From contig PHSP01000002.1 of NCBI GenBank assembly GCA_002862125.1, positions 62,001 through 126,000 on the forward strand: a stretch of DNA of 64,000 nt, given 5' to 3'. Below are positions 1 to 64,000 of this stretch, piece by piece (the first letter of the stretch is position 1; every line of letters starts with the position of its first letter). Below the pieces are notes generated by a model, which was not told where the DNA came from, made no database searches, and saw only the letters and a list, made by a program, of their open reading frames with translations. This DNA comes from Methylobacter sp. KS41. Lineage in GTDB: Bacteria > Pseudomonadota > Gammaproteobacteria > Methylococcales > Methylomonadaceae. A program made the translations under genes and the position numbers.

Positions 1-861
1 AAGCCATTCGGCATGCAGGCTGGTCGCAAAGCGCTTGCCGGCTCGGACCAGGCGTTCCGCCAGAGCATTGGGGCCTATGCAAACGAGAATGCGCTCATTT
101 ACTTGCCAAATTTCACGTATGGAATTATCCTCGCGGTAATCCAGCATCTGCGCATCGACGAGATTGGCGGTTTGCCGCAGGGCCAGTTCCCGCAATGCGA
201 TAAGATTGCCTTTACGGAAAAAATTTTTGATCGCTTCCTGCGCCTGTTGCGGCAAATAAACCTTGCCGTCATTGAGTCTATCGATCAACTCATCGGGCGG
301 CAAGTCCACCAGTTCGATTTCATTGGCTTCTTCAAACACCGTATCCGGCACGGTTTCCCAGACTCGTATGCCGGAAATCTGGCTGATATCGTCATTGAGG
401 CTTTCTAGATGCTGCACATTGAGCGCGGTATAAACATCAATGCCGGCTACGAGGAGCTCTTCGATGTCCTGCCAGCGTTTGGGATGCCTGCAACCTTGTG
501 CATTCGTGTGCGCAAGCTCGTCAACCAAAATGATTGAGGGTTTTCGCTTAAGCGCGGCGTCCAGGTCAAACTCCCGCAAGGCCGTCCCCCGGTAGTCGAT
601 CAGCTTGGGCGGCAATACCTCCAGCCCTTCCAGCAGGGCGGCAGTTTCCTTGCGGCCATGGGTTTCCACCAGGCCGACAATTATGTCAATATTTTCGCTT
701 CGCCTCTCCCGCGCCGCCAGAAGCATGGCATAGGTCTTGCCGACTCCGGCCGCCGCACCGAAAAATATCTTTAACCGGCCTCTCCGGGCCTTGGCTTTTT
801 CCCGTTCGACTCGTGCAAGCAGTTCGTCCGGATCGGGGCGTTCAATATTCATGACCGGCAT
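1..861 (-). CDS. kdpD: Potassium sensor histidine kinase KdpD, N-terminal part (runs off the window)
   Basis: This is the N-terminal 287 codons of KdpD; the rest lies beyond base 1. KdpD is the membrane sensor kinase that, with KdpE, induces kdpFABC under potassium limitation or osmotic stress. Visible here are the start (MPVMNIERPDPDELL), a Walker A-like motif GAAAGVGKT, the KdpD-family stretch VGLVETHGRKET, a LVDELAHTNAQG motif and the beginning of the USP-like domain. The start is either the ATG at 861 or the ATG three codons later (852); homologues begin close to the second. It follows kdpC by about 95 bases in the same direction, the usual kdpFABC-DE order. The histidine kinase core cannot be seen. 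Confidence 0.95.
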   Translation of the reverse strand, partial: MPVMNIERPDPDELLARVEREKAKARRGRLKIFFGAAAGVGKTYAMLLAARERRSENIDIIVGLVETHGRKETAALLEGLEVLPPKLIDYRGTALREFDLDAALKRKPSIILVDELAHTNAQGCRHPKRWQDIEELLVAGIDVYTALNVQHLESLNDDISQISGIRVWETVPDTVFEEANEIELVDLPPDELIDRLNDGKVYLPQQAQEAIKNFFRKGNLIALRELALRQTANLVDAQMLDYREDNSIREIWQVNERILVCIGPNALAERLVRAGKRFATSLHAEWL

Positions 862-956
862 TTTATTTGTGTCTTCATGTAATGATTGCCAGCGGAGAAG
901 GAGGGCATGCCGCGCTGTTGGCGGCTTTCAAATTCCATGGCTGATAACGTCCCGGA

Positions 957-1538
957 CTAACGGATGGCATCCAAAGCCTGATTCAAGGCCAGAACATTGA
1001 CCCGTGGTTCTCCCAGAAAGCCCCACTGACGGGGTTCAGTGTTCGCATCAATCAGGGCGCGGAGTTGCTCCAATTTCATGTTGCGAGCCTTGGCCACGCG
1101 ATTAATTTGATAATCGGCTGCCGCCGGACTGATATGCGGATCCAGCCCGCTGGCCGATGCCGTTATCAGATCGACCGGAATCGGAGTCTTGTTGCCTGGA
1201 TCGGCTTCTTTTAACGCCAGGATACGGGCTTTAACCGCATCGATCAAAGCCGGGTTGGTTGGTCCCAGATTTGAGCCGCTGGATGCGGCGGCATTATACG
1301 GCAACGGCGCTGTCGCGGAAGGCCGGCCCCAAAAATGGCCTGGACTGCTGAAATGTTGCCCGATCAGACTGGAACCGGCCGGGTTGCCGCGGCCGTCCGT
1401 GATAATGCTGCCGCCAGCCTGATAGGGAAACAGAAGTTGCGCCAGCCCCGTTACTATAGCCGGATAAATTACGCCCGTTAATAGAGTCAATAGTACAAAC
1501 AAAATAATCGCCGGTTTCAAATGCTTAATCATTGCCAT
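957..1538 (-). CDS. kdpC: Potassium-transporting ATPase subunit KdpC
   Basis: KdpC is the single-span subunit that bridges KdpA and KdpB and raises ATP affinity in the high-affinity K+ pump. The 193-residue length is normal. One N-terminal membrane helix (about residues 8-32, [20 protein letters not shown]) is followed by the conserved periplasmic region with [26 protein letters not shown] and [15 protein letters not shown] motifs. It starts five bases after kdpB ends, so the two are certainly co-transcribed and probably translationally coupled. Confidence 0.97.
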
Positions 1539-1543
1539 CTCCT

Positions 1544-3616
1544 TTAAACCAGACCCAGCGCGACCAGAGTCAGGTCAATCGCCTTGATGCCGATAAACGG
1601 AACGATCAATCCGCCTGCGCCGTAAATCAGTAAATTGTTTTGCAGCAGAGTAGCGGCGCCGACCGGCTGGTACTTGATGCCTTTTAAAGCCAGCGGAATC
1701 AGCGCCACGATGATCAGCGCATTGAAGATCACCGCCGACAGAATTGCGCTGGCAGGCGTTGCCAGTTTCATCACATCCAAAACTTCAAGCACCGGATAAG
1801 TCGTAGCGAACGCGGCTGGAATAATCGCGAAATATTTAGCAACATCGTTGGCTATGCTAAAGGTTGTCAACGCGCCGCGCGTCATCAGCATCTGTTTGCC
1901 GGTCTCGACTATTTCGATCAGCTTGGTCGGGTTGGAGTCGAGATCAACCATGTTCCCGGCTTCCTTGGCCGCCTGGGTGCCGCTGTTCATCGCCACCGCA
2001 ACATCGGCTTGAGCCAATGCAGGCGCATCGTTCGTGCCGTCGCCGGTCATCGCGACCAGACGCCCCTCAGCCTGGTATTGCCTGATTAATTTCAGCTTCA
2101 TCTCCGGCGTGGCTTCGGCCAGAAAATCGTCGACGCCGGCCTCCGCGGCAATTGCGGCGGCAGTCAAACGATTATCGCCGGTAATCATGATGGTCTTGAT
2201 GCCCATCCGCCGCAATTCGGCAAAACGTTCCTTGATGCCGCCTTTGACGATATCCTTGAGTTCGATCACTCCAAGCACGCGAGCGCCTTCGGCAACAACC
2301 AGCGGAGTGCTGCCGCGACGCGCCACGTCATCGACCAGTTTGAGAAATTCCGGCGGGAATTTGCCGCCCGACTCTTCAACATAAGCACGAATGGCATCGG
2401 CTGCGCCCTTGCGAATCTGCCGCCCTTCAATATTTACTCCGCTCATCCGAGTTTGGGCGCTGAAATGAATGAAAGTTGCTCCCAGAGCCCCCACATCCCG
2501 TTCTCTAAAACCGTATTTCTGTTTTGCCAAAATCACCACGCTGCGTCCTTCCGGCGTTTCGTCAGTCAGTGAGGCCAATTGAGCGGCGTCGGCAAGTTCC
2601 TTTTCCGACACGCCTTTTGCGGCTATAAAAGCGGATGCCTGCCGATTTCCCAAGGTAATCGTGCCGGTCTTGTCAAGCAGCAATACGTCGATGTCGCCAG
2701 CCGCTTCCACAGCCCTGCCGGATGTCGCAATCACGTTTTTCTGCATCATCCGCCCAATACCCGCTACGCCGATGGCCGACAATAAGCCGCCGATAGTCGT
2801 CGGAATCAGGCAGACCAGCAACGCCACCAGCACGGTAATCGTAATGGGTTGTCCACTGCCTGATGTCGCCACTGCGTAAAGTGAAAACGGCAGCAAGGTA
2901 ACGGTGGCCATAAGAAAGACCAGCGTCAACGCGACCAGCAGAATGGTCAAGGCAATTTCATTGGGTGTTTTCTGCCGCTTGGCGTGTTCCACCATGGAAA
3001 TCATACGGTCCAGAAAGGCTTCGCCCGGATTGGCGGTAATGCGCACGACGAGCCAGTCCGATAACACGCGCGTGCCGCCGGTCACCGAACTGAAATCACC
3101 GCCGGATTCGCGGATCACCGGCGCGCTTTCGCCGGTGATTGCACTTTCGTCCACTGAGGCGACCCCTTCAATGACTTCCCCATCGCCGGGAACAAAATCA
3201 CCGGCTTCAATCAAAATCACATCGCCGCGGCGCAAACTGGAACCGGCTACTTTGGAAAAATTCGCGCCATAATGCGGCTCATCCAGTATTTTCGCTGCAA
3301 TATCACGCTTGGCGCTACGCAGAAATGCAGCTTGGGCCTTGCTGCGGCCTTCGGCGACCGCCTCGGCAAAGTTGGCGAACAAGACCGTACCCCAAAGCCA
3401 TAAAGTCACTGCCAAAATGAAATTTGCCGGATCCTTGCCGTTACCGTTAAGGGCCTGTAGCCAAAGCACGGTGGTCAGAATGCTGCCAATATAAACGACA
3501 AACATTACCGGATTTTTCCATTGCTGCTGCGGAGCAAGTTTCCGGAATGAATCAATCAAGGCTGCGCCAAGGATTTGCCGGTTGAACAAAGACGTCGAAA
3601 CAGATCTTTTACTCAT
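1544..3616 (-). CDS. kdpB: Potassium-transporting P-type ATPase subunit KdpB
   Basis: KdpB is the ATP-hydrolysing P-type ATPase subunit of the Kdp pump in the inner membrane. All signature motifs are present: the actuator TGES at residues 161-164, the phosphorylation loop DKTGT with Asp315, the nucleotide-binding TGD, and the hinge [21 protein letters not shown] near residue 510. Membrane helices lie near residues 35-55, 65-85, 222-275 and in the C-terminal hundred residues. At 690 residues it has the family length with no truncation. It lies between kdpA (gap about 60 bases) and kdpC (gap 5 bases). Confidence 0.98.
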
Positions 3617-3679
3617 GTTTTCTCTCTATCAGGTTTTTCGATGGGCGGATAAAACACGCCCGCATTGAAATAATTCCGG

Positions 3680-5488
3680 TTATTTAGCTCCGGTCATCTG
3701 GAGATGTTCGACAACAGGCCCCAAAGCCAGGGCAGGAACAAAAGTCAGGGCGCCAACCATTAGCACGGTGCCGATCAATAACACAACAAATAGCGGGGTG
3801 TGCGTCGGTAAAGTGCCTGGGCCGGCCGGTACTGTTTTTTTTGCCGCCAGGGAACCCGCGATAGCAAGGACGGGTACGATAAGCCAGAATCGTGAAAACA
3901 GCATCGCCATGCCCAACAGGGTGTTGTAGAAGGGCGTATTCGCCGAAAGACCGGCAAAAGCGCTGCCGTTGTTATTGCCCGCCGACGATAACGCATACAA
4001 GACTTCGCTGAAGCCGTGCGCTCCCGGATTAAAGACGGATGCCTTGCCGGCACCGGTCAACACGGAGAGAGCTGTGCCGCCCAATACGAGCAGCGGTGGA
4101 ATCAGAATGACGATCGCAGCCATTTTCATCTCGTAGGCCTCGATTTTTTTACCTAGATATTCGGGCGTGCGGCCTATCATTAAACCGGACACGAAAACCG
4201 CCACGATCGCAAACATGATCATGCCGTACAGCCCTGAACCCACGCCGCCGAAAATCACTTCTCCCAACTGCATCAACCACATAGGCGCCATGCCGCCGAT
4301 TGGCGTGAATGAATCATGCATCGAATTGACCGAACCATTTGAAGCCGCCGTGGTAGCGACCGCCCACAAAGCAGAGTTGGCTATTCCGAACCGGGTTTCC
4401 TTGCCTTCCATGTTGCCGCCGGACTGGCTGATGCTTGCGGTTTGATCAATGCCCAATGAAGTCAAGGCAGGGTTGCCGCTTTGCTCCGCCGGTACCGCAA
4501 CAAAAATAAGCGCAACCAAAACCAGCGTCATCGCCGCCAGAATCGCCCAGCCTTGCCGGGTGTCGCCCACCATCATGCCGAAGGTGTAGCACAGCGCGCC
4601 TGGGATAAGCAGTATCGACAGCATTTCCAGAAAATTACTTAACGGTGTCGGATTTTCCAACGGATGCGCCGAGTTGACGTTGAAAAAGCCGCCGCCATTA
4701 GTGCCTAGTTGCTTGATGGCTACCTGGGAAGCGGCAGGTCCTACAGCCAGGATTTGCTCTTTGGCTTCAACCGTTTCCATGACCGGCTCACCGGCTGCAT
4801 CTCGCAACGCCACGCCATCCGCGCCAGGTTTGGGCTGTTCATAACGGACTGTTTCGACCATCGGCACGGTTTGATAGGGCTTTAAAGTTTGTACAACGCC
4901 TTGGCCGGCCAGCAGCAAAGCCAGAATCAGCGAAAGCGGCATCAGTATATAAATAACGGTGCGGGTAAGATCAACCCAGAAATTACCTATGGTGTCCATG
5001 TTACGCCGTATGAAGCCGCGGATCAATGCGGCCAGAACCGCCATTCCGGTTGCGGCGGAGGCGAAATTCTGCACTGTCAGTCCCAGCATCTGGGTCAGAT
5101 AACTCATGGTCGTTTCACCGCCATAATCCTGCCAGTTGGTATTGGTTGCAAAGCTGACGGCAGTGTTGAACGACGAGTCAGGACTAACTCCGGGCAGATT
5201 TTGGGGATTAAAAGGCAGAGTGGCTTGCAGGCGTTGCAACGCGAAAACCGCAAGCGCGCCCAGCAGATTAAATACCAGCAAGCCGAGCGCATAATCCGTC
5301 CAGCGCATTTCCTCTTTCGGATTTACGCCGCATAAGCGATAAATCAACGTTTCGACCGGTAACAAAAAGCGATTCAAAATCACCGGCTCATTCTCATAAA
5401 CTTTAGCCATGTACCAGCCGAGCGGTTTTACCAGCGCCAGCAGGGCGGCTACATAAAATGTGATTTGGAAGAAACTGTTGGTTGTCAT
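3680..5488 (-). CDS. kdpA: Potassium-transporting ATPase subunit KdpA
   Basis: KdpA is the K+-channel-like subunit of the Kdp complex, with four repeated membrane-pore-membrane units and a selectivity filter. The 602-residue protein is hydrophobic throughout and carries family motifs such as FNLLGALAVFALQRLQ, VSFATNTNWQDYGGE, LGTNGGGFFNVNSAHP and SSAGNNNGSAF, the last three being pore-loop/filter regions. A periplasmic insert around residues 205-245 is longer than in E. coli KdpA. Its ATG overlaps the kdpF stop by one base, indicating translational coupling. Confidence 0.98.
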   Translation of the reverse strand: MTTNSFFQITFYVAALLALVKPLGWYMAKVYENEPVILNRFLLPVETLIYRLCGVNPKEEMRWTDYALGLLVFNLLGALAVFALQRLQATLPFNPQNLPGVSPDSSFNTAVSFATNTNWQDYGGETTMSYLTQMLGLTVQNFASAATGMAVLAALIRGFIRRNMDTIGNFWVDLTRTVIYILMPLSLILALLLAGQGVVQTLKPYQTVPMVETVRYEQPKPGADGVALRDAAGEPVMETVEAKEQILAVGPAASQVAIKQLGTNGGGFFNVNSAHPLENPTPLSNFLEMLSILLIPGALCYTFGMMVGDTRQGWAILAAMTLVLVALIFVAVPAEQSGNPALTSLGIDQTASISQSGGNMEGKETRFGIANSALWAVATTAASNGSVNSMHDSFTPIGGMAPMWLMQLGEVIFGGVGSGLYGMIMFAIVAVFVSGLMIGRTPEYLGKKIEAYEMKMAAIVILIPPLLVLGGTALSVLTGAGKASVFNPGAHGFSEVLYALSSAGNNNGSAFAGLSANTPFYNTLLGMAMLFSRFWLIVPVLAIAGSLAAKKTVPAGPGTLPTHTPLFVVLLIGTVLMVGALTFVPALALGPVVEHLQMTGAK

Positions 5489-5577
5489 CAGAATTTCTCC
5501 GGGTAAAACAGCGCGGCAATCAGATAAATGAAAATCGCCAGTGCAAGGCCGCCGCTTAACAAATAAACCCAGGTCAT
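5488..5577 (-). CDS. kdpF: KdpF small membrane subunit
   Basis: A 29-residue single-helix peptide (MTWVYLLSGGLALAIFIYLI... ending FYPEKF) immediately upstream of kdpA. Both length and sequence match KdpF, the lipid-like stabilising peptide of the KdpABC complex. The stop overlaps the kdpA ATG by one base and its start overlaps the stop of the preceding tiny ORF, so the three reading frames are coupled. Confidence 0.93.
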   Translation of the reverse strand: MTWVYLLSGGLALAIFIYLIAALFYPEKF

Positions 5578-5666
5578 GACTCCCCCTTTAATTTTTTACA
5601 GGCATAAACCAGTGCGGCAGTGACGGCAAAAAAACCAATTATTAAAACAAGATACACGCTGTTCAT
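5574..5666 (-). CDS. 30-residue membrane peptide preceding kdpF
   Basis: A 30-codon ORF (MNSVYLVLIIGFFAVTAALV, then YACKKLKGES) whose stop TGA overlaps the kdpF start ATG by three bases. It encodes one hydrophobic helix followed by a short basic tail. From memory, comparable peptides of the form helix plus a C-terminal Cys/Lys-rich tail are found just upstream of kdpF in other proteobacteria, without an assigned role. The tight coupling argues that it is translated. Function unknown; a second KdpF-like stabilising peptide or a coupling leader are both possible. Confidence 0.7.
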   Translation of the reverse strand: MNSVYLVLIIGFFAVTAALVYACKKLKGES

Positions 5667-6112
5667 ATAGCAACCTTACATAAAACGGCCAAAGCCAATC
5701 GAGGATTCCAGAATATTTGTTATCCATTAACTAACTTGCATTCTAATCTGGAAGAGGGTAAAAAAACCGTAAAAATTTAAGCCGGAAAAAGCTGAATGCG
5801 CAGAACTTCATGTCCAGTGCCGGAGATAGTGCTGTTGACAGAAGCATAAGCTGCCTTAGCGGCCGTTGACTGAGCAAGGATAAAGCCCGGAGCAAAGCGC
5901 TTAACTTATCCGTGTTGGTTGAGGGATAGGGGAGAAGCAATGGGGCTGCAAGTCCGCCAACAATCTTCCATATCTTGACTGTTTGATAGAATGGAACAGA
6001 GGTCAAACACAAAACGCTTGCGCCGCAAAGTTTTTAAAAATCACAGACAATACGCGGTTTGCCATTCCAAAGCGCTTCAAGCCGTTAAAACCAGATATTT
6101 TAGAGGTGATTA
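5667..6112. other. Intergenic region upstream of the kdp operon
   Basis: About 450 bases between the kdp leader ORF and the next gene end. It must hold the kdp promoter and the KdpE target, but no convincing promoter pair or operator repeat was recognised. An 89-codon open frame on the minus strand (6012-5743) has low-complexity composition and no recognisable domain and is not called as a gene. Confidence 0.5.
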
Positions 6113-8377
6113 TTAATCGCCTTGTGCCCTGTCAGCAATAAATGCAGAGAAAACCTCAGGAAGCATGGGCCGGGCGAAGTGATAACCTTGCGCCTGGTCG
6201 CACTGGCATCTGCTGACATACTGCAACATTTCCTCGTTTTCCACGCCCTCGGCAATAACTTGCAGACTCAAAGTATGGGCCATCTGCACAATGGCATGAA
6301 CGATGGCCGCATCATTTGGATCAGTCGCAATATCCCGCACGAAAGACTGATCAATCTTCAGGCGATCGATCTTGAATTTTTTAAGATAGGCCAGGCTGGA
6401 ATAGCCGGTACCGAAGTCGTCAATGGATAGTTTCAGCCCCATATCCTTCAGCTCATTGAGCAAGGACAACATGTAATTCATATCGTGAATCAACATTGAT
6501 TCAGTGAGTTCGATTTCCAGATGTTGCGGATCGAGACCGCTACTATCCAATGCACTGCGGATCAGTTTTTTGACATTTCCGCGTTTGAACTGAACAGCGG
6601 ACATATTGACCGCCATCACCATCGGCGGCAACCCGGCAAGTTGCCAAGCCACTGCCTGCCTGCAAGCCTCATGCAGCACCCACTCGCCGATCTCAACGAT
6701 CAAGCCGGTCTGTTCGGCAATACCGATAAAGCATCCAGGCGGAATCAGGCCTTCGACAGGATGATTCCAGCGTACCAAAGCTTCAGCGCCGAGCACCTTG
6801 CCGGCGGCCAGATCGACCTGCGGCTGGAAGTGCAGCGTGAATTGATTGGACTTCACTGCCTCGCGCAAGCCATGGGTTATGCGTATAAATTCGTGACTAT
6901 CGTTGTTTAGCTGCTCTCTGAAGTATCGATAGGTATTCCGGCCGGCGTCCTTGGCTTGATACATGGCATTGTCCGCCCGCTTCATCAACGTTTCAAAGTT
7001 GCCGCCATCGTCAGGATAAACGGCAATACCGATGGAACAGGACAGCGAGATATGGTGACCTTCAAGAACGATAGGCTTGGAGATTTGTTCGTGAATCTTG
7101 TCAACCATGGCGCTGATTGAATCCGTATCCGGCATATTGGCCAGGGCGACGAAAAACTCATCTCCGCCGGGACGGCAAAGCGTATCGGTCTCGCGGACGC
7201 ACATCTTCAGCCGGGAGGTAACGCAACGCAGCAGATCATCGCCGGCGGCGTGTCCCAGTGAGTCGTTGAGCATCTTGAATTGATCGAGATCGAGATTCAG
7301 CAACGCCACTTTGAGCCTGGTGCGCGCCGCAAAGGCTATCGCATTGTCCAGTCTGTCCTTAAATAGCATGCGATTAGGCAGGCCTGTCAGTACATCGTGC
7401 GAAGACAGGTAGCGGATCTGATCCTCGGCATTCTTGCGTTCTCTGATGTCGCTAAAAATACCGATATAGTGCGTCGTCTTGCCGGACGGGTCGTTAAGAG
7501 CCGAAATGGCCAGCCATTCAGGGATGATTTCACCGTTTTTGCTGCGGTTCCAAATCTCGCCATGCCAATGGCCGAAGGTGTTGATGGTTTTCCACATCGC
7601 TGCATAGAAACCTCGGTCGTGGTGGCCTGAAGCCAGTTTTTTAGGCGTTTCGCCTAAGAGTTCTTCAATTGAATAGCCCAGAATCCTGGTGAACGCCTGA
7701 TTCACCGATAGGATGGTTTTATTGGAATCGGTGATCATGATTCCTTCTTCACTACCCTCGAATACCATCTGTAGCAAGCGTAGCGACTCTTGCGACTTGT
7801 TGCGCTCGAGCACGATGCCGATAATCGAGGAGCCGATTTCAAGGACTTTATTGTGGAAGGGGCTCGGCAAGCGATGTTCAAAACTGGATAAAGCGAATGC
7901 GCCTACAATCTTGTGTTCAACAGAATAGATTGGCACCGACCAGCAGGAACACAGGTTGAAATCGTAGGCCAATTGCCTAAGATCTTGCCAACGAGGATCG
8001 GTGAAGGTGTTGCTGACGAACTGAGGTTCTCTCCGGTATATGACGTTACCGCATGAGCCTGCGCCCGGTCCCGGCCGCAATCCATTCAGCTGGGCTACTG
8101 CTTCGGGCGGAATGCTGGGCGCAGCATAGACATTGAGAAATTCGTAACCATTATCCATCAGCATGACCGAGCCGACCGAGTCCGGCAGGAGCTGTTCTTC
8201 CAGCCGGCAGACCTGATTGATGATTTCCAGATGATCTTCACAGTGCGCGACTGACTCGAGAATGGCTTGCTGAAGGTGCAGGATTTTCTCCTGTTCCTCG
8301 CTCGACAGCGTGCTGTATTCGACCGTCTGCTGGCCAATCGAACAACTCAATGCCGCCATGTTTTCATGTCTTTTCAT
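6113..8377 (-). CDS. GAF-PAS-GGDEF-EAL cyclic-di-GMP signalling protein
   Basis: A 754-residue soluble signalling protein with no membrane helix. Domains in order: GAF (about 40-195, with the GPGAGSCG and CWSVPI stretches), PAS (about 200-315), GGDEF (about 320-480) and EAL (about 500-745). The GGDEF active site (residues 404-408) is intact and is preceded by an RxxD inhibitory site (396-399), so it could make cyclic-di-GMP with product inhibition. The phosphodiesterase motif AEALVRW (EAL at 532-534), NMSAVQF, ELTES and DDFGTGYSSL are also intact. Both activities are therefore possible and the net direction cannot be read. It stands alone; output could be the pilus or polysaccharide genes further along, which is speculation. 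Confidence 0.93.
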   Translation of the reverse strand: MKRHENMAALSCSIGQQTVEYSTLSSEEQEKILHLQQAILESVAHCEDHLEIINQVCRLEEQLLPDSVGSVMLMDNGYEFLNVYAAPSIPPEAVAQLNGLRPGPGAGSCGNVIYRREPQFVSNTFTDPRWQDLRQLAYDFNLCSCWSVPIYSVEHKIVGAFALSSFEHRLPSPFHNKVLEIGSSIIGIVLERNKSQESLRLLQMVFEGSEEGIMITDSNKTILSVNQAFTRILGYSIEELLGETPKKLASGHHDRGFYAAMWKTINTFGHWHGEIWNRSKNGEIIPEWLAISALNDPSGKTTHYIGIFSDIRERKNAEDQIRYLSSHDVLTGLPNRMLFKDRLDNAIAFAARTRLKVALLNLDLDQFKMLNDSLGHAAGDDLLRCVTSRLKMCVRETDTLCRPGGDEFFVALANMPDTDSISAMVDKIHEQISKPIVLEGHHISLSCSIGIAVYPDDGGNFETLMKRADNAMYQAKDAGRNTYRYFREQLNNDSHEFIRITHGLREAVKSNQFTLHFQPQVDLAAGKVLGAEALVRWNHPVEGLIPPGCFIGIAEQTGLIVEIGEWVLHEACRQAVAWQLAGLPPMVMAVNMSAVQFKRGNVKKLIRSALDSSGLDPQHLEIELTESMLIHDMNYMLSLLNELKDMGLKLSIDDFGTGYSSLAYLKKFKIDRLKIDQSFVRDIATDPNDAAIVHAIVQMAHTLSLQVIAEGVENEEMLQYVSRCQCDQAQGYHFARPMLPEVFSAFIADRAQGD

Positions 8378-8923
8378 TTGGTTGAAATGCGAATTAAGAG
8401 CTAAAAATTTGCTAATTCATTAAGTTATATTCAGTATATGAGGTGAAGCGATAACTATAGCCAACAAACTAAAAAATTAATGAGCTTGCAGCTTCACTTA
8501 ATAACAATTTATCTTTATGTATGCAAGCATTATTAAAGTTAGCCGTGGCCATTTATAGCAGGCGAATGATAAATTACTCAGCTCCGAGTTTTTTCGGCGA
8601 AGAGATTTTAACGCTCTATCTTTGGCTATGTAGCAAATATTTACCAAGGCCAAGCTGCATGCCCGCCCAGCAAAAAAATTATCCTGTTAATTCCATAAAC
8701 TGCTTATAAGCGGACTTGAAATGGCAACGATCTTTGGCGGCAGGGCATGCCGGCGGTACGCAGTTGGCTGGAATAATGACTCTGCCGCCCGATGTTATTG
8801 GTGCACTTAATTCCCAGGAATTTTTCTATCGTTCTTGACCGTTTTTCATTCCTTAATAGCATTCTTGCTTACATTATCCTACTATGTCGGATTTTTAGCC
8901 ATGTCTGACCGGCATTAACTCAA
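8378..8923. other. Intergenic region between divergent genes
   Basis: About 545 bases between the start of the cyclic-di-GMP protein (minus) and the helicase (plus). It is AT-rich near 8400-8520. A 62-codon open frame at 8521-8709 has no recognisable features and is not called. The only element noted is the candidate helicase promoter listed separately. Confidence 0.5.
8835..8862 (+). promoter_or_regulatory. Candidate sigma-70 promoter for the helicase gene
   Basis: TTGACC at 8835-8840 and TAGCAT at 8857-8862 with a 16-base spacer, about 60 bases before the helicase start. The -10 match is only moderate; this is inferred from sequence alone. Confidence 0.35.
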
Positions 8924-10843
8924 TTGACAGAATTAGAATCATTTTTTAGCGGCAATGGCGCTTTATCCAAGGTTATATCAGGTTATCAGCCACGGGCGGC
9001 CCAGCTTGAAATGGCCGAAGCCATTGCCGGCGCGATTGAGAAAAAGCAGAATTTGATAGCGGAAGCGGGAACCGGTACGGGCAAGACTTTTGCCTATCTG
9101 GCGCCGGCAATTCTTTCCGGCAAAAAAACCATTATTTCGACCGGCACCAAAAATCTTCAGGATCAACTGTTTAGTAAAGACTTGCCGGTTATCCGCAAAG
9201 CCGTCAAAGCCCCTTTCTTTGCCGCGTTGTTAAAAGGCAGAAGCAATTACTTATGTAGCTACCGGCTGCAAAACGCACTCACGTCAACACTGGGTTTTAG
9301 TAAGGAAGACGCTATTGCCTTAGCCAAAATCAACTTATGGGCGAAACGCACGCAATCGGGCGATATATCGGAAATGTCCGAGGTAACGGAAGGCGATCCC
9401 GTCTGGTATCAGGCAACATCCACACTGGATAATTGTCTGGGGCAGGATTGCCCGGACTATGCCGCTTGTTTTCTGGTCAAGGCGCGTAAGAAAGCCCAGG
9501 AAGCGGATATTCTGGTGGTTAATCATCATTTGTTGTGTGCGGACTGGTCCCTGCGGGACAGCGGGTTTGGCGAGTTATTGCCCGATGCCGAGGTGGTTGT
9601 TATCGATGAAGCCCATCAATTAGCCGATACTGCATCGAATTTTTTAGGCGTTACCATAGGCGCTAAGCAATTTAATGACTTGGCGCAGGATACGCTGATG
9701 GAATATTACAAGGACGCCACCGATATTCCCGCCTTGCGTACAGCCGGCGAAGACCTGGAGCATGAAATCAAGGATTTGAGACTGGCATTCGGGATAGAGC
9801 TCAAACGGGGTGAATGGCGGGAAATTGAAAATAATCCAAAAATATCGGGTGGCCTAAATGCCGTTAAAGAGCAATTGCAGCGCCTGACCGATCAATTAAT
9901 GCTGGCGTCCGTTAAAACCAAGGCGCTGGAATCCTGTTTTAAACGCGCCGAAGAGCTGGTTCAGAAATTGAATCTGATCCTCGATGACCGCAGCGGGAAA
10001 TGGATACGCTGGTATGAGACTCATAGAAAGACGTTTACCTTAAGTTTGACTCCGCTGGATATTGCCTCTGAATTTCATGGGTTTATGCAACAGCATCAGG
10101 CGGCGTGGATTTTTACTTCGGCTACTTTAAGCGTAGCTAACAAGTTCGATTATTTTGCCGGCAATCTGGGGCTTGGCCAAGCGGCCAGTGAAAGCTGGGG
10201 CAGTCCTTTTGACTATTCCAATCAATCACTGTTTTATCATCCTAAAGGCTTGCCGCAGCCCAATGACCCTAATTTTATTCCGCTGATTGTCAATTTTGCC
10301 TTGCCCGTTTTACAAGCCAGCAAGGGCAGGGCGTTTTTTTTATTTACCAGCCATCGCGCACTCAACGAGGCGGCGGAACTGCTGGAGAAAAAACTAAAAT
10401 ATCCGCTGCTGATTCAGGGCAGCCGGCCTAAAGCGCTGTTGCTGGAACAGTTTAAAGAAGCCGGGAATGCGGTTCTGCTTGGCACGTCGAGTTTTTGGGA
10501 AGGTGTCGATGTCAGGGGAGAGGCGTTATCCTGCGTTATTATTGACAAGCTGCCTTTCGCATCGCCGGGTGATCCGGTGTTAAAGGCGCGTTTGGATGCG
10601 ATGACGCAACAGGGTAAGAATCCCTTTTTTGAGTATCAATTGCCCACAGCCGTCATTGCATTGAGACAGGGCATCGGCCGGTTGATCCGAGATGTCACCG
10701 ACCGGGGCGTATTGATGGTGTGTGATCCGCGTTTATTAAAGCGCTCTTACGGGCACATGTTTTTAGACAGCGTGCCGCCGATGAAGAGGACACGCGACAT
10801 AGCGGATGTACAGGCTTTTTTTCAACAAGAGACTCAACAATGA
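8924..10843 (+). CDS. ATP-dependent DNA helicase of the DinG/YoaA (XPD-like) family
   Basis: A 639-residue superfamily 2 helicase with an iron-sulfur cluster, of the YoaA/DinG group that unwinds damaged or structured DNA. Motifs: Q-motif region YQPRAAQLEM (about 21-30), Walker A AGTGTGKT (48-55), four cluster cysteines at 111, 171, 176 and 182, DEAH box at 228-231, motif III FTSATL, GTSSFWEGVDVRG, and the C-terminal QGIGRLIRD. The start is TTG at 8924: an in-frame TGA at 8906 excludes earlier starts, and the next ATG would delete the Q-motif. No strong Shine-Dalgarno is visible. Its stop overlaps tsaB by four bases. YoaA next to tsaB is a familiar gammaproteobacterial arrangement. Confidence 0.92.
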   Translation: MTELESFFSGNGALSKVISGYQPRAAQLEMAEAIAGAIEKKQNLIAEAGTGTGKTFAYLAPAILSGKKTIISTGTKNLQDQLFSKDLPVIRKAVKAPFFAALLKGRSNYLCSYRLQNALTSTLGFSKEDAIALAKINLWAKRTQSGDISEMSEVTEGDPVWYQATSTLDNCLGQDCPDYAACFLVKARKKAQEADILVVNHHLLCADWSLRDSGFGELLPDAEVVVIDEAHQLADTASNFLGVTIGAKQFNDLAQDTLMEYYKDATDIPALRTAGEDLEHEIKDLRLAFGIELKRGEWREIENNPKISGGLNAVKEQLQRLTDQLMLASVKTKALESCFKRAEELVQKLNLILDDRSGKWIRWYETHRKTFTLSLTPLDIASEFHGFMQQHQAAWIFTSATLSVANKFDYFAGNLGLGQAASESWGSPFDYSNQSLFYHPKGLPQPNDPNFIPLIVNFALPVLQASKGRAFFLFTSHRALNEAAELLEKKLKYPLLIQGSRPKALLLEQFKEAGNAVLLGTSSFWEGVDVRGEALSCVIIDKLPFASPGDPVLKARLDAMTQQGKNPFFEYQLPTAVIALRQGIGRLIRDVTDRGVLMVCDPRLLKRSYGHMFLDSVPPMKRTRDIADVQAFFQQETQQ

Positions 10844-11565
10844 AATTATTGGCGGTAGAAACGTCGACCCAGGCCTGTTCAGCGGCGCTTTATATAGATG
10901 GCGTCATCTGCGAGCGTTTTGAGTTAACTTCCAACGAACACACCCGGCTGATTCTGCCGATGATTAATTCATTAATGTCAGACGCCGGATTAAGACCGCA
11001 ACAGCTTGATGCGCTGGCCTTTGGGTGCGGGCCGGGTTCATTTACCGGGGTGCGCATCGCCGCCGGCGTGATTCAGGGCATAGCGTTTGGCGCTGATTTG
11101 CCGGTTGTTCCTGTTTCTACGCTGGCTGCAATCGCTCAGGATTTTTTTGATAATAATGCTGACAAGGCAATGTGCGAAAGGCTAAAGGCGGAACTTTCAA
11201 CCTTCAACGTGGCCTTTACGGCAATGGATGCCAGAATGGGGGAAATATTCTGGGGTGTTTACCGGCGCGGTGAGCATGGCTTTGCCGAACTGATAGGCAA
11301 AGAATCGGTTATTCCGGCTGCCGATGTCGAGTTCCCCGATATGATAGGCGTGGGTGTTGGTTCAGGTTGGGGCGTTTACCAGCCGGAATTAATGACCCGG
11401 TTGGCTGGCCTGGTCAGTTACTGCGAAAGCGGTAATCTACCAAGAGCGTGCGCGATTGCCCGTTTAGGCGCGCGTGGTTTTGAGCAGGGCAGGGCGGTTG
11501 CGGTTGAGCAGGCGATGCCGGTTTATTTGCGCGATAAGGTCGCAAAAAAAGAATCGGAGCGCTAG
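10840..11565 (+). CDS. tsaB: tRNA threonylcarbamoyladenosine biosynthesis protein TsaB
   Basis: TsaB is the inactive paralogue of TsaD and the scaffold of the TsaBDE complex that makes t6A37 in ANN-decoding tRNAs. The 241-residue protein begins MKLLAVETSTQACSAAL, has the AFGCGPGSFTGVRI motif near residue 60-75, and the typical ASKH/HSP70-like N-terminal fold signature. The C-terminus (VYLRDKVAKK) matches the family. It overlaps the helicase by an ATGA junction. Confidence 0.95.
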   Translation: MKLLAVETSTQACSAALYIDGVICERFELTSNEHTRLILPMINSLMSDAGLRPQQLDALAFGCGPGSFTGVRIAAGVIQGIAFGADLPVVPVSTLAAIAQDFFDNNADKAMCERLKAELSTFNVAFTAMDARMGEIFWGVYRRGEHGFAELIGKESVIPAADVEFPDMIGVGVGSGWGVYQPELMTRLAGLVSYCESGNLPRACAIARLGARGFEQGRAVAVEQAMPVYLRDKVAKKESER

Positions 11566-11719
11566 AGAACCTGTGGGTGGGATTGAATGTCCCGGATGTT
11601 TTACGGAACCGCTAAATTTTCCGGTGAAAATGTTGCTGGCGGCGTGAATCCCTCGTTACGCAAAAGCCGCTTAGTGAGCGTCAGTAAATCCTGTCATGAC
11701 CATGTAGTAAAACGCATTA

Positions 11720-11992
11720 TTATGTTGGCCGTTTGCCGCTTAGCAGATAGGCAAAGGCAATCACTTCAGCTACGGCCAAGTATAATTCCCGTGGTATTTC
11801 ATCCCCCAACGGCATTTTTGACAATATTTTGACCAACCCGGCATCGGTATGCAGCGGAATATTATGCTCTTTGGCCAATTCTATGATTTGCTCGGCGGTC
11901 TGGCCCCGTCCTTTGGCTGTTACGCGTGGCGCGTTAGTGCCGTCATAGGTCAATGCAACGGCTATGTCGGGAGGATTTATGACATTTTTCAT
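11720..11992 (-). CDS. FlhB C-terminal domain-like cytoplasmic protein
   Basis: A 90-residue protein matching only the cytoplasmic C-terminal domain of FlhB/YscU export-switch proteins: NPPDIAVALTYDG, AEQIIELAKEHNIPLHTDAGLVKILSKM, IPRELYLAVAEVIAFAYLL. The canonical NPTH autocleavage site of FlhB is replaced by NPPD, so self-cleavage is not expected. It lacks the membrane domain. It overlaps the upstream FliK-like gene by four bases. Such stand-alone FlhB-C proteins paired with FliK-like proteins occur in flagellated bacteria; the exact role is not established. Confidence 0.88.
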   Translation of the reverse strand: MKNVINPPDIAVALTYDGTNAPRVTAKGRGQTAEQIIELAKEHNIPLHTDAGLVKILSKMPLGDEIPRELYLAVAEVIAFAYLLSGKRPT

Positions 11993-13155
11993 ATATGCTC
12001 ATCCAATAAAGCAGGCAGTAATGAGGAAGCCGGAGATTTAGCATGGACCGGCGCGCCTTCCAGCGCATCAAGTTGACCGACTGCCAGGCCTGCTTGAGTA
12101 TAACAGTTAGAAAGCAGATCAAGATGTTCGCGCACCAGTTCAGTAATGTTTTGCTGTTCGCTCCAGAAGTAGGTATTAATCGCGCCGCCGGCAAGGCTGA
12201 TCCGGCTATGCAATGTGCCCAGTCCGGGCGGATTAAGTTCCAGAACGACAGACCAGTTAGCCTGCTCACTCTCGTGAGTGGTCTTGCTTTCGCGGTTAAT
12301 CTTCAATTTGACTAAATCGATGCGATGTCCGTCAATAAATGGGAGTTCAATCTGCCAGACGTTTTGTTTGTCATCATTTTGAGGCAATGATGCCAGTTGA
12401 TCGAGCACAATACGGGCGATTGCGCCTTCTGTTTTGTTCAATAACGCTTTATCTATAATGCCTGCAGAATCGCCGGGCAAGGTTATGGCTGTTGCAGAAT
12501 CAACTTCTTGAGCTTTATCCGGATGGATTGTTTCACCGCCTGACAAGGTCTTCTGATTACCTTGGGTTTTTTGTAAAACATCCAGCAGGTTCAGCAGATG
12601 TCCTTTCAAGTCGCCTTGTAGAGTTAGCGGGAGATTGGTTAGCTTGGCTTCCAAAAAGATGCCTGAGTTGCTAATGTACTGCTTAAGCGCTTCGGCAGTT
12701 ATTAATTCATTTTTAGGTAATATCGCTCCAAGCGCTTTGTTGATAGCAACGCTTACAATGTCGGATTTACCAGCCGTCAACAGCGCATTTTGCCGTAAAG
12801 ACACGGCAAAATCAGTCAGACTTTGCTGTTTCGGCAAATATTGCCGTAAAGCCTGTGTGACAACCGTCTGTCCGGGTTGCGCGGCCCGCTCCGGCGCAAT
12901 GATTTTTAACTCCGGAACCGTGCCCGCCTTAACGACTTCCAGCTTCAGCATTTGTCCCAATTCAAGCGTTTGGATGGTTTGCGCCCGCAATAACTGACCA
13001 CCGGATAATTTCAAAACAAAACTGTTTGCAGCCAGTTTTGCATCTACCACGGCATTGAGAGAGTTTCCGGGCTGTAACTGCAACAAAAATCCGGGCAGAC
13101 TTTTTGAATCCAAAAGGTTAACGAGCAGTGCTGTTGTATTTTGAATTTCCATCAA
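11989..13155 (-). CDS. FliK-like flagellar hook-length control family protein
   Basis: A 388-residue protein whose C-terminal third (about 265-365: WQIELPFIDGHRIDLVKLKINRE..., WSVVLELNPPGLGTLHSRISLAGGAINTYFWSEQ) resembles the conserved FliK C-terminal domain. The N-terminal part is Gln/Leu-rich and poorly conserved, as usual for FliK. FliK acts with the FlhB C-domain in switching export specificity, and the next gene encodes an FlhB-C homologue, which supports the call. No other flagellar gene is in the window, so these may be an orphan pair away from the main flagellar cluster. Confidence 0.82.
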   Translation of the reverse strand: MMEIQNTTALLVNLLDSKSLPGFLLQLQPGNSLNAVVDAKLAANSFVLKLSGGQLLRAQTIQTLELGQMLKLEVVKAGTVPELKIIAPERAAQPGQTVVTQALRQYLPKQQSLTDFAVSLRQNALLTAGKSDIVSVAINKALGAILPKNELITAEALKQYISNSGIFLEAKLTNLPLTLQGDLKGHLLNLLDVLQKTQGNQKTLSGGETIHPDKAQEVDSATAITLPGDSAGIIDKALLNKTEGAIARIVLDQLASLPQNDDKQNVWQIELPFIDGHRIDLVKLKINRESKTTHESEQANWSVVLELNPPGLGTLHSRISLAGGAINTYFWSEQQNITELVREHLDLLSNCYTQAGLAVGQLDALEGAPVHAKSPASSLLPALLDEHI

Positions 13156-13691
13156 AAGCGACTCATAGCGGATTAGTAAATATTTTCAATATCTGGCAAG
13201 CCGGAAAGGTTTGTTGTGAGAGTCTTTCAGCATGAATTGACCATCTTGATTGGAAAAGTCTATCCGGCCAGGGTTGAAAATAACAGAAATATTCTTGCTG
13301 AGAGAGGAAATTTTCAAATTTGATGTTTGAAAGCCTCCTATTTTTCATGCTGTCAGCGCCGGTTTTTCCAGATAGAAAAGCCAGTGGGAATTGAAAATTA
13401 AATGAAACGCGAGTAGCGCTTTAAAGCCATCAACTGCTTCAAGCTGCTATCAGTATTTTCTTCTGGTGAATTGATCAATTGAGGCTGTGAGACAGGTTGT
13501 ATATGGCAAGCTCAAATATCGATTTCCTCTAATCACTTCCCAGCTTAATGCTTGGGGTAGAGATAGCCTTCAAAGCTAATGTATTCAAGGGGCGGCTTGG
13601 CGTCACAATCTTGTCAGGGCTTGATGCTGAGACTATAATCAAAACTTCAAATCGGGCTTAAATGTAGAGAAATCTTAAGTTATTGATTTTT
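13156..13691. other. Intergenic region, no gene recognised
   Basis: About 535 bases between the FliK-like gene and the tRNA. A 61-codon open frame (13348-13163, minus) has no family features and is not called. No repeat or strong terminator was found. Confidence 0.5.
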
Positions 13692-13778
13692 TGGTACCGA
13701 GAAGAGGACTTGAACCTCCACGAGCTTGCGCCCACTAGCACCTGAAGCTAGCGTGTCTACCAATTTCACCATCTCGGC
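13692..13778 (-). tRNA. tRNA-Leu (anticodon CAG)
   Basis: On the minus strand an 87-base class II tRNA folds completely. The acceptor stem pairs GCCGAGA with TCTCGGT (a G1-U72 wobble, also seen in other Leu tRNAs). The anticodon stem CTAGC/GCTAG is perfect around the loop TTCAGGT, giving anticodon CAG for CUG codons. A long variable arm (TGGGCGCAAGCTCGT region) and GGTTCAAGTCC T-loop follow. The 3' CCA is encoded (13692-13694). Confidence 0.98.
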
Positions 13779-13810
13779 AAAGAATTGCTGTAACAGCAAA
13801 GTGAACGGTA

Positions 13811-13839
13811 ATTCTACCCGGATGCTAAGTTTATGTCAA
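13811..13839 (-). promoter_or_regulatory. Sigma-70 promoter of tRNA-Leu
   Basis: On the minus strand, a perfect -35 TTGACA (13839-13834) and a near-consensus -10 TAGAAT (13816-13811) with an ideal 17-base spacer. The predicted start would be about 26 bases before the mature tRNA 5' end. Confidence 0.8.
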
Positions 13840-14103
13840 TTTAATCTGTGTTTAGATTGCGGAACATCGTGACAAATAGAAGACATTTGCAAAAATTCTC
13901 TCTGCTGTCACACTTTAGGGTTGTTAATAGTGCTGGAAGCCTGATTTTATTAGGTTCGATGCGTTTCAAATTTCCGTATGCGTTCGCTCGCGAGGCATAA
14001 CATCAAAAGGATTTTCTATTTTCAATTCTAATCGTCAGGCTAAGCATGTATCATATAAAGAAATTAAATGTTTGTGTCAATCATCTTGTATTCCATATTA
14101 TAA

Positions 14104-16359
14104 ATGTCATCGAAGTCTAAAAAGGACGTTGATTTTAATTCAACAATAGATCCATACGCTCAACGCGAAGCTGAAAAGTATGAAAATCCCATTCCCAGCA
14201 GGGAGTTAATACTTCAGCTTATCGATCATGCCGGTAAGCCTTTGTCGCGCCTTGACATCGCGGAGGCATTTTCTCTGGAAAATGAAGACGGTCTGGAGGC
14301 TCTCCGCCGGCGCCTGAGGGCAATGGAGCGTGATGGACAATTATTGTTTAATCGAGGGCAGAAATACTGCCTGGTCAATAACAAGGATTTAATTGTTGGC
14401 CGCATTATGGGTCATCCTGATGGGTTTGGATTTGTCAGGCCGGATGATGGCTCGGATGATTTGTATTTATCACCTCGCGAAATGAATTCCTTGCTGCATA
14501 ATGACAGGGCTATGGTGCGTGTTGCTGGGATTGATAAAAAAGGCCGGCGTGAGGGTGCGGTCGTCGAAATTCTGGAAAGAAACACCCACCAGATAGTTGG
14601 TCGGCTCTATAAGGAAGACGGTTTCACCTATGTTGTGCCGGATAATAAAAATATTGCGCAAACAGTTTTAGTGCTGAAAGGCGGCGCTGGCAAGGCGAAA
14701 CAGGGACAAATCGTTATTGCCGAAATTACCGACCAACCGACAAAATTACGCCAGCCTGTCGGCAGAATCATCGAAGTTTTGGGCGATCATCTCGCTCCAG
14801 GGATGGAAATCGAAATGGCGATTCGTTCTCATGAATTGCCCCATCTATGGCCTGATGAAGTACTGGAAGAAATCAAGTCATTAAGCGCTGAAGTGCCGGA
14901 ATCGGCCAAGGAAAATCGCACTGATTTGCGGAACCTCCCGTTGGTTACCATTGACGGTGAAGACGCGCGGGATTTTGATGATGCCGTTTATTGCAAGAGA
15001 ACGCCTAAAGGCTGGAAGTTACTGGTAGCTATTGCCGACGTTTCGCATTATGTGCAGGTAAGTAGCGAATTGGATAAAGAGGCTAAAAATCGCAGCACTT
15101 CGGTTTATTTTCCCGAGCAAGTTATCCCGATGCTGCCGGAAATTTTATCTAATGGCTTGTGTTCCCTCAATCCGGATGTCGACCGCTTATGCATGGTCTG
15201 CGAAGTTCTCATAGATGAGCAGGGAAAAGTGTTGCGGTCGCGTTTTTTTGATGCAGTGATGCGCTCTCACGCGCGCTTGACCTACACCGAAGTTGCAAAA
15301 ATGCTGGTGGATGGCGATACGGATCTGGCCGAAAAATACCAGCCGTTAATGCCTGATTTGCGAGAATTATACGCTCTTTATAAGGTTATGCGCGTGAGCC
15401 GGGAACAACGCGGGGCGATGGATTTCGACACCCAGGAAACCCGGATTATTTTTGGCAAAGACCGTAAAATTGAAAAGATAGTGCCTGTTGTGCGTAATGA
15501 TGCGCATAAACTGATCGAAGAATTTATGATCACCGCTAACAGTGCGGCGGCGCGGTATTTAAATGCTAAAAAAATTCCCAAGCTGTTGCGCGTGCATGAA
15601 GGACCCAGTGCGGATAAACTGCTTAACCTGAAAACCTTTTTGGGTGAACTGGGTTTAAAATTCGGCGGCGGCGTTAATCCCACTCCGCTGGATTATATGC
15701 ATTTGGTCGACAGCGTTAAAGACAGGCCAGATGCGCATTTGATCCAGACCGTTTTATTACGGTCCATGTCGCAGGCTGTTTACAGTCCTGAAATAAAAGG
15801 CCATTTTGGGTTGGCGCTGGACGCTTATGCGCATTTTACTTCGCCTATACGGCGTTATCCGGATTTGCTGGTGCATCGCGCCATCAGGCACTGCCTGCAA
15901 GGCAAAAAAGCCGAGAATTTCGTTTATGGCGTTCCCGACATGACGCTGTTGGGCGAGCATTGCTCGGCCAACGAACGCCGCGCTGACGACGCCACCCGCG
16001 ATGTGGTGAGCTGGCTCAAATGTGAATATATGATGGATAAAATCGGTGAAGAATTTCCCGGTATTATTTCCGCGGTCACTTCGTTTGGCTTCTTTGTTGA
16101 ACTGGCTGAAATTTATGTTGAAGGTTTGGTGCATATCAGCAATCTGGGCCAGGATTATTTTCATTTTGACCCAACCAGCCACCAGTTGAAAGGCGAACGC
16201 ACGGGCATGAATTTCCGTCTGGGCGATAGAGTGAAGATCAAGGTAGCCCGCGTTGATCTGGATGAAAAGAAGATGGATTTTGAGCTGGTGCAAAAAGAAA
16301 GCGCGGCAAAAAAGGCAGAGGCCGGTGCAAAGCCAAAGAAAAGGCGGCGTAAAAAATAA
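14104..16359 (+). CDS. rnr: Ribonuclease R
   Basis: RNase R is the processive 3'-5' exoribonuclease that degrades structured RNA and takes part in rRNA quality control. The 751-residue protein has an N-terminal winged-helix region (about 30-90), a cold-shock domain (about 95-160), the RNB catalytic domain with metal-binding acidic residues in DGEDARDFDDAVY (Asp284, 290, 292, 293), the TSPIRRYPDLLVHR motif, an S1 domain near residues 645-730 (GIISAVTSFGFFVE) and a lysine/arginine-rich tail (KPKKRRRKK). The ATG at 14104 gives the full family N-terminus. rlmB follows about 200 bases later, as in E. coli. Confidence 0.97.
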   Translation: MSSKSKKDVDFNSTIDPYAQREAEKYENPIPSRELILQLIDHAGKPLSRLDIAEAFSLENEDGLEALRRRLRAMERDGQLLFNRGQKYCLVNNKDLIVGRIMGHPDGFGFVRPDDGSDDLYLSPREMNSLLHNDRAMVRVAGIDKKGRREGAVVEILERNTHQIVGRLYKEDGFTYVVPDNKNIAQTVLVLKGGAGKAKQGQIVIAEITDQPTKLRQPVGRIIEVLGDHLAPGMEIEMAIRSHELPHLWPDEVLEEIKSLSAEVPESAKENRTDLRNLPLVTIDGEDARDFDDAVYCKRTPKGWKLLVAIADVSHYVQVSSELDKEAKNRSTSVYFPEQVIPMLPEILSNGLCSLNPDVDRLCMVCEVLIDEQGKVLRSRFFDAVMRSHARLTYTEVAKMLVDGDTDLAEKYQPLMPDLRELYALYKVMRVSREQRGAMDFDTQETRIIFGKDRKIEKIVPVVRNDAHKLIEEFMITANSAAARYLNAKKIPKLLRVHEGPSADKLLNLKTFLGELGLKFGGGVNPTPLDYMHLVDSVKDRPDAHLIQTVLLRSMSQAVYSPEIKGHFGLALDAYAHFTSPIRRYPDLLVHRAIRHCLQGKKAENFVYGVPDMTLLGEHCSANERRADDATRDVVSWLKCEYMMDKIGEEFPGIISAVTSFGFFVELAEIYVEGLVHISNLGQDYFHFDPTSHQLKGERTGMNFRLGDRVKIKVARVDLDEKKMDFELVQKESAAKKAEAGAKPKKRRRKK

Positions 16360-16559
16360 GGCCTATCCTGATCTGCCATGTCCTCCGGTTTCCATTTTGT
16401 AGATTGGAAACTGGCTGAATTACTTGACTTTTCCGGCTTAAAGATTACGAGTTTGCAATCTATCAGCGAGAGTTGAGTCATGAAGAGAAATATCAACGCA
16501 GCATTAATATTCAACAAAGCTTTATATTCAAAACGAAAACGCTCCACACTTCATCATAA

Positions 16560-17309
16560 ATGAAATCAAGCAGATTATATGGCCTGCATTCCGTGCAGGC
16601 GGCATTGGATTACTCGCCTGAAAAAATCCACAAGGCTTGGGTTGACGGCAGCCGGCAAGATAAGCGCTTGACACAAGCGCTTAATGACTTGCTGGCATTG
16701 GGCATAGAGACTGAAAAAGCCGATAGAAAAAGACTGGATCGCCTGGCTGATGGCAATAATCATCAGGGCATTGTGATTGAAGTTGAAATGCCGGGTGAAT
16801 TGCCGGAAAGTGATTTAAAAACAGCCGTCGAAAATCTGACAGAAACGGCTTTGTTTCTGGTGTTGGATAATGTTCAAGATCCGCATAATCTTGGCGCGTG
16901 TCTTCGTACCGCCGATGCAACGGGGGTTCATGGCGTTATTATTACCAAGGATAATGCCACGGGTATTACACCAACTGTTTGCAAAGTCGCCAGTGGCGCG
17001 GCGGAAACCGTACCGGTTTATCAGGTGACTAATTTGTCCCGTACCTTGCGCTGGTTGAAAGGGGAGGGTTTATGGATTATGGGCGCGGCAGGTGAAACTG
17101 CGCAGAGTATTTATAATAGTGATTTTACCGTCCCGATGGCTTTGGTGGTCGGCGCTGAAGGCAAAGGTTTAAGGCGCTTGACCAAAGAGCAATGCGATGT
17201 ACTGGTATCCGTGCCTATGCTAGGTCAGGTAGAAAGCCTTAATTTATCGGTTGCCACGGGCGTTCTGCTCTATGAAGCGGTGCGCCAGAGATTACTGGCT
17301 GTTAAATAA
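16560..17309 (+). CDS. rlmB: 23S rRNA (guanosine-2'-O)-methyltransferase RlmB
   Basis: RlmB methylates the 2'-OH of G2251 in 23S rRNA. This 249-residue SPOUT (SpoU) enzyme has an N-terminal substrate-binding domain (YGLHSVQAAL) and the three SpoU motifs: LDNVQDPHNLGACLRTA (about 103-119), LVVGAEGKGLRR (about 195-206) and VPMLGQVESLNLSVATGVLLYE (about 219-240). The TAA stop overlaps the ccmA ATG by one base, linking rRNA modification to cytochrome maturation transcriptionally. Confidence 0.97.
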   Translation: MKSSRLYGLHSVQAALDYSPEKIHKAWVDGSRQDKRLTQALNDLLALGIETEKADRKRLDRLADGNNHQGIVIEVEMPGELPESDLKTAVENLTETALFLVLDNVQDPHNLGACLRTADATGVHGVIITKDNATGITPTVCKVASGAAETVPVYQVTNLSRTLRWLKGEGLWIMGAAGETAQSIYNSDFTVPMALVVGAEGKGLRRLTKEQCDVLVSVPMLGQVESLNLSVATGVLLYEAVRQRLLAVK

Positions 17310-17932
17310 TGGCAGCAAAACCAACTTGCTTGCTTCAAGGCGCTGGCTTAAGCTGCATTCGTGATGACCGGGTATTGTTTGAAGGACTGGCATTTGAGCT
17401 GTTTCCGGGGCAAGTATTATTGCTGGAAGGCAAGAATGGCAGCGGTAAAACCTCGCTATTGCGTATTTTATGCGGCTTCCGGGAACCCGATGCCGGGCAG
17501 GTATTCTGGCGCGGTGAGGCCATTAATGATGGCCAGTATTATGCGGATATGGCTTACGTCGGTCATTTGGATGGCGTTAAAAAAGAATTGACGGTATTGG
17601 AAAATTTAAAAGTATCGTTGGCGTTAGGCAGGTCCGGACAGTACTCCATTCAACAGGCTCTAACCAAAGTGCATTTGGCGGATTATGATGATGTGCTGGT
17701 GCAGGCATTGTCTGCGGGCCAGAAAAGACGTTTATCCTTGGCGCGGTTATTGATAACGCAAAATATCGTATGGATACTCGATGAGCCTTTTACTTCGCTT
17801 GATAAACAGGGCATCGCACTGATTGAAAGCTTAATGTCCGAGCATTGCGCCAATGGCGGAATGATTGTTTTAACATCACACCATGACATCGAATTGCACG
17901 GTGTTGATGTGCAACGTATTAATTTGTCCTGA
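17309..17932 (+). CDS. ccmA: Cytochrome c biogenesis ATP-binding protein CcmA
   Basis: CcmA is the ABC ATPase of the CcmABCD complex, which releases holo-CcmE during c-type cytochrome maturation (system I). The 207-residue protein carries Walker A GKNGSGKTS (about 41-49), the signature LSAGQKRRLSLARLL (about 132-146, with SAGQ in place of SGGQ, normal for CcmA) and Walker B VWILDEPFTSLD. It overlaps rlmB and ccmB by single bases. Confidence 0.97.
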   Translation: MAAKPTCLLQGAGLSCIRDDRVLFEGLAFELFPGQVLLLEGKNGSGKTSLLRILCGFREPDAGQVFWRGEAINDGQYYADMAYVGHLDGVKKELTVLENLKVSLALGRSGQYSIQQALTKVHLADYDDVLVQALSAGQKRRLSLARLLITQNIVWILDEPFTSLDKQGIALIESLMSEHCANGGMIVLTSHHDIELHGVDVQRINLS

Positions 17933-18606
17933 TGTCTTTATCCCACGCATTTTTTGCCATTATCCGGCGCGATCTGTTGCTGGCCTTGCGCCGGCGCTCG
18001 GAAATCGCTAATCCACTGTTGTTTTTTATTCTGGTCATCACTCTGTTTCCGTTGGGAATCGGGGCGCAGCCCAATTTATTGCAAGCCATTGCTCCGGGTA
18101 TTATCTGGGTTTCTGCACTATTGGCGGCTATGTTGTCGTTGGATAGCCTGTTTCGATCGGATTTTGATGATGGCTCATTGGAGCAGATTTTGTTAAGTCC
18201 GCATCCGGCATCAATTCTGGTATTGGCTAAGATCATCGCCCACTGGCTGGTAACGGGGTTGCCGTTATTAATCATCGCGCCGCTGCTGGCAATTTTTTTA
18301 GGCATGCCCGCCCAGTCTTTAGGTATTTTATTATTAACCTTGCTGCTGGGAACGCCGGTGTTAAGCCTGATCGGCGCGATTGGTGTCGCTCTTACCGTTG
18401 GATTGCGCCGGGGCGGCATGATTTTATCCTTACTCGTTTTGCCACTTTATGTTCCGGTGCTGATTTTTGCCAGCAATGCGGTAGAGATGGCGGGCAGCGG
18501 TTTACCCGCGAATGCCCAAATTAATATTTTAATCTCAATTTTATTTATGGCTTTAGTCCTGGCGCCTTGGCCGACTGCGGCTGCATTAAAAATGAGCATT
18601 AATTGA
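17932..18606 (+). CDS. ccmB: Haem exporter membrane protein CcmB
   Basis: CcmB is the six-helix membrane partner of CcmA. The 224-residue sequence is almost wholly hydrophobic after an N-terminal FFAIIRRDLLLALRRRSEIANPLLFF and contains the CcmB-family stretch APGIIWVSALLAAMLSLDSLFRSDFDDGSLEQ (about 57-88) and GTPVLSLIGAIGVALTVGLRRGGM. The start overlaps the ccmA stop. The usual next gene, ccmC, is displaced by about 2.9 kb because a multihaem cytochrome gene lies between. Confidence 0.96.
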   Translation: MSLSHAFFAIIRRDLLLALRRRSEIANPLLFFILVITLFPLGIGAQPNLLQAIAPGIIWVSALLAAMLSLDSLFRSDFDDGSLEQILLSPHPASILVLAKIIAHWLVTGLPLLIIAPLLAIFLGMPAQSLGILLLTLLLGTPVLSLIGAIGVALTVGLRRGGMILSLLVLPLYVPVLIFASNAVEMAGSGLPANAQINILISILFMALVLAPWPTAAALKMSIN

Positions 18607-18849
18607 GCGGGATTTTTACGGCTCACTCGATGTAACATTTTATTTTTATTAGAAAAATTTCTAATTTTGCATGGCTAAAACGGCACTAAAGAAAGTGTCA
18701 AATTAGCTCTCTTGCCTCAAAGCGTGGCAAATCTATCACTGGATTTATGTCTGTAATAAGCAAATCTGTTTAAAATAAAATTAGTATTTATTAATGCACT
18801 GATGTAATATCCGGCCAATTTGAAAATCCAGATAAATTGTGAGGTTATT

Positions 18850-21087
18850 ATGAATGTTCAGACTTCTGCGTTTAGATTTTTGCTGTTCTTCATCGCATTG
18901 TTTGCCTTTGCTAATGTTTCCGCGCTAGAACTGAGCCCTACCTCGGTCGAAATTTTTGCGGGCGCGGCTGCTAAAGTGACTGTTTCGAATGCATCCGGGA
19001 CGGTAAGCGCTTTTTCCAGCAATTCGACAATAGCGAGCGTGAGCTATTCACGCGGTATTGCAAGCATAAAGGGAATTAATGCGGGTTTAGCCAAGATAAC
19101 GGTGAAAGACCGAAGAACTTCCAAACAGGTGGAAGTTACGGTGAAATCCGCGCCGCTGCTGACTGTTACTCCCACCTCTGTCACTGTGAATGTCAAAGGC
19201 ACATCCAATATCACTGTTTCTAATGCTTCCGGCACGGTGTCAGTGGTTTCCTCCAAACCTTCAGTGGCGGCTGCAAGCTATGCTGGAAGCCAAGTCACTG
19301 TAACAGGAATTGCACCCGGTTCAGCCACCCTTACGATTAAAGACAGCAAGACCACGCTGACGGTGCCGGTTACAGTACAAAGCAACACTCCTCCTTTAGC
19401 GGCAGGTAATTACACGTTGCTTGCCTGGAATGATCTGGGTATGCACTGCATGGATGGTATGGATTTTTCTGTTTTTACTATCTTGCCGCCCTATAATACG
19501 CTGCATGCACAGTTGAAGGATAAAACTGGAGCGTTGGTTAGCAGCGGAGTCACACTGACTTATGAGGCCGTGGCCGACAGTACCGGCTCTATTAATACCT
19601 ATAGCTCCACCAAGACTAATTTCTGGGATTGGGTTGGCCCATTGTTTGAACTTAATCCAGCACCAGAAGTGGGGCTAAACCTGGACGGTCTTGCTACAAG
19701 AACACCGGATCCTGGAAATAGGACTCCTTCCCTGGTTCCGGCAGCGATGACTTATAACGCAGACTTTAATTGGTTTGAGGCGGAAGGCATTCCTATGACG
19801 CCATTCCCTGACAATCCTAAAATTGACGCCAATGGCCAGGAGATAAAGAATTTCTATCCTACCGTTAAGGTAGTCGCCAAGGATTTAAGCGGGAATGTAT
19901 TGGCAACGACTACGACTGTATTGCCGGTGAGCGATGAAATGACTTGTAAGGGTTGCCATGCGTCAACCACTGCAACCGGTAATCCGGCGCAAATTGCAGC
20001 TAAACCATTAGCCGGCTGGGTGAATGATCTCAATACGGATAAAGACTGGAAAAGAAATATTTTGCGTTTGCATGATGAAAGAGAGTTGTCTACCGCGCTG
20101 TTTCAATCAGCGTTGATTCAAAAGGGTTACAACACCAAAGGCTTGCTGGCGACAGCCGATTCCGGCAAGCCGGTATTGTGCGTAGGCTGTCATGCCAGCA
20201 ACGCTTACTTTGACAAGCGAAACAAAATAACGGTTATGCCGGGTTTGACAGGTATCAAACCGTTTACCCAGGCTTTGCATTTAAAACATGCGGGAGTGGG
20301 AGATCCTTCTTCAACGGCCAGACCACAGGCGACCCTTGATGCTGAGGCTAATCGCGCGGCATGTTACAACTGCCATCCTGGTTCTGTTACTCAATGTTTA
20401 CGCGGCGCTATGAGTACGGCACAAGACACTGCCGGTAATCCTTCGATAAGCTGCCAAAGTTGTCACGGTAATTTATCGGCGGTAGGCAGTGCGGCTCGAA
20501 AAGGCTGGTTCAATGAGCCGACTTGCGAATCCTGTCACAATAGCGCCGCACCCGGCAAGCGGGCGACCTCTGGCGTCGTCGATGCGCAAAGCGGAGTGCC
20601 GATAGCGCCAACCGACCATACCTTTGCTACCAATGCCAATACCCCGGTTACCGGTTTAAATTTATACCGGTTCAGCACCGGACACGGCGGCTTGCAGTGT
20701 GAAGCTTGCCACGGTTCGACCCATGCCGAATATCCGTCCGCTCACGCCGATGAAAACGCCCAGAGTTTGGCTCTCCAGAGCCATGCCGGGCCGGTTGCCG
20801 AGTGTACGGCTTGTCATAAAACGATACCTGCAACAGTTGATGGGGGTCCACATGGCATGCACACAACCGGCGATGCGTGGGTTGCAATGCATCAGGATGC
20901 CAACAAAAATGGCACCGCTACGACGCCGAGTTGCGCTTATTGTCATGGCACCACCAGCGCCGGCACTCCATTAAGCGCAATTAAGGCTGATAAAACGATC
21001 AATGCCGGTGAATTTGGAATCAAAAATTGGCCCGCAGGTTATCAGGTTAGCTGTTTCAGCTGTCATAATGGCCCAAATCCGGATTGA
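18850..21087 (+). CDS. Secreted nine-haem c-type cytochrome with Ig-like repeats
   Basis: A 745-residue exported protein. The ATG at 18850, behind GTGAGG, gives a clean signal peptide ending near ALA/LE (residues 1-27). Two bacterial Ig-like (BID_2) repeats follow (about 28-105 and 108-185), then a conserved stretch LAWNDLGMHCMDGMDFSVF. The C-terminal half holds nine CXXCH haem sites: CKGCH, CVGCH, CYNCH, CQSCH, CESCH, CEACH, CTACH, CAYCH and CFSCH. It is probably periplasmic or surface exposed and could move electrons outward; that role is inferred. It sits between ccmB and ccmC, with its own terminator. No outer-membrane porin partner is visible. Confidence 0.9.
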   Translation: MNVQTSAFRFLLFFIALFAFANVSALELSPTSVEIFAGAAAKVTVSNASGTVSAFSSNSTIASVSYSRGIASIKGINAGLAKITVKDRRTSKQVEVTVKSAPLLTVTPTSVTVNVKGTSNITVSNASGTVSVVSSKPSVAAASYAGSQVTVTGIAPGSATLTIKDSKTTLTVPVTVQSNTPPLAAGNYTLLAWNDLGMHCMDGMDFSVFTILPPYNTLHAQLKDKTGALVSSGVTLTYEAVADSTGSINTYSSTKTNFWDWVGPLFELNPAPEVGLNLDGLATRTPDPGNRTPSLVPAAMTYNADFNWFEAEGIPMTPFPDNPKIDANGQEIKNFYPTVKVVAKDLSGNVLATTTTVLPVSDEMTCKGCHASTTATGNPAQIAAKPLAGWVNDLNTDKDWKRNILRLHDERELSTALFQSALIQKGYNTKGLLATADSGKPVLCVGCHASNAYFDKRNKITVMPGLTGIKPFTQALHLKHAGVGDPSSTARPQATLDAEANRAACYNCHPGSVTQCLRGAMSTAQDTAGNPSISCQSCHGNLSAVGSAARKGWFNEPTCESCHNSAAPGKRATSGVVDAQSGVPIAPTDHTFATNANTPVTGLNLYRFSTGHGGLQCEACHGSTHAEYPSAHADENAQSLALQSHAGPVAECTACHKTIPATVDGGPHGMHTTGDAWVAMHQDANKNGTATTPSCAYCHGTTSAGTPLSAIKADKTINAGEFGIKNWPAGYQVSCFSCHNGPNPD

Positions 21088-21120
21088 TCTGACATTGTTA
21101 AAAGTTGTAAATAAACATTT

Positions 21121-21146
21121 AAATCGCCCCGGAAGGGGCGGTTTAC
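21121..21146 (+). terminator. Hairpin terminator after the multihaem cytochrome gene
   Basis: CGCCCC (21125-21130), a GGAA loop, then GGGGCG (21135-21140) followed by GTTTACTTT. The stem is perfect, the U tract is short. It ends the cytochrome transcript before ccmC. Confidence 0.7.
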
Positions 21147-21525
21147 TTTGCGCCAGCCATTAACTTAGTGTTTGATATGCACGCAAAAGTGTTAATCAGG
21201 GACAAAAATTTAAGCTTGGATTGATAATCGGATATAATCGAATGTTAAATTGGTATACAGTCAAATCAAGAGCCTGGTTATTTTATCTTCACGATTATGA
21301 AAAAAGCCGAATCGATTAACAAACCGATGGTTTAAAAAAATTTCAAAGATCTCCGGATCACATCTCGTCAAATCATCCTTTGAATTATCAATCTGGAGCA
21401 ATAGATCATGGGTTCGGCTAAACTAGCTATCTGTTTTTTTACCTTCTTTGAATCTCGTAGTAGCCTGAAGCGTTAATTTTTCCTTACAGTTTTAAAACTC
21501 GCATTTTTTACATTTATCCTCATTT
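21147..21525. other. Intergenic region upstream of ccmC
   Basis: About 380 AT-rich bases that presumably carry the promoter for ccmCDEF. No coding frame or strong repeat was found, and no promoter pair stood out. Confidence 0.45.
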
Positions 21526-22290
21526 ATGTTTTTAGTTCCAGATTCCGTAGGCCGATTCTTTCATCGCATGGCGTCGCCTCCGCACTTTTACGCGTTTACT
21601 GAACGATTAATGCCGTGGCTGGTGGTCATTTTTCTGTTGTTGACTGCGGCAGGGCTTTACGGCGGTTTGTATTTGGCGCCAGCCGATTATCAGCAGGGTG
21701 ATAGCTATCGCATTATCTATATTCATGTTCCCAGTGCCTGGATGTCATTATTCATTTATGTTGTCATGGCTATTGCTGGCGCGATTGGACTGGTTTGGAG
21801 GATTAAACTGGCGGAAATAGTCGCCATCAGTAGCGCGCCTATTGGCGCCAGTTTTACTTTTATTGCTTTGTTTACCGGTTCGTTATGGGGAAAACCCATG
21901 TGGGGAACCTGGTGGGTTTGGGATGCGCGTTTAACGTCGGAACTGATTTTGTTGTTTTTATATCTGGGCGTCATCGGTCTCTATGGCGCGATTGATGATA
22001 AGCGGGTCGCATCAAAAGCCGTGGCTATATTGGCGCTGGTCGGCATGGTTAACATCCCGATTATTCATTATTCTGTTGAGTGGTGGAATACCTTGCACCA
22101 AGGGCCTACAGTAACCAAAATGGATAAGCCGTCCATTCATGTCAGTATGCTGATTCCTCTATTGTTGATGGCCTTATCTTTTAATGTCTATTATCTGATA
22201 GCCGTGATACAGCGGATGCGTGTCGAACTGCTCCAGCGGGAACGCAACTCGCAGTGGGTTAAAACTATGGTCTTGGAGAACAAGCAATGA
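21526..22290 (+). CDS. ccmC: Haem transport/ligation protein CcmC
   Basis: CcmC loads haem onto CcmE in the inner membrane. The 254-residue, six-helix protein has the WWD tryptophan-rich periplasmic motif WGKPMWGTWWVWDARLTSE (about 124-142) and flanking histidines in IYIHVPSAW and HYSVEWWNTLHQG that act as haem ligands in the family. It overlaps ccmD by four bases (ATGA). Confidence 0.97.
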   Translation: MFLVPDSVGRFFHRMASPPHFYAFTERLMPWLVVIFLLLTAAGLYGGLYLAPADYQQGDSYRIIYIHVPSAWMSLFIYVVMAIAGAIGLVWRIKLAEIVAISSAPIGASFTFIALFTGSLWGKPMWGTWWVWDARLTSELILLFLYLGVIGLYGAIDDKRVASKAVAILALVGMVNIPIIHYSVEWWNTLHQGPTVTKMDKPSIHVSMLIPLLLMALSFNVYYLIAVIQRMRVELLQRERNSQWVKTMVLENKQ

Positions 22291-22448
22291 CTATGCAGGA
22301 ATTTTTTGCCATGGGCGGATATGCTTTATATGTATGGCCAGCTTACGGTCTTACTTTAATAGTGCTGCTTGCCAATATTATTATCCCGGTTGTGCAACGC
22401 AAACAGTTTTTTGTCAATGCCTTAAAGAAAAACGGTAAGAAATTATGA
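22287..22448 (+). CDS. ccmD: CcmD haem exporter small subunit
   Basis: A 53-residue peptide with one membrane helix (MTMQEFFAMGGYALYVWPAY, then a hydrophobic stretch, then a basic tail QRKQFF...KKNGKKL). The FFAMGGYALYVWPAYG signature is characteristic of CcmD. It overlaps ccmC by four bases and ccmE by four. Confidence 0.95.
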   Translation: MTMQEFFAMGGYALYVWPAYGLTLIVLLANIIIPVVQRKQFFVNALKKNGKKL

Positions 22449-22888
22449 AACCAGCCAGGAAACAGCGTCTTATTCTGATAACCCTGATGGTAATCGGCGC
22501 GAGCATAGCGACGGCATTCGCATTGAAGTCCTTTAATGATAATTTGATGTATTTTTTTTCCACGACGGACGTAGTAGACGGTAAAGCGCCTAAAGACACG
22601 CTATTTCGCTTGGGCGGCATGGTCATAAAAGGCAGTGTCGAAAGACCCGGCGACGGTATGATGGTGCGTTTCAAGCTGACCGATTTCAGTAAAGAGGTGA
22701 CCGTTGAATACACCGGCATTTTGCCGGATTTGTTCAGGGAAGGGCAGGGTATTGTTGCGCATGGCAAGCTAAATAACCAGGGTGTATTTATCGCCGAAGA
22801 AGTGCTGGCCAAGCATGATGAAAACTACATGCCGCCGGAAGTTAAGTCGAGTTTAAAAAACCAGCCAAATTCAGGAACAGGTCAATAG
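22445..22888 (+). CDS. ccmE: Haem chaperone CcmE
   Basis: CcmE binds haem covalently in the periplasm and hands it to CcmF/H. The 147-residue protein has an N-terminal membrane anchor (about 9-28), an OB-fold domain, and the haem-attaching His124 with Tyr128 in LAKHDENYMPPE. Length and position are typical; ccmF begins two bases after it ends. Confidence 0.97.
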   Translation: MKPARKQRLILITLMVIGASIATAFALKSFNDNLMYFFSTTDVVDGKAPKDTLFRLGGMVIKGSVERPGDGMMVRFKLTDFSKEVTVEYTGILPDLFREGQGIVAHGKLNNQGVFIAEEVLAKHDENYMPPEVKSSLKNQPNSGTGQ

Positions 22889-22889
22889 A

Positions 22890-24836
22890 ATGATTCCTGA
22901 ACTCGGACAATTTTCACTGATTCTGGCCCTGTGCATGGCTCTGGTGCTGGGCGCCTTGCCTATTAGCGGAGCATTCCGGGGTCAAGCGGGCTGGATTGCC
23001 GTCGCCAGACCCGCCGCATTCGCCCAGCTATTGTTTATGGCGTTGTCATATGCTTGTTTAACCTATAGCTGTCTGACGCATGATTTTTCGGTCAAATATA
23101 TTGCCGTTAATTCCAATACTGCTTTGCCTACGCTGTATTTAATTTCAGGGGTTTGGGGCGCGCATGAAGGCTCATTATTATTATGGGGCCTGGTGTTGAC
23201 AATCTGGACGGCTTTAGTGGCGAGGCTTAGTAAAAGCATTCCGGATGCTACCGTAGCGCGAGTCCTGGGCGTAATGGGATTGGTTTCCATCGGTTTCATC
23301 CTGTTTTTACTGTTCACGTCCAATCCCTTTGAGCGTCTGTTTCCCGCGCCTTTGGAAGGACGTGACTTGAACCCCTTGTTGCAAGACCCTGGTCTGGCAA
23401 TACATCCGCCCATGCTTTATATGGGTTATGTTGGTTTTTCCGTAGCATTTGCCTTTGCAATTGCCGCCTTATTGGAAGGCCGTCTGGATGCCGCCTGGGC
23501 GCGCTGGTCAAGACCGTGGACTAACATCGCCTGGATGTTTTTAACTTTTGGTATTGCCTTGGGTAGCTGGTGGGCTTATTACGAACTGGGCTGGGGCGGC
23601 TGGTGGTTTTGGGATCCTGTGGAAAATGCATCATTCATGCCCTGGCTGGTGGGCACTGCGCTGATTCATTCCTTAGCGGCTACCGAAAAACGCGGCGTAT
23701 TTAAAACCTGGACGGTTTTACTGGCCATTTTTGCCTTTTCTTTGAGCCTGTTAGGTACATTTCTGGTGCGTTCCGGCGTATTAACCTCTGTACATGCCTT
23801 TGCCAGCGATCCGGCTCGAGGCTTGTTTATACTGGTATTTCTGGCGGTCGTTGTTGGCGGTTCGTTGTTGCTGTATGCGATCAGAGCGCCTTATGTCAAG
23901 AGCAGCGCGACCTTTGAGCTGGTGTCCAGAGAATCCGCGATTTTACTTAACAATGTTCTGCTGGTGGTGACCGCCTCCAGTATTTTACTGGGTACGTTGT
24001 ATCCCTTGGTGATTGATGCCCTCGGATTAGGCAAGATTTCCGTAGGTCCTCCGTACTTTAATGCGGTGTTTATTCCATTGATGGCCCCGCTGGCGATTGC
24101 TGTGGGTTTAGGCATGTTGTTACGCTGGAAAAAAGACTCTATCAGTGAACTGGCTTTGCGGGTGCGCTGGATTATTGCGGGTTGCGTCGCCGGCGGCTTA
24201 TTGTTTCCAATGCTGATGCCTTTTTATTCGTTTGGTGCGGTTTTAGGCTTAACGCTGGCGTTGTGGACGGTTGCCATGACGGTGCTGTCCTTCATCGATC
24301 GTATGGGGGCAAAAGGGTTTTCATGGCAGCGGCTTGAAACGATACCCGCTGGTTTTTATGGCATGACCTTGGCTCATTTAGGTATCGCGGTTTTTGTGAC
24401 CGGCATTACCTTAACCTCAGTCTACAGTGTTGAAAAAGATGTCCGCATGGCGCCAACAGACACTATAGATATGTCCGGCTATATTTTTCAGTTTCACGGT
24501 GTCAAACAAACCGAAGGGCCCAACTATGTGGCCGAACAAGCGTTTGTAACAGTTAGTCACGAAGGCAAAGAGGTTGCCAAACTTGAACCTCAAAAACGGG
24601 TTTATCAGGTGCAAAAAATGCCGATGACCGAAGCGGCGATTGACGCCGGTTTGTTCAGGGATTTATTTGTTGCCATCGGCGAGCCCCTGGGTGATCAGGG
24701 CGCGTGGAGTCTGCGGATTTATTATAAATCTTTTATCCGCTGGATTTGGCTGGGCGCGGTATTCATGGCCGTAGGCGGCTTGTGCTCGGCTTGTGACAGG
24801 CGGTATCGAATTACCAAGGTACAAACTGCTGGCTAA
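22890..24836 (+). CDS. ccmF: Haem lyase subunit CcmF
   Basis: CcmF is the large membrane component of the holocytochrome c synthase. The 648-residue polytopic protein contains the WWD motif GWGGWWFWDPVENASFMPWL (about 231-250), the conserved region NPFERLFPAPLEGRDLNPLLQDPGLAIHPP, and conserved periplasmic histidines. It ends with TAATG, its last base being the first base of the following NYN gene, so the insert downstream is translationally coupled to ccmF. Confidence 0.97.
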   Translation: MIPELGQFSLILALCMALVLGALPISGAFRGQAGWIAVARPAAFAQLLFMALSYACLTYSCLTHDFSVKYIAVNSNTALPTLYLISGVWGAHEGSLLLWGLVLTIWTALVARLSKSIPDATVARVLGVMGLVSIGFILFLLFTSNPFERLFPAPLEGRDLNPLLQDPGLAIHPPMLYMGYVGFSVAFAFAIAALLEGRLDAAWARWSRPWTNIAWMFLTFGIALGSWWAYYELGWGGWWFWDPVENASFMPWLVGTALIHSLAATEKRGVFKTWTVLLAIFAFSLSLLGTFLVRSGVLTSVHAFASDPARGLFILVFLAVVVGGSLLLYAIRAPYVKSSATFELVSRESAILLNNVLLVVTASSILLGTLYPLVIDALGLGKISVGPPYFNAVFIPLMAPLAIAVGLGMLLRWKKDSISELALRVRWIIAGCVAGGLLFPMLMPFYSFGAVLGLTLALWTVAMTVLSFIDRMGAKGFSWQRLETIPAGFYGMTLAHLGIAVFVTGITLTSVYSVEKDVRMAPTDTIDMSGYIFQFHGVKQTEGPNYVAEQAFVTVSHEGKEVAKLEPQKRVYQVQKMPMTEAAIDAGLFRDLFVAIGEPLGDQGAWSLRIYYKSFIRWIWLGAVFMAVGGLCSACDRRYRITKVQTAG

Positions 24837-25666
24837 TGAACATAAATGAAAATAAAAGATTTGCTTTATTGATCGATGCCGATAATGCACAAGCGAAAGC
24901 AATAGATGCCATATTAACCGAAGCAGCCAGATACGGCGATGTAACTTCACGGCGTTGTTATGGTGACTGGACAAGCCCTCAAAGCAAAAGCTGGAAAGAA
25001 GTTTTAAACAAACACGCTATCCAGCCTATGCAGCAGTTTGCATATACAGTGGGTAAAAATGCCACTGACTCCGCTTTAATAATTGATGCGATGGATTTGC
25101 TTTATACCAGTAAATTTGACGGTTTTTTTCTGGTTTCCAGTGATAGCGACTTTACCAAATTAGCAACTCGCCTCAGAGAAGCTGGGCTTGAAGTTATTGG
25201 AATTGGAAGGCGCTCAACGCCTGAGGCTTTTCGTGCGGCGTGTAATAAATTTATTTTTACCGAAACTATTATGGAAGATGAAATCTCTGCTGATGAAATT
25301 AAGCAAAGTACAAAGTCTGTAGAAGCAAGCGCTACAATTTCACAAAATAGTAATAACACTATTTGTCCTACAACTAAAAATGACAAAAACAAGCAATCAG
25401 TCAAAATTGTTGACCCATCGAAAGATACTAACTTGAAAAAGCTGATTAAAGAAGCTATCGAGTCAGCATCTGAAGAAGATGGATGGGCAAATTTAGGTGG
25501 AGTAGGTTCTTATATTCCACGTGTGGATAGCTCATTTGATCCTAGAAATTATAATTTTCCAAAACTAGGCAAATTAATCAGATCGCTTGATTATGTAGAA
25601 GTACAACAAAAAAATATTGATAGTGGGTCGAATACTTATATCCGATTTAAAGATTCTAGTAATTGA
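24836..25666 (+). CDS. NYN-domain (LabA-like) RNase family protein with C-terminal LOTUS/OST-HTH-like domain
   Basis: A 276-residue protein. The N-terminal domain (about 7-145) matches the NYN/PIN-like nuclease family: ALLIDADNAQ with two acidic residues, the GDWTSPQSKSWKE stretch, KNATDSALIIDAMDLL and VSSDSDFTKLATRLRE, together forming the acidic active site. A low-complexity Ser/Thr/Asn/Lys linker follows (about 150-200), then a domain (about 205-275, LKKLIKEAIESA ... NYNFPKLGKLIRSL) of OST-HTH/LOTUS type that binds RNA in other proteins. It is more AT-rich than the ccm genes on either side and overlaps ccmF by one base. Probably a horizontally gained gene; its substrate is unknown. Confidence 0.85.
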   Translation: MNINENKRFALLIDADNAQAKAIDAILTEAARYGDVTSRRCYGDWTSPQSKSWKEVLNKHAIQPMQQFAYTVGKNATDSALIIDAMDLLYTSKFDGFFLVSSDSDFTKLATRLREAGLEVIGIGRRSTPEAFRAACNKFIFTETIMEDEISADEIKQSTKSVEASATISQNSNNTICPTTKNDKNKQSVKIVDPSKDTNLKKLIKEAIESASEEDGWANLGGVGSYIPRVDSSFDPRNYNFPKLGKLIRSLDYVEVQQKNIDSGSNTYIRFKDSSN

Positions 25667-25705
25667 AGCCGCTAAATTAGCAATCAACATACTCATTAAT
25701 GCTTA

Positions 25706-26131
25706 ATGAAATATTTGCTTGATACTTGCATCATTATTTCAGCTCTACGATCAAAACAAGGTGCGAGCCATTTCTTATTGCGTAAGGCGTTAATGAAAGA
25801 GCTACCTATTATCATGCACTTTAAATTATTAGCTGAATACCATGATGTGTTGACTAGACCCGACATGATCTCCGCTGACATCTACACGCATGAAGAGATT
25901 GAAAAAATTTTAACTGGCCTTGTCAATGTTGCCGAGGAAGTTAATCCGCACTTTTTATGGCGACCCAATCTTAAAGATGAAAAAGATAATTTTCTGATAG
26001 AAATAGCAGTAACATCCCAACCCTGTACAATTATCACCCATAACATAAAAGACCTTTTACAAGGTGAATTATTGTTTCCATCTATTTATGTAAAACAACC
26101 TCAAGAAGTGATTAAGGAGTCTTTCAAATGA
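25706..26131 (+). CDS. PIN-domain toxin of a putative toxin-antitoxin pair
   Basis: A 141-residue PIN ribonuclease-like protein of the COG1569 type. It starts MKYLLDTCIIISALRSKQG with the first active-site Asp6, has ISADIYTHEE in the middle, and the late acidic cluster ENLKDEKDNFLIEIAV (D-x-x-D) and TIITHNIKDLL. It overlaps the next gene by four bases. The toxin-first order is the one often seen in this family. AT-rich relative to the ccm genes around it. Confidence 0.82.
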   Translation: MKYLLDTCIIISALRSKQGASHFLLRKALMKELPIIMHFKLLAEYHDVLTRPDMISADIYTHEEIEKILTGLVNVAEEVNPHFLWRPNLKDEKDNFLIEIAVTSQPCTIITHNIKDLLQGELLFPSIYVKQPQEVIKESFK

Positions 26132-26385
26132 GTCAAACAGTTGTTTTAAGGATACCAGACCAGGAATATATCCAAGCTAAGCAAGTAGCGATGCAATTAG
26201 GTTATGCTGAGGAAAACCTTTATTTAGAGCTTATTCAGGAAGGCTTGCGTAATCGTGAACAATGGCTTTATATGAAAAAATTAAAAAATTTATCGGCGTC
26301 TGTTAGCCAAGATGAAGTTCTGGCTTTGCTGGATAAAGCACCTGATATTGAACCATTAGTTGAAGACAAAATGCCTTACAAATAA
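26128..26385 (+). CDS. Antitoxin partner of the PIN toxin
   Basis: An 85-residue protein starting MSQTVVLRIPDQEYIQAKQVA, with a beta-strand/helix pattern suggestive of a ribbon-helix-helix DNA-binding N-terminus, and a C-terminal acidic stretch LALLDKAPDIEPLVEDKMP typical of toxin-neutralising tails. Assignment rests mainly on coupling with the PIN gene. ccmG begins six bases after it, so the pair sits within the ccm transcript. Confidence 0.72.
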   Translation: MSQTVVLRIPDQEYIQAKQVAMQLGYAEENLYLELIQEGLRNREQWLYMKKLKNLSASVSQDEVLALLDKAPDIEPLVEDKMPYK

Positions 26386-26390
26386 TCGAA

Positions 26391-26921
26391 ATGCTTAAAT
26401 ACATCATTCCCTTAATATTATTTATCATCATGGCGGTGTTTCTGGCGCTGGGCTTAAGCCTTAAGCCCAGTGAAATTCCATCGCCGTTTATTAATAAACC
26501 CGCGCCGGTTTTTTCCGCACCGAAGCTTGATGCGCCAGAAGAAAAATTAACGCCCGCCGATTTAAAGGGTCAGGTCTGGCTGTTTAATGTCTGGGCATCC
26601 TGGTGCGTGTCCTGCCGTTCTGAACATCCGGTGCTTAATCAGTTGGCTCAACAACACGCGGCTGTTATTGTCGGCCTGAATTACAAGGATGAACCGGATG
26701 ATGCAAAAAATTGGCTGAATACCTTGGGCAATCCCTATAACGTGAGCATTATGGATCAGGATGGCCGTATCGGGATAGACTATGGCGTTTATGGCGTGCC
26801 GGAAACCTTTGTTATTGATAAAAAAGGGCTGATTCGTTACAAACATACCGGGCCTGTTACTGCTGAAGATGTTAAGCAAACCTTTCTTCCTTTGATTGCT
26901 AAATTACAAGCTGAGCCTTAA
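26391..26921 (+). CDS. ccmG: Thiol:disulfide interchange protein CcmG/DsbE
   Basis: CcmG is the membrane-anchored periplasmic thioredoxin that keeps apocytochrome cysteines reduced. The 176-residue protein has an N-terminal anchor (about 3-25), a thioredoxin fold with active site WASWCVSC (Cys72, Cys75) and the cis-Pro loop YGVYGVPETFVID. CVSC replaces the more common CPTC; the two cysteines are what matter. It abuts ccmH with an overlapping junction. Confidence 0.95.
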   Translation: MLKYIIPLILFIIMAVFLALGLSLKPSEIPSPFINKPAPVFSAPKLDAPEEKLTPADLKGQVWLFNVWASWCVSCRSEHPVLNQLAQQHAAVIVGLNYKDEPDDAKNWLNTLGNPYNVSIMDQDGRIGIDYGVYGVPETFVIDKKGLIRYKHTGPVTAEDVKQTFLPLIAKLQAEP

Positions 26922-27397
26922 TGAAGCGTTTATTGTTTATTTTTCTGTTGATGATGTCCTGCAGCAGTTACGCGGTCGACACCATTCAATTGCCGGACCC
27001 GGAACGGCAAGAAAGCTATGAGACTTTGACCAGGGAATTGCGCTGCCTCGTATGTCAAAATCAAACCATAGCCGATTCCAATGCCGAACTGGCCGCGGAT
27101 TTGCGGCGGCAAGTCTATGAGATGCTGCAACAAGGAAAATCCCGGGAAGAAATTATCCAGTTTATGACCGATCGGTACGGCGATTTTGTTTTATATAAAC
27201 CGCGTTTTGCAGGAAAAACCAGTGTGTTGTGGATAGCGCCGGTTGTTTTTTTATTAATGGGTTTAATCACTGTATTTTTCGTTATCCGGCGGAAAAAAGC
27301 CGTCGCCGCTCTTAATTCCCAGGCCGGATCTTTGGGGATCGATGCTGAAAAACAGAAAAAAATCCGTAGTTTGCTGGAAAAAGGTGATCGTTCTTGA
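26921..27397 (+). CDS. ccmH: Cytochrome c maturation protein CcmH
   Basis: CcmH reduces the haem-binding cysteines of apocytochromes. The 158-residue protein has a signal sequence (1-18), the redox motif RCLVCQNQTI (Cys42, Cys45) and a membrane helix near residues 103-123. It corresponds to the N-terminal half of E. coli CcmH; the C-terminal TPR half is the separate ccmI that follows. Confidence 0.96.
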   Translation: MKRLLFIFLLMMSCSSYAVDTIQLPDPERQESYETLTRELRCLVCQNQTIADSNAELAADLRRQVYEMLQQGKSREEIIQFMTDRYGDFVLYKPRFAGKTSVLWIAPVVFLLMGLITVFFVIRRKKAVAALNSQAGSLGIDAEKQKKIRSLLEKGDRS

Positions 27398-28620
27398 ATA
27401 TGCTATTTTTGCTGATTGTCAGCGTTCTGATATTAATCGCTTTTCTGCTAATACTGCCGCCATTATGGCGTAAACAAACCGTTATAGAAGCTGACCTGGA
27501 TCAGAGGAATATACTGATTGCCCAGCATCGCCTGGCTGAGCTTAAAGAAAACAAACTCTCTGGTGGTCTGAGTCAGGCTCAATACGATGAACAGTTAGCC
27601 GACCTTGAGCAGGCATTAAGTGATGATCTCGAAATCAAAAGCCATGTAAGCACGGTAAAAAGCCAGGGCAGGTGGGTCGTTTATGTGCTGGTTGTAGGCG
27701 TGCCTTTGCTGGCGGGGTCACTTTACCTGGGTCTGGGTAATTATCAAGCTATTAGCCACAGCGCTGAAATGGCGGTGGACCCGGATACGCTGAAGCTTGA
27801 AGAAATCAACAAAATGGTTAATGGTTTGGCCGAAAAGATGAAAAACGAACCTGATAACGCTCAAGGCTGGTTAATGCTGGGCCGTTCCTACAAGGTTTTG
27901 GGGCAATATCCTAAAGCGGTTGATGCGTTTGCCAATGCCTATCGTTTGTTGGGTGACCAGGCCGAAGTCATGCTGCTTTATGCAGACACTATCGCTTATG
28001 CCAATGGCAAGAATCTGGCGGGAAAACCCACGGAATTAATATTTAAAGCCCTGGCATTGGAGCCGGACAATATGACTGCCTTAGGTCTGGGCGGCATGGC
28101 TAAAGCCCAGCAGGGTGATCTGGTTGCTGCGAAAAGGTTATGGGAAAAACTGAACGCATTATTGCCGCCGGGATCGGAATCCCAACTGGAAATACAAGGC
28201 TTACTGGCTAAAATCCATAGTGAGCCGCCAGCTGATGCTCAGCCCGAAGCCGCGCAACAAGCCGGGGGTCCGGGTGCTGCTATTGAAGTGCAGGTTAGCT
28301 TAGCGCCGGAGTTAAAAAATATGGCCAGCCCAAGCGACACAGTTTTTGTCTATGCGCAAGCGTTATCAGGCCCCAAAATGCCTTTAGCCATCGTCCGTAA
28401 ACAAGTATCTGATTTGCCGTTAACCGTCAGCTTGAATGATTCGATGGCGATGATGCCGGACATGAAATTATCGAACTTTGCCAATGTTAAATTACTGGCG
28501 CGTGTTTCCAAGTCCGGCAATGCCATGTCGCAGCCGGGCGACTTGATCGGCGTTATTGAAGAAGTCCCGTTGGCGGAAAAGGGCAGTCATACGATAGTCA
28601 TTAACGGACAAGTCAAATGA
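27394..28620 (+). CDS. ccmI: TPR-containing cytochrome c maturation protein CcmI
   Basis: CcmI binds apocytochromes and presents them to CcmF/H. The protein of about 408 residues has two membrane helices (about 3-22 and 90-110), tetratricopeptide repeats (about 150-260: AQGWLMLGRSYKVLGQYPKAVDAFANAY) and a C-terminal beta-rich domain. The start may be TTG at 27394 overlapping the ccmH stop or ATG at 27400; both are in frame. It overlaps hemN by four bases. Confidence 0.92.
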   Translation: MNMLFLLIVSVLILIAFLLILPPLWRKQTVIEADLDQRNILIAQHRLAELKENKLSGGLSQAQYDEQLADLEQALSDDLEIKSHVSTVKSQGRWVVYVLVVGVPLLAGSLYLGLGNYQAISHSAEMAVDPDTLKLEEINKMVNGLAEKMKNEPDNAQGWLMLGRSYKVLGQYPKAVDAFANAYRLLGDQAEVMLLYADTIAYANGKNLAGKPTELIFKALALEPDNMTALGLGGMAKAQQGDLVAAKRLWEKLNALLPPGSESQLEIQGLLAKIHSEPPADAQPEAAQQAGGPGAAIEVQVSLAPELKNMASPSDTVFVYAQALSGPKMPLAIVRKQVSDLPLTVSLNDSMAMMPDMKLSNFANVKLLARVSKSGNAMSQPGDLIGVIEEVPLAEKGSHTIVINGQVK

Positions 28621-30002
28621 TGGATCAATCTATCAAATTTGACCTGGACCTGATCAATCGTTATGACAGGGCCGGACCGCGTTATACCTCATACCCGACC
28701 GCATTGGAATTGCACGAAGGCTTTGGCGATGAAGAGTACCGCCGGCACATAGCAAAATCGAATGCTCAAGGCGGACCCTTATCGCTGTATTTTCATATTC
28801 CTTTTTGCGATACCGTTTGCTTTTATTGCGCCTGCAATAAAATCATCACTAAAAACCGAAAACACGCCGAACCTTACTTAGCGAATCTCTGCAAGGAAAT
28901 CGCCATGCAAGGCGGTTTGTTTGACTCCAGCCGGGTTGTCAATCAATTGCACTGGGGCGGCGGTACGCCGACTTTTTTAAGCTACGAACAAATGAAGCAA
29001 TTGATGGCGGTAACCCGTCAGCATTTTTTGTTAAAAGATGACGATAGCGGCGAATATTCCATAGAAGTCGATCCCAGGGAGACACATTCCCAGACTATCA
29101 AGCAATTGCGCGAACTGGGCTTTAACCGAATCAGTCTGGGGTTGCAGGATTTTGATCCCGCCGTGCAAAAAGCCGTCAATCGCATTCAAAGCGAAGAACA
29201 GACTTTTAGCGTTTTAGAAGCCGCGCGCGCCGGAGGTTTCCGGTCAACCAATATCGATTTAATCTACGGTTTGCCGCTGCAAACGGTGGCGACTTTTTCC
29301 CGTACCCTTGATAAAATTCTGGCGGCGGCGCCTGACCGTTTCTCGATTTTCAATTACGCCCACATGCCGAACCGGTTTAAAACCCAGCGGCAAATTAACG
29401 ATGCGGATATGCCCAGCGCCGATGTAAAGCTGGATATTTTGCAAATGGTGGGGCAAAAGCTGACGGCGGCAGGGTATGTCTATATCGGCATGGATCACTT
29501 TGCCAAACCTGATGATGAACTGGCTATCGCCCAACGTGAAGGCAAGCTGCACCGTAATTTTCAAGGTTATTCAACACATTCGGATTGTGACTTAATAGGT
29601 CTTGGCATCACGTCCATAGGCAGGGTAGGGGATGCGTATATTCAGAATGTAAAAGAACTGGACGAATACGATCAGCTTATCAGCCAAAATAAATTGCCTG
29701 TTTTTAAAGGCTTCGAGCTGGATGATGACGATAAGCTACGCCGCGCCGTCATAACCCAATTGATATGCCACTTTGACTTGAGCTTTGCGAGCATCGAACA
29801 GGAATTTCCCATCAACTTTGCCGGTTACTTTGCCAGAGAACTCCATGCATTGGCACCCATGCAAGCCGATGGCTTGTTAAGCTTATCAGACAAAGGCATT
29901 CACGTATTACCCGCTGGACGCTTATTGATCCGCAATATCTGCATGGTTTTGGACAAGTATCTCGCGCAAAAACAACAACAGCAGTTTTCAAAAGTTATTT
30001 AG
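28617..30002 (+). CDS. hemN: Oxygen-independent coproporphyrinogen III dehydrogenase HemN
   Basis: HemN is the radical SAM enzyme that makes protoporphyrinogen IX without oxygen in haem synthesis. The 461-residue protein starts with the HemN N-terminus (RYDRAGPRYTSYPTA) and has the cluster motif CDTVCFYCAC (Cys64, 68, 71, with 73 as the extra HemN cysteine), GGGTPTFL and the SIGRVG region. It overlaps ccmI, coupling haem supply with haem attachment. Confidence 0.96.
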   Translation: MMDQSIKFDLDLINRYDRAGPRYTSYPTALELHEGFGDEEYRRHIAKSNAQGGPLSLYFHIPFCDTVCFYCACNKIITKNRKHAEPYLANLCKEIAMQGGLFDSSRVVNQLHWGGGTPTFLSYEQMKQLMAVTRQHFLLKDDDSGEYSIEVDPRETHSQTIKQLRELGFNRISLGLQDFDPAVQKAVNRIQSEEQTFSVLEAARAGGFRSTNIDLIYGLPLQTVATFSRTLDKILAAAPDRFSIFNYAHMPNRFKTQRQINDADMPSADVKLDILQMVGQKLTAAGYVYIGMDHFAKPDDELAIAQREGKLHRNFQGYSTHSDCDLIGLGITSIGRVGDAYIQNVKELDEYDQLISQNKLPVFKGFELDDDDKLRRAVITQLICHFDLSFASIEQEFPINFAGYFARELHALAPMQADGLLSLSDKGIHVLPAGRLLIRNICMVLDKYLAQKQQQQFSKVI

Positions 30003-30010
30003 GCTGTCTG

Positions 30011-30220
30011 ATGAATAATGACCGGATAATAGAACTGGAAATAAAGGCAGCTTATCAGGAAGACTTATTGCAGGACTTGAATAAGATAGTGGGCCAGCAG
30101 CAGCAACAGATAGACCGCCTGGAAGCAACGTGCAGACTGCTTAATGAGCGCATTAAAAGTTTGTCTACCGAGAGTAGCGGAGCCGGTGAAAATGTAGATG
30201 AAGTGCCGCCGCATTATTAA
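30011..30220 (+). CDS. slyX: SlyX family protein
   Basis: A 69-residue coiled-coil protein (RIIELEIKAAYQEDLLQDLN...RLEATCRLLNERIK) ending in PPHY, the conserved SlyX C-terminus. Function unknown in general. It lies nine bases after hemN and ends the ccm transcript. Confidence 0.9.
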   Translation: MNNDRIIELEIKAAYQEDLLQDLNKIVGQQQQQIDRLEATCRLLNERIKSLSTESSGAGENVDEVPPHY

Positions 30221-31125
30221 GGCTGCATGGGGCGTATTCGAGTAAGTAATCAGTTATAGCTCTTTTTTTACGATCCAACATAAGCATGTTCAGTAATTAT
30301 AATCGGATGAATCATCTGAGACCCATTTGATAGCTACGGGCGATTTGCGGTTCATATATTTATAAAGGTGATGTGGTCATGACAGAAAACTCTTGCACGC
30401 CATTTGGTGTTCATTGCTTTTTTCCTGATTAATATGTACAGCCCATTTCTGGATAGATGATTGATGGGTACTAGGTAATATTTCCCAGCGCATGAGCAAT
30501 TGGAAAATTAAGAAGATCACATTCGAGAATAGTCCTTCGCTTTAAGAGGAAAAAGCTCTAATACAGCATTGTAACTATACGCATGCTCTTGTCGAAACGA
30601 ACTGCGTTCATCATGCAGTAATGAAATGAGCTTCATAAATGGCAAAGATAACGAATTTGAATTTAATAATTTAAGTAAAAAAGCCATCGCCTCAGACTGA
30701 TCATCGAAACCACTTCGACTGGCGTTTCGACTTTTCAAAACCGTTTGCCATAAGTTTTCCACTGGTCCAAGCCAGAAATTTGCAAAAGGGATCGTCAAAG
30801 CAATTTCCAGACCCTTGGGGTCCATATCGCTAAAAACGATAACCTCTTTATTAGTACCAAACCTTCTTACAAAGTCATAACAGGTATTTACCTTTGCCCC
30901 TGACTTATGATCTCCTCTATAAACCCATAAAGCTTGTCGAGCAAAAGGAGGTAGATTACATTCACCGCATACCTGCATCAAGGCAAGGTTTTCTACGACC
31001 ACAATGGCATCATGTTCTATGGACCTAATTCCTGAATTCAAACAAAATAACCCAGCTGTCTATAGTGGACCCCGAAATCCGGACAATAGTTTAAGATATG
31101 CCCTGTTGTAAAAAAGAGGCAGAAA

Positions 31126-31419
31126 ATGAGCGAAAGCAAACGGAAAATTTTTACAGGCACGCAAAAAGCCAAGGTTGCACTGGAAGCGGTGAAGGGCACT
31201 AAAACAGTCAATGAGATCGCACAGGAGTTCGGAGTCCATCCGACCCAAGTGACGCAATGGAAGAAGGAATTGCTTGCCAATGCAGGCAGTTTATTTGAAG
31301 GCAAGCGTGGCCCTAAACCGGTCAATGCCCAGAGTGACCCAGACCGGTTGTACGCCAAGATCGGGCAACTCAACATGGAACTGGATTGGCTTAAAAAAAA
31401 GTCTGGACTCAGCCTGTAG
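31126..31419 (+). CDS. IS3-family transposase OrfA
   Basis: A 97-residue helix-turn-helix protein (KVALEAVKGTKTVNEIAQEFG, VHPTQVTQWKKELL) typical of IS3 OrfA, ending in a leucine-zipper-like stretch ELDWLKKKSG. Near its end lies an A8G run (31393-31401), the slippage site for a -1 frameshift that would join OrfA to OrfB. Confidence 0.93.
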   Translation: MSESKRKIFTGTQKAKVALEAVKGTKTVNEIAQEFGVHPTQVTQWKKELLANAGSLFEGKRGPKPVNAQSDPDRLYAKIGQLNMELDWLKKKSGLSL

Positions 31420-31487
31420 TTGAGCGGCAGAAGTGGATAGAGCCAGGTGGATTACTTGCCCTATCCACGCAATGCAAGCTTCTCGCG

Positions 31488-32336
31488 GTGACGCGCTCGG
31501 TGGTGTATGACCAGAAAAAGCGTCCACAAAAAGCAGTCGACGAGTTTGAGTGCATGCTGTTGAACAAGCTCGATGAAGAGTACACGCGGCATCCGTTTTA
31601 TGGGTCGCGGCGCATGACGAAATACTTATGTGGCTGTGGGTACGCAGTCAATCGCAAGCGGGTGCAACGCTTGATGCAAAAGTTGGGACTGGCCGGTATG
31701 GCTCCCGGCCCCAACACCAGCAAGCCACATCCGGAGCACAAGCTTTATCCGTACGTGTTAAGGGGCTTAGCTATTATCCGCCCCAATCAGGTATGGAGCA
31801 CCGACATCACTTACATTCGACTACGGCACGGATTTGTGTATCTGGTTGCGATTATTGACTGGTACAGCCGCAAGATACTGTCATGGCGATTGTCGAACAC
31901 GATGGATGCGGGATTCTGTGTGGATTGTTTGGAAGAAGCCATCAAGAACTATGGTGCGCCGGAGATCTTCAATACCGACCAGGGCCCTCAATTCACCAGT
32001 GACAGTTTCACTGGCGTATTGATCAAAAATGGCATCACCATTAGCATGGATGGGCGAGGCCGTGCTTTGGACAATATTTTTGTCGAACGGCTATGGCGCA
32101 CGGTGAAATATGAAGATGTGTACTTGAAGGGATACGAAAACATGCCGGATTTACTATTGGGGTTGACGCAGTACTTCCTGTTTTACAACGAGGAAAGGCT
32201 ACATCAATCGTTGGGCTATACAACACCGGATAGGGTGTATCAGACAGCAACAGGTGGCGGCGCCAAGATTGTGGATAAATTTAACAAGCCGTCAGAAACA
32301 TTAGGCATTGAACTTACGAACGTCAGCGATAGTTGA
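31488..32336 (+). CDS. IS3-family transposase OrfB (DDE integrase)
   Basis: A 282-residue rve-type catalytic protein. The DDE triad is visible in WSTDITYI, NTDQGPQFTS and FVERLWRTVK, followed by YNEERLHQSLGYTTP. The GTG at 31488 opens the independent frame; by -1 frameshift from OrfA the frame already runs from about 31401 (VWTQPVVERQ...). It appears full length and potentially active. Confidence 0.93.
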   Translation: MTRSVVYDQKKRPQKAVDEFECMLLNKLDEEYTRHPFYGSRRMTKYLCGCGYAVNRKRVQRLMQKLGLAGMAPGPNTSKPHPEHKLYPYVLRGLAIIRPNQVWSTDITYIRLRHGFVYLVAIIDWYSRKILSWRLSNTMDAGFCVDCLEEAIKNYGAPEIFNTDQGPQFTSDSFTGVLIKNGITISMDGRGRALDNIFVERLWRTVKYEDVYLKGYENMPDLLLGLTQYFLFYNEERLHQSLGYTTPDRVYQTATGGGAKIVDKFNKPSETLGIELTNVSDS

Positions 32337-32383
32337 GGTTAAAAAGAGCGGATATTGGTTTAAAGCCTCTACCGGCGGTCTCC

Positions 32384-32491
32384 ATGTGGACAAAGCGTGA
32401 ATTTCCTTCGGAACGTGTGGATAAGCTGATAGAAAACTGCTTAGGCAGTTTACCACGAGCTTACCCACACTAATTCACCCTTTGACCACAT
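32384..32491. repeat. Nested imperfect palindrome with three paired arms
   Basis: Outer arms ATGTGGACAAAGCGTGAAT (32384-32402) and its complement (32473-32491) differ at 2 of 19 positions. Middle arms GTGTGGATAAGCT (32415-32427) and AGCTTACCCACAC (32458-32470) pair with one G-T type mismatch. Inner arms AAACTGC/GCAGTTT (32434-32451) close on TTAG. Together they make one long hairpin of about 108 bases downstream of orfB. Confidence 0.85.
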
Positions 32492-32492
32492 T

Positions 32493-32533
32493 CCGCCGCA
32501 GTAAACATAAAGGAATATCAAAATGCCTGCGGC
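32493..32533. repeat. Second hairpin, GCCGCAG/CTGCGGC
   Basis: Arms GCCGCAG (32495-32501) and CTGCGGC (32527-32533), separated by 25 AT-rich bases, immediately beyond the nested palindrome. No coding frame is present from 32337 to 32680. Confidence 0.6.
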
Positions 32534-33094
32534 GCAATAATAACAATGTATTGAAATGAAAAAGGAAATGACTTAATTTTTGAATAATTTGTTGTGGGCA
32601 ATAGGGAGTACTCTACTCCGTATAGAAGAATTGGGACAGCGCCATTCAGCTGTAATGTGGACAGGACTCTATCTTAAACTCAATGAATATTTGTCTGGAC
32701 AGAGGGGGCCACTTTAGTCGGAATTAATTCAGGATGTAATTGTATATTTTTCCCGTTGAGGCGAATAACGCCATCAGGACTATTTAACAACAAAAGATCG
32801 TGGCTGACTGGTTTGCTAGCCAGCTTTTCGTTGGGATGATATTTCGCCATCTCTAAGCGGTTTTCCGGCAGTTGCCCGGTCACGAACGGGTCTATACCTA
32901 ATTCATCCTTTACTTGCTGACGCAGGCGGCGTTTGTCGTCGGCACTGAAAACCAGTTGTTGCTTGCTAACGTAGCCACAACCGTAACGTGTCATTATTTG
33001 TTGACCGTGCGTGCTATTGCGGCGGATGGTGCTTTGATCCGGCTTGTCTCTGACCAATGCGCTGATCCATTGATACATGTGCCTGTTCATGTCA

Positions 33095-34324
33095 TCAGGC
33101 TACCCGCTGCAACTGGATTTCCTCGATGATCTGGTTGCCGTCGAAGCCAGCCAGGTTTTCGCCTTGCATATCCAGTGCAATCGTGCGGTGCATGCGTCCT
33201 GGCAGGCAGCAATACTGCGCGAACACCATGTCCAGCCACAGCTCGGCTTTGACTTCCAGGCATTGCTTATTCCAATAACGCAGCGCCGAAACTTTGCGGC
33301 CTTGCTGTTCCAGGGCCAGCACAAACAGGTTTTCGATATGGCTTTCGTACAGGTCTTGATCGTATTCGATCTGCCCCGGAATTCGGGTGTCCAACGGCGA
33401 TGTGGCGCTATCTCTGGTCAGCGGTGCGACGGGTTTAGACTGGCGCCGCAGTTCCTGAACGATGACAGCCAGATCGGCCTGCAGGACCGGATTGGCCGGG
33501 TTGATGCCGGGTTGCAACGTCAGGCCGGCGCCGCGCCGCAACAGCTTAGGAATATCGGCTTCGGCGCTCCAGTCCAGAGGCTCCCATTCCGGGTGCTGCT
33601 TCAAAAACTGGGCCATGGCCCGGCAGCGGTTGGCGGTTTGTTCCTGCAATCGCAGTTTAAACAGCAACTCCTTCATGCGGCCGACGATGCCGGTCAGCCG
33701 TTCGACGATGCTCTTGTATTGATCGATGAAACGGATGATTTTCCGGCTCAGCTCTGGCGGAATGGCGCTCCAGCTCAGCCAGTCGTAGCAATCATCGATC
33801 CTCACGTGATTCAATTCTTGCACCAGTTGTTGCGCATAAGCCAGTGCGCGCTGGTTTTGCCTGATCTTGCTGTTCAGCGAGCCGACGAAACCGAACTGGC
33901 TGGTAATCGCCGCAAACATCACCCCCAGACTGCTTTCCAGCGCTTCGACCGCTTCGTACAAAGTATCGTCGATCTGTTCCAGATGATATTGCGCTTCGTC
34001 CTGGTTGTTCTGTTCCAGCGCGCGGCGATAGTCTTCGATATACTCCTCGACGCTCAGTATCATTTTGGCCATGTTGATGTTTTGCTGGTAGCGCTGGTTG
34101 CGCAGCAGCAGGCGGTCAATCAGGCGCTTGATGTCGTAGGTCAAGCGGTACTCGTCGCTGACATCGGCGCTACGCAAAATGCCGGATTTTTTCAGGCTGT
34201 CGATTGCGCTACGGTTGTCGTCGTCGGTAAACACCGTGCCGTTGATATAGGTTTGCGCCAACAGTTGATCGGCGCTAGCCAGCTTGCGTATCAGCCCGGC
34301 AATTTGCTCGTGGTCGAAACTCAT
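33095..34324 (-). CDS. Kleisin-like subunit (JetA/MksF-like) of an SMC defence complex
   Basis: A 409-residue, mostly alpha-helical protein. Kleisins bridge the SMC heads and bind the KITE subunit. The N-terminus (residues 1-75) looks like a winged-helix domain, and the middle (about 75-260) is long amphipathic helix. It shares no obvious motif with DUF3375 JetA that I recall, so assignment depends on position between the KITE-like and TOPRIM genes, coupling to both, and helical character resembling MksF. It overlaps the upstream gene by four bases (ATGA). Reading frame intact. A long open frame on the opposite strand (33077-34423) is a compositional shadow. Confidence 0.7.
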   Translation of the reverse strand: MSFDHEQIAGLIRKLASADQLLAQTYINGTVFTDDDNRSAIDSLKKSGILRSADVSDEYRLTYDIKRLIDRLLLRNQRYQQNINMAKMILSVEEYIEDYRRALEQNNQDEAQYHLEQIDDTLYEAVEALESSLGVMFAAITSQFGFVGSLNSKIRQNQRALAYAQQLVQELNHVRIDDCYDWLSWSAIPPELSRKIIRFIDQYKSIVERLTGIVGRMKELLFKLRLQEQTANRCRAMAQFLKQHPEWEPLDWSAEADIPKLLRRGAGLTLQPGINPANPVLQADLAVIVQELRRQSKPVAPLTRDSATSPLDTRIPGQIEYDQDLYESHIENLFVLALEQQGRKVSALRYWNKQCLEVKAELWLDMVFAQYCCLPGRMHRTIALDMQGENLAGFDGNQIIEEIQLQRVA

Positions 34325-34950
34325 AAAAACAGTTCCTGCTGTTCGCCGTCTTCGCCGGCGGCGTGTTGGTCCAGTTCCAGGTTTTCGGCGTCGTTCAAGA
34401 AGGCGATGACGTTATGCAGATAATTGATCTTGCCGGTGGCGATATAGACCGAGGCTTGCGGATTAGGCCGGACCAGGTAGCCGGTGTGCTCCAGTTTTTG
34501 CAGCACCCAGGACAATTGATCGTTGAAACCGGTTTTGCTGGTTTTGAACAGCGTCAACTGGGTCAGCCGGTTCAGTTGTTCGGATAACGAAGGTTCGTGT
34601 TCGATGGCCTGTAACAGCCGGTGCAGACGGATTTCATCGCGGGCCCGGATCGGCATGTCTTGCCCCAGCGCCGTCATGACCATATCCATCCATTCGACCA
34701 CCGGTCGCAATTGTGAGCGTATCTCCGAAAAGGCTTCTCTGATCGAGCCGCGATTGCTGTCGTCGACCACCGTGTAGGCGGCGTAAAACAACTCGCCGTC
34801 CAGATTGAGTAGTTCTCTGTCCAGCGGCTTGAGAAACAGGTTGATCTTGTCGGCATTGGTCGGCTGAGATAAATACTCGAAGGCGTCAGGGTAGGCGGTC
34901 GGACAGATGAAATGGCCGCTCAATACCGCTTCGGCGACTTGCTTAAACAT
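34321..34950 (-). CDS. KITE-like subunit (JetB/MksE-like) of an SMC defence complex
   Basis: A 209-residue protein from the ATG at 34950, which has a strong GGAGG six bases upstream; the longer frame to 35019 is not needed. It begins MFKQVAEAVLSGHFICPTAYPDAF, like MksE (the KITE subunit), and continues with helix-rich stretches and a winged-helix-like C-terminal half (LSWVLQKLEHTGYLVRPNP, SVYIATGKINYLHNVIAFL). KITE dimers bind the kleisin and DNA. It overlaps the SMC gene's end by 8 bases and the kleisin start by 4. Confidence 0.75.
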   Translation of the reverse strand: MFKQVAEAVLSGHFICPTAYPDAFEYLSQPTNADKINLFLKPLDRELLNLDGELFYAAYTVVDDSNRGSIREAFSEIRSQLRPVVEWMDMVMTALGQDMPIRARDEIRLHRLLQAIEHEPSLSEQLNRLTQLTLFKTSKTGFNDQLSWVLQKLEHTGYLVRPNPQASVYIATGKINYLHNVIAFLNDAENLELDQHAAGEDGEQQELFL

Positions 34951-37900
34951 GGGTGGCCTCCTTTTCAGTTTGCGCGTTAAACAGTTGCTCCAGCTTGCTT
35001 TGCGGCAGCTCGACCTCATGAAGCTTTTGCTCTTTCAACAGATAACGGCGCTTGAACAGGTTCAATACATGGCGGTCGGCGGTCGGGGTAGCCGATAGAA
35101 TCTGGATGTTTTGTTTGGCCAATAGGTTCATCATAGCCTCGATATTTTCCGGTGCCAAGTCGCCCAGTTCGTCGATCGGCCAACAGATCACGGTGGGGTT
35201 TTGCTTGCGCAGCATAGCCGTGACGCCGGTAAAAAACGTAATCAAGGCCAGATAGGACAGGCCGGTGGAGCTGACGTCCTTCAATTCTCTGGCGTTGCGG
35301 GCATGTTTGAGCTGGCCGTTTTCGAAGATGCTGAACTCGATGTCGAACAAGGCCAGATGCTTGATCTTGACGCCGGTGGCCGGCAGCAGCGCGGTCAGTT
35401 CGCCCATGGCTTGCACCAAGGCGTCGGGGATGTCGTGATTGCCGTTCAACTCGGCGTTGTCGCGGTACTGGCCGTAATGGTCGCCGAATTTCTTCAAGGC
35501 TTGCCAGTATTCCAGGTCGCTCATCTTCGATCGGACGTTGACTGTAATCTCGCCCAAGGCCTCGAAATAGCGTTCCTCGCTGACGTAATTGGACAACTCT
35601 GTGCCTGTGCTTTTAATCGCGCGGTCGAAGTTATGCAGATGCTGATAAAAGGTGTTGACGCTGGATGCGTGCAATTCGATTTGCTGGGCGTTGGCTTGTT
35701 TGACATGACCGACCATCTGCAACACGTCGATCAAGGGTTGCTCGATCTCCAGCGCTTCGGCATGAAAAAACTCGCTACTGTGGGACGATGCGTTCAGGGC
35801 CTGCGACCAGGCTTCCGCCAATTGGCTGCGTTGATGCTTATTAAAGAGCTGCACCAGGGCCTGCTTGCCGCTTTGAATGTCGCGTTCCTGGCGCTTGCGT
35901 GCCTTCAGAGTATCCTGGGTCAGGCGCGGCAGCGTGCCGGACGCGTATTCGGGCTGGTCTTCCGCGCAGATCGGCGGGCAGCCCCGCAATTGATCGATAC
36001 ATTGTTCCAGTTGCGAAAGCAGGCTGTTGTTGTTTTTCAGCCGCTCGTCCTGAACGACGATTTGTTGATTCAACAGCGCCCGTTGCCGTTGAAAATCCTG
36101 CTTCAACCGGTCGATCTCGTCTTTCAACTGCTGTATTTGACGCAGGCAGTCATCGCGTTGCCGGCATAGTTCCGGATGTTGTTGCCAGCGTTGTTGCAGC
36201 CAGTCGATATATTCTTCGGCCTTACGCTGGAAGCTACAGGCTTCTTTTTCCTGGCCTTGGGTCTCCTTGAGCCTAGCCATCAAGGTCAGCACGGTCTGTT
36301 CATCGGCACCGCTGCTGGTCAAATCGCTTTTTAGTTGCTGATCGATGCGGCGATGTTCCTGTTTGAAATGTTCGGTGTCGGTTTCGGTTTGTTCGGTTAT
36401 CGTAGCCAGCAGGTTCGCCAAGTCCGATTCGATGATGCCTTTGCGCGCCAAATGCTCGTTTTGCAGCTACTGTAAGGCTTGCTGGTGCTCGGTTTCGATT
36501 GCGACCAGGGTCTTGTCGCAGGCTTTGATGTCGCTGGATAAGCGCTCAATCTCCTGTTCCAGCTGTTGCTGGGCTTTTGCCGTTTCCGCCTTGATTTGGT
36601 CGGCCAGCCCGTTGGCCTCGTTTCGTAAGTTTTCTTCCAGTTTCTCGGTTTGTTGTACGCGTGATTTGGTTTGATCCAGCGCCGACTTGGCCTGCTCGCG
36701 CAGTTTGTTAGCGGCCACGAGGCCTGCTTCCAGCCCTTCGCATTCCTTGCTTAGTTTGGACACCTGCTCGAACAGGTCTTTTTCCTGCTGCGCCAAGCGA
36801 ACCTTGTCTTCGGTCAGATAACTGCGGTCGGCCAAAGCTTGCAGGTTGATGCTAAGGCCATAAAAGGTTTGGTTCGGGTTAGCGCTCCACTGGGGATCGA
36901 GGCCGCTATGGTCCAGTAATTCCGGGGCGATGACACGGCCTATGTTTTGCTGCCAGCCTTCGGCTTCCTGCTCCAGAAAATATTGCAGCGAGCCGGGTTC
37001 CGGCCGCAGGCGTTTCATGCATTCGTCATGGCGCTCTTTGCTGCGTTTGAGCCCGGCTTTATTGTCTTTGAGTTCCTGTTCGGTTTGTTGATAGTGGCTA
37101 AAACTTTGTTGGTAATGGTTTTGTGCTTCAGCCTGAGCTTGATAGGCCAGTTTGGATGCTTTGCCGGCCGCGTCCAGGGCCTCGCGGTTTTTGTGCTGTT
37201 GCTCGATCAAAGCGGCAGGAATCGGCGGATTTTTTTGCTCGTTTTGCTTGAGATGAAATGCAGTCAAAAATTGTGCGTACTGTTCTTTAACGGGATGCAG
37301 GCGATTGTCTTTGTTCAGCAACAACTGGTCCTTGCGCTGCTGGAATTCGGCGTCCGCCTCTCGCAGGCTTTGGCTTTGCTTCAGCTTGGCATCGGAACTC
37401 TGCTGCTGGTAGTTTTGGATTTGTTTTTCGTGCCTGTGCTGCAATTCGCTTAATTGTTTTTCGTAAAAGCGCTTGATTTCCTGGGTCTTGTGCTCCAGCG
37501 TGTCCAGCTCGGCTTGAATATCCTGTTGTTGCTTGGTGTATTGCTCTACCTTGGCCCCTTTGACCGCAAAGCTTTCGGCCCCTTGTTCGTCGAAGGTCAG
37601 TTTTTGGTCTTCCAGCGCTTGGATCTGGTAGCTTAAGTCATTCAGGCGACTATTGGCTTCCATCAAGGCGTCTTCTCTGGGTTCCAATTCTTGTTCATTC
37701 GTTTGCTTCAGTTGCTCGCGTTGTTGGGTCAGCTGTTTCAGACTGTTTTCCAGTGCTTTTGTTTCCTGTTGGCAGTCTTTGTGTTTGCTTTGGGCCAGGA
37801 AGTGCAGGTGCGATAGGGATTTTAGGCTTTGCTTCAGTTCGGCTATGGTTTGCAGCAAACGGTCGAAATCGGTGCGCTTGGCTTCAATTTCCCTGGATGC

Positions 37901-38621
37901 GCCCAAATCCGCCAGCCAGGCGTCTATGTGTTGTTTGTTGAGCTGAAAGGGTTGTTGTTCGTCTTCGTTTTGCAGAAAGCTGTGGCTGAGTTTGCTGCGG
38001 GATATGTCGATCAGCATTTGTTTGATGACGTCGAAATCGCCGATTTTCTCGATCACCGAGCCTATGACTTTTTCGATATGGTTAATCGGCGAATTGGCCA
38101 TTGCAAAACGGTTTTGCAACAGGCGCAGGTCTTTCTTGCCGCCTGTGAGCTGATGGCATTGGATGATGCTGCAATAGTCGTCGACAGCGACGAATTTGGA
38201 GACCTCCGCGATGCTGCGATAGAGTCGCTCTATGCTCTGGCTATCGCGGGGGAAGCCTGTTTCGGTTATATAAAAGTCCTGCTGATACGGCGCGTCGATG
38301 AATTTGTATTTGGCGGTGCGGCCATCGCTTTGCATCATCACATGGCAGACCTGTTGATAGGGCCGTTGGTATTCGTAAACCAGATAACTGCTGGCGCGAG
38401 GCAGGTAATAATCCAGAAAGCCTTTTTTACTGCCGCTGCCGCCGACGATGCTGCTGGGCCGCTCGCCCCAAAACAACTGCATCAGACGCAGGAACGTGGT
38501 TTTTCCGGCGCCGTTGGTGCCGCTGAGGTTGGTGTGGCCGTCCAGTTTTAGTAGAACAGTTTTGCCTGGCCAAAAGCTGTCAATCAGGATAATTTTTTTT
38601 TAGTTGGTAACAATTTGACAT
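34943..38621 (-). pseudogene. JetC/MksB-like SMC ATPase gene with a frameshift and an in-frame amber codon
   Basis: The first gene of the operon, encoding a DNA-translocating SMC ATPase of about 1225 codons. The natural start is the ATG at 38621, behind AAGGA five bases upstream (MSNCYQLKK...). An A9 run (38593-38601) then puts the rest out of frame by one base; with one A fewer it continues IILIDSFWPGKTVLLKLDGH to Walker A SGTNGAGKTT. A TAG at 36469-36467 interrupts the coiled-coil region in frame (EHQQALQ, stop, LQNEHLARKG). The C-terminal part keeps a signature-like SSTGLSYLALI and Walker B VICWPIDELGD. The length 3679 minus one is divisible by three, fitting one extra A. Either three-part decay or sequence errors would explain it. 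Confidence 0.85.
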
Positions 38622-38769
38622 TGATTTCCTTAGATTTATAAGCTCAAGTAATGTGGCAATAGATAGGATTTTAGAGCTATACCGGAAGGAGAGCATACTG
38701 GGATCATTATCTGTTGACTTCTCTTTGGCCTGATTAAATGTATGAATATTGGACCATTATAATCAAAGT

Positions 38770-38790
38770 ACATGATCAAATTGATCATGT
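38770..38790. promoter_or_regulatory. Perfect 21-bp palindrome, candidate operator of the WYL regulator
   Basis: ACATGATCAA, a central A, then TTGATCATGT, a perfect inverted repeat with 10-base arms. It lies between the divergent SMC operon (start 38621) and the regulator (start 38841). On the minus strand TTGACA (38793-38788) and TACTTT (38770-38765) flank it with a 17-base spacer, and on the plus strand TTGATC (38781-38786) and TAGATT (38803-38808) overlap it with a 16-base spacer. BrxR/CapW-type WYL repressors bind such repeats; the pairing here is inferred. Confidence 0.65.
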
Positions 38791-38840
38791 CAATAACGCA
38801 AATAGATTGCTTTTCTATTCTTCTGCCTTAAAATGTATCA

Positions 38841-39755
38841 ATGCGTATCAATCCTATATCTGTCATTTACCCAGAAAGCGTTCAAAATTTAAGCCAGACA
38901 CAGCTTGAGCGTTTAGCTTATATCGAATTTCGGCTACTTTTCCTCGGTGAAATTGGTCGACAGGATTTAATGCAAAGATTTGGCGTGGCTCCCGCAGTAG
39001 CAACCAGAGATTTTGCTCAATATAGGGAAGCATTTCCTAATAACATTAGTTTTAATGGGAAGACTAAGTCTTATGTATTGGGCCACGAGTTCTCCCCCGC
39101 ATTTAAACATTTTCCAGATCAGGTGCTAACCGCTTTAGCGCATGGGTTCGGTGATGGGGGTGTTTACACTGGTAGCTCTTTAGTGCCGTGCGAACTTCCC
39201 TTCGTTCCTAGTCGTCCGACAATAGACATTCTTGCTCCAATTAGTCGCGCTATTCATCAACAAAAAATTGTTAGCCTCAACTATACATCCCATACCAGCG
39301 GACTAACGAAACGTGAAATAGCGCCTTTTGCTTTAGTAAATGATGGGCTTCGTTGGCACGTTCGCGCCTATGATCGGAAGTCAAATGAGTTTCGTGATTT
39401 TGTCCTTACACGCATGGAAGAGGCAACGGTAATACACGAGAGCGCTTTGCAGAAACACGAACTACCATCCGCTGATATTCAATGGAACCGGATAGTCGAG
39501 CTAGATTTGGTTCCTCATCCTAACCAAGATCATCCTGAAATTATTGAGGGGGACTATGGCATGATAGCTGGCGTGTTACACATAAAAATAAGAGCATCCA
39601 TTGCCGGCTACGTGCTACGTCAGTTAATTGTTGACTGTTCGCCTATGCATAGGTTGAAAGGAAAAGAGTTCAGGCTCTGGCTACAAAATCATCTGTCTCT
39701 TTATGGAGTTTTCAGTGCTCGTCTGGCGCCTGGATATGAAAATATGTTGGATTAA
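38841..39755 (+). CDS. WYL-domain transcriptional regulator (BrxR/CapW-like)
   Basis: A 304-residue regulator with an N-terminal helix-turn-helix (about 20-70: ERLAYIEFRLLFLGEIGRQDLMQRFG, VAPAVATRDFAQYREAF), a WYL domain (about 130-200: QKIVSLNYTSHTSG, EIAPFALVNDGLRWHVRAYD) and a C-terminal winged-helix/WCX-like region. This arrangement is that of BrxR/CapW regulators found beside BREX, CBASS and other defence systems. It is divergent from the SMC operon and separated from it by 219 bases with a palindrome. Confidence 0.85.
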   Translation: MRINPISVIYPESVQNLSQTQLERLAYIEFRLLFLGEIGRQDLMQRFGVAPAVATRDFAQYREAFPNNISFNGKTKSYVLGHEFSPAFKHFPDQVLTALAHGFGDGGVYTGSSLVPCELPFVPSRPTIDILAPISRAIHQQKIVSLNYTSHTSGLTKREIAPFALVNDGLRWHVRAYDRKSNEFRDFVLTRMEEATVIHESALQKHELPSADIQWNRIVELDLVPHPNQDHPEIIEGDYGMIAGVLHIKIRASIAGYVLRQLIVDCSPMHRLKGKEFRLWLQNHLSLYGVFSARLAPGYENMLD

Positions 39756-39993
39756 TAATAGACAGACAATTTGAGATAAGACGAACAGATGCTATTTATT
39801 AGCCGCACAATTACAAGGAAGGACCCGCAAACTGATAAGATTAAGAAGCAAGTCAGCAGTTTATTTCAGGCTGAGTATTGTTAAAGAGCATAGAGTCTGG
39901 ACTTTAATCTCCTAGCTGATTATCATGCCGGTTACGCGCCTTCTTGCGCGGCGTTATATTTCAACAATTTGTGAATTTCATAAGGAGATTTCC

Positions 39994-40458
39994 ATGTTAG
40001 AAAAAAACCAACCGGCCCCTCTGTTCAGATCAATTAACCAAAACAATGAAATGGTTATTTTGTCGGATTTCGCAGGTAAAAAGAACGTTGTGTTGTATTT
40101 TTATCCGAAGGATGACACGCCCGGTTGCACAATAGAGGCAAATGATTTCACCCGGCTTGCTGAAGAGTTCGGTAAATACGATACGGTTGTTATCGGTGTC
40201 AGTAAAGACTCTTGTGAAAGCCACGTCGATTTTATTAAAAAATATGGCTTAAAAGTGGCTTTACTCGCTGATACCAGCGGCGAACTTTGCGAAAGCTATG
40301 GCGTATGGCGGGAAAGAGAAAAAAATGGCGTAAAGAGTATGGCTATTTTGCGGTCAACGTTTATTATCGATAAACAAGGCAAACTGGCTGATGTGGCTTA
40401 TGGCGTAAATCATGAGGGTCATGCTGAAGAAGTGCTGGAAAAGATAAAAATACTTTAA
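39994..40458 (+). CDS. bcp: Peroxiredoxin of the BCP/PrxQ type
   Basis: A 154-residue thioredoxin-fold peroxidase that reduces hydroperoxides. The start at 39994 has a consensus AAGGAG six bases upstream; the longer frame from 39925 is rejected. The peroxidatic Cys45 is in the motif DDTPGCTIEA. The usual BCP resolving Cys five residues later is absent (Asn50); other cysteines are at about 74 and 97, so an atypical or one-cysteine mechanism is possible. The preceding 240 bases contain no certain gene (a 31-codon frame at 39789-39884 is unsupported). Confidence 0.92.
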   Translation: MLEKNQPAPLFRSINQNNEMVILSDFAGKKNVVLYFYPKDDTPGCTIEANDFTRLAEEFGKYDTVVIGVSKDSCESHVDFIKKYGLKVALLADTSGELCESYGVWREREKNGVKSMAILRSTFIIDKQGKLADVAYGVNHEGHAEEVLEKIKIL

Positions 40459-40515
40459 ATCAAGCTCTGAGGAAAATCTCGTGGTGACTATAAGTTTCTG
40501 ATTAGGAGTACCAAC

Positions 40516-41286
40516 ATGATACCAGCACAAACATTAAATCTAACGGGCAAGGTTGCTCTGGTCAGTGGCGCAGGAGTTGGCATTGGCCGGGCAGCGGCAT
40601 TGGCGCTAGGGCAAGCGGGCGCATTTATCGGCATTCACTACCATTCCAGCAAAGAAGGGGCCGAAAAACTTCTGGAAGAATTATCGTCACAGCATATTAA
40701 GGCCATTTTATTGCCCGCAGACCTTACCAGCGAGGAAGAAGCTAAGAAGACCGTTGATAAGCTTGTGACAGGAGCCGGACGCCTGGATATTTTGGTCAAT
40801 AACAGCGGGGGGCTGGTGAAACGCGCTAAAATTGAGGATTGCACCCTGGAGAACTGGAACAAATCGCTGGATATTAATCTTACCAGCGCTTTTTTATTGA
40901 CCAAGCATGCAATTCCGCATTTGCGGGCAACGGGCGGCGGCCGTATTGTCAATATCCTTTCACTTTCGGTTCAGACTGGCGGCGCTAACGGCGGCGGTTC
41001 TTATGCCGCCGCAAAAGGCGGCCTAATGGTGTTCACGCACACTCTGGCAAAAGAACTGGCGCCGCAAGTCCGTACCAATTCGGTAATGCCCGGAACGGTG
41101 GAAACTCAACATCATGAGATTCATTCAACTGCTGAGATGATGGAGAACTATCGCAAACAGACTCCGCTGGGACGCAATACTTTTGCTGAGGAAGTTGCAA
41201 GCAGCGTGCTTTTTCTCGCCAGTGATATGTCATCGCATATTAATGGCGCCTTGATTGATATTAGCGGTGGCAGATTTTTGCGGTAA
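40516..41286 (+). CDS. Short-chain dehydrogenase/reductase (FabG-like)
   Basis: A 256-residue classical SDR. It has the cofactor motif SGAGVGIG (about 17-24), NNSGG (about 95-99, where NNAG is usual), and the active site YAAAK (Tyr163, Lys167) with Ser at about 149/151. A clean AGGAG precedes the ATG. The PG loop (VMPGTVET) and C-terminal SGGRFLR are typical. The substrate cannot be told; the fold is that of 3-oxoacyl-reductases and sugar dehydrogenases. Confidence 0.88.
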   Translation: MIPAQTLNLTGKVALVSGAGVGIGRAAALALGQAGAFIGIHYHSSKEGAEKLLEELSSQHIKAILLPADLTSEEEAKKTVDKLVTGAGRLDILVNNSGGLVKRAKIEDCTLENWNKSLDINLTSAFLLTKHAIPHLRATGGGRIVNILSLSVQTGGANGGGSYAAAKGGLMVFTHTLAKELAPQVRTNSVMPGTVETQHHEIHSTAEMMENYRKQTPLGRNTFAEEVASSVLFLASDMSSHINGALIDISGGRFLR

Positions 41287-41318
41287 TCGATCGTGACTCT
41301 AATTCTATTTTGTCAGAT

Positions 41319-41655
41319 TCATTCGCCCGCCACTTGAGACCGTCTGGCGTGTGATTCCTTGGCCTTTCGGCGTAGATAGTGACGCTTGCTGATAATGTTC
41401 GCCAGTTCTTCAGCCGTGAGTTGTCGACGGGAGAGTAGATGCTCAAGCGCTGTAACCAAATCGTTGAATGGCAGCATGGGACACTGTTGGCCCCCGGCTT
41501 TATCTGTTTAACCAGAAATAGCGTTCCCAGCATCACTAAAGCCATATGATTGTGCCAGGCATCCCAACGGCGGACTTGGTAATCGGCCATCCCACATTCG
41601 CTTTTCGCCTCGCGAAAACTATGTTCAATGAACCTTAAAACCTTAGTTGAACATA
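41319..41655 (-). pseudogene. Transposase remnant (DDE, IS701/IS4-like C-terminus)
   Basis: Only the C-terminal part of a transposase is left: FIEHSFREAKSECGMADYQVR then WDAWHNHMALVMLGTLFLVKQ, with a one-base frameshift near 41510 after which the frame continues CPMLPFNDLVTALEHLLSRR and ends GE at a TGA (41319). The N-terminal catalytic part is missing. Family assignment is by general resemblance only. Confidence 0.75.
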
Positions 41656-41984
41656 TCCCTGCCAATAAAAATCGGCATAAACTTGACAAGGAAAATTGCG
41701 TTCTGTAAAGCGTTTAGCTCATGTCATTTATTAAATCTGGCGGTTTTAAGACCACCCCCTTCAAATATTTTTTCATTGCTTCACTTAAAATTCGAAACCA
41801 GCATTGCAAAGGGGTCAACTGCGGCGCAATTGCATTCAACTCGTCAAAAAAAATGCACATACCCGCGCATAGGCCGCCCTCACATAAGACTCCCTGCCGT
41901 GGCTGCTGGTGATGGTGAGAGTTGCTTGTCCGGCATGCTGGGTTTGCTTGCCCACGCCATGTAACAACAACGGCCTGGAGACAA

Positions 41985-42290
41985 TGTGTCAAACGGCGTT
42001 GAAAACTTTCCACTAAAGAGCGTCGAAAAGTTTCCAGTTATGATGTAGCGTTATTGTTGCGGCCTCCTTTTTCCGTTGCTTAAAGCGATAGGAATCGTTG
42101 CCGGTTTCCAAAATGTCGCAGTGATGGGTAATGCGATCTAAAAGCGCGGTTGTCATCTTGGTATCACCAAAAACCTGTACCCATTCGGCAAAGTTGAGAT
42201 TGGTGGTGGTGATGATGATCCACGACGTTTTTTCGTACAGATGGCTAATGAGGTGGAATAATAAAGCCCCTCCAGATTCAGGGAACGGTA
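41985..42290 (-). mobile_element. IS21-family remnant (IstB C-terminus and terminal repeats)
   Basis: On the minus strand from about 42290 the frame reads [20 protein letters not shown], then [36 protein letters not shown], the C-terminus of the IstB helper ATPase. Beyond its end, TGTGTCAAACGG and the repeated GAAAACTTTCC/GAAAAGTTTCC motifs look like the multiple end repeats of IS21 elements. IstA and the IstB N-terminus are absent, and the other edge joins a truncated permease gene at about 42290. Confidence 0.82.
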
Positions 42291-42472
42291 ACCAGATGAG
42301 TCCCCAGCGCTTCAAACTGGTTTATAATATAATTACGGGCGCTTTCTCCCAAGGCTGTTAACAAGGTAACTGACGCGACGCCTATACTCATTGCCAGGAT
42401 AATCAACGCCGCGCGTAAACGCTGTGCTCTGATTGCGCCGCATGCCTGGGCCAAAGTATCTTTGAAAAACAT
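42291..42472 (-). pseudogene. MacB-type ABC transporter permease, truncated after about 60 codons
   Basis: The N-terminus (MFFKDTLAQACGAIRAQRLR, then ALIILAMSIGVASVTLLTALGESARNYI) is that of FtsX/MacB-type permeases. After [10 protein letters not shown] the sequence runs into the IS21-like remnant, so the rest is lost. With the ATPase and adaptor upstream it would have formed a MacAB-like exporter; without it the exporter should not work unless another permease serves. Confidence 0.82.
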
Positions 42473-42518
42473 AGGATAGAAAGAAAACTATTTTCCGTAA
42501 GGATTTTTCTGAGATACC

Positions 42519-43103
42519 TTAGTCTGGGAGGCATAACTTGCCAGTAAAGGCCCGATCACCATCAATCAAATTACCTAGAACTTCAATATGTCCCTGAATA
42601 CCATTGAAGGTGTTGGTACCGTTTACAACAGTTACGAACTCTCTGGTTGATGAGGTAGGGCCAAACTCAAAGGGGGCAATAATCACATCCTGTGAAAAAA
42701 TACGGCCCACAAGACTCCCAGTACTAACTAGTCTTAAAGTGATAATGGATGCGGCTGAAAATTGGTAGTTGGTTCCGAGGAGAGGTAAAGGGGAGTTCTG
42801 AGTCAAGCCGGAATAGACTGTTCCTGTCACCGCTCTTCTACCAAGGCTGGCTGTTAAACTGGTATAAAAACAGCTAGCCGGAACAAAGTCGGGAATAAAT
42901 GGAAAAAGAAAAACTTCATCAGGCAATATAGATTGAACCGTTTGTGCTTGCTTAATATGGCATGCCGGAGTTCCATCAGTATTCAAATCAGGCGCTAACT
43001 GATTAATAGTTCCAGTTATAGTCGTGCAGCTATAGCCCGATGCAAGTGCATTGATGGAAGTTAAAGATAACAACACAGCAGGGATTAACGTGAAATTTTT
43101 CAT
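42519..43103 (-). CDS. Secreted protein of unknown function between ABC genes
   Basis: A 194-residue protein beginning MKNFTLIPAVLLSLTSINALA, a clear signal peptide, so exported to the periplasm or beyond. The mature part has five cysteines and beta-rich, Ser/Thr-rich sequence (TFNGIQGHIEVLGNLIDGDR, ending FTGKLCLPD). I do not recognise the family. It lies between the ABC ATPase and the truncated permease in the same direction, an unusual place that suggests later insertion. Confidence 0.7.
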   Translation of the reverse strand: MKNFTLIPAVLLSLTSINALASGYSCTTITGTINQLAPDLNTDGTPACHIKQAQTVQSILPDEVFLFPFIPDFVPASCFYTSLTASLGRRAVTGTVYSGLTQNSPLPLLGTNYQFSAASIITLRLVSTGSLVGRIFSQDVIIAPFEFGPTSSTREFVTVVNGTNTFNGIQGHIEVLGNLIDGDRAFTGKLCLPD

Positions 43104-43283
43104 AATTGGATGCCTTAAAGTTATTATTAGTTTTTGGCCGGACCCCATTTCTTGGGATGGCCAAGGAAAACACTATACCAATTTTTTCAAAACGGCACTA
43201 ACAGATTTACTTACCTGATTCAGTTTTTTGTCTAAATATCATCATGTTTTCGTTGGAAACCGGGCGCGGCCTTGCTTAAATTG

Positions 43284-43943
43284 TTACTTCAATTGCCCGT
43301 CGACTATCTGAATTTGCCTTTGCGCCCGATTGCCCACAATCTGGTCGTGGGTAATAATCATCAGCGTTACGCCCTGTTTATTAAGGTTTTCCAGTAACTC
43401 GATAATTTCCAGGCCTGATTTGCTGTCGAGATTGCCGGTTGGCTCGTCCGCCAGCAATATTTCCGGGCGCATTATCATGGCTCTGGCAATGGCGACGCGT
43501 TGAAGTTGTCCGCCGGAAAGCTGATCAGGCCGATGGGCGGACCGGTCTTGCAGGTTTACCGAGGCAAGCGCCTGTATTACGCGACGTTTACGCTCTTTAA
43601 CGGCTATGCCCGCCAAAATCATCGGCATTTCAACGTTTTCGGCAGCCGATAAACGCGGAATCAAATGGAAGAACTGAAACACAAAGCCGATATTTTCGCG
43701 GCGGACTTTGGCCAGCTCGTCATCGCTGCGCTGCGTAACATCAAGGTTATTCAAAAGATAATGACCGGATGACGGCTTATCAAGCAGCGCGATGACATTC
43801 AACAAAGTTGATTTGCCGGAACCTGAAGGCCCCATGACTGAAACATACTCGCCTTTGTTAATAGCGAGTGTAATGCCGTTTAACGCATGGACTGTTTGCT
43901 CGCCGACTTGAAAATAGCGGTGTATATTTTCGAGCCGGATCAT
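43284..43943 (-). CDS. ABC transporter ATP-binding protein (MacB/LolD-like)
   Basis: A 219-residue ATPase with Walker A GPSGSGKST (about 38-46), Q-loop FQFFHLIP, signature LSGGQLQRVAIARA (about 142-155), Walker B ILLADEPTGNLD and switch His in IITHDQ. This is the family that drives MacA-MacB or LolCDE-type export. It overlaps the upstream adaptor by four bases; its permease downstream is broken. Confidence 0.93.
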   Translation of the reverse strand: MIRLENIHRYFQVGEQTVHALNGITLAINKGEYVSVMGPSGSGKSTLLNVIALLDKPSSGHYLLNNLDVTQRSDDELAKVRRENIGFVFQFFHLIPRLSAAENVEMPMILAGIAVKERKRRVIQALASVNLQDRSAHRPDQLSGGQLQRVAIARAMIMRPEILLADEPTGNLDSKSGLEIIELLENLNKQGVTLMIITHDQIVGNRAQRQIQIVDGQLK

Positions 43944-45082
43944 TTCTGTTCGCGGGCATATGCGCCCGCAACGACGCCGTCCCTGCCTACTGACAAAACC
44001 ACTTTATCGCCGGCATTCAGGCCGGATAAAACTTCCACGGTATTCCAGTTTGCCAGTCCCGGCTTAAATGCACGTTCTACCAATAATCCATCAGCCTGCA
44101 TCACCAATACCCGGTTATTTTCGAGAACCGCTTCGGCAGGCACTTTGAGCGCATGTTGCTTGTCGGCCAGCAAGACTTCTATGTCGGCGCTATAGCCAGG
44201 CAGCAAATCCTTGATATCATCGGGATCTGTTAATTTAACCTCCACCTCAACGGTTCGCGCCTGCTTTTCTTTTTCCTGCACATAGGGCGCTATCCGGCTT
44301 ACCGTTCCGGAGCAGCGTTTTTCAGCAAAGGCATCCAGTGACACACAGACAGACATGCCGGTTCTGATTTTCGGCGCATCCACTTCATCAATCGGCGCGG
44401 ACACATATAAACAGCTGACATCTAGTAAATCGATGGCTGGCAAAGTTGGAATTCCGGGAGGCGACGGGGTTACATACTCGCCCAGTTCAACATTGATTTC
44501 CGCAACCCTGCCGTCGAAAGGCGCGTAAACAAGTGTACGTTCAACAGCTGCCTGAACGGCGTCAAGATTCGCCTCGCTAACGGCAATAGTAGCGCGTGAC
44601 GCTTTGCAAGAAGCCCGTTTGGCTCTTGCATCTGTTTCATTTTCATCAAGCACTTGTTCAGAAACAATATTATATTTTTGCTGGAGAATCGTGCGTCGCG
44701 CTATGCGTTCCGCGACGCCTGCAAGCTGACAGACCTGCTCGGCGGTCGCCCGGTTAGCCTTGATCTGAAACTCCTGGAGTTTTACCTGCGCTTTCAGATC
44801 CTTGTTCCATACTTCCATCAGCAATTGATGGTTTTTGACGCTATCGCCTTCCCTGACATGAAGCTTTACAACCTGCCCGCCTGTCGCCGGGGCTAAAAAG
44901 GAGCGTCTGCAAGCTTTGACAGTACCCACGCGAGTATTGGAAACCGTTGCCCTTACTTCACCTTTTTCAATGCGGACTATTTCAACTTCAATAGGCTTGG
45001 GTTGTCTATTAAAGAAAAAAATCGCCGCCAACGCAATAAAACAGATGAGAATTATCAGTTTTTTTCGGTCCATTGAAATCAT
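43940..45082 (-). CDS. HlyD/MacA-type periplasmic adaptor protein
   Basis: A 380-residue membrane-fusion protein, from the ATG at 45082 (MISMDRKKLIILICFIALAA) or that at 45073. One N-terminal membrane helix is followed by a lipoyl-like domain (TGGQVVKLHVREGDSV), a helical hairpin (about 105-185), a beta-barrel (YAPFDGRVAEINVELGEYVTPS) and a membrane-proximal domain (VPAEAVLENNRVLV). It would link the inner-membrane ABC pump to an outer-membrane channel. Confidence 0.9.
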   Translation of the reverse strand: MISMDRKKLIILICFIALAAIFFFNRQPKPIEVEIVRIEKGEVRATVSNTRVGTVKACRRSFLAPATGGQVVKLHVREGDSVKNHQLLMEVWNKDLKAQVKLQEFQIKANRATAEQVCQLAGVAERIARRTILQQKYNIVSEQVLDENETDARAKRASCKASRATIAVSEANLDAVQAAVERTLVYAPFDGRVAEINVELGEYVTPSPPGIPTLPAIDLLDVSCLYVSAPIDEVDAPKIRTGMSVCVSLDAFAEKRCSGTVSRIAPYVQEKEKQARTVEVEVKLTDPDDIKDLLPGYSADIEVLLADKQHALKVPAEAVLENNRVLVMQADGLLVERAFKPGLANWNTVEVLSGLNAGDKVVLSVGRDGVVAGAYAREQK

Positions 45083-45206
45083 GAAATGTGATTGCCTGGA
45101 ATAAATAGTCCTTGTAGAAGCGATCTTGGCCTTCTCCTGCAAGGAAAATGATTCAACTATACAGTATATACTTTACCGGGAATCACCTGAGGAGAACGTA
45201 TGTTGC

Positions 45207-46409
45207 TTATTCTTTATCTAAAACACCGCAAAAATCCAGATTATTAGCTACTTTAAGACCTTTAAATTCTTTATGCGCAACCAGGAAAATAACAATATCG
45301 GCTTCTTTTACCGCATGATGATAACTGACAAGATTTAAACCGGCATAAGATTTAATGTTGGGCTCAACCGCCAATACCTCCAAGCCTTCATTAACGAGAC
45401 GTTTAGTGATGTATAGAGCGGGAGATTCTCTTAAATCATCAATATTCGGCTTAAAAGCAAGCCCCATGCACGCTATTTTAGCTTTACAGCCTTTTTCCTT
45501 TTCAAATGCCAAGGCGGCATTTTTTATTTTTTCGATTGTCCACTCGGTTTTGTAAGTATTCACTTCTCTTGCGGTACGAATCATTTTCGCGTCTTTACCG
45601 CCTTTGTGGACAATAAACCAGGGGTCTACCGCGATGCAATGTCCGCCTACGCCTGCGCCTGGTTGAAGTATATTAACGCGCGGATGTCTATTCGCTAAGC
45701 GGATTATCTCCCAAACATTAATGCCAAATTTATCACACAGGATTGACAGTTCATTAGCGAAGGCTATATTGGCGTCCCGATAACTGTTTTCAGATAATTT
45801 CGCCATTTCCGCCGTTTTGGCGTCGGTCTCAAGAACTTCTCCCTGCACAAAGTCGCGATAAAAATCGGCGGTAATTTTGGTTGCAGCCACTGTCGTACCG
45901 CCAACAATCCGGTCATTTTCCACCAGTTCCTTCATGATTTTACCCGGCAAAACCCGTTCCGGACAATGCGCGACAAAAATTCCGGTAACATCGATCCCGT
46001 TTTCAGCAAGCAAGGATTCAACCATATCGGTAGTGCCAACCGGAGATGTCGATTCTAAAATAACGATATTACCGGGTTTAATATAGGGCGCTATGGACAG
46101 CGTTGCCGCGCAAACATAATCAACGTTTGGCACGAAGCCTTCGTGGAAGGGTGTAGGCACGGCTATGATAAAAATATCGGCTTCGGCGGGTTTGATATCT
46201 GCTTTGAGTTTTCCAGAATTGACGGCCGATTTAACAAAAGTATCCAGCTCCGGCTCGACTATGTGGATTTCGCCGCGATTAATGATGTCGACGGCTCGCT
46301 GATCAAGATCAACACCGTGAATTTGATACGCTCTATTGGCTAATAAGGCCGCTGTAGGCAAGCCAATGTAACCCAAGCCAATTACGCAAACCCTTGTTAT
46401 TTTATTCAT
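45207..46409 (-). CDS. wecC: UDP-N-acetyl-D-mannosamine dehydrogenase
   Basis: WecC oxidises UDP-ManNAc to UDP-ManNAcA with NAD. The 400-residue protein has the Rossmann motif [12 protein letters not shown] (about 9-20), the central signature [21 protein letters not shown] and the catalytic Cys in [13 protein letters not shown] (about 249-261). It overlaps wecB by 8 bases, so both steps from UDP-GlcNAc to UDP-ManNAcA are co-translated. The product feeds surface polysaccharide. Confidence 0.93.
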
Positions 46410-47541
46410 ACCGCCTCTTCATAAAATTTATAATGCGCTCGCACGCTTTGCCATCTCCATAAGGATTATGCGCTTTGGCCATGTTGTCGTATGCCAGGCT
46501 ATTATCCAGCAGTTCATTTGTTTCACTGACAATTCGCTGCACATTAGCGCCTACCAGCTTTACAGTACCCGCATCAACAGCCTCGGGCCTTTCCGTCGTG
46601 TCGCGCATGACCAAGACCGGCTTGCCTAAACTGGGCGCCTCTTCCTGCACTCCGCCACTATCGGTAATAATTAATTTAGATAAGCTCATCAAATAAATGA
46701 ATGCTTCATATTGCAAGGGCTCAATCAGGAAGATATTTTTTATGCCCGTTAATAACTCATTAACCGGTTGACGGACGTTGGGGTTCAAATGTACCGGATA
46801 AACGATATTCAGGTTGGGTCTGTCCTCGGCGATTGTTTTTAATGCCGTGCAGATATCAATAAATCCTTGCCCGAAATTTTCACGCCGGTGTCCGGTAACC
46901 AAAATAAAACCGGCGGATTCCGGATCAAAACCTTTCTCTTTTATAAAGTTCCGCACTCGTTCACGAAAGGGCGCATCCGTTTGCAATCTGTTGCGCATAA
47001 ACAGCAGTGCATCTATAACGGTGTTCCCGGTAACGGTAATTTTATCCGGCGCGACATTTTCTTTTAATAAATTGTCCCGGCTTTGCGGGGTTGGGGCAAA
47101 ATGATAGGTAGTAAGCTGTGATGTCAATTTACGATTGGCTTCTTCCGGCCATGGCGAATAAATATTGCCGGTTCTCAGCCCTGCTTCAATATGCGCGACG
47201 GAAATTTTTTCATAAAATGCCGCCAAGCTGACAGCAAAGGTAGTTGTGGTGTCTCCATGAACAAAAATTATATCAGGACGGTAGCTCTTAAAAACGTCTT
47301 TCATTCCTTGCAGGATATTACAGGTAATGTCATACAAGTCTTGATTGGGCTGCATAATATCAAGGTCGAAATCCGTGGTGATTGCAAATAAACTCAAGAC
47401 CTGATCAAGCATTTCCCGGTGCTGTGCCGTCACGCATACCTTGGTTTGAAAGTATTGCTTTTGCTCCTGGAATGCCTTTACCAGCGGCGCCATTTTAATC
47501 GCCTCGGGACGCGTACCAAATACCAGCAGAATTTTTTTCAT
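46402..47541 (-). CDS. wecB: UDP-N-acetylglucosamine 2-epimerase
   Basis: WecB converts UDP-GlcNAc to UDP-ManNAc. The 379-residue protein starts with the typical [19 protein letters not shown], has [38 protein letters not shown] and [28 protein letters not shown], all family signatures. About 210 bases separate it from the rfb genes upstream, including a GCGGCTTT/AAAGCCGC inverted repeat (47686-47721). Confidence 0.95.
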
Positions 47542-47755
47542 TAATCTGACAAACGTTAATAAAGTGAAAATGTAGCGTTAAGAATAGTTCAAATTCATTA
47601 ACCGTGGGCAATAGGCTTTAATCATGCTGCTCCGCCGTTGCATTGGAACGATATCCAAGCCGCCTGGATTAATTAAGTTGCCGGAGCGGCTTTAACTGCG
47701 GACAGCATGGGTAAAAGCCGCGTCCATAAAAAATAAGATGCCCAAGGTTATTTGC

Positions 47756-48766
47756 TCAGGCTAGTTTATTCAAGTACCACTCTATGGTCTTGATAATTCC
47801 GCTTTCAAAACTCTCATCGGCCTTCCAGCCCAGTTCAGTCTCTATCTTTGTCGCATCAATCGCGTAACGTTTGTCATGCCCTGCGCGGTCTTCGACATAG
47901 CTAATCTGGTCTTTATAGCTGCCCTCTGCTTTGGGGCGCAGTTCATCCAGAATTCCGCATATTTTACCGGCAATATAATTGTTGTTGCGCTCATTGCGTC
48001 CGCCGATATTGTAGACTTCGCCGGCAGAACCTTTATGGTAAGCCAGATCGATTCCTTTACAGTGATCCAACACATAAAGCCAATCCCGTATATTTTTGCC
48101 ATCCCCATAAATCGGGATGTCCTCTCCAGCAACTGCTTTGCGGATTATAGTCGGAATCAGCTTTTCGTTATGCTGTTTTGGACCGTAATTGTTGGAGCAG
48201 TTGGTGATAATCGTGCTCATGCCGTAGGTGTGATAATAACTGCGGACAATCATGTCGCTCCCGGCCTTGCTGGCCGAGTAAGGTGAATTAGGGGCGTAGG
48301 GGGTCGTTTCGGTAAATAGTCCTGTTTCACCCAATGTACCGTATACTTCATCGGTGGAAATATGGTGAAAACGGCAGCTTTCGTATCCGGATTTAAACAA
48401 AAAAGGTTTTTCCATCCAGTATTTGTAGGCCACATCGATAAGCGTGAAAGTACCGTTAACATTGGTCTGCACAAAAACACCGGGATTTTTGATGGAATTG
48501 TCTACATGGCTTTCAGCAGCAAAATGGATTACACCGCGAATATCATGCCGGTTAAACAGATTCTCCAGTAAGTTACGGTCGCAGACGTCACCATGGACAA
48601 AGGTATAGCGCTCACACCCTTCCGCCTCTTTTAGATTGGCAAGATTGCCGGCATAAGTGAGTAAATCAAGATTGATGAGTTGGTAGTCAGGATGGTTTTC
48701 TAAAAAATAGGGTACGAAATTACTGCCGATGAACCCGGCGCATCCGGTAACTAAAATTGATTTCAT
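47756..48766 (-). CDS. rfbB: dTDP-glucose 4,6-dehydratase
   Basis: RfbB (RmlB) makes dTDP-4-dehydro-6-deoxyglucose, the second step of dTDP-rhamnose synthesis. The 336-residue extended SDR has TGCAGFIGSNF (about 7-17), HFAAESHVDNSI, a TDEVYG active-site motif and YSASKAGSD with the Tyr-Lys pair. Four-base overlap with the next upstream gene rfbD. Confidence 0.97.
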   Translation of the reverse strand: MKSILVTGCAGFIGSNFVPYFLENHPDYQLINLDLLTYAGNLANLKEAEGCERYTFVHGDVCDRNLLENLFNRHDIRGVIHFAAESHVDNSIKNPGVFVQTNVNGTFTLIDVAYKYWMEKPFLFKSGYESCRFHHISTDEVYGTLGETGLFTETTPYAPNSPYSASKAGSDMIVRSYYHTYGMSTIITNCSNNYGPKQHNEKLIPTIIRKAVAGEDIPIYGDGKNIRDWLYVLDHCKGIDLAYHKGSAGEVYNIGGRNERNNNYIAGKICGILDELRPKAEGSYKDQISYVEDRAGHDKRYAIDATKIETELGWKADESFESGIIKTIEWYLNKLA

Positions 48767-49647
48767 TGCTTATTTCCTGTTAATGCGACGAGACAATTTT
48801 GCAAGCTGTCTTTCCAGTAAGGGATGGTCATGTCAAAGTTATTTTTTATTTTTGATTTGTTTAGCAGGCTAAAATGCGGCCGTTTTGCCGGTGCCGGATA
48901 ATCTTTCGTTTCAATGGGTTTAACATGGCAATGAATATCAGAAAGTTCAAAAATGGTTTTTGCAAAGTCATACCAACTGCAAACACCTTCATTACTGAAA
49001 TGATAAACTTCCGTTGCATTTTGGGGATTAATCGCCAGGCGTTGAATAATTGACAGGATGGCTTGCGCCAAGTCCCGCGCCGATGTCGGAGCGCCCACCT
49101 GATCGTAAATGACGCCCAGTTCTTCACGTTCTCCACCCAGTCGCAACATAGTCTTGACGAAATTATTACCAAATCTTGAATAGACCCAGGAAGTCCGGAT
49201 GATAAGAGAGTTTGCCGGGTTAATCGCAAGCATCGCCTGTTCGCCCTCAAGTTTGGTCTGCCCGTATACGCCTTGAGGATGGGTAGGGTCTGTTTCTAGG
49301 TAAGGTTTGAAATTCATGCCGTCAAAAACATAGTCAGTTGAAATATGGATCAACGAAATGCCTTTTTCTTTAGCAATGCGCGCCAGTGTTTCTACTGCTG
49401 TCGAGTTTATTGCTCTCGCCAATGCTTGTTCCGATTCAGCTTTATCGACGGCGGTATAGGCGGCGCAATTAACTATTGTGTCAAAGGTCTTATCACGGAA
49501 CCAGAGTTGCATGGCTTCCGGATCGCTGAAATCCAGCTCGCTTCTACTGATAAAAGTAAACGTATAATTGGTATACGATGCGTTCAGTTCACGTAGCTCA
49601 CTGCCAAGCTGCCCCTTTGTCCCCGTGATCAATATGGATTTATACAT
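48763..49647 (-). CDS. rfbD: dTDP-4-dehydrorhamnose reductase
   Basis: RfbD (RmlD) performs the last reduction to dTDP-L-rhamnose. The 294-residue protein starts at the ATG at 49647 ([18 protein letters not shown]) and shows INCAAYTAVDKAE, ISTDYVFDG and YGQTKLEGE, matching RmlD. It overlaps rfbC by 8 bases and rfbB by 4. Confidence 0.95.
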   Translation of the reverse strand: MYKSILITGTKGQLGSELRELNASYTNYTFTFISRSELDFSDPEAMQLWFRDKTFDTIVNCAAYTAVDKAESEQALARAINSTAVETLARIAKEKGISLIHISTDYVFDGMNFKPYLETDPTHPQGVYGQTKLEGEQAMLAINPANSLIIRTSWVYSRFGNNFVKTMLRLGGEREELGVIYDQVGAPTSARDLAQAILSIIQRLAINPQNATEVYHFSNEGVCSWYDFAKTIFELSDIHCHVKPIETKDYPAPAKRPHFSLLNKSKIKNNFDMTIPYWKDSLQNCLVALTGNKQ

Positions 49648-50212
49648 AAAGAACCATCCCGTAATCAAACAGCTCGGCTTGATCCAGCGTGGGCTGCCGG
49701 GTATCTTTTGGCGAGAGTTGAAGCCGCTCTTTATCTACGATCCAGTCAATAGCCAGTGAAGCGTCATTGTAAGCAAGCCCTCTGTCATTTTCCGGCGAGT
49801 AATAATTATCCACTTTATAGGCGAAAACAGTGTCATCCTCAAGTACCGCAAAACCATGAGCGAAACCGCGAGGAACAAACATCTGCCGCTTGTTTTGTTC
49901 TGACAGTTCTACTGCAACGTGTTTGCCAAAAGTAGGGCTGCCTTTTCTAATGTCCACTGCAACATCGAGTACTTTTCCTTTGATAACCCTTACCAGTTTT
50001 GTTTGCGAAGCAGGCGCAAGCTGATAATGCAGGCCTCTTAGCACGCCATAACCTGACTTGGATTCATTATCCTGAACAAAGTCTACTTTAAGCCCAAGAA
50101 AATCCTCCAATTTATCCTGGCGAAAAGTTTCAACAAAGTAACCTCTTTCATCGCCAAAAACTTTAGGTTCAATGATGATTACTTCAGGGATGTCTGTTTT
50201 TATAAATTTCAT
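49640..50212 (-). CDS. rfbC: dTDP-4-dehydrorhamnose 3,5-epimerase
   Basis: RfbC (RmlC) is a cupin epimerase. The 190-residue protein from the ATG at 50212 ([29 protein letters not shown]) has the motif [18 protein letters not shown] with the catalytic His region and [13 protein letters not shown]. The longer open frame to 50344 overlaps rfbA and is rejected. Four-base overlap with rfbA. Confidence 0.95.
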
Positions 50213-51099
50213 TGCGTTGCTTCTCCTTCGCTTGCCCTGCGCATCAGATACTGTCCGTATTGATTTTTTATAAAAGGCTGGGCCAGTTTGATCAGTTGGG
50301 TTCTGGAAATATAGCCCATCTCGTAGGCGATTTCTTCGATACAAGCCACTTTTAGCCCCTGCCTGTTTTCAATAGTCTGAATAAAGTTGGACGCTTCGAG
50401 CAATGATTCATGGGTGCCGGTATCAAGCCAGGCGTAACCTCTTCCCATCAGTTCAACTTTCAAATTCCCTTGCTCGAGATAAATTTGATTGACGGTGGTA
50501 ATTTCCAGTTCGCCGCGATTGGATGGCTTGATGTGTTTGGCAATATCAACAACGCTATTGGGATAAAAATACAAACCCACCACGGCATAGTTGCTTGTAG
50601 GATTGGCCGGCTTTTCTTCTATGCTCAGCACGTTACCCTGAGCATCAAACTCTGCAACGCCATATTGTTCAGGATCCTTGACATGGTAACCAAAAACGGT
50701 CGCTTTTTTATGTTGAGTTACATTGGCTACGGAATTTGCCAGCATTTCGACTAAACCATGCCCGTAAAAGATATTATCCCCCAGCACCATGCAAACATCA
50801 TCTTCACCGATAAATTCCGCTCCCAGGATAAATGCCTGAGCCAGTCCATCAGGAGAGGGTTGAACTTTATAGGAAAACGCCATGCCGATGTCAGAGCCAT
50901 CACCCAATAATTCTTCAAATCGCGGCAGGTCCTTGGGCGTGGAAATGATCATTACTTCGGTGATGCCGGAAAGCATTAAAACGGAAAGCGGGTAATAGAT
51001 CATCGGTTTGTCGTAAATCGGCGTCAGCTGTTTACTTACGCCTTTGGTAATAGGGTAAAGCCTTGTCCCGCTGCCGCCAGCCAAAATAATACCTTTCAT
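50209..51099 (-). CDS. rfbA: Glucose-1-phosphate thymidylyltransferase
   Basis: RfbA (RmlA) makes dTDP-glucose, the entry step of rhamnose synthesis. The 296-residue protein has the nucleotidyltransferase signature [14 protein letters not shown] (about 4-17), [23 protein letters not shown] and IEEKPANP. It heads a four-gene A-C-D-B rhamnose unit on the minus strand; about 95 bases separate it from the phosphomannomutase gene upstream. Confidence 0.96.
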
Positions 51100-51193
51100 C
51101 TACTCACTCCATTAAAAACTAAATCGGTTATTGAATGCGTTCCTTAATCACGCCATACAGTGCAGCCAATCCCTGGATGCATGGTTAAGAGCT

Positions 51194-52579
51194 TCAAGCC
51201 AGCAACGCCAATAACTCTCCGGTTTTCGCCCGCATCAATGCTTCATCACCGCGCGCTTCTACGTTTAATCGCACCAGCGTTTCCGTATTGGAGCATCGTA
51301 GATTAAACCGCCAGTCAGCAAATTCCATGCTCAGGCCATCCGTAAAATCAACATGCAGCGCACTGTTCTGATAATGCTTTTTAACTGAGTCAATAGCCGC
51401 CTCCGGCTGGGCTATGGTCCGGTTAATTTCCCCGCTGGCAGGAAAGCGCAGCATTCTTTCATCGACCAATTGCGAAAGCTTTTTACCGCTTTTACTTATC
51501 AGTTCAATTACCAGCAGCCACGGAATCATACCGCTATCACAATAGGAAAAATCCCTGAAATAATGGTGGGCGCTCATTTCGCCGCCATAAACAGCATCTT
51601 CCAGACGCATTCTTTCTTTGATAAAGGCGTGGCCGGTTTTGCTTTGCACGGCTTTTCCAGACAAACTGTTGACTATATCGATGGTGTTCCAGGTCAAGCG
51701 CGGATCATGAACTATTGCCGCTCCCGGATTTTGTTTAAGAAAGGCTTCAGCCAGCAAACCGACTATGTAGTAACCTTCAATAAAACGGCCCGTTTCATCA
51801 AACAAAAAGCAGCGGTCAAAATCGCCGTCCCAGGCGATCCCCAAGTCCGCGCGATGCTCTTTGATAGCCGAAATTGTACTGTCGCGGTTTTCCGGCAATA
51901 ACGGGTTAGGAATCCCGTTGGGGAAATGGCCATCCGGTTCATGATGGATCTTGATAAACTCCAGCGGTTGCGTCATGACTTCCTGCAAGGCCGCCTCCAG
52001 CCAGTCAATCACATGCCCTGCCGCGCCGTTGCCTGCGTTAACGACAATTTTCAGTGGTTTTAATGCCGGAGGATCAATATATCCCAAAAGATGCCGGGTA
52101 TAATCCGCGCCGATTGAAACAGCGTTAACCATGCCGCGTTGGGCCACAGGCGCAGGGAAGTTATTCGCTTCGGCCAGCTGTTTGATGTCATTTAGCCCCG
52201 TATCGCCGCTTACCGGTTTGCTTTGTTCGCGCACCAGTTTCATGCCGTTGTAATCTTTCGGGTTATGGCTAGCAGTCACCATGATGCCGCCGTCCATAGT
52301 CTTGCCTGCATCCTGATAGGCAAAAGTGGCATAATAAACTTCTTCCGTGCCGCACAAGCCTATGTCATAGACATTAACGCCGGCATCTTGCAAGCCATTT
52401 ATTACAGCGGCGGCCATTTCGTTGCTGGAAAGCCGTATATCACGTCCCACAATCACCCGCTTGGGCCGGATGCTCTGAGCGTAAGCCCTGCCTATGCGAT
52501 AGGCGATCTCAGTATTCAGTTCATCGGGAATGCGTCCGCGTATATCGTATGCCTTAAAACAGCTTAATAATTTAGTCAT
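51194..52579 (-). CDS. Phosphomannomutase/phosphoglucomutase
   Basis: A 461-residue alpha-D-phosphohexomutase (ManB/CpsG/AlgC type) supplying hexose-1-phosphate for sugar nucleotides. The phosphoserine loop [13 protein letters not shown] (about 102-114), the metal-binding DGDFDRCF loop (about 244-251), the sugar-binding [12 protein letters not shown] and the C-terminal [15 protein letters not shown] phosphate site are visible. It fits as the supplier for rfbA or for GDP-mannose; the true substrate preference cannot be read. Confidence 0.93.
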
Positions 52580-52921
52580 GAGATTTTATAAGGTTGAAGT
52601 TTCTATGCAGCATATCCAAGCCGCCCGTGTTATCGACGTTGATTTTACTAAGGAACGAGCATGAAATTAAATCACCAATGCAACATTATCCAGCGTGTAG
52701 GGGGCGGATTTATCCGCCCAGGGCGAATGAATTCCGCCCCTACAGTTGCTCAAGTTATTTCATGCACGTTCCTAAAAGACTTCTAATAATGGTCATCAAA
52801 AGAATATGGTTCCATGCCAGTTTGTGTAAAGCGTGTAATTCTAGCAAGATTTGCCCTTAAATGTAGACAGATAATGCCATAATCTGAATTTTTAAGCTTT
52901 AAAAAAGGATTGTTGTTTTAC
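52580..52921. other. Intergenic region with a palindromic repeat
   Basis: About 340 bases between divergent genes. It contains the palindromic repeat at 52696-52744. An 88-codon open frame spanning it (52594-52860) is not considered a gene because it runs through the repeat and has no recognisable domain. Confidence 0.5.
52696..52744. repeat. REP-like palindromic element
   Basis: TGTAGGGGGCGGA (52696-52708) pairs with TCCGCCCCTACA (52733-52744). Inside lie a second pair GGCGGAT/ATCCGCC and a GGGCG/CGCCC pair, so the element can fold as one long or two short hairpins. The appearance is that of a dispersed REP/MITE-type repeat, but only one copy is in this window. Confidence 0.7.
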
Positions 52922-53635
52922 ATGGCCAATTTCAATACCCATTTATCCATCGCTGCCGCCGCCGGCATGGGAGCGTCTTTAACAGCCGTAAATGTCCACC
53001 TGATTACAAACGCAGATATGCCCTGGCTTATATTTCTTGTTATCCTGGGCGGACTATTGCCTGATATTGACGCGAGCAACTCAAGACCGGTAAAACTATT
53101 GTTCAACGTGTTGGCTTTACTGGGCGTAGCCGGGGCGCTTAAGTTCTACAAATACGGGTACGAATCCTATTCGTTGTTGCTGATGGCAGCAGGAACTTAC
53201 CTGTTTATCCGGTTTATAGTATTCGCCTTGTTTAACCGGCTTACCGTTCATCGCGGCGTATTCCATTCGCTATTGGCGGCGGTGTTTTTTGCCTTGTTAA
53301 TGACATGCATCAGTTATCATTTTTTGCATTGGAACGTTTTGCACGCATGGTTAAATGGACTTTTTATCGGCCTGGGATATATCGTTCATTTACTCCTGGA
53401 TGAACTCTTTAGCGTTGATTTATCCAATGCCAGAATGAAAAGTTCCTTTGGCACCGCATTAAAATTATTCAGCCATGGCAGTTTGACAGCCTCGGCATTA
53501 ATGACCCTTCTTACGGTAATGCTTTACTGGATAGCGCCTTCACCGGCCCCCTTGGTTAATGTCTGGAAAGTCGCGCAATGGAATAACCATTTAACACCGG
53601 CAAGATTAACCATCAGATGGCCAATGAATAATTAG
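52922..53635 (+). CDS. YdjM-like membrane-bound metal-dependent hydrolase (DUF457 family)
   Basis: A 237-residue membrane protein from the ATG at 52922 (MANFNTHLSIAAAAG). It has the family pattern: a histidine near the N-terminus (NTHL), GGLLPDIDASNS (metal-binding Asp), TVHRGVFHSLLAAVFFALL (two His) and HLLLDELFS (His, Asp), with four to five membrane helices. Homologues are often linked with LexA regulons or sugar/lipid metabolism; the substrate is not known. Confidence 0.88.
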   Translation: MANFNTHLSIAAAAGMGASLTAVNVHLITNADMPWLIFLVILGGLLPDIDASNSRPVKLLFNVLALLGVAGALKFYKYGYESYSLLLMAAGTYLFIRFIVFALFNRLTVHRGVFHSLLAAVFFALLMTCISYHFLHWNVLHAWLNGLFIGLGYIVHLLLDELFSVDLSNARMKSSFGTALKLFSHGSLTASALMTLLTVMLYWIAPSPAPLVNVWKVAQWNNHLTPARLTIRWPMNN

Positions 53636-53754
53636 TAACGCGCATGAAAAAATTTTGGCATTTAAAGAATCTAAGCTGTTGGTCCTGAACTCTTCGTCTG
53701 CGCTCAGAAGAGAAGCCTGCTCTCGCCGGAATGGGCAATCCGGGTGATGCTGTT

Positions 53755-54066
53755 TCAATCCAGCGCGGCTAAACCAGCTTCAGGAGCTTTATCGAGAATC
53801 CTTAACAATGTTTTTGCCGCGCCGGTGGGGCAACGTTTTCGCGCTGATATAATTCGAATGGTAGAGCCGCGCAGTGTGTAGGCAACAAAGAATACCCGCT
53901 GACCAATCGCTCCTAAAAGTTGATAACGTTCCTAGTCATAATTCCATCGCGTATCTTTTCGAATAAAGTGATTTGGATCAACGAAAGCACGAGTTACATA
54001 CGCAAAGTCAAATCCACGCTCAGCAAAACACGCATCACTTTTGATTTCATCCCATTCAAAGTTCAT
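53755..54066 (-). pseudogene. BrnT-type toxin gene interrupted by an in-frame amber codon
   Basis: From the ATG at 54066 the frame reads MNFEWDEIKSDACFAERGFDFAY, the BrnT N-terminus (F-E-W-D at the start), to RKDTRWNYD, then TAG (53934-53932). After the stop, in the same frame, it goes on ERYQLLGAIGQRVFFVAYTL, then RGSTIRIISARKR, the conserved BrnT C-terminal core. The tail after ISARKR (CPTGAAKTLL ...) does not match the family. No BrnA antitoxin gene was recognised nearby. The rest of the interval 53636-54349 shows no gene. Confidence 0.78.
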
Positions 54067-54349
54067 GGATACAGTGTAACTCATAGAGCTATTGGCAACA
54101 ATAAAGCTAGCGCCAGTGTCTTTAATCTTCGAGAAACCATCGCCAAACATGAAAAAAATGATGGATTACCGAAGCAGCGGGGATTACGTTTTTATTCTCG
54201 CCATACCAATCAATTCATACTTTTGTGTTGTAAACATTAGGCAAAAAACTATCCAAGCCAGTGCAGGATTGGATGGTTTGTGCGCCGTAAATAATTGTCA
54301 AACACAGGCGCGTCAGCTAAAAGACGTTGCCCGCCCGTTACCCGGATTG

Positions 54350-56671
54350 CTAACAAGGCGTATTTGACTCTGAAATAGTGACGTTATGAGTCTGATTGCC
54401 CGTTACATTGCCTAAATCAATAACCAATTGCCCCGTTCCTGTCGAAGTTACTCCAGTTGTAGTCAAGGTGTATTGCATGAAGGCATTTGTATTGCCAATT
54501 TTTGTATTAGAGCAAGTCGGGGAAATTGCGACAGACAAGGAGTTGATGCCGCCGTACACGGTGCAGCTATAATTGTATGTTGTACTTTTTTTCCAGCCGC
54601 CGTTTGGCGTGGGAAGTGTGCAACTACCTGTCCCCGTCAATACCGCCGTAGTCAGAGATGCTAAATTATCGACTGTGCTAGCCAGTGAAATAGAGCCGCT
54701 TATCGTATAGGTTGGAACAACGGCTGCGACAAAGTCATTTGCCGTTGAAGGTACAACAATGGTGGAGGTGGTCCCTGGTAATGTTGGCACTGCATAGGTG
54801 GCGGGCGATACTGTGTAACCGCTAGCGGCTGTCGCGGTTATGGTAATACCCGTAGTGCTCAATGTGCTAATTGAACAGGTATAAGTGTTATAACCGTTTG
54901 CGTAGTCCTGATTATTAATACAGTTTATCGTATTGCTGCCATCAATCACCTCTAACGAAACAGCATTCGCTGCTGCGGCAGTAGCAGCGCTTATATGGCC
55001 GGTAATCGTGTAAACAGGCAATGCTGTAAAAGCTAATGGACATCCGCTTGTTGAAAGGGGTGACAAAATACAGCTTACCGGCTGACTGTTGTTGACTCCG
55101 CTAATTGTCACAGAATTTCCAACTGTAGTGATATTGCAGGTATAAGAACTTGTAGTTGCAGTACAAGGATTTGTGCTGGCGCCGTCGCTGACTGTGACAG
55201 TTGGGGCTGTCGATCCGGTTATAGTTCCAGTGATTGTATAGGCTGTTCCTGTTGTTCCAATACAATAGCTGGTATCAATGGCGGGATCAAAAACGTTGCT
55301 GCCGGAGATGTCTCGCTCTATGTTCTTTGACGCCAGACTAAACCCGCCGATGGCATTGGCTTGGGTGACGCATTCACTGTGAACTTGCGCCTCGGTATTT
55401 TTGCCATTGATAATCAAAAAATCATGACAGCTATAAGGTTTGTTGATGCCTTCGTTTAGCCCATTGTTCCGGGTGTAATAATTCCGGGCGGTATCAAGTG
55501 TGGCAGGCGATCCAGCCATTTCTTCAGCAAAACAGACATTGTTGCCGTTAGCCGCAACTCCCAGCAACCCGACTTTACCTCGCCAACCCCCAGGGCCGAC
55601 ACTGGCTGCGGCCACGGCAGGATTTGGACATTCAGTAACGGGGAGAGAGGTATCTGTTCCATTCGGGCCGAATTGGCAATTACCGCCCACATAACAAACA
55701 TAAGGTGCGCTTTTAGCATTGACTTCTGGTTTGAAAAAGCAATAAGCGCCGGTTTCTGAGGCATTAAAGGTAAACAGATTAACGCCCAACAGCGTCTGAT
55801 TGTTACCGCTGCCCGTGGTTGCGCCAGAATGGACGATGCCCCTGATCGGAATAATGACACCTCCATTATAACGAATTCTGGGGGTGCAGAAACTTTGTGC
55901 GCTGATTACGACTTGCTCATAAAGCTCAATCGCTTCATTTCCAGGGACGCCATCATAATCTACCCTGCGGGTGTATAACCCATTTTCAAATGCCACTAAT
56001 GGAGGGTTGTAGCTATTGCAACCATTAGTGTATATGCCCTGGGAACTGACGCCGCTACCATCGACGCTAGCGCCGGCAATATAGTTTTTGCCATTAACAG
56101 TGACCAAGCTGCCCGAAGCTGCAGCGGCAGGCAGTGCGATGGTTTGCGATATATCGGTGGATGATCCGGCGTTCAGGCTTGCTCCACCAGCCATAATACC
56201 CGCACCCGAGCCAGCGCCTTTAGCGGCCAGCACCGAGTTGCCAACGCCATCGAAAGCGATAACGCTCTGAACGACCACCTGGTCTGCGCATGCAGCAGAA
56301 GGCCAACAGACAGTAACGTTGATTTGTTTGCGTGCAGGGCCGGTTTGATCGATTATCGCCCAGCTTCGATTAAATTGTCCTGTTGTCCCGGTTATGGGGT
56401 TGTCCGGATCGCTAAAGGGCGACCCAGTTGCATTCAATAATGCGTCATAACCGCTTGTCCCGGTTTTTTCTATGGTGTCACGCAATTCCTCTATTTTGCT
56501 ATAGGCCAAGGCATTGGCTTCCGCGCGGGTTTTGTTGGCGCGGCTGCCAACAATTAAATTGCCTTGTAGAGAGGCGACACCTAATAACCCCACTGATACC
56601 ACAACTGCGGTTATCAAGACTTCAATTAGGCCTATGCCTTTGCTATTTTTTGTTGAATGGGTAAGTTTCAT
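54350..56671 (-). CDS. Unusually long PilV-type minor pilin
   Basis: A 773-residue protein whose N-terminus is a type IV pilin leader-helix (KGIGLIEVLITAVVVSVGLLG, with cleavage before the hydrophobic helix) of the PilV class; normal PilV is about 170-200 residues. The first 200 residues match PilV (SKIEELRDTI, cysteines in CWPSAACADQ). Residues about 200-470 are Gly/Cys/Asn-rich, and the C-terminal 300 residues hold at least three related beta-rich repeats beginning YTITG or YTISG. Eighteen or more cysteines suggest disulfide bonding. It may act as a pilus-tip adhesin, which is inference. Confidence 0.85.
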   Translation of the reverse strand: MKLTHSTKNSKGIGLIEVLITAVVVSVGLLGVASLQGNLIVGSRANKTRAEANALAYSKIEELRDTIEKTGTSGYDALLNATGSPFSDPDNPITGTTGQFNRSWAIIDQTGPARKQINVTVCWPSAACADQVVVQSVIAFDGVGNSVLAAKGAGSGAGIMAGGASLNAGSSTDISQTIALPAAAASGSLVTVNGKNYIAGASVDGSGVSSQGIYTNGCNSYNPPLVAFENGLYTRRVDYDGVPGNEAIELYEQVVISAQSFCTPRIRYNGGVIIPIRGIVHSGATTGSGNNQTLLGVNLFTFNASETGAYCFFKPEVNAKSAPYVCYVGGNCQFGPNGTDTSLPVTECPNPAVAAASVGPGGWRGKVGLLGVAANGNNVCFAEEMAGSPATLDTARNYYTRNNGLNEGINKPYSCHDFLIINGKNTEAQVHSECVTQANAIGGFSLASKNIERDISGSNVFDPAIDTSYCIGTTGTAYTITGTITGSTAPTVTVSDGASTNPCTATTSSYTCNITTVGNSVTISGVNNSQPVSCILSPLSTSGCPLAFTALPVYTITGHISAATAAAANAVSLEVIDGSNTINCINNQDYANGYNTYTCSISTLSTTGITITATAASGYTVSPATYAVPTLPGTTSTIVVPSTANDFVAAVVPTYTISGSISLASTVDNLASLTTAVLTGTGSCTLPTPNGGWKKSTTYNYSCTVYGGINSLSVAISPTCSNTKIGNTNAFMQYTLTTTGVTSTGTGQLVIDLGNVTGNQTHNVTISESNTPC

Positions 56672-56689
56672 CTTTTATCTCTCGTATTG

Positions 56690-58096
56690 TTACCAGTCTT
56701 TCCATGAACCGGCGATGATGGTCCCGGTACCGGTAATAAACGGCGGCGACTGATTGCCGCCACCTCCCCAGGGCTTATAGACCAGCGTTAATGTACCGGC
56801 ACCCGAATTAGGACCGTTTTCTGAAATAACTGATCCAGTAACTACCGGATTACCCGTTATGGTTAACTGACCGGTTACGTAGATGACGCCATAAATAGGT
56901 CCGCCGGTTAAATCCAAATCGCCGTTGACAATAAGCACGGCTGGTTGGGTAAGGCTTCCTACCATATCACCGTTATGAAGTGCGACATTGCCTTCCTCCC
57001 AGATCAAACCCGTTAAGCCGGCAGGGCTTGTGCCGGTGAGCATTTGGCCGTCATTAGCCGCTGCGTTTTTGATTTCCGACTTGGTTTGAGCAAAAAACAG
57101 GTCAAAAAACTGATTTTGAGCGGGATCGGTCAAATTAGCCGTGCTGGTTGTTTTGCTTGCTAAAGTGGGATCATTAGTGACAACGTCAATGCCGTTACCG
57201 GCGTTTCGATTTGACACCAGTTGTGCATTCGCGGTCTGATCCGCACTGTCTAATTGAGCTGGCGTGTAATCAGCCGTTGTTGTGCCGGAAGGACGTAAAT
57301 AAGTGCCATAACTGGCGCCATGTACCGAATCTGCTCCGCCTGACCAAATACTGGTATTGTTATAACGGTTGATGATGGTGGCGTTGCCAAACACGCCAAC
57401 ACCCGCCTTGCTGACAAAGGGTTCCTGCGGTCCTTTTCCGGAATCGAAAATATTAAAGGTTCCTACGCATTGGGTAATGGTGCGCACCGACGTGCAATCG
57501 TCACTCCAGCCTTTGGCTATTACCAGGGCACGGGTCATGTTGGTTCCCAAGGTGCCCATACAGTCGCCATCTCCGTCGCCGTCGATGTCTTCGGCTGTAT
57601 TTGACTGACAATCACAGGCATTGTCATCGGTGTTATTGAAATAAAACTGCGCGTAGGTGGTCTGCGCACCAGATGTCAATGTTAAGGGGAATGTCGTGGT
57701 GGCTGGCATCGTGCAATTTGCAGCGGTAGGTTCAGATGCGGCGGTTACCGTGCTAACCCCGTTAATTAAATTGACCAAGATGGCGGGGTTCCCTCCGAAA
57801 GGGCCAGGGCCGATGTAATCAACCAATCCATCAGCCCCCGCAGCTAGAGTTGCATTGTTGTGCTGATCCAAACCCCCGGCGGTAAAATAAGCAACCGCCT
57901 GATCCATCGCCGCGCTGGCTGCCGCTGTCGCCTGGCTGGTACGGTAATTATCGGCGGAAATCTGTGTCTCTACCAGCACCGTCTTTGCTGATATAAAACT
58001 GATTAAAGTTATGCTGATTAATAGCACTAACGCTGTCAGCAATGTCACCGCCCCTTGCTGTTTATATATGAAGATTTTTATTTTCATTTTAAACAC
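56690..58096 (-). CDS. PilX-type minor pilin/pilus assembly protein
   Basis: A 468-residue protein with a PilX N-terminus (YKQQGAVTLLTALVLLISITLISFISAKT, then VLVETQISADNYRTSQATAAASAAMDQA). The body is Gly/Thr/Asn-rich with the acidic DEDIDGDGDGDCMG stretch, which resembles a calcium-binding loop and could bind metal, and with a right-handed beta-helix-like pattern (residues about 370-450). It is longer than classical PilX (about 200). It lies between pilW and the long pilV-like gene. Confidence 0.8.
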   Translation of the reverse strand: MFKMKIKIFIYKQQGAVTLLTALVLLISITLISFISAKTVLVETQISADNYRTSQATAAASAAMDQAVAYFTAGGLDQHNNATLAAGADGLVDYIGPGPFGGNPAILVNLINGVSTVTAASEPTAANCTMPATTTFPLTLTSGAQTTYAQFYFNNTDDNACDCQSNTAEDIDGDGDGDCMGTLGTNMTRALVIAKGWSDDCTSVRTITQCVGTFNIFDSGKGPQEPFVSKAGVGVFGNATIINRYNNTSIWSGGADSVHGASYGTYLRPSGTTTADYTPAQLDSADQTANAQLVSNRNAGNGIDVVTNDPTLASKTTSTANLTDPAQNQFFDLFFAQTKSEIKNAAANDGQMLTGTSPAGLTGLIWEEGNVALHNGDMVGSLTQPAVLIVNGDLDLTGGPIYGVIYVTGQLTITGNPVVTGSVISENGPNSGAGTLTLVYKPWGGGGNQSPPFITGTGTIIAGSWKDW

Positions 58097-58103
58097 CTGT
58101 GAA

Positions 58104-58871
58104 TTAAGGCTGCGTAAGCAGGCGGCTATTCCTGACTTCTACCGTGCCGCTAAGGGTTTTGGTTACAGTGGAATCACTTGTCAATGTGCCGCTTATCTGA
58201 ATATTAACAACACGTTTCTCTGCCAAATTATTGCCGGAAACAGCCCCTGAACACGCAGTTGGGTCTGTATCCGTGGAAATGCCAGTAGTTACATTTAGGC
58301 AGCGTGATGTGGCCGGTAAAGCCGGAAAAGGTGAAGCGGCGGCAACTGGCAAAAAGCTGAATTGCAATGTGGTAATGGTTAGTTTGTTGCCGTCTATAAA
58401 TTCTTGCCAATTTCCATCGGTGCAGTCCGCTGGATCATTAGCGCTTCCTGACAGGCGCATACTGATTGTGTTGCCATTAAGCCTGAAACCATAGTATTCG
58501 TTTGCATCAACAACGCCGTTACTATTTGCATCATAGGCGTATAGAATGCAATTTCCTGTTGTTAGAGCTGTAGTGGGTGCAGCCAGATTACGAATTTGTA
58601 TATTCGTTTCATTGGTGGTTTCAGAGGTAAAAGGGTTATTCCTGCTGTCGGCATCCACGGTCGCCCCGCCCCAATAACCGGAGCGCCTGATGTCGTTAAG
58701 CATCAAGGTCATTACGGATTCCAGATCGTGATTCAGGCGCGCCGAATTTATAGTGCTGGTACTGCTGCCAACTGTGGCGATGTAAATACTGATAGTCGCC
58801 CCTACAATGATTAAACCAATCAATAGAGCTATCATGATTTCTATTAAAGTGAAGCCAGCTTGTTTTATCAT
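58104..58871 (-). CDS. PilW-type minor pilin
   Basis: A 255-residue protein with a class III-type leader (KQAGFTLIEIMIALLIGLII, cleaved after Gly6) and the PilW signature DLESVMTLMLNDIRRSGYWGGA (about 46-68). Minor pilins of this kind prime type IV pilus assembly in the inner membrane. It sits seven bases from pilX and about 20 from the fimT-type gene. Confidence 0.9.
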   Translation of the reverse strand: MIKQAGFTLIEIMIALLIGLIIVGATISIYIATVGSSTSTINSARLNHDLESVMTLMLNDIRRSGYWGGATVDADSRNNPFTSETTNETNIQIRNLAAPTTALTTGNCILYAYDANSNGVVDANEYYGFRLNGNTISMRLSGSANDPADCTDGNWQEFIDGNKLTITTLQFSFLPVAAASPFPALPATSRCLNVTTGISTDTDPTACSGAVSGNNLAEKRVVNIQISGTLTSDSTVTKTLSGTVEVRNSRLLTQP

Positions 58872-58890
58872 TGTGTTGACTCAAAAAATA

Positions 58891-59403
58891 TTAACAGGCA
58901 GGGTAACCGGAGATTCCGGTTGAACCGGAAGGCGTGCATATTGTTACCCGGCCAATATCACTAAAAATAACTCTTGCAGCGTAGTGACTCGTGCTGAAAG
59001 TAATACCATTTGCACCGATAGTTCCTCGTCTGTAATCAAATGTACTGTTATTAGTTGCTCCGGCAACCATATTGACAATAGAACCAAAATCACTTCCCGA
59101 TATTGACTTAATTGCACACGATCCGGCTGTTGTGCAATCACAGGTAGTATTGGCATTTAAACCGTAGCACCATACGCCAGCATTTCCGGGTGATCTTGAA
59201 ACAACAACGATTTGGCTGCGTTTTAACGCCTCTGTTCTCGCAAATTGCATATCCGACTTTAATCCTTCCGCCGCCTGTTTTAATTGATTACGTTCGATCA
59301 TGTCCTGATATGAAGGCACGGCTATGGCCGATAAAATGCCGATTATTGCAATGACTATCAGCGCCTCAACTAAAGTAAAGCCGTAATTTATTTGTCTTTT
59401 CAT
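58891..59403 (-). CDS. FimT/GspH-type minor pilin
   Basis: A 170-residue pseudopilin. The leader and helix ([35 protein letters not shown]) are followed by the GspH/FimT feature [20 protein letters not shown]. It is the first gene of the minus-strand minor-pilin operon fimT-pilW-pilX-pilV. No pilY1 gene is present where it would normally follow. Confidence 0.9.
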
Positions 59404-59564
59404 GTTTTTCTATTAATCTAACTTCTTGTATCGTTCGATTATAGATCAGAATTATATTGTTAGTTGGCTAGTCTTTATTTAGCGGTAGCGTTCAGATATG
59501 CGAGAATCTCTTCGCTATCCGGGGAGACATAGCGATTGCAAAATGACTTTTTAAAGGTTGACCA

Positions 59565-59963
59565 ATGAACTCATCCAAGCATCCTGCCGGCTTTACGTTA
59601 ATTGAACTCATGATAACCGTGGCTATTATCGCCATTCTGGCGGCGATTGCTTATCCGTCCTACACGGACTACGTAATGCGGGCCAAACGGTCGGATGGCA
59701 AGGCCGCGCTGTTACAGGTGCAATTGGCCGAGGAGAAATGGCGGGCTAATCATACGAGCTATGGTTCAAGTGCCGATATAAACATATCTGTTTCACCGGA
59801 CGGATACTACGCTATCAATTATTCCGGTATTGGCGCGAATAGTTACACGATTACCGCTGTACCCGGTTTTACTGATGCAAAGTGTGGCTCGCTTGGGATT
59901 GATCAGGCAGGAACAAAATCAAATGCCGGCACTGATTCTGTCCAGAACTGTTGGGGAAAATAA
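59565..59963 (+). CDS. pilE: PilE-type type IV pilin
   Basis: A 132-residue pilin with the class IVa leader (MNSSKHPAGFTLIELMITVAIIAILAAIAYPSYTDY), Glu5 of the mature helix present, then RAKRSDGKAALLQVQLAEEKWRANH, the PilE family motif. Two cysteines near the C-terminus (AKCGSLG and QNCWGK) can form the D-region disulfide. It is divergent from fimT. Minor-pilin PilE or a major subunit are both possible; short length favours the minor type. Confidence 0.9.
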   Translation: MNSSKHPAGFTLIELMITVAIIAILAAIAYPSYTDYVMRAKRSDGKAALLQVQLAEEKWRANHTSYGSSADINISVSPDGYYAINYSGIGANSYTITAVPGFTDAKCGSLGIDQAGTKSNAGTDSVQNCWGK

Positions 59964-60321
59964 CCGCCGCCATGAATCTGGAAACTGGTCTTATCCAGCG
60001 GGAAAACAGCATCAGTGATTCTTATCTCGTTAGATCAAGCATTGATGGCGCACCATGTAGTCCAGCACTGTAAATTAATGGTGATTAGGCCGATAGAGCC
60101 AGGATTTTACTAACGTGAATTCAACCACGAAGTGCAATCCTGGTATTCATGCAGCTACTTGCAATAATCAGGCAAAAATACTGCATGAGTTATTTTAATC
60201 TTCTCAAATGTGAATTAAGAGCAGCACAGCACGGCGCTTTGTGAATAATTTTAACAGGGGTAAATTGCCTTTTCGGTTAGAATAGCACAGCTTTTTATTA
60301 ACCCCACGCTAGCAATAATTC
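59964..60321. other. Intergenic region, no gene recognised
   Basis: About 360 bases between pilE and the GH17-like gene. No open frame, hairpin or convincing promoter pair was found. The last 60 bases are AT-rich and probably hold the next promoter. Confidence 0.45.
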
Positions 60322-62073
60322 ATGAGAACTGTCCTGATTGCCGTACTGATTATTTTCTGTAACAGCCTGTTTAATTGGCTGACTAATCTGCCCCAAGATG
60401 CGGGAGTGGACGTTCCCCAAGGAAAATTAAACAGTCTGTCTTTTGCGCCGTACCGCGATGAACATAATCCTCTTAAAGAAATTTATCCTCCGGTCGAACA
60501 GATTGACGCCGATTTAGCGTTGCTTGCCGATAAGACCCATAGCATTCGCACCTATGTCAGTACCGAAGGCAATATGCCGTCCGTGCCGGAATTGGCGCGA
60601 AAACACGGTTTGGAAATGATTCAAGGGGTGTGGCTAAGCGACAATAGCCAAAAGAATAAAAAGGAAATTGACGAACTCATTCGTTCGGCAAATGCCAATC
60701 CGGACGTGGTAAAACGCGTTATGATTGGTAATGAAGTGCTATTGCGCGGAGAGTTAACCGTAGAGCAGCTGGTTGATTATATCCGCACAGTAAAAAAAGC
60801 CATTAAACAACCTGTTTCTTATGCGGACGGCTGGCATGTCTATTTGCAATACCCAGGAATTGATCAGCTGATTAAAGAAGTGGATTTTGTGACTATGCAC
60901 ATGTTGCCTTACTGGGAAGACGACCCTATTCCGGTCGAACATATCGAACAGGAAGCTGACCACATTTTGCAGATATATAAGAAAGTGCGCGCAAAAATTG
61001 ATAGCGTGGCTCCCGGCAAACCCATACTCATTGGCGAAACAGGCTGGCCTAGTGATGGGCGGCAACGCGGCCTCGCTGTTCCCAGCGTTGTCAATGAAGC
61101 AAAATATGTACGCATGATTACGCAATTGGCAAAGCAAAACGGCTTTGACTATAACATCATTGAAGCCTTTAACCAGAAATGGAAAAGCGAACTGGAAGGC
61201 GTCGTTGGGGCGAAATGGGGTTTATTTTCTACCGACAGAAAGGAAGTGTTTCCTCTCACGGGTAAAGTGACCGAAAATCCGGAATGGTATAAGAGCTTAT
61301 TTGCCGCTACAGGGCTTTTTTTGCTGGTTATTCTCTTTTTTTGGCAACAAGTTCGCGTCTTGTCGTTGCTGTCTGCCGCCGCCTTAACCGCTTTTCTCGT
61401 GTTTGCCCAACTGCTCAGCGGATTATTGGTCAGCGAAGCAAAGTGGTTATGGATTACCGCTTTCAATGAATGGCAGCCGCTTTTTGCAGGCTTTCAGCTC
61501 TACTACGCCTTAATCGTGATTATTCTCAGCGCGCTAATGGCGGTGTTGCTGCTGCAACGCGCTTATAGCCTGTTAGCCAACCGCGCTACCCTAAAAACTG
61601 GCGCGTGGCTCTATGCGCTTTACCTGCTGTTTGCCGGTTTTGCAATCTACAAAACTTGCGGATTGGTCATTAATGGACGTTATCTCAGTTTCCATTACCC
61701 CGCCACCTATATTCCCGTTATGGGCGTAATTTATCTCGCGGCAATACGGTATCTAGCAGTTGAACGCCGTTTTTCCCTGCGCGCTTTCGCGCTCAATGAT
61801 TTAATAGGCAAAGGCAATGACAATACGCAGCAAGACAAATGGCTAGGTTATAGCCTGCTGGTAATGAGTCTGGCGCTGCTGATTAGTGAAATTTATAGTT
61901 TTCTTCCAAAAGGCGACGAACGCGTCCATGTTTATGTTGAATTAACCCTGCATGATTTTTGGCAGGCTTTTGTTTATACCATTATCAACAAACAGCTGCT
62001 GGCGTGGCTGTTTAGTTTGCTTATTCTTGCCGTGCCGCTTATTGCAAATGGTTACAGAAAATCCAATCAATAG
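60322..62073 (+). CDS. GH17-like glycosidase domain fused to a membrane domain
   Basis: A 583-residue protein. An N-terminal hydrophobic segment (about 3-18) is followed by a GH17-like TIM barrel (about 30-310). The barrel shows MIGNEVLLRG with a candidate acid/base Glu and LIGETGWPSDGRQR with the nucleophile Glu, both GH17 hallmarks. The C-terminal part (about 325-580) holds around seven membrane helices. Family members near beta-1,3-glucan synthesis genes are thought to process or branch glucans at the membrane; here no synthase is adjacent, so the role is inferred. Confidence 0.85.
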   Translation: MRTVLIAVLIIFCNSLFNWLTNLPQDAGVDVPQGKLNSLSFAPYRDEHNPLKEIYPPVEQIDADLALLADKTHSIRTYVSTEGNMPSVPELARKHGLEMIQGVWLSDNSQKNKKEIDELIRSANANPDVVKRVMIGNEVLLRGELTVEQLVDYIRTVKKAIKQPVSYADGWHVYLQYPGIDQLIKEVDFVTMHMLPYWEDDPIPVEHIEQEADHILQIYKKVRAKIDSVAPGKPILIGETGWPSDGRQRGLAVPSVVNEAKYVRMITQLAKQNGFDYNIIEAFNQKWKSELEGVVGAKWGLFSTDRKEVFPLTGKVTENPEWYKSLFAATGLFLLVILFFWQQVRVLSLLSAAALTAFLVFAQLLSGLLVSEAKWLWITAFNEWQPLFAGFQLYYALIVIILSALMAVLLLQRAYSLLANRATLKTGAWLYALYLLFAGFAIYKTCGLVINGRYLSFHYPATYIPVMGVIYLAAIRYLAVERRFSLRAFALNDLIGKGNDNTQQDKWLGYSLLVMSLALLISEIYSFLPKGDERVHVYVELTLHDFWQAFVYTIINKQLLAWLFSLLILAVPLIANGYRKSNQ

Positions 62074-62549
62074 TAAAGTTGAATCGGCGGGTTAGCATTT
62101 AATTTTCCTTGCGGCGGAGACAGAGCCTGCTATTTTGAAAGCCTGTTTCCGCCGGAATATCATTTGCTTATGGCATGACACTGCCGTGAGTATTGTCTTT
62201 GTTCTGTAAAGCGAGAGCTTAACGTGGACAATAAATCCGCTAACTTTTTCATGTTAGAGCTGCTGACCGGCTTTTCGTATCTTTCCGCGAACGCCATTAA
62301 AGCAGTAAGCATCAGGCTGAAAAGTTGAATGCAATAAAAATTGATTTTATCCCGAGGGTAAATCCCTCGAACCAAAAATATTTCCAAACCGTTCATTTAA
62401 ATGGGTTTTGCCAATGCTGATCATGGCTTGCCTTGGTCCGTCATAATAATTTAATCAGGCTGTCATTTTACGTTCATTGTTTTGACATGATATTGACATA
62501 TTGGTTGATTAATGTAGCCGCATCTTTATTTTGAGCTGTGTGGTTATCC
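62074..62549. other. Intergenic region with small palindromes
   Basis: About 475 bases. It has a hairpin at 62113-62153 (GGCGGAGACAG against CTGTTTCCGCC), which could end the GH17-like transcript although no U-run follows, and CGAGGG-TAAAT-CCCTCG at 62353-62369. A 78-codon open frame across it on the minus strand is not supported. Confidence 0.5.
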
Positions 62550-63338
62550 ATGAAAAAATCAGATGCGGAAATACTCATCAAACCAGCTAAAAAACTCGAT
62601 TGTTTTTTAGCTGATTCAGAGGCTTTGATAAAAGAAGCCCAAGCATTGCGCTACCGTGTTTTTGCCACGGAAATGGGCGCTAAACTCAAAACCGAAGCCG
62701 AGGGCCTGGATTATGACGAGGTCGATAGTTACTGCGATCATTTGATAGTGTATGACAATGTTAATAACAAAATAGTCGGCTACACGCGTTTGCTTAATGA
62801 ATCCCAGGCGAAGCGATTGGGCCGGTTTTATTCGCAGGATGAATTCAATCTGGATCAAATTCTGGCATTGCCCGGCCGTTTTCTGGAAATAGGCCGGACT
62901 TGCATAGATCCAGATTATCGCGGCGGAGCGGTGTTGACGACGCTATGGTCGGCGCTTGTGCAATACGCCATGGAAGGCGGGTTTAATTATTTACTGGGCT
63001 GCGCCAGCATCACTCCCGGCCCCAGCGGATTTGCCGTGGATGCGGTTTACCGGAATATTGACGCCAAAAATATTGCCCCCGCGTCTATTCAAGCCAAACC
63101 CACTATTCCAGTGCCCGGTGCATTAAGATGCAAACGCGATGAATCGGGTATTCCGCCTTTGCTCAAGGCGTATTTGCGTTTCGGTGCGCTGGTTTGCAGT
63201 GAGCCCTACTGGGACAAAGACTTTAACTGCATGGATTTATTCGTGTTATTGCCGCTGGATCAGTTGAAAGACCGGTACAGCAAACACTATATGAGAGACT
63301 ATCAGGCAACTAATGAAATCAAAACTGCGTCTGCTTAA
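62550..63338 (+). CDS. OlsB-like N-acyltransferase (GNAT fold)
   Basis: A 262-residue member of the Acetyltransf_5/hemolysin-type family, whose OlsB members acylate ornithine in the first step of ornithine lipid synthesis. Features: EAQALRYRVFATEMGAK (about 31-47), DYDEVDSYCDHLIVYD, LEIGRTCIDPDYRGG (about 112-126) and LLGCASITPGPSG. Start at the ATG at 62550 (an in-frame GTG lies four codons earlier). It overlaps the next acyltransferase gene by 26 bases, the usual OlsB-OlsA arrangement. Confidence 0.88.
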   Translation: MKKSDAEILIKPAKKLDCFLADSEALIKEAQALRYRVFATEMGAKLKTEAEGLDYDEVDSYCDHLIVYDNVNNKIVGYTRLLNESQAKRLGRFYSQDEFNLDQILALPGRFLEIGRTCIDPDYRGGAVLTTLWSALVQYAMEGGFNYLLGCASITPGPSGFAVDAVYRNIDAKNIAPASIQAKPTIPVPGALRCKRDESGIPPLLKAYLRFGALVCSEPYWDKDFNCMDLFVLLPLDQLKDRYSKHYMRDYQATNEIKTASA

Positions 63339-64000
63339 CAAACTTACCCTGATTATCCTGCTTTTTAGCTATGGTTTGGTGATTGCCGGCGTTTTTTTTC
63401 CAGCCCTGAATTTGTTGTGCCGCGCTAACAGCGCCAAAAGCAAGCGCGGCGCGTTAAAAACCCACTGGCTACAAAAATTCAGCGCTATTGTAAATCTGAG
63501 TATCACCAGGGAAGGCGAGCTGCCGGAGCAGGGGGCGTTCCTGGTTAGCAATCACATCTCCTGGCTGGATATTATTGTTATCGGCCAGTATTTGCCCGCT
63601 TATTTTGTCGCCAAGAGCGACATTTTAAGCTGGCCGGTTATCGGTTATTTATCCAGGCAGGGCGGCACCATCTTTATCCGCAGGGGCGACAAAAAGCAGA
63701 TCAAGGCGACTACCGAAAAGATGGTCTGGGTATTAAAACAGAACAGCAATATTATTGCTTTTCCTGAAGGCACAACGACCAAAGGCGATGAAGTTCTGGG
63801 CTTCCACGCCTCGTTGTTTCAGCCTGCGCTGTTAACAAGATCAGCCATTCAGCCGGTAGCGCTGCAATATCAGGGCATAGCCAAAGAACATGCGCCATTT
63901 ATCGGCGACGATGATTTTATTCCGCATTTAATCAAGATGCTGAGTCTGGATAAAATCGAAGTGCGTGTTAGTTTTCTGCCGGTGATCAAAAGTTCAGGCA
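63313..64000 (+). CDS. PlsC/OlsA-like 1-acyltransferase (runs off the window)
   Basis: An acyltransferase of the 1-acylglycerol-3-phosphate O-acyltransferase family, here 229 codons to the window end. One N-terminal membrane helix (about 10-32), the acceptor motif NHISWLD (about 80-86), RRGDKKQ, and the donor motif FPEGTTTKG (about 153-161) are visible. Coupled to the OlsB-like gene, it probably adds the second fatty acid to lyso-ornithine lipid or another lyso-lipid. Confidence 0.9.
   Translation, partial: MKSKLRLLNKLTLIILLFSYGLVIAGVFFPALNLLCRANSAKSKRGALKTHWLQKFSAIVNLSITREGELPEQGAFLVSNHISWLDIIVIGQYLPAYFVAKSDILSWPVIGYLSRQGGTIFIRRGDKKQIKATTEKMVWVLKQNSNIIAFPEGTTTKGDEVLGFHASLFQPALLTRSAIQPVALQYQGIAKEHAPFIGDDDFIPHLIKMLSLDKIEVRVSFLPVIKSSG

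Follow-up and report, generated by a model that had tools for sequence, protein, structure and literature searches.

A degenerate SMC-KITE-kleisin-TOPRIM operon in Methylobacter sp. KS41 and its relationship to Wadjet and MksBEFG systems

Described SMC systems and the operon in the window

Wadjet, which reportedly received its name in a paper of 2018, has the gene order jetA-B-C-D in its type I. The MukBEF genes of E. coli K-12 (L112) are ordered F-E-B, and no TOPRIM gene was present in the stretch examined. MksBEFG contains kleisin, KITE, SMC and TOPRIM genes in that order (mksF-E-B-G, according to PMC10123090).

In the window (the whole stretch of 64,000 nts that was analyzed, from contig PHSP01000002.1 of Methylobacter sp. 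KS41), all four gene types are adjacent on the minus strand in the order SMC-KITE-kleisin-TOPRIM, opposite a divergent WYL gene (Table 1). Coupling is tight: SMC and KITE overlap by 8 bases (34943-34950), KITE and kleisin overlap by 4 bases (34321-34324), and 4 bases separate kleisin from TOPRIM (33091-33094). Re-reading of the window confirmed the order, coordinates and couplings given in the original prediction, and the identities proposed for the four subunits are supported. We consider, with a probability of about 75%, that this operon is a degenerate copy of a DNA-restriction machine on a separate branch of Wadjet/MksBEFG-like systems, i.e., the SMC-first/DUF3584 type (class A).

Table 1. 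Features of the operon and its surroundings (positions within the window)
Feature	Position	Strand	Evidence or remark
WYL-domain transcriptional regulator, 304 aa	38841..39755	+	Pfam WYL 55.9 bits (cut-off 21.8); PADLOC WYL
Perfect palindrome, 10-base arms, candidate WYL operator	38770..38790	.	Divergent intergenic region
A9 run, SMC frame lost	38593-38601	-	Start ATG at 38621 thrown out of frame
SMC gene, N-terminal piece	36467..38482	-	Pfam PF12128 (DUF3584) E 4.9e-94
In-frame TAG inside SMC gene	36467-36469	-	Window sequence
SMC gene, C-terminal piece, signature and Walker B	34943..36451	-	Pfam PF12128 E 8.8e-96
KITE subunit, 209 aa, intact	34321..34950	-	MksE relation by its family
Kleisin subunit, 409 aa, intact	33095..34324	-	
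TOPRIM gene, N-terminal piece, winged-helix part	32717..33090	-	50-64% identity, residues 1-130, four intact homologues
IS3-family insertion sequence inside TOPRIM gene	31061..32716	+	NCBIfam transpos_IS3 252 bits
TOPRIM gene, C-terminal piece, VVENL, DMDPKG and RQE motifs	30517..31056	-	Pfam DUF7281 E 2.2e-34

Degeneration of the operon

Although the predicted gene set and order are real, the operon is not intact: both the SMC and the TOPRIM genes are broken. A working copy was rejected because of the frameshift and the TAG in the SMC gene and the insertion in the TOPRIM gene; the window holds a pseudo-operon, and the machine that it encoded is dead there. The frame loss at the A9 run may reflect a sequencing error. 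No common start codon was found between this run and position 38482, which lies behind the Walker A motif; the motif itself is located just upstream of the N-terminal open frame and in the same frame, and the C-terminal piece carries SSTG and WPIDELG. The Walker A, signature and Walker B columns are invariant in 23 SMC relatives, whereas in the window these motifs are split over separate pieces.

The insertion sequence has transposase frames at 31126-31419 and 31488-32336, is flanked by a candidate 3-base target duplication (GTC, 31058-31060 and 32717-32719), and has a 99% identical second copy elsewhere in the genome (C3). The TOPRIM pieces on its two sides align to residues 2-122 (64% identity) and 127-300 (60%) of the intact homologue in L002 (Methylomicrobium sp. 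RS1); over residues 125-306, homologues are 54-63% identical to the C-terminal piece. The metal-binding residues E154, D209 and D211 are invariant in 21 relatives, and the window piece keeps VVENL and DMDPKG.

The KITE of the window is 84-90% identical to those of L001, L002, L003 and L052. For KITE and kleisin, dN/dS was 0.07-0.12 between the window and intact relatives and 0.07-0.13 between intact pairs; for the TOPRIM piece, four of six pairs, including the three with the window, were saturated and gave no ratio. Relaxed selection on the surviving KITE and kleisin genes was not seen, and therefore, judging from these ratios, the decay looks recent. A second SMC-first operon (L042), which is intact, is present on another contig of the same genome.

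Distribution and phylogeny of SMC-first operons

The SMC-first order was found in 26 of the 53 loci scanned, some of them near copies, and in seven of eight plasmid loci examined later, while the MksFEBG order (class B) was observed in ten of the 53 (L043, L044, L046, L047, L049, L050, L057, L082, L086 and L088). Because the same four protein families recur in the same order, chance or artefact was rejected as its source; the unusual order is a near-constant trait of class A. Outside Pseudomonadota, a relative (L152) has the order KITE-SMC-TOPRIM.

In a mixture-model tree, SMCs of the intact relatives formed one clade of 26 rows (support 100/97), which grouped with MksFEBG-order loci, apart from Wadjet type I and MukB (95/90). 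A first tree under a simpler model had left L055 outside the clade that the mixture model recovered with all 26 rows; both trees contain long branches and were taken without known type II or III JetC. Pfam MksE (PF21980) matched 24 of 26 KITE family members at E ≤ 0.1 (best 2.1e-12), the window KITE itself having no match to this model. The tree and the KITE matches agree with the predicted position, apart from Wadjet type I and MukB and nearer to MksBEFG.

Comparison with MksBEFG and Wadjet

Class B has the same four subunit types and an MksE-family KITE, and its TOPRIM (~290 aa, DUF7281) aligned with the class A TOPRIM family in hhalign (E 9.5e-10, probability 96.5). In congeners, the SMC-first operon and MksB-type genes occupy the same slot upstream of priA-argS. 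The two classes differ in gene order and in SMC size (~930 aa in MksBEFG and ~1220 aa in class A); the one MksBEFG SMC tested (L047) had no match to DUF3584, the family of class A SMCs, and the kleisins are barely comparable.

Class A also differs from Wadjet type I. Beyond the gene order, it lacks a JetA match; the JetC of L111, the single type I JetC examined, had no DUF3584 match; and at 1e-5 class A profiles matched none of the type I loci L107-L111, in some of which part of the gene set was not found. The same threshold yielded no match in the MukBEF locus. Pfam JetA was absent among the best 25 of 26 families matching the kleisins at E ≤ 0.1, whereas a control JetA (L111) matched it at 1.9e-23. 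By its sequence, the kleisin is thus placed outside the type I JetA family. The PADLOC type I JetC model PDLC00519 gave 15.2 bits with the window SMC piece and 21.1 bits with L003; another type I model, PDLC00513, gave true type I genes 299-600 bits in the five of 150 genomes matching. On these scores, the SMC is below member level for the type I JetC models tested. Wadjet II and III models gave only weak class A matches, and scans of 150 genomes with each yielded no positive control. The expected separation from Jet families held for type I, together with the MksE relation, and may extend to types II and III. Absence from PADLOC is a weakened sign of novelty because the class B proteins tried (L047, L082 and L083) also match Jet only weakly.

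The short TOPRIM protein had also been thought distinctive. Most open frames of SMC-first TOPRIMs span 272-322 aa, and some, whose starts are uncertain, reach up to 344; the JetD of L111 is longer (415 aa). However, the trait is not distinctive, since TOPRIMs of MksFEBG-order loci are of about equal size and also match DUF7281, although that of L047 passes the cut-off of 27 only marginally, at 27.7 bits. TOPRIM is the fastest-changing subunit among four close relatives but not family-wide (median pairwise identity 20.7%, compared with 20.8% for kleisin). Its predicted fold resembles topoisomerase VI-A, MksG and JetD, the N-terminal part being barely covered by the fold search; unlike topoisomerase VI-A/Spo11, it is encoded in an SMC operon.

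Proposed function and alternative explanations

By analogy with Wadjet-I and MksG, an intact machine of this type probably destroys plasmids; from these systems we carry over the extrusion of loops, the sensing of size, the cutting step and plasmids as the target. A MukF-like kleisin, together with KITE subunits, would bridge two SMC ATPases, and this motor would extrude DNA loops; on small circular DNA, extrusion would reach its end and activate the bound TOPRIM nuclease, a topoisomerase VI-A/MksG/JetD fold reduced to winged helix plus TOPRIM, which would then cut the plasmid.

An unlikely alternative is that class A belongs to Wadjet type II or III, within which gene order varies, and was missed by the PADLOC models tried; it overlaps with the preferred reading because the mechanism would be identical. 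None of the 26 kleisins matched any PADLOC Jet model at E ≤ 0.01, and among the profile matches listed for SMC, KITE and kleisin (60, 5 and 8 sequences), no solved chain named Jet or Muk was present. The kleisin model resembles MukF and JetA with weak E-values, scoring MukF above Wadjet-II chains.

That MukF-like fold would also suit a chromosome-organizing condensin (MksBEF/MukBEF-like) whose TOPRIM protein is a topoisomerase-like accessory rather than a defence nuclease, as would a locus without TOPRIM (L051) and the adjacency of class A members to sbcB, priA and an SbcC-like gene. This explanation appears improbable, more so than the previous one, given the patchy occurrence of class A, its presence on plasmids and one phage, the slot in common with MksB-type genes, and a host genome that carries an Smc of its own besides the broken operon. 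A Lamassu-type (LmuB/ABC-3C) system is very improbable: the LmuB model PDLC03865 matched 11 of 23 SMCs at E ≤ 0.01 (best 8.9e-8, 28.8 bits), but its match in L003 (625-927) lies in what was taken for coiled coil, and Lamassu models matched none of 26 kleisins, none of 21 TOPRIMs and not the window KITE, the single KITE tried.

Returning to the Wadjet/MksBEFG-like restriction machine, we see an even chance that, by its architecture, class A constitutes a fourth type among the SMC machines that restrict plasmids. It would combine an SMC-first operon and a DUF3584 motor with a minimal cutter like topoisomerase VI-A, would be interchangeable with MksBEFG at one slot, and would serve the conjugative plasmids and the large cyanophage (at least one) that carry it as a weapon against rival circular DNA. 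If the preferred reading is right, a coherent plasmid-restriction group of Pseudomonadota escapes the PADLOC models tried, the small nuclease offers a relative for studying the activation of a topoisomerase-like cutter by an SMC motor, and the priA-argS slot allows the SMC-first type to be compared with MksBEFG. Copies on plasmids and phages raise the question of what protects their carriers from the system that they encode.

In the annotated records of plasmids and phages that were examined, class A genes are named 'ATP-binding protein' or 'hypothetical protein', and one TOPRIM gene 'DUF2399 domain-containing protein'. A search with the SMC alignment found no viral contigs, and 20,395 E. coli records contained no near match to a 3.5-kb part of plasmid locus L090. 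No literature on DUF7281 was found, and the DUF3584 papers examined do not deal with defence. The SMC-first type is unnamed in titles and abstract openings of the literature searched; an earlier description may exist in Petrushenko 2011, the ABC-ATPase classification, the Wadjet-II structure or the 2018 Wadjet papers.

The divergent WYL regulator

The WYL regulator facing the operon is present as predicted but is not a constant partner: phmmer at 1e-5 detected relatives in three of 51 other loci, whose flanks were partly short. It was rejected as a core part because it is sporadic. BrxR/CapW regulators, of which this protein may be one, combine a winged helix with a WYL domain and bind an inverted-repeat operator. 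The palindrome in the divergent intergenic region is a candidate operator of the WYL regulator; it is the only one with these arms in that region, where 8 of 2000 mononucleotide shuffles produced one, and such arms occur at six places in the whole window.

Gene order of the SMC-first operons

The original prediction described a tightly coupled operon in the order SMC, KITE, kleisin and TOPRIM, facing a divergent WYL regulator, and this arrangement was confirmed in the window sequence. Loci for comparison were collected by kleisin, DUF7281 (the Pfam model matching the TOPRIM subunit) and DUF3584 searches, with gene order playing no part in the selection. A total of 53 loci were scanned with profiles of class A (the SMC-first kind, with a DUF3584 SMC) and class B (the kind with the MksFEBG order). 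The SMC-KITE-kleisin-TOPRIM order was found in 26 of the 53, all by class A profiles; these include three loci absent from profile building (L113-L115) and some near copies (L075/L077 and L078-L080). The window and a plasmid locus (L090) have the same order with split genes, and another locus (L051, G198:C10) is SMC-first with KITE and kleisin present and no adjoining TOPRIM gene; the DUF7281 search of its genome (G198) was also without a match. By class B profiles, the kleisin-KITE-SMC-TOPRIM order was found in 10 loci, plus one with a split SMC, and SMC-TOPRIM alone in four, among them a contig end (L045). SMC alone was found in two loci and TOPRIM-SMC in one. Neither set of profiles matched the remaining six, which are five Wadjet type I loci and MukBEF.

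A third layout, with a TOPRIM-like gene first and an SMC gene (~980-1000 aa) second, was observed in L083 (G458:C19) and L084 (G658:C28). A 472-478-aa gene at the kleisin position and a KITE-sized gene follow. In L083, the TOPRIM-like gene matches DUF7281 under its cut-off and the KITE-sized gene is MksE-family; L084 has a WYL relative close by.

Relationship to Wadjet, Mks and Muk

The known gene order of Wadjet type I is jetA-B-C-D (kleisin, KITE, SMC, nuclease). Three papers are consistent with this order and these subunits (PMC10586767, PMC10123090, PMC12647877). A PADLOC type I JetC model gave 15 bits with the SMC piece of the window and 21 with an intact class A member; another PADLOC type I model gave 299-600 bits in the five genomes with a match. 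None of 26 class A kleisins matched the Jet models, and a few of 21 class A TOPRIMs matched JetD, all of them weakly. Absence from PADLOC alone is no sign of a new type, because the class B proteins tried also match Jet models weakly. What distinguishes class A is its gene order, its DUF3584 motor and its clade.

Profile comparison linked the TOPRIM families of the two classes (E 9.5e-10) and, less clearly, the class A TOPRIM to one JetD (E 3.1e-4, probability 39). The comparison of A with B was weak for KITE, at E 0.0041, and for kleisin, at E 0.0058; there was no match of KITE to MukE or of kleisin to one JetA. The KITE of one class B locus (L047) is MksE-family. A mixture-model tree built on the SMC heads places class A in a single clade (26 rows, support 100/97) and groups classes A and B plus two third-order loci apart from Wadjet-I and MukB (95/90), a placement to be read with caution given the long branches and a sampling that leaves out the known types II and III. 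The predicted separate clade nearer MksBEFG is supported; the window copy itself is dead.

Lesions and genomic context of the window copy

The SMC gene of the window is interrupted twice, and one internal TAG was also reported by the whole-genome profile search. The IS3-family element in the TOPRIM gene has a second, 99% identical copy in the same genome, and the two TOPRIM pieces align to neighbouring parts of intact homologues. With these frame lesions and this insertion, neither the SMC nor the nuclease could be made as a single protein from this copy. A sequencing error could explain the A-run frameshift; for the insertion and the TAG it was judged less likely. The KITE and kleisin frames are open, with dN/dS values against intact relatives (0.07-0.12) similar to those of intact pairs, so that the breakage, judged from these substitutions, looks recent.

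Features of the operon and its regulator in the window
Feature	Position	Strand	Remark
SMC, KITE, kleisin, TOPRIM genes		minus	in this order, tightly coupled
SMC start	38621	minus	
A9 run in SMC gene	38593-38601		reading frame lost
TAG in SMC gene	36467-36469		second interruption
IS3-family element in TOPRIM gene	31061-32716		3-base candidate duplication, GTC
Candidate operator	38770-38790		perfect palindrome, 10-base arms
WYL gene	38841-39755		divergent from operon

The candidate operator is the one perfect palindrome with 10-base arms in the SMC-WYL intergenic region; shuffling this region 2000 times produced such arms in 8 cases, they occur at six places across the window, and two comparable regions (L074, L090) have no palindrome with even 8-base arms. 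By phmmer, WYL relatives were found in L074, L084 and L090 of 51 other loci, and the regulator is therefore an occasional companion.

Behind hemN, the operon and its regulator are flanked by slyX and bcp (all three genes named by eye). The hemN-slyX pair was compared in 28 further loci of the genus: seven have bcp within ~100-350 bases after slyX, and in the remaining 21 bcp was not seen in the short stretches searched, several of which end early. GC is 0.52-0.56 in the SMC, KITE and kleisin genes, 0.48 and 0.40 in the TOPRIM pieces, 0.44 in the WYL gene, 0.47 in hemN and 0.41 in bcp. Among the relatives found, those in Methylobacter, Methylomicrobium and Methylomonas are closest (kleisin identity 86, 85 and 83%, respectively), which points to a gammaproteobacterial methanotroph as the probable host. 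A second operon in the same genome (L042, contig C3) is intact and its kleisin is only 23% identical to that of the window; one genome therefore holds two lineages of the same operon kind. This second operon (2021-5710 of L042) lies immediately behind an SbcC-like gene.

A shared genomic slot and mobile copies

In a locus of the same genus (L039), a class A operon lies immediately upstream of priA-argS, and at this same slot L047, L048, L057, L058 and L087 carry a class B SMC and TOPRIM (priA identity 77-95%, argS 83-98%). Both upstream genes are common to L057 and L039, and one is shared with L047. The class B set of four genes is complete in L047 and L057. In L048, L058 and L087, no class B kleisin or KITE was found in the stretch examined by profile scan or tblastn (1e-3); these three genomes have an MksB-type SMC plus TOPRIM at the priA slot. 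The use of one slot by two different SMC-nuclease machines suggests that both do the same job.

At the SMC query threshold of 1e-20, 18 plasmid records matched, and 13 were examined. The SMC-first order is present in L089 and L113-L115, and in L090 with the SMC split. Of the other eight plasmid loci examined, seven also have this order (L155 with split genes). The eighth (L152), on plasmid pPP6 of Persicobacter psychrovividus (Bacteroidota), has KITE-SMC-TOPRIM with a class A-like SMC (1233 aa, 379 bits) and an upstream gene that is a possible kleisin; its layout is perhaps the classical order preceding rearrangement. In the Enterobacter plasmid (L090), an IS256-family element interrupts the SMC; in the Vibrio campbellii plasmid (L155), SMC and kleisin are each broken into two frames. 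A search of 50,697 phage records found class A in a single one. The 209-kb Dolichospermum phage Dfl-JY45 (PP438435.1, 86907-93262; L091) carries a complete SMC-KITE-kleisin-TOPRIM operon, whose products are annotated as hypothetical proteins.

Class A is patchy, scoring above the cut-off in 7 of 274 genomes of the taxonomic class and 4 of 35 of the genus (own genome included in both), and is present besides the host's own Smc-like gene. Together, the shared slot, the patchiness, the plasmid and phage carriage and the separate host Smc make the mechanism of Wadjet-I and MksBEFG the most likely one for class A. By analogy with these machines, we infer a defence role that works through extrusion, size sensing and cleavage: the SMC complex would extrude small circular DNA, which the TOPRIM subunit would then cleave.

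Upstream of the intact operon of L001, a TIR-domain gene is coupled to a 509-aa gene without a Pfam match (1708-4637); by eye, the two resemble a short-Argonaute pair.
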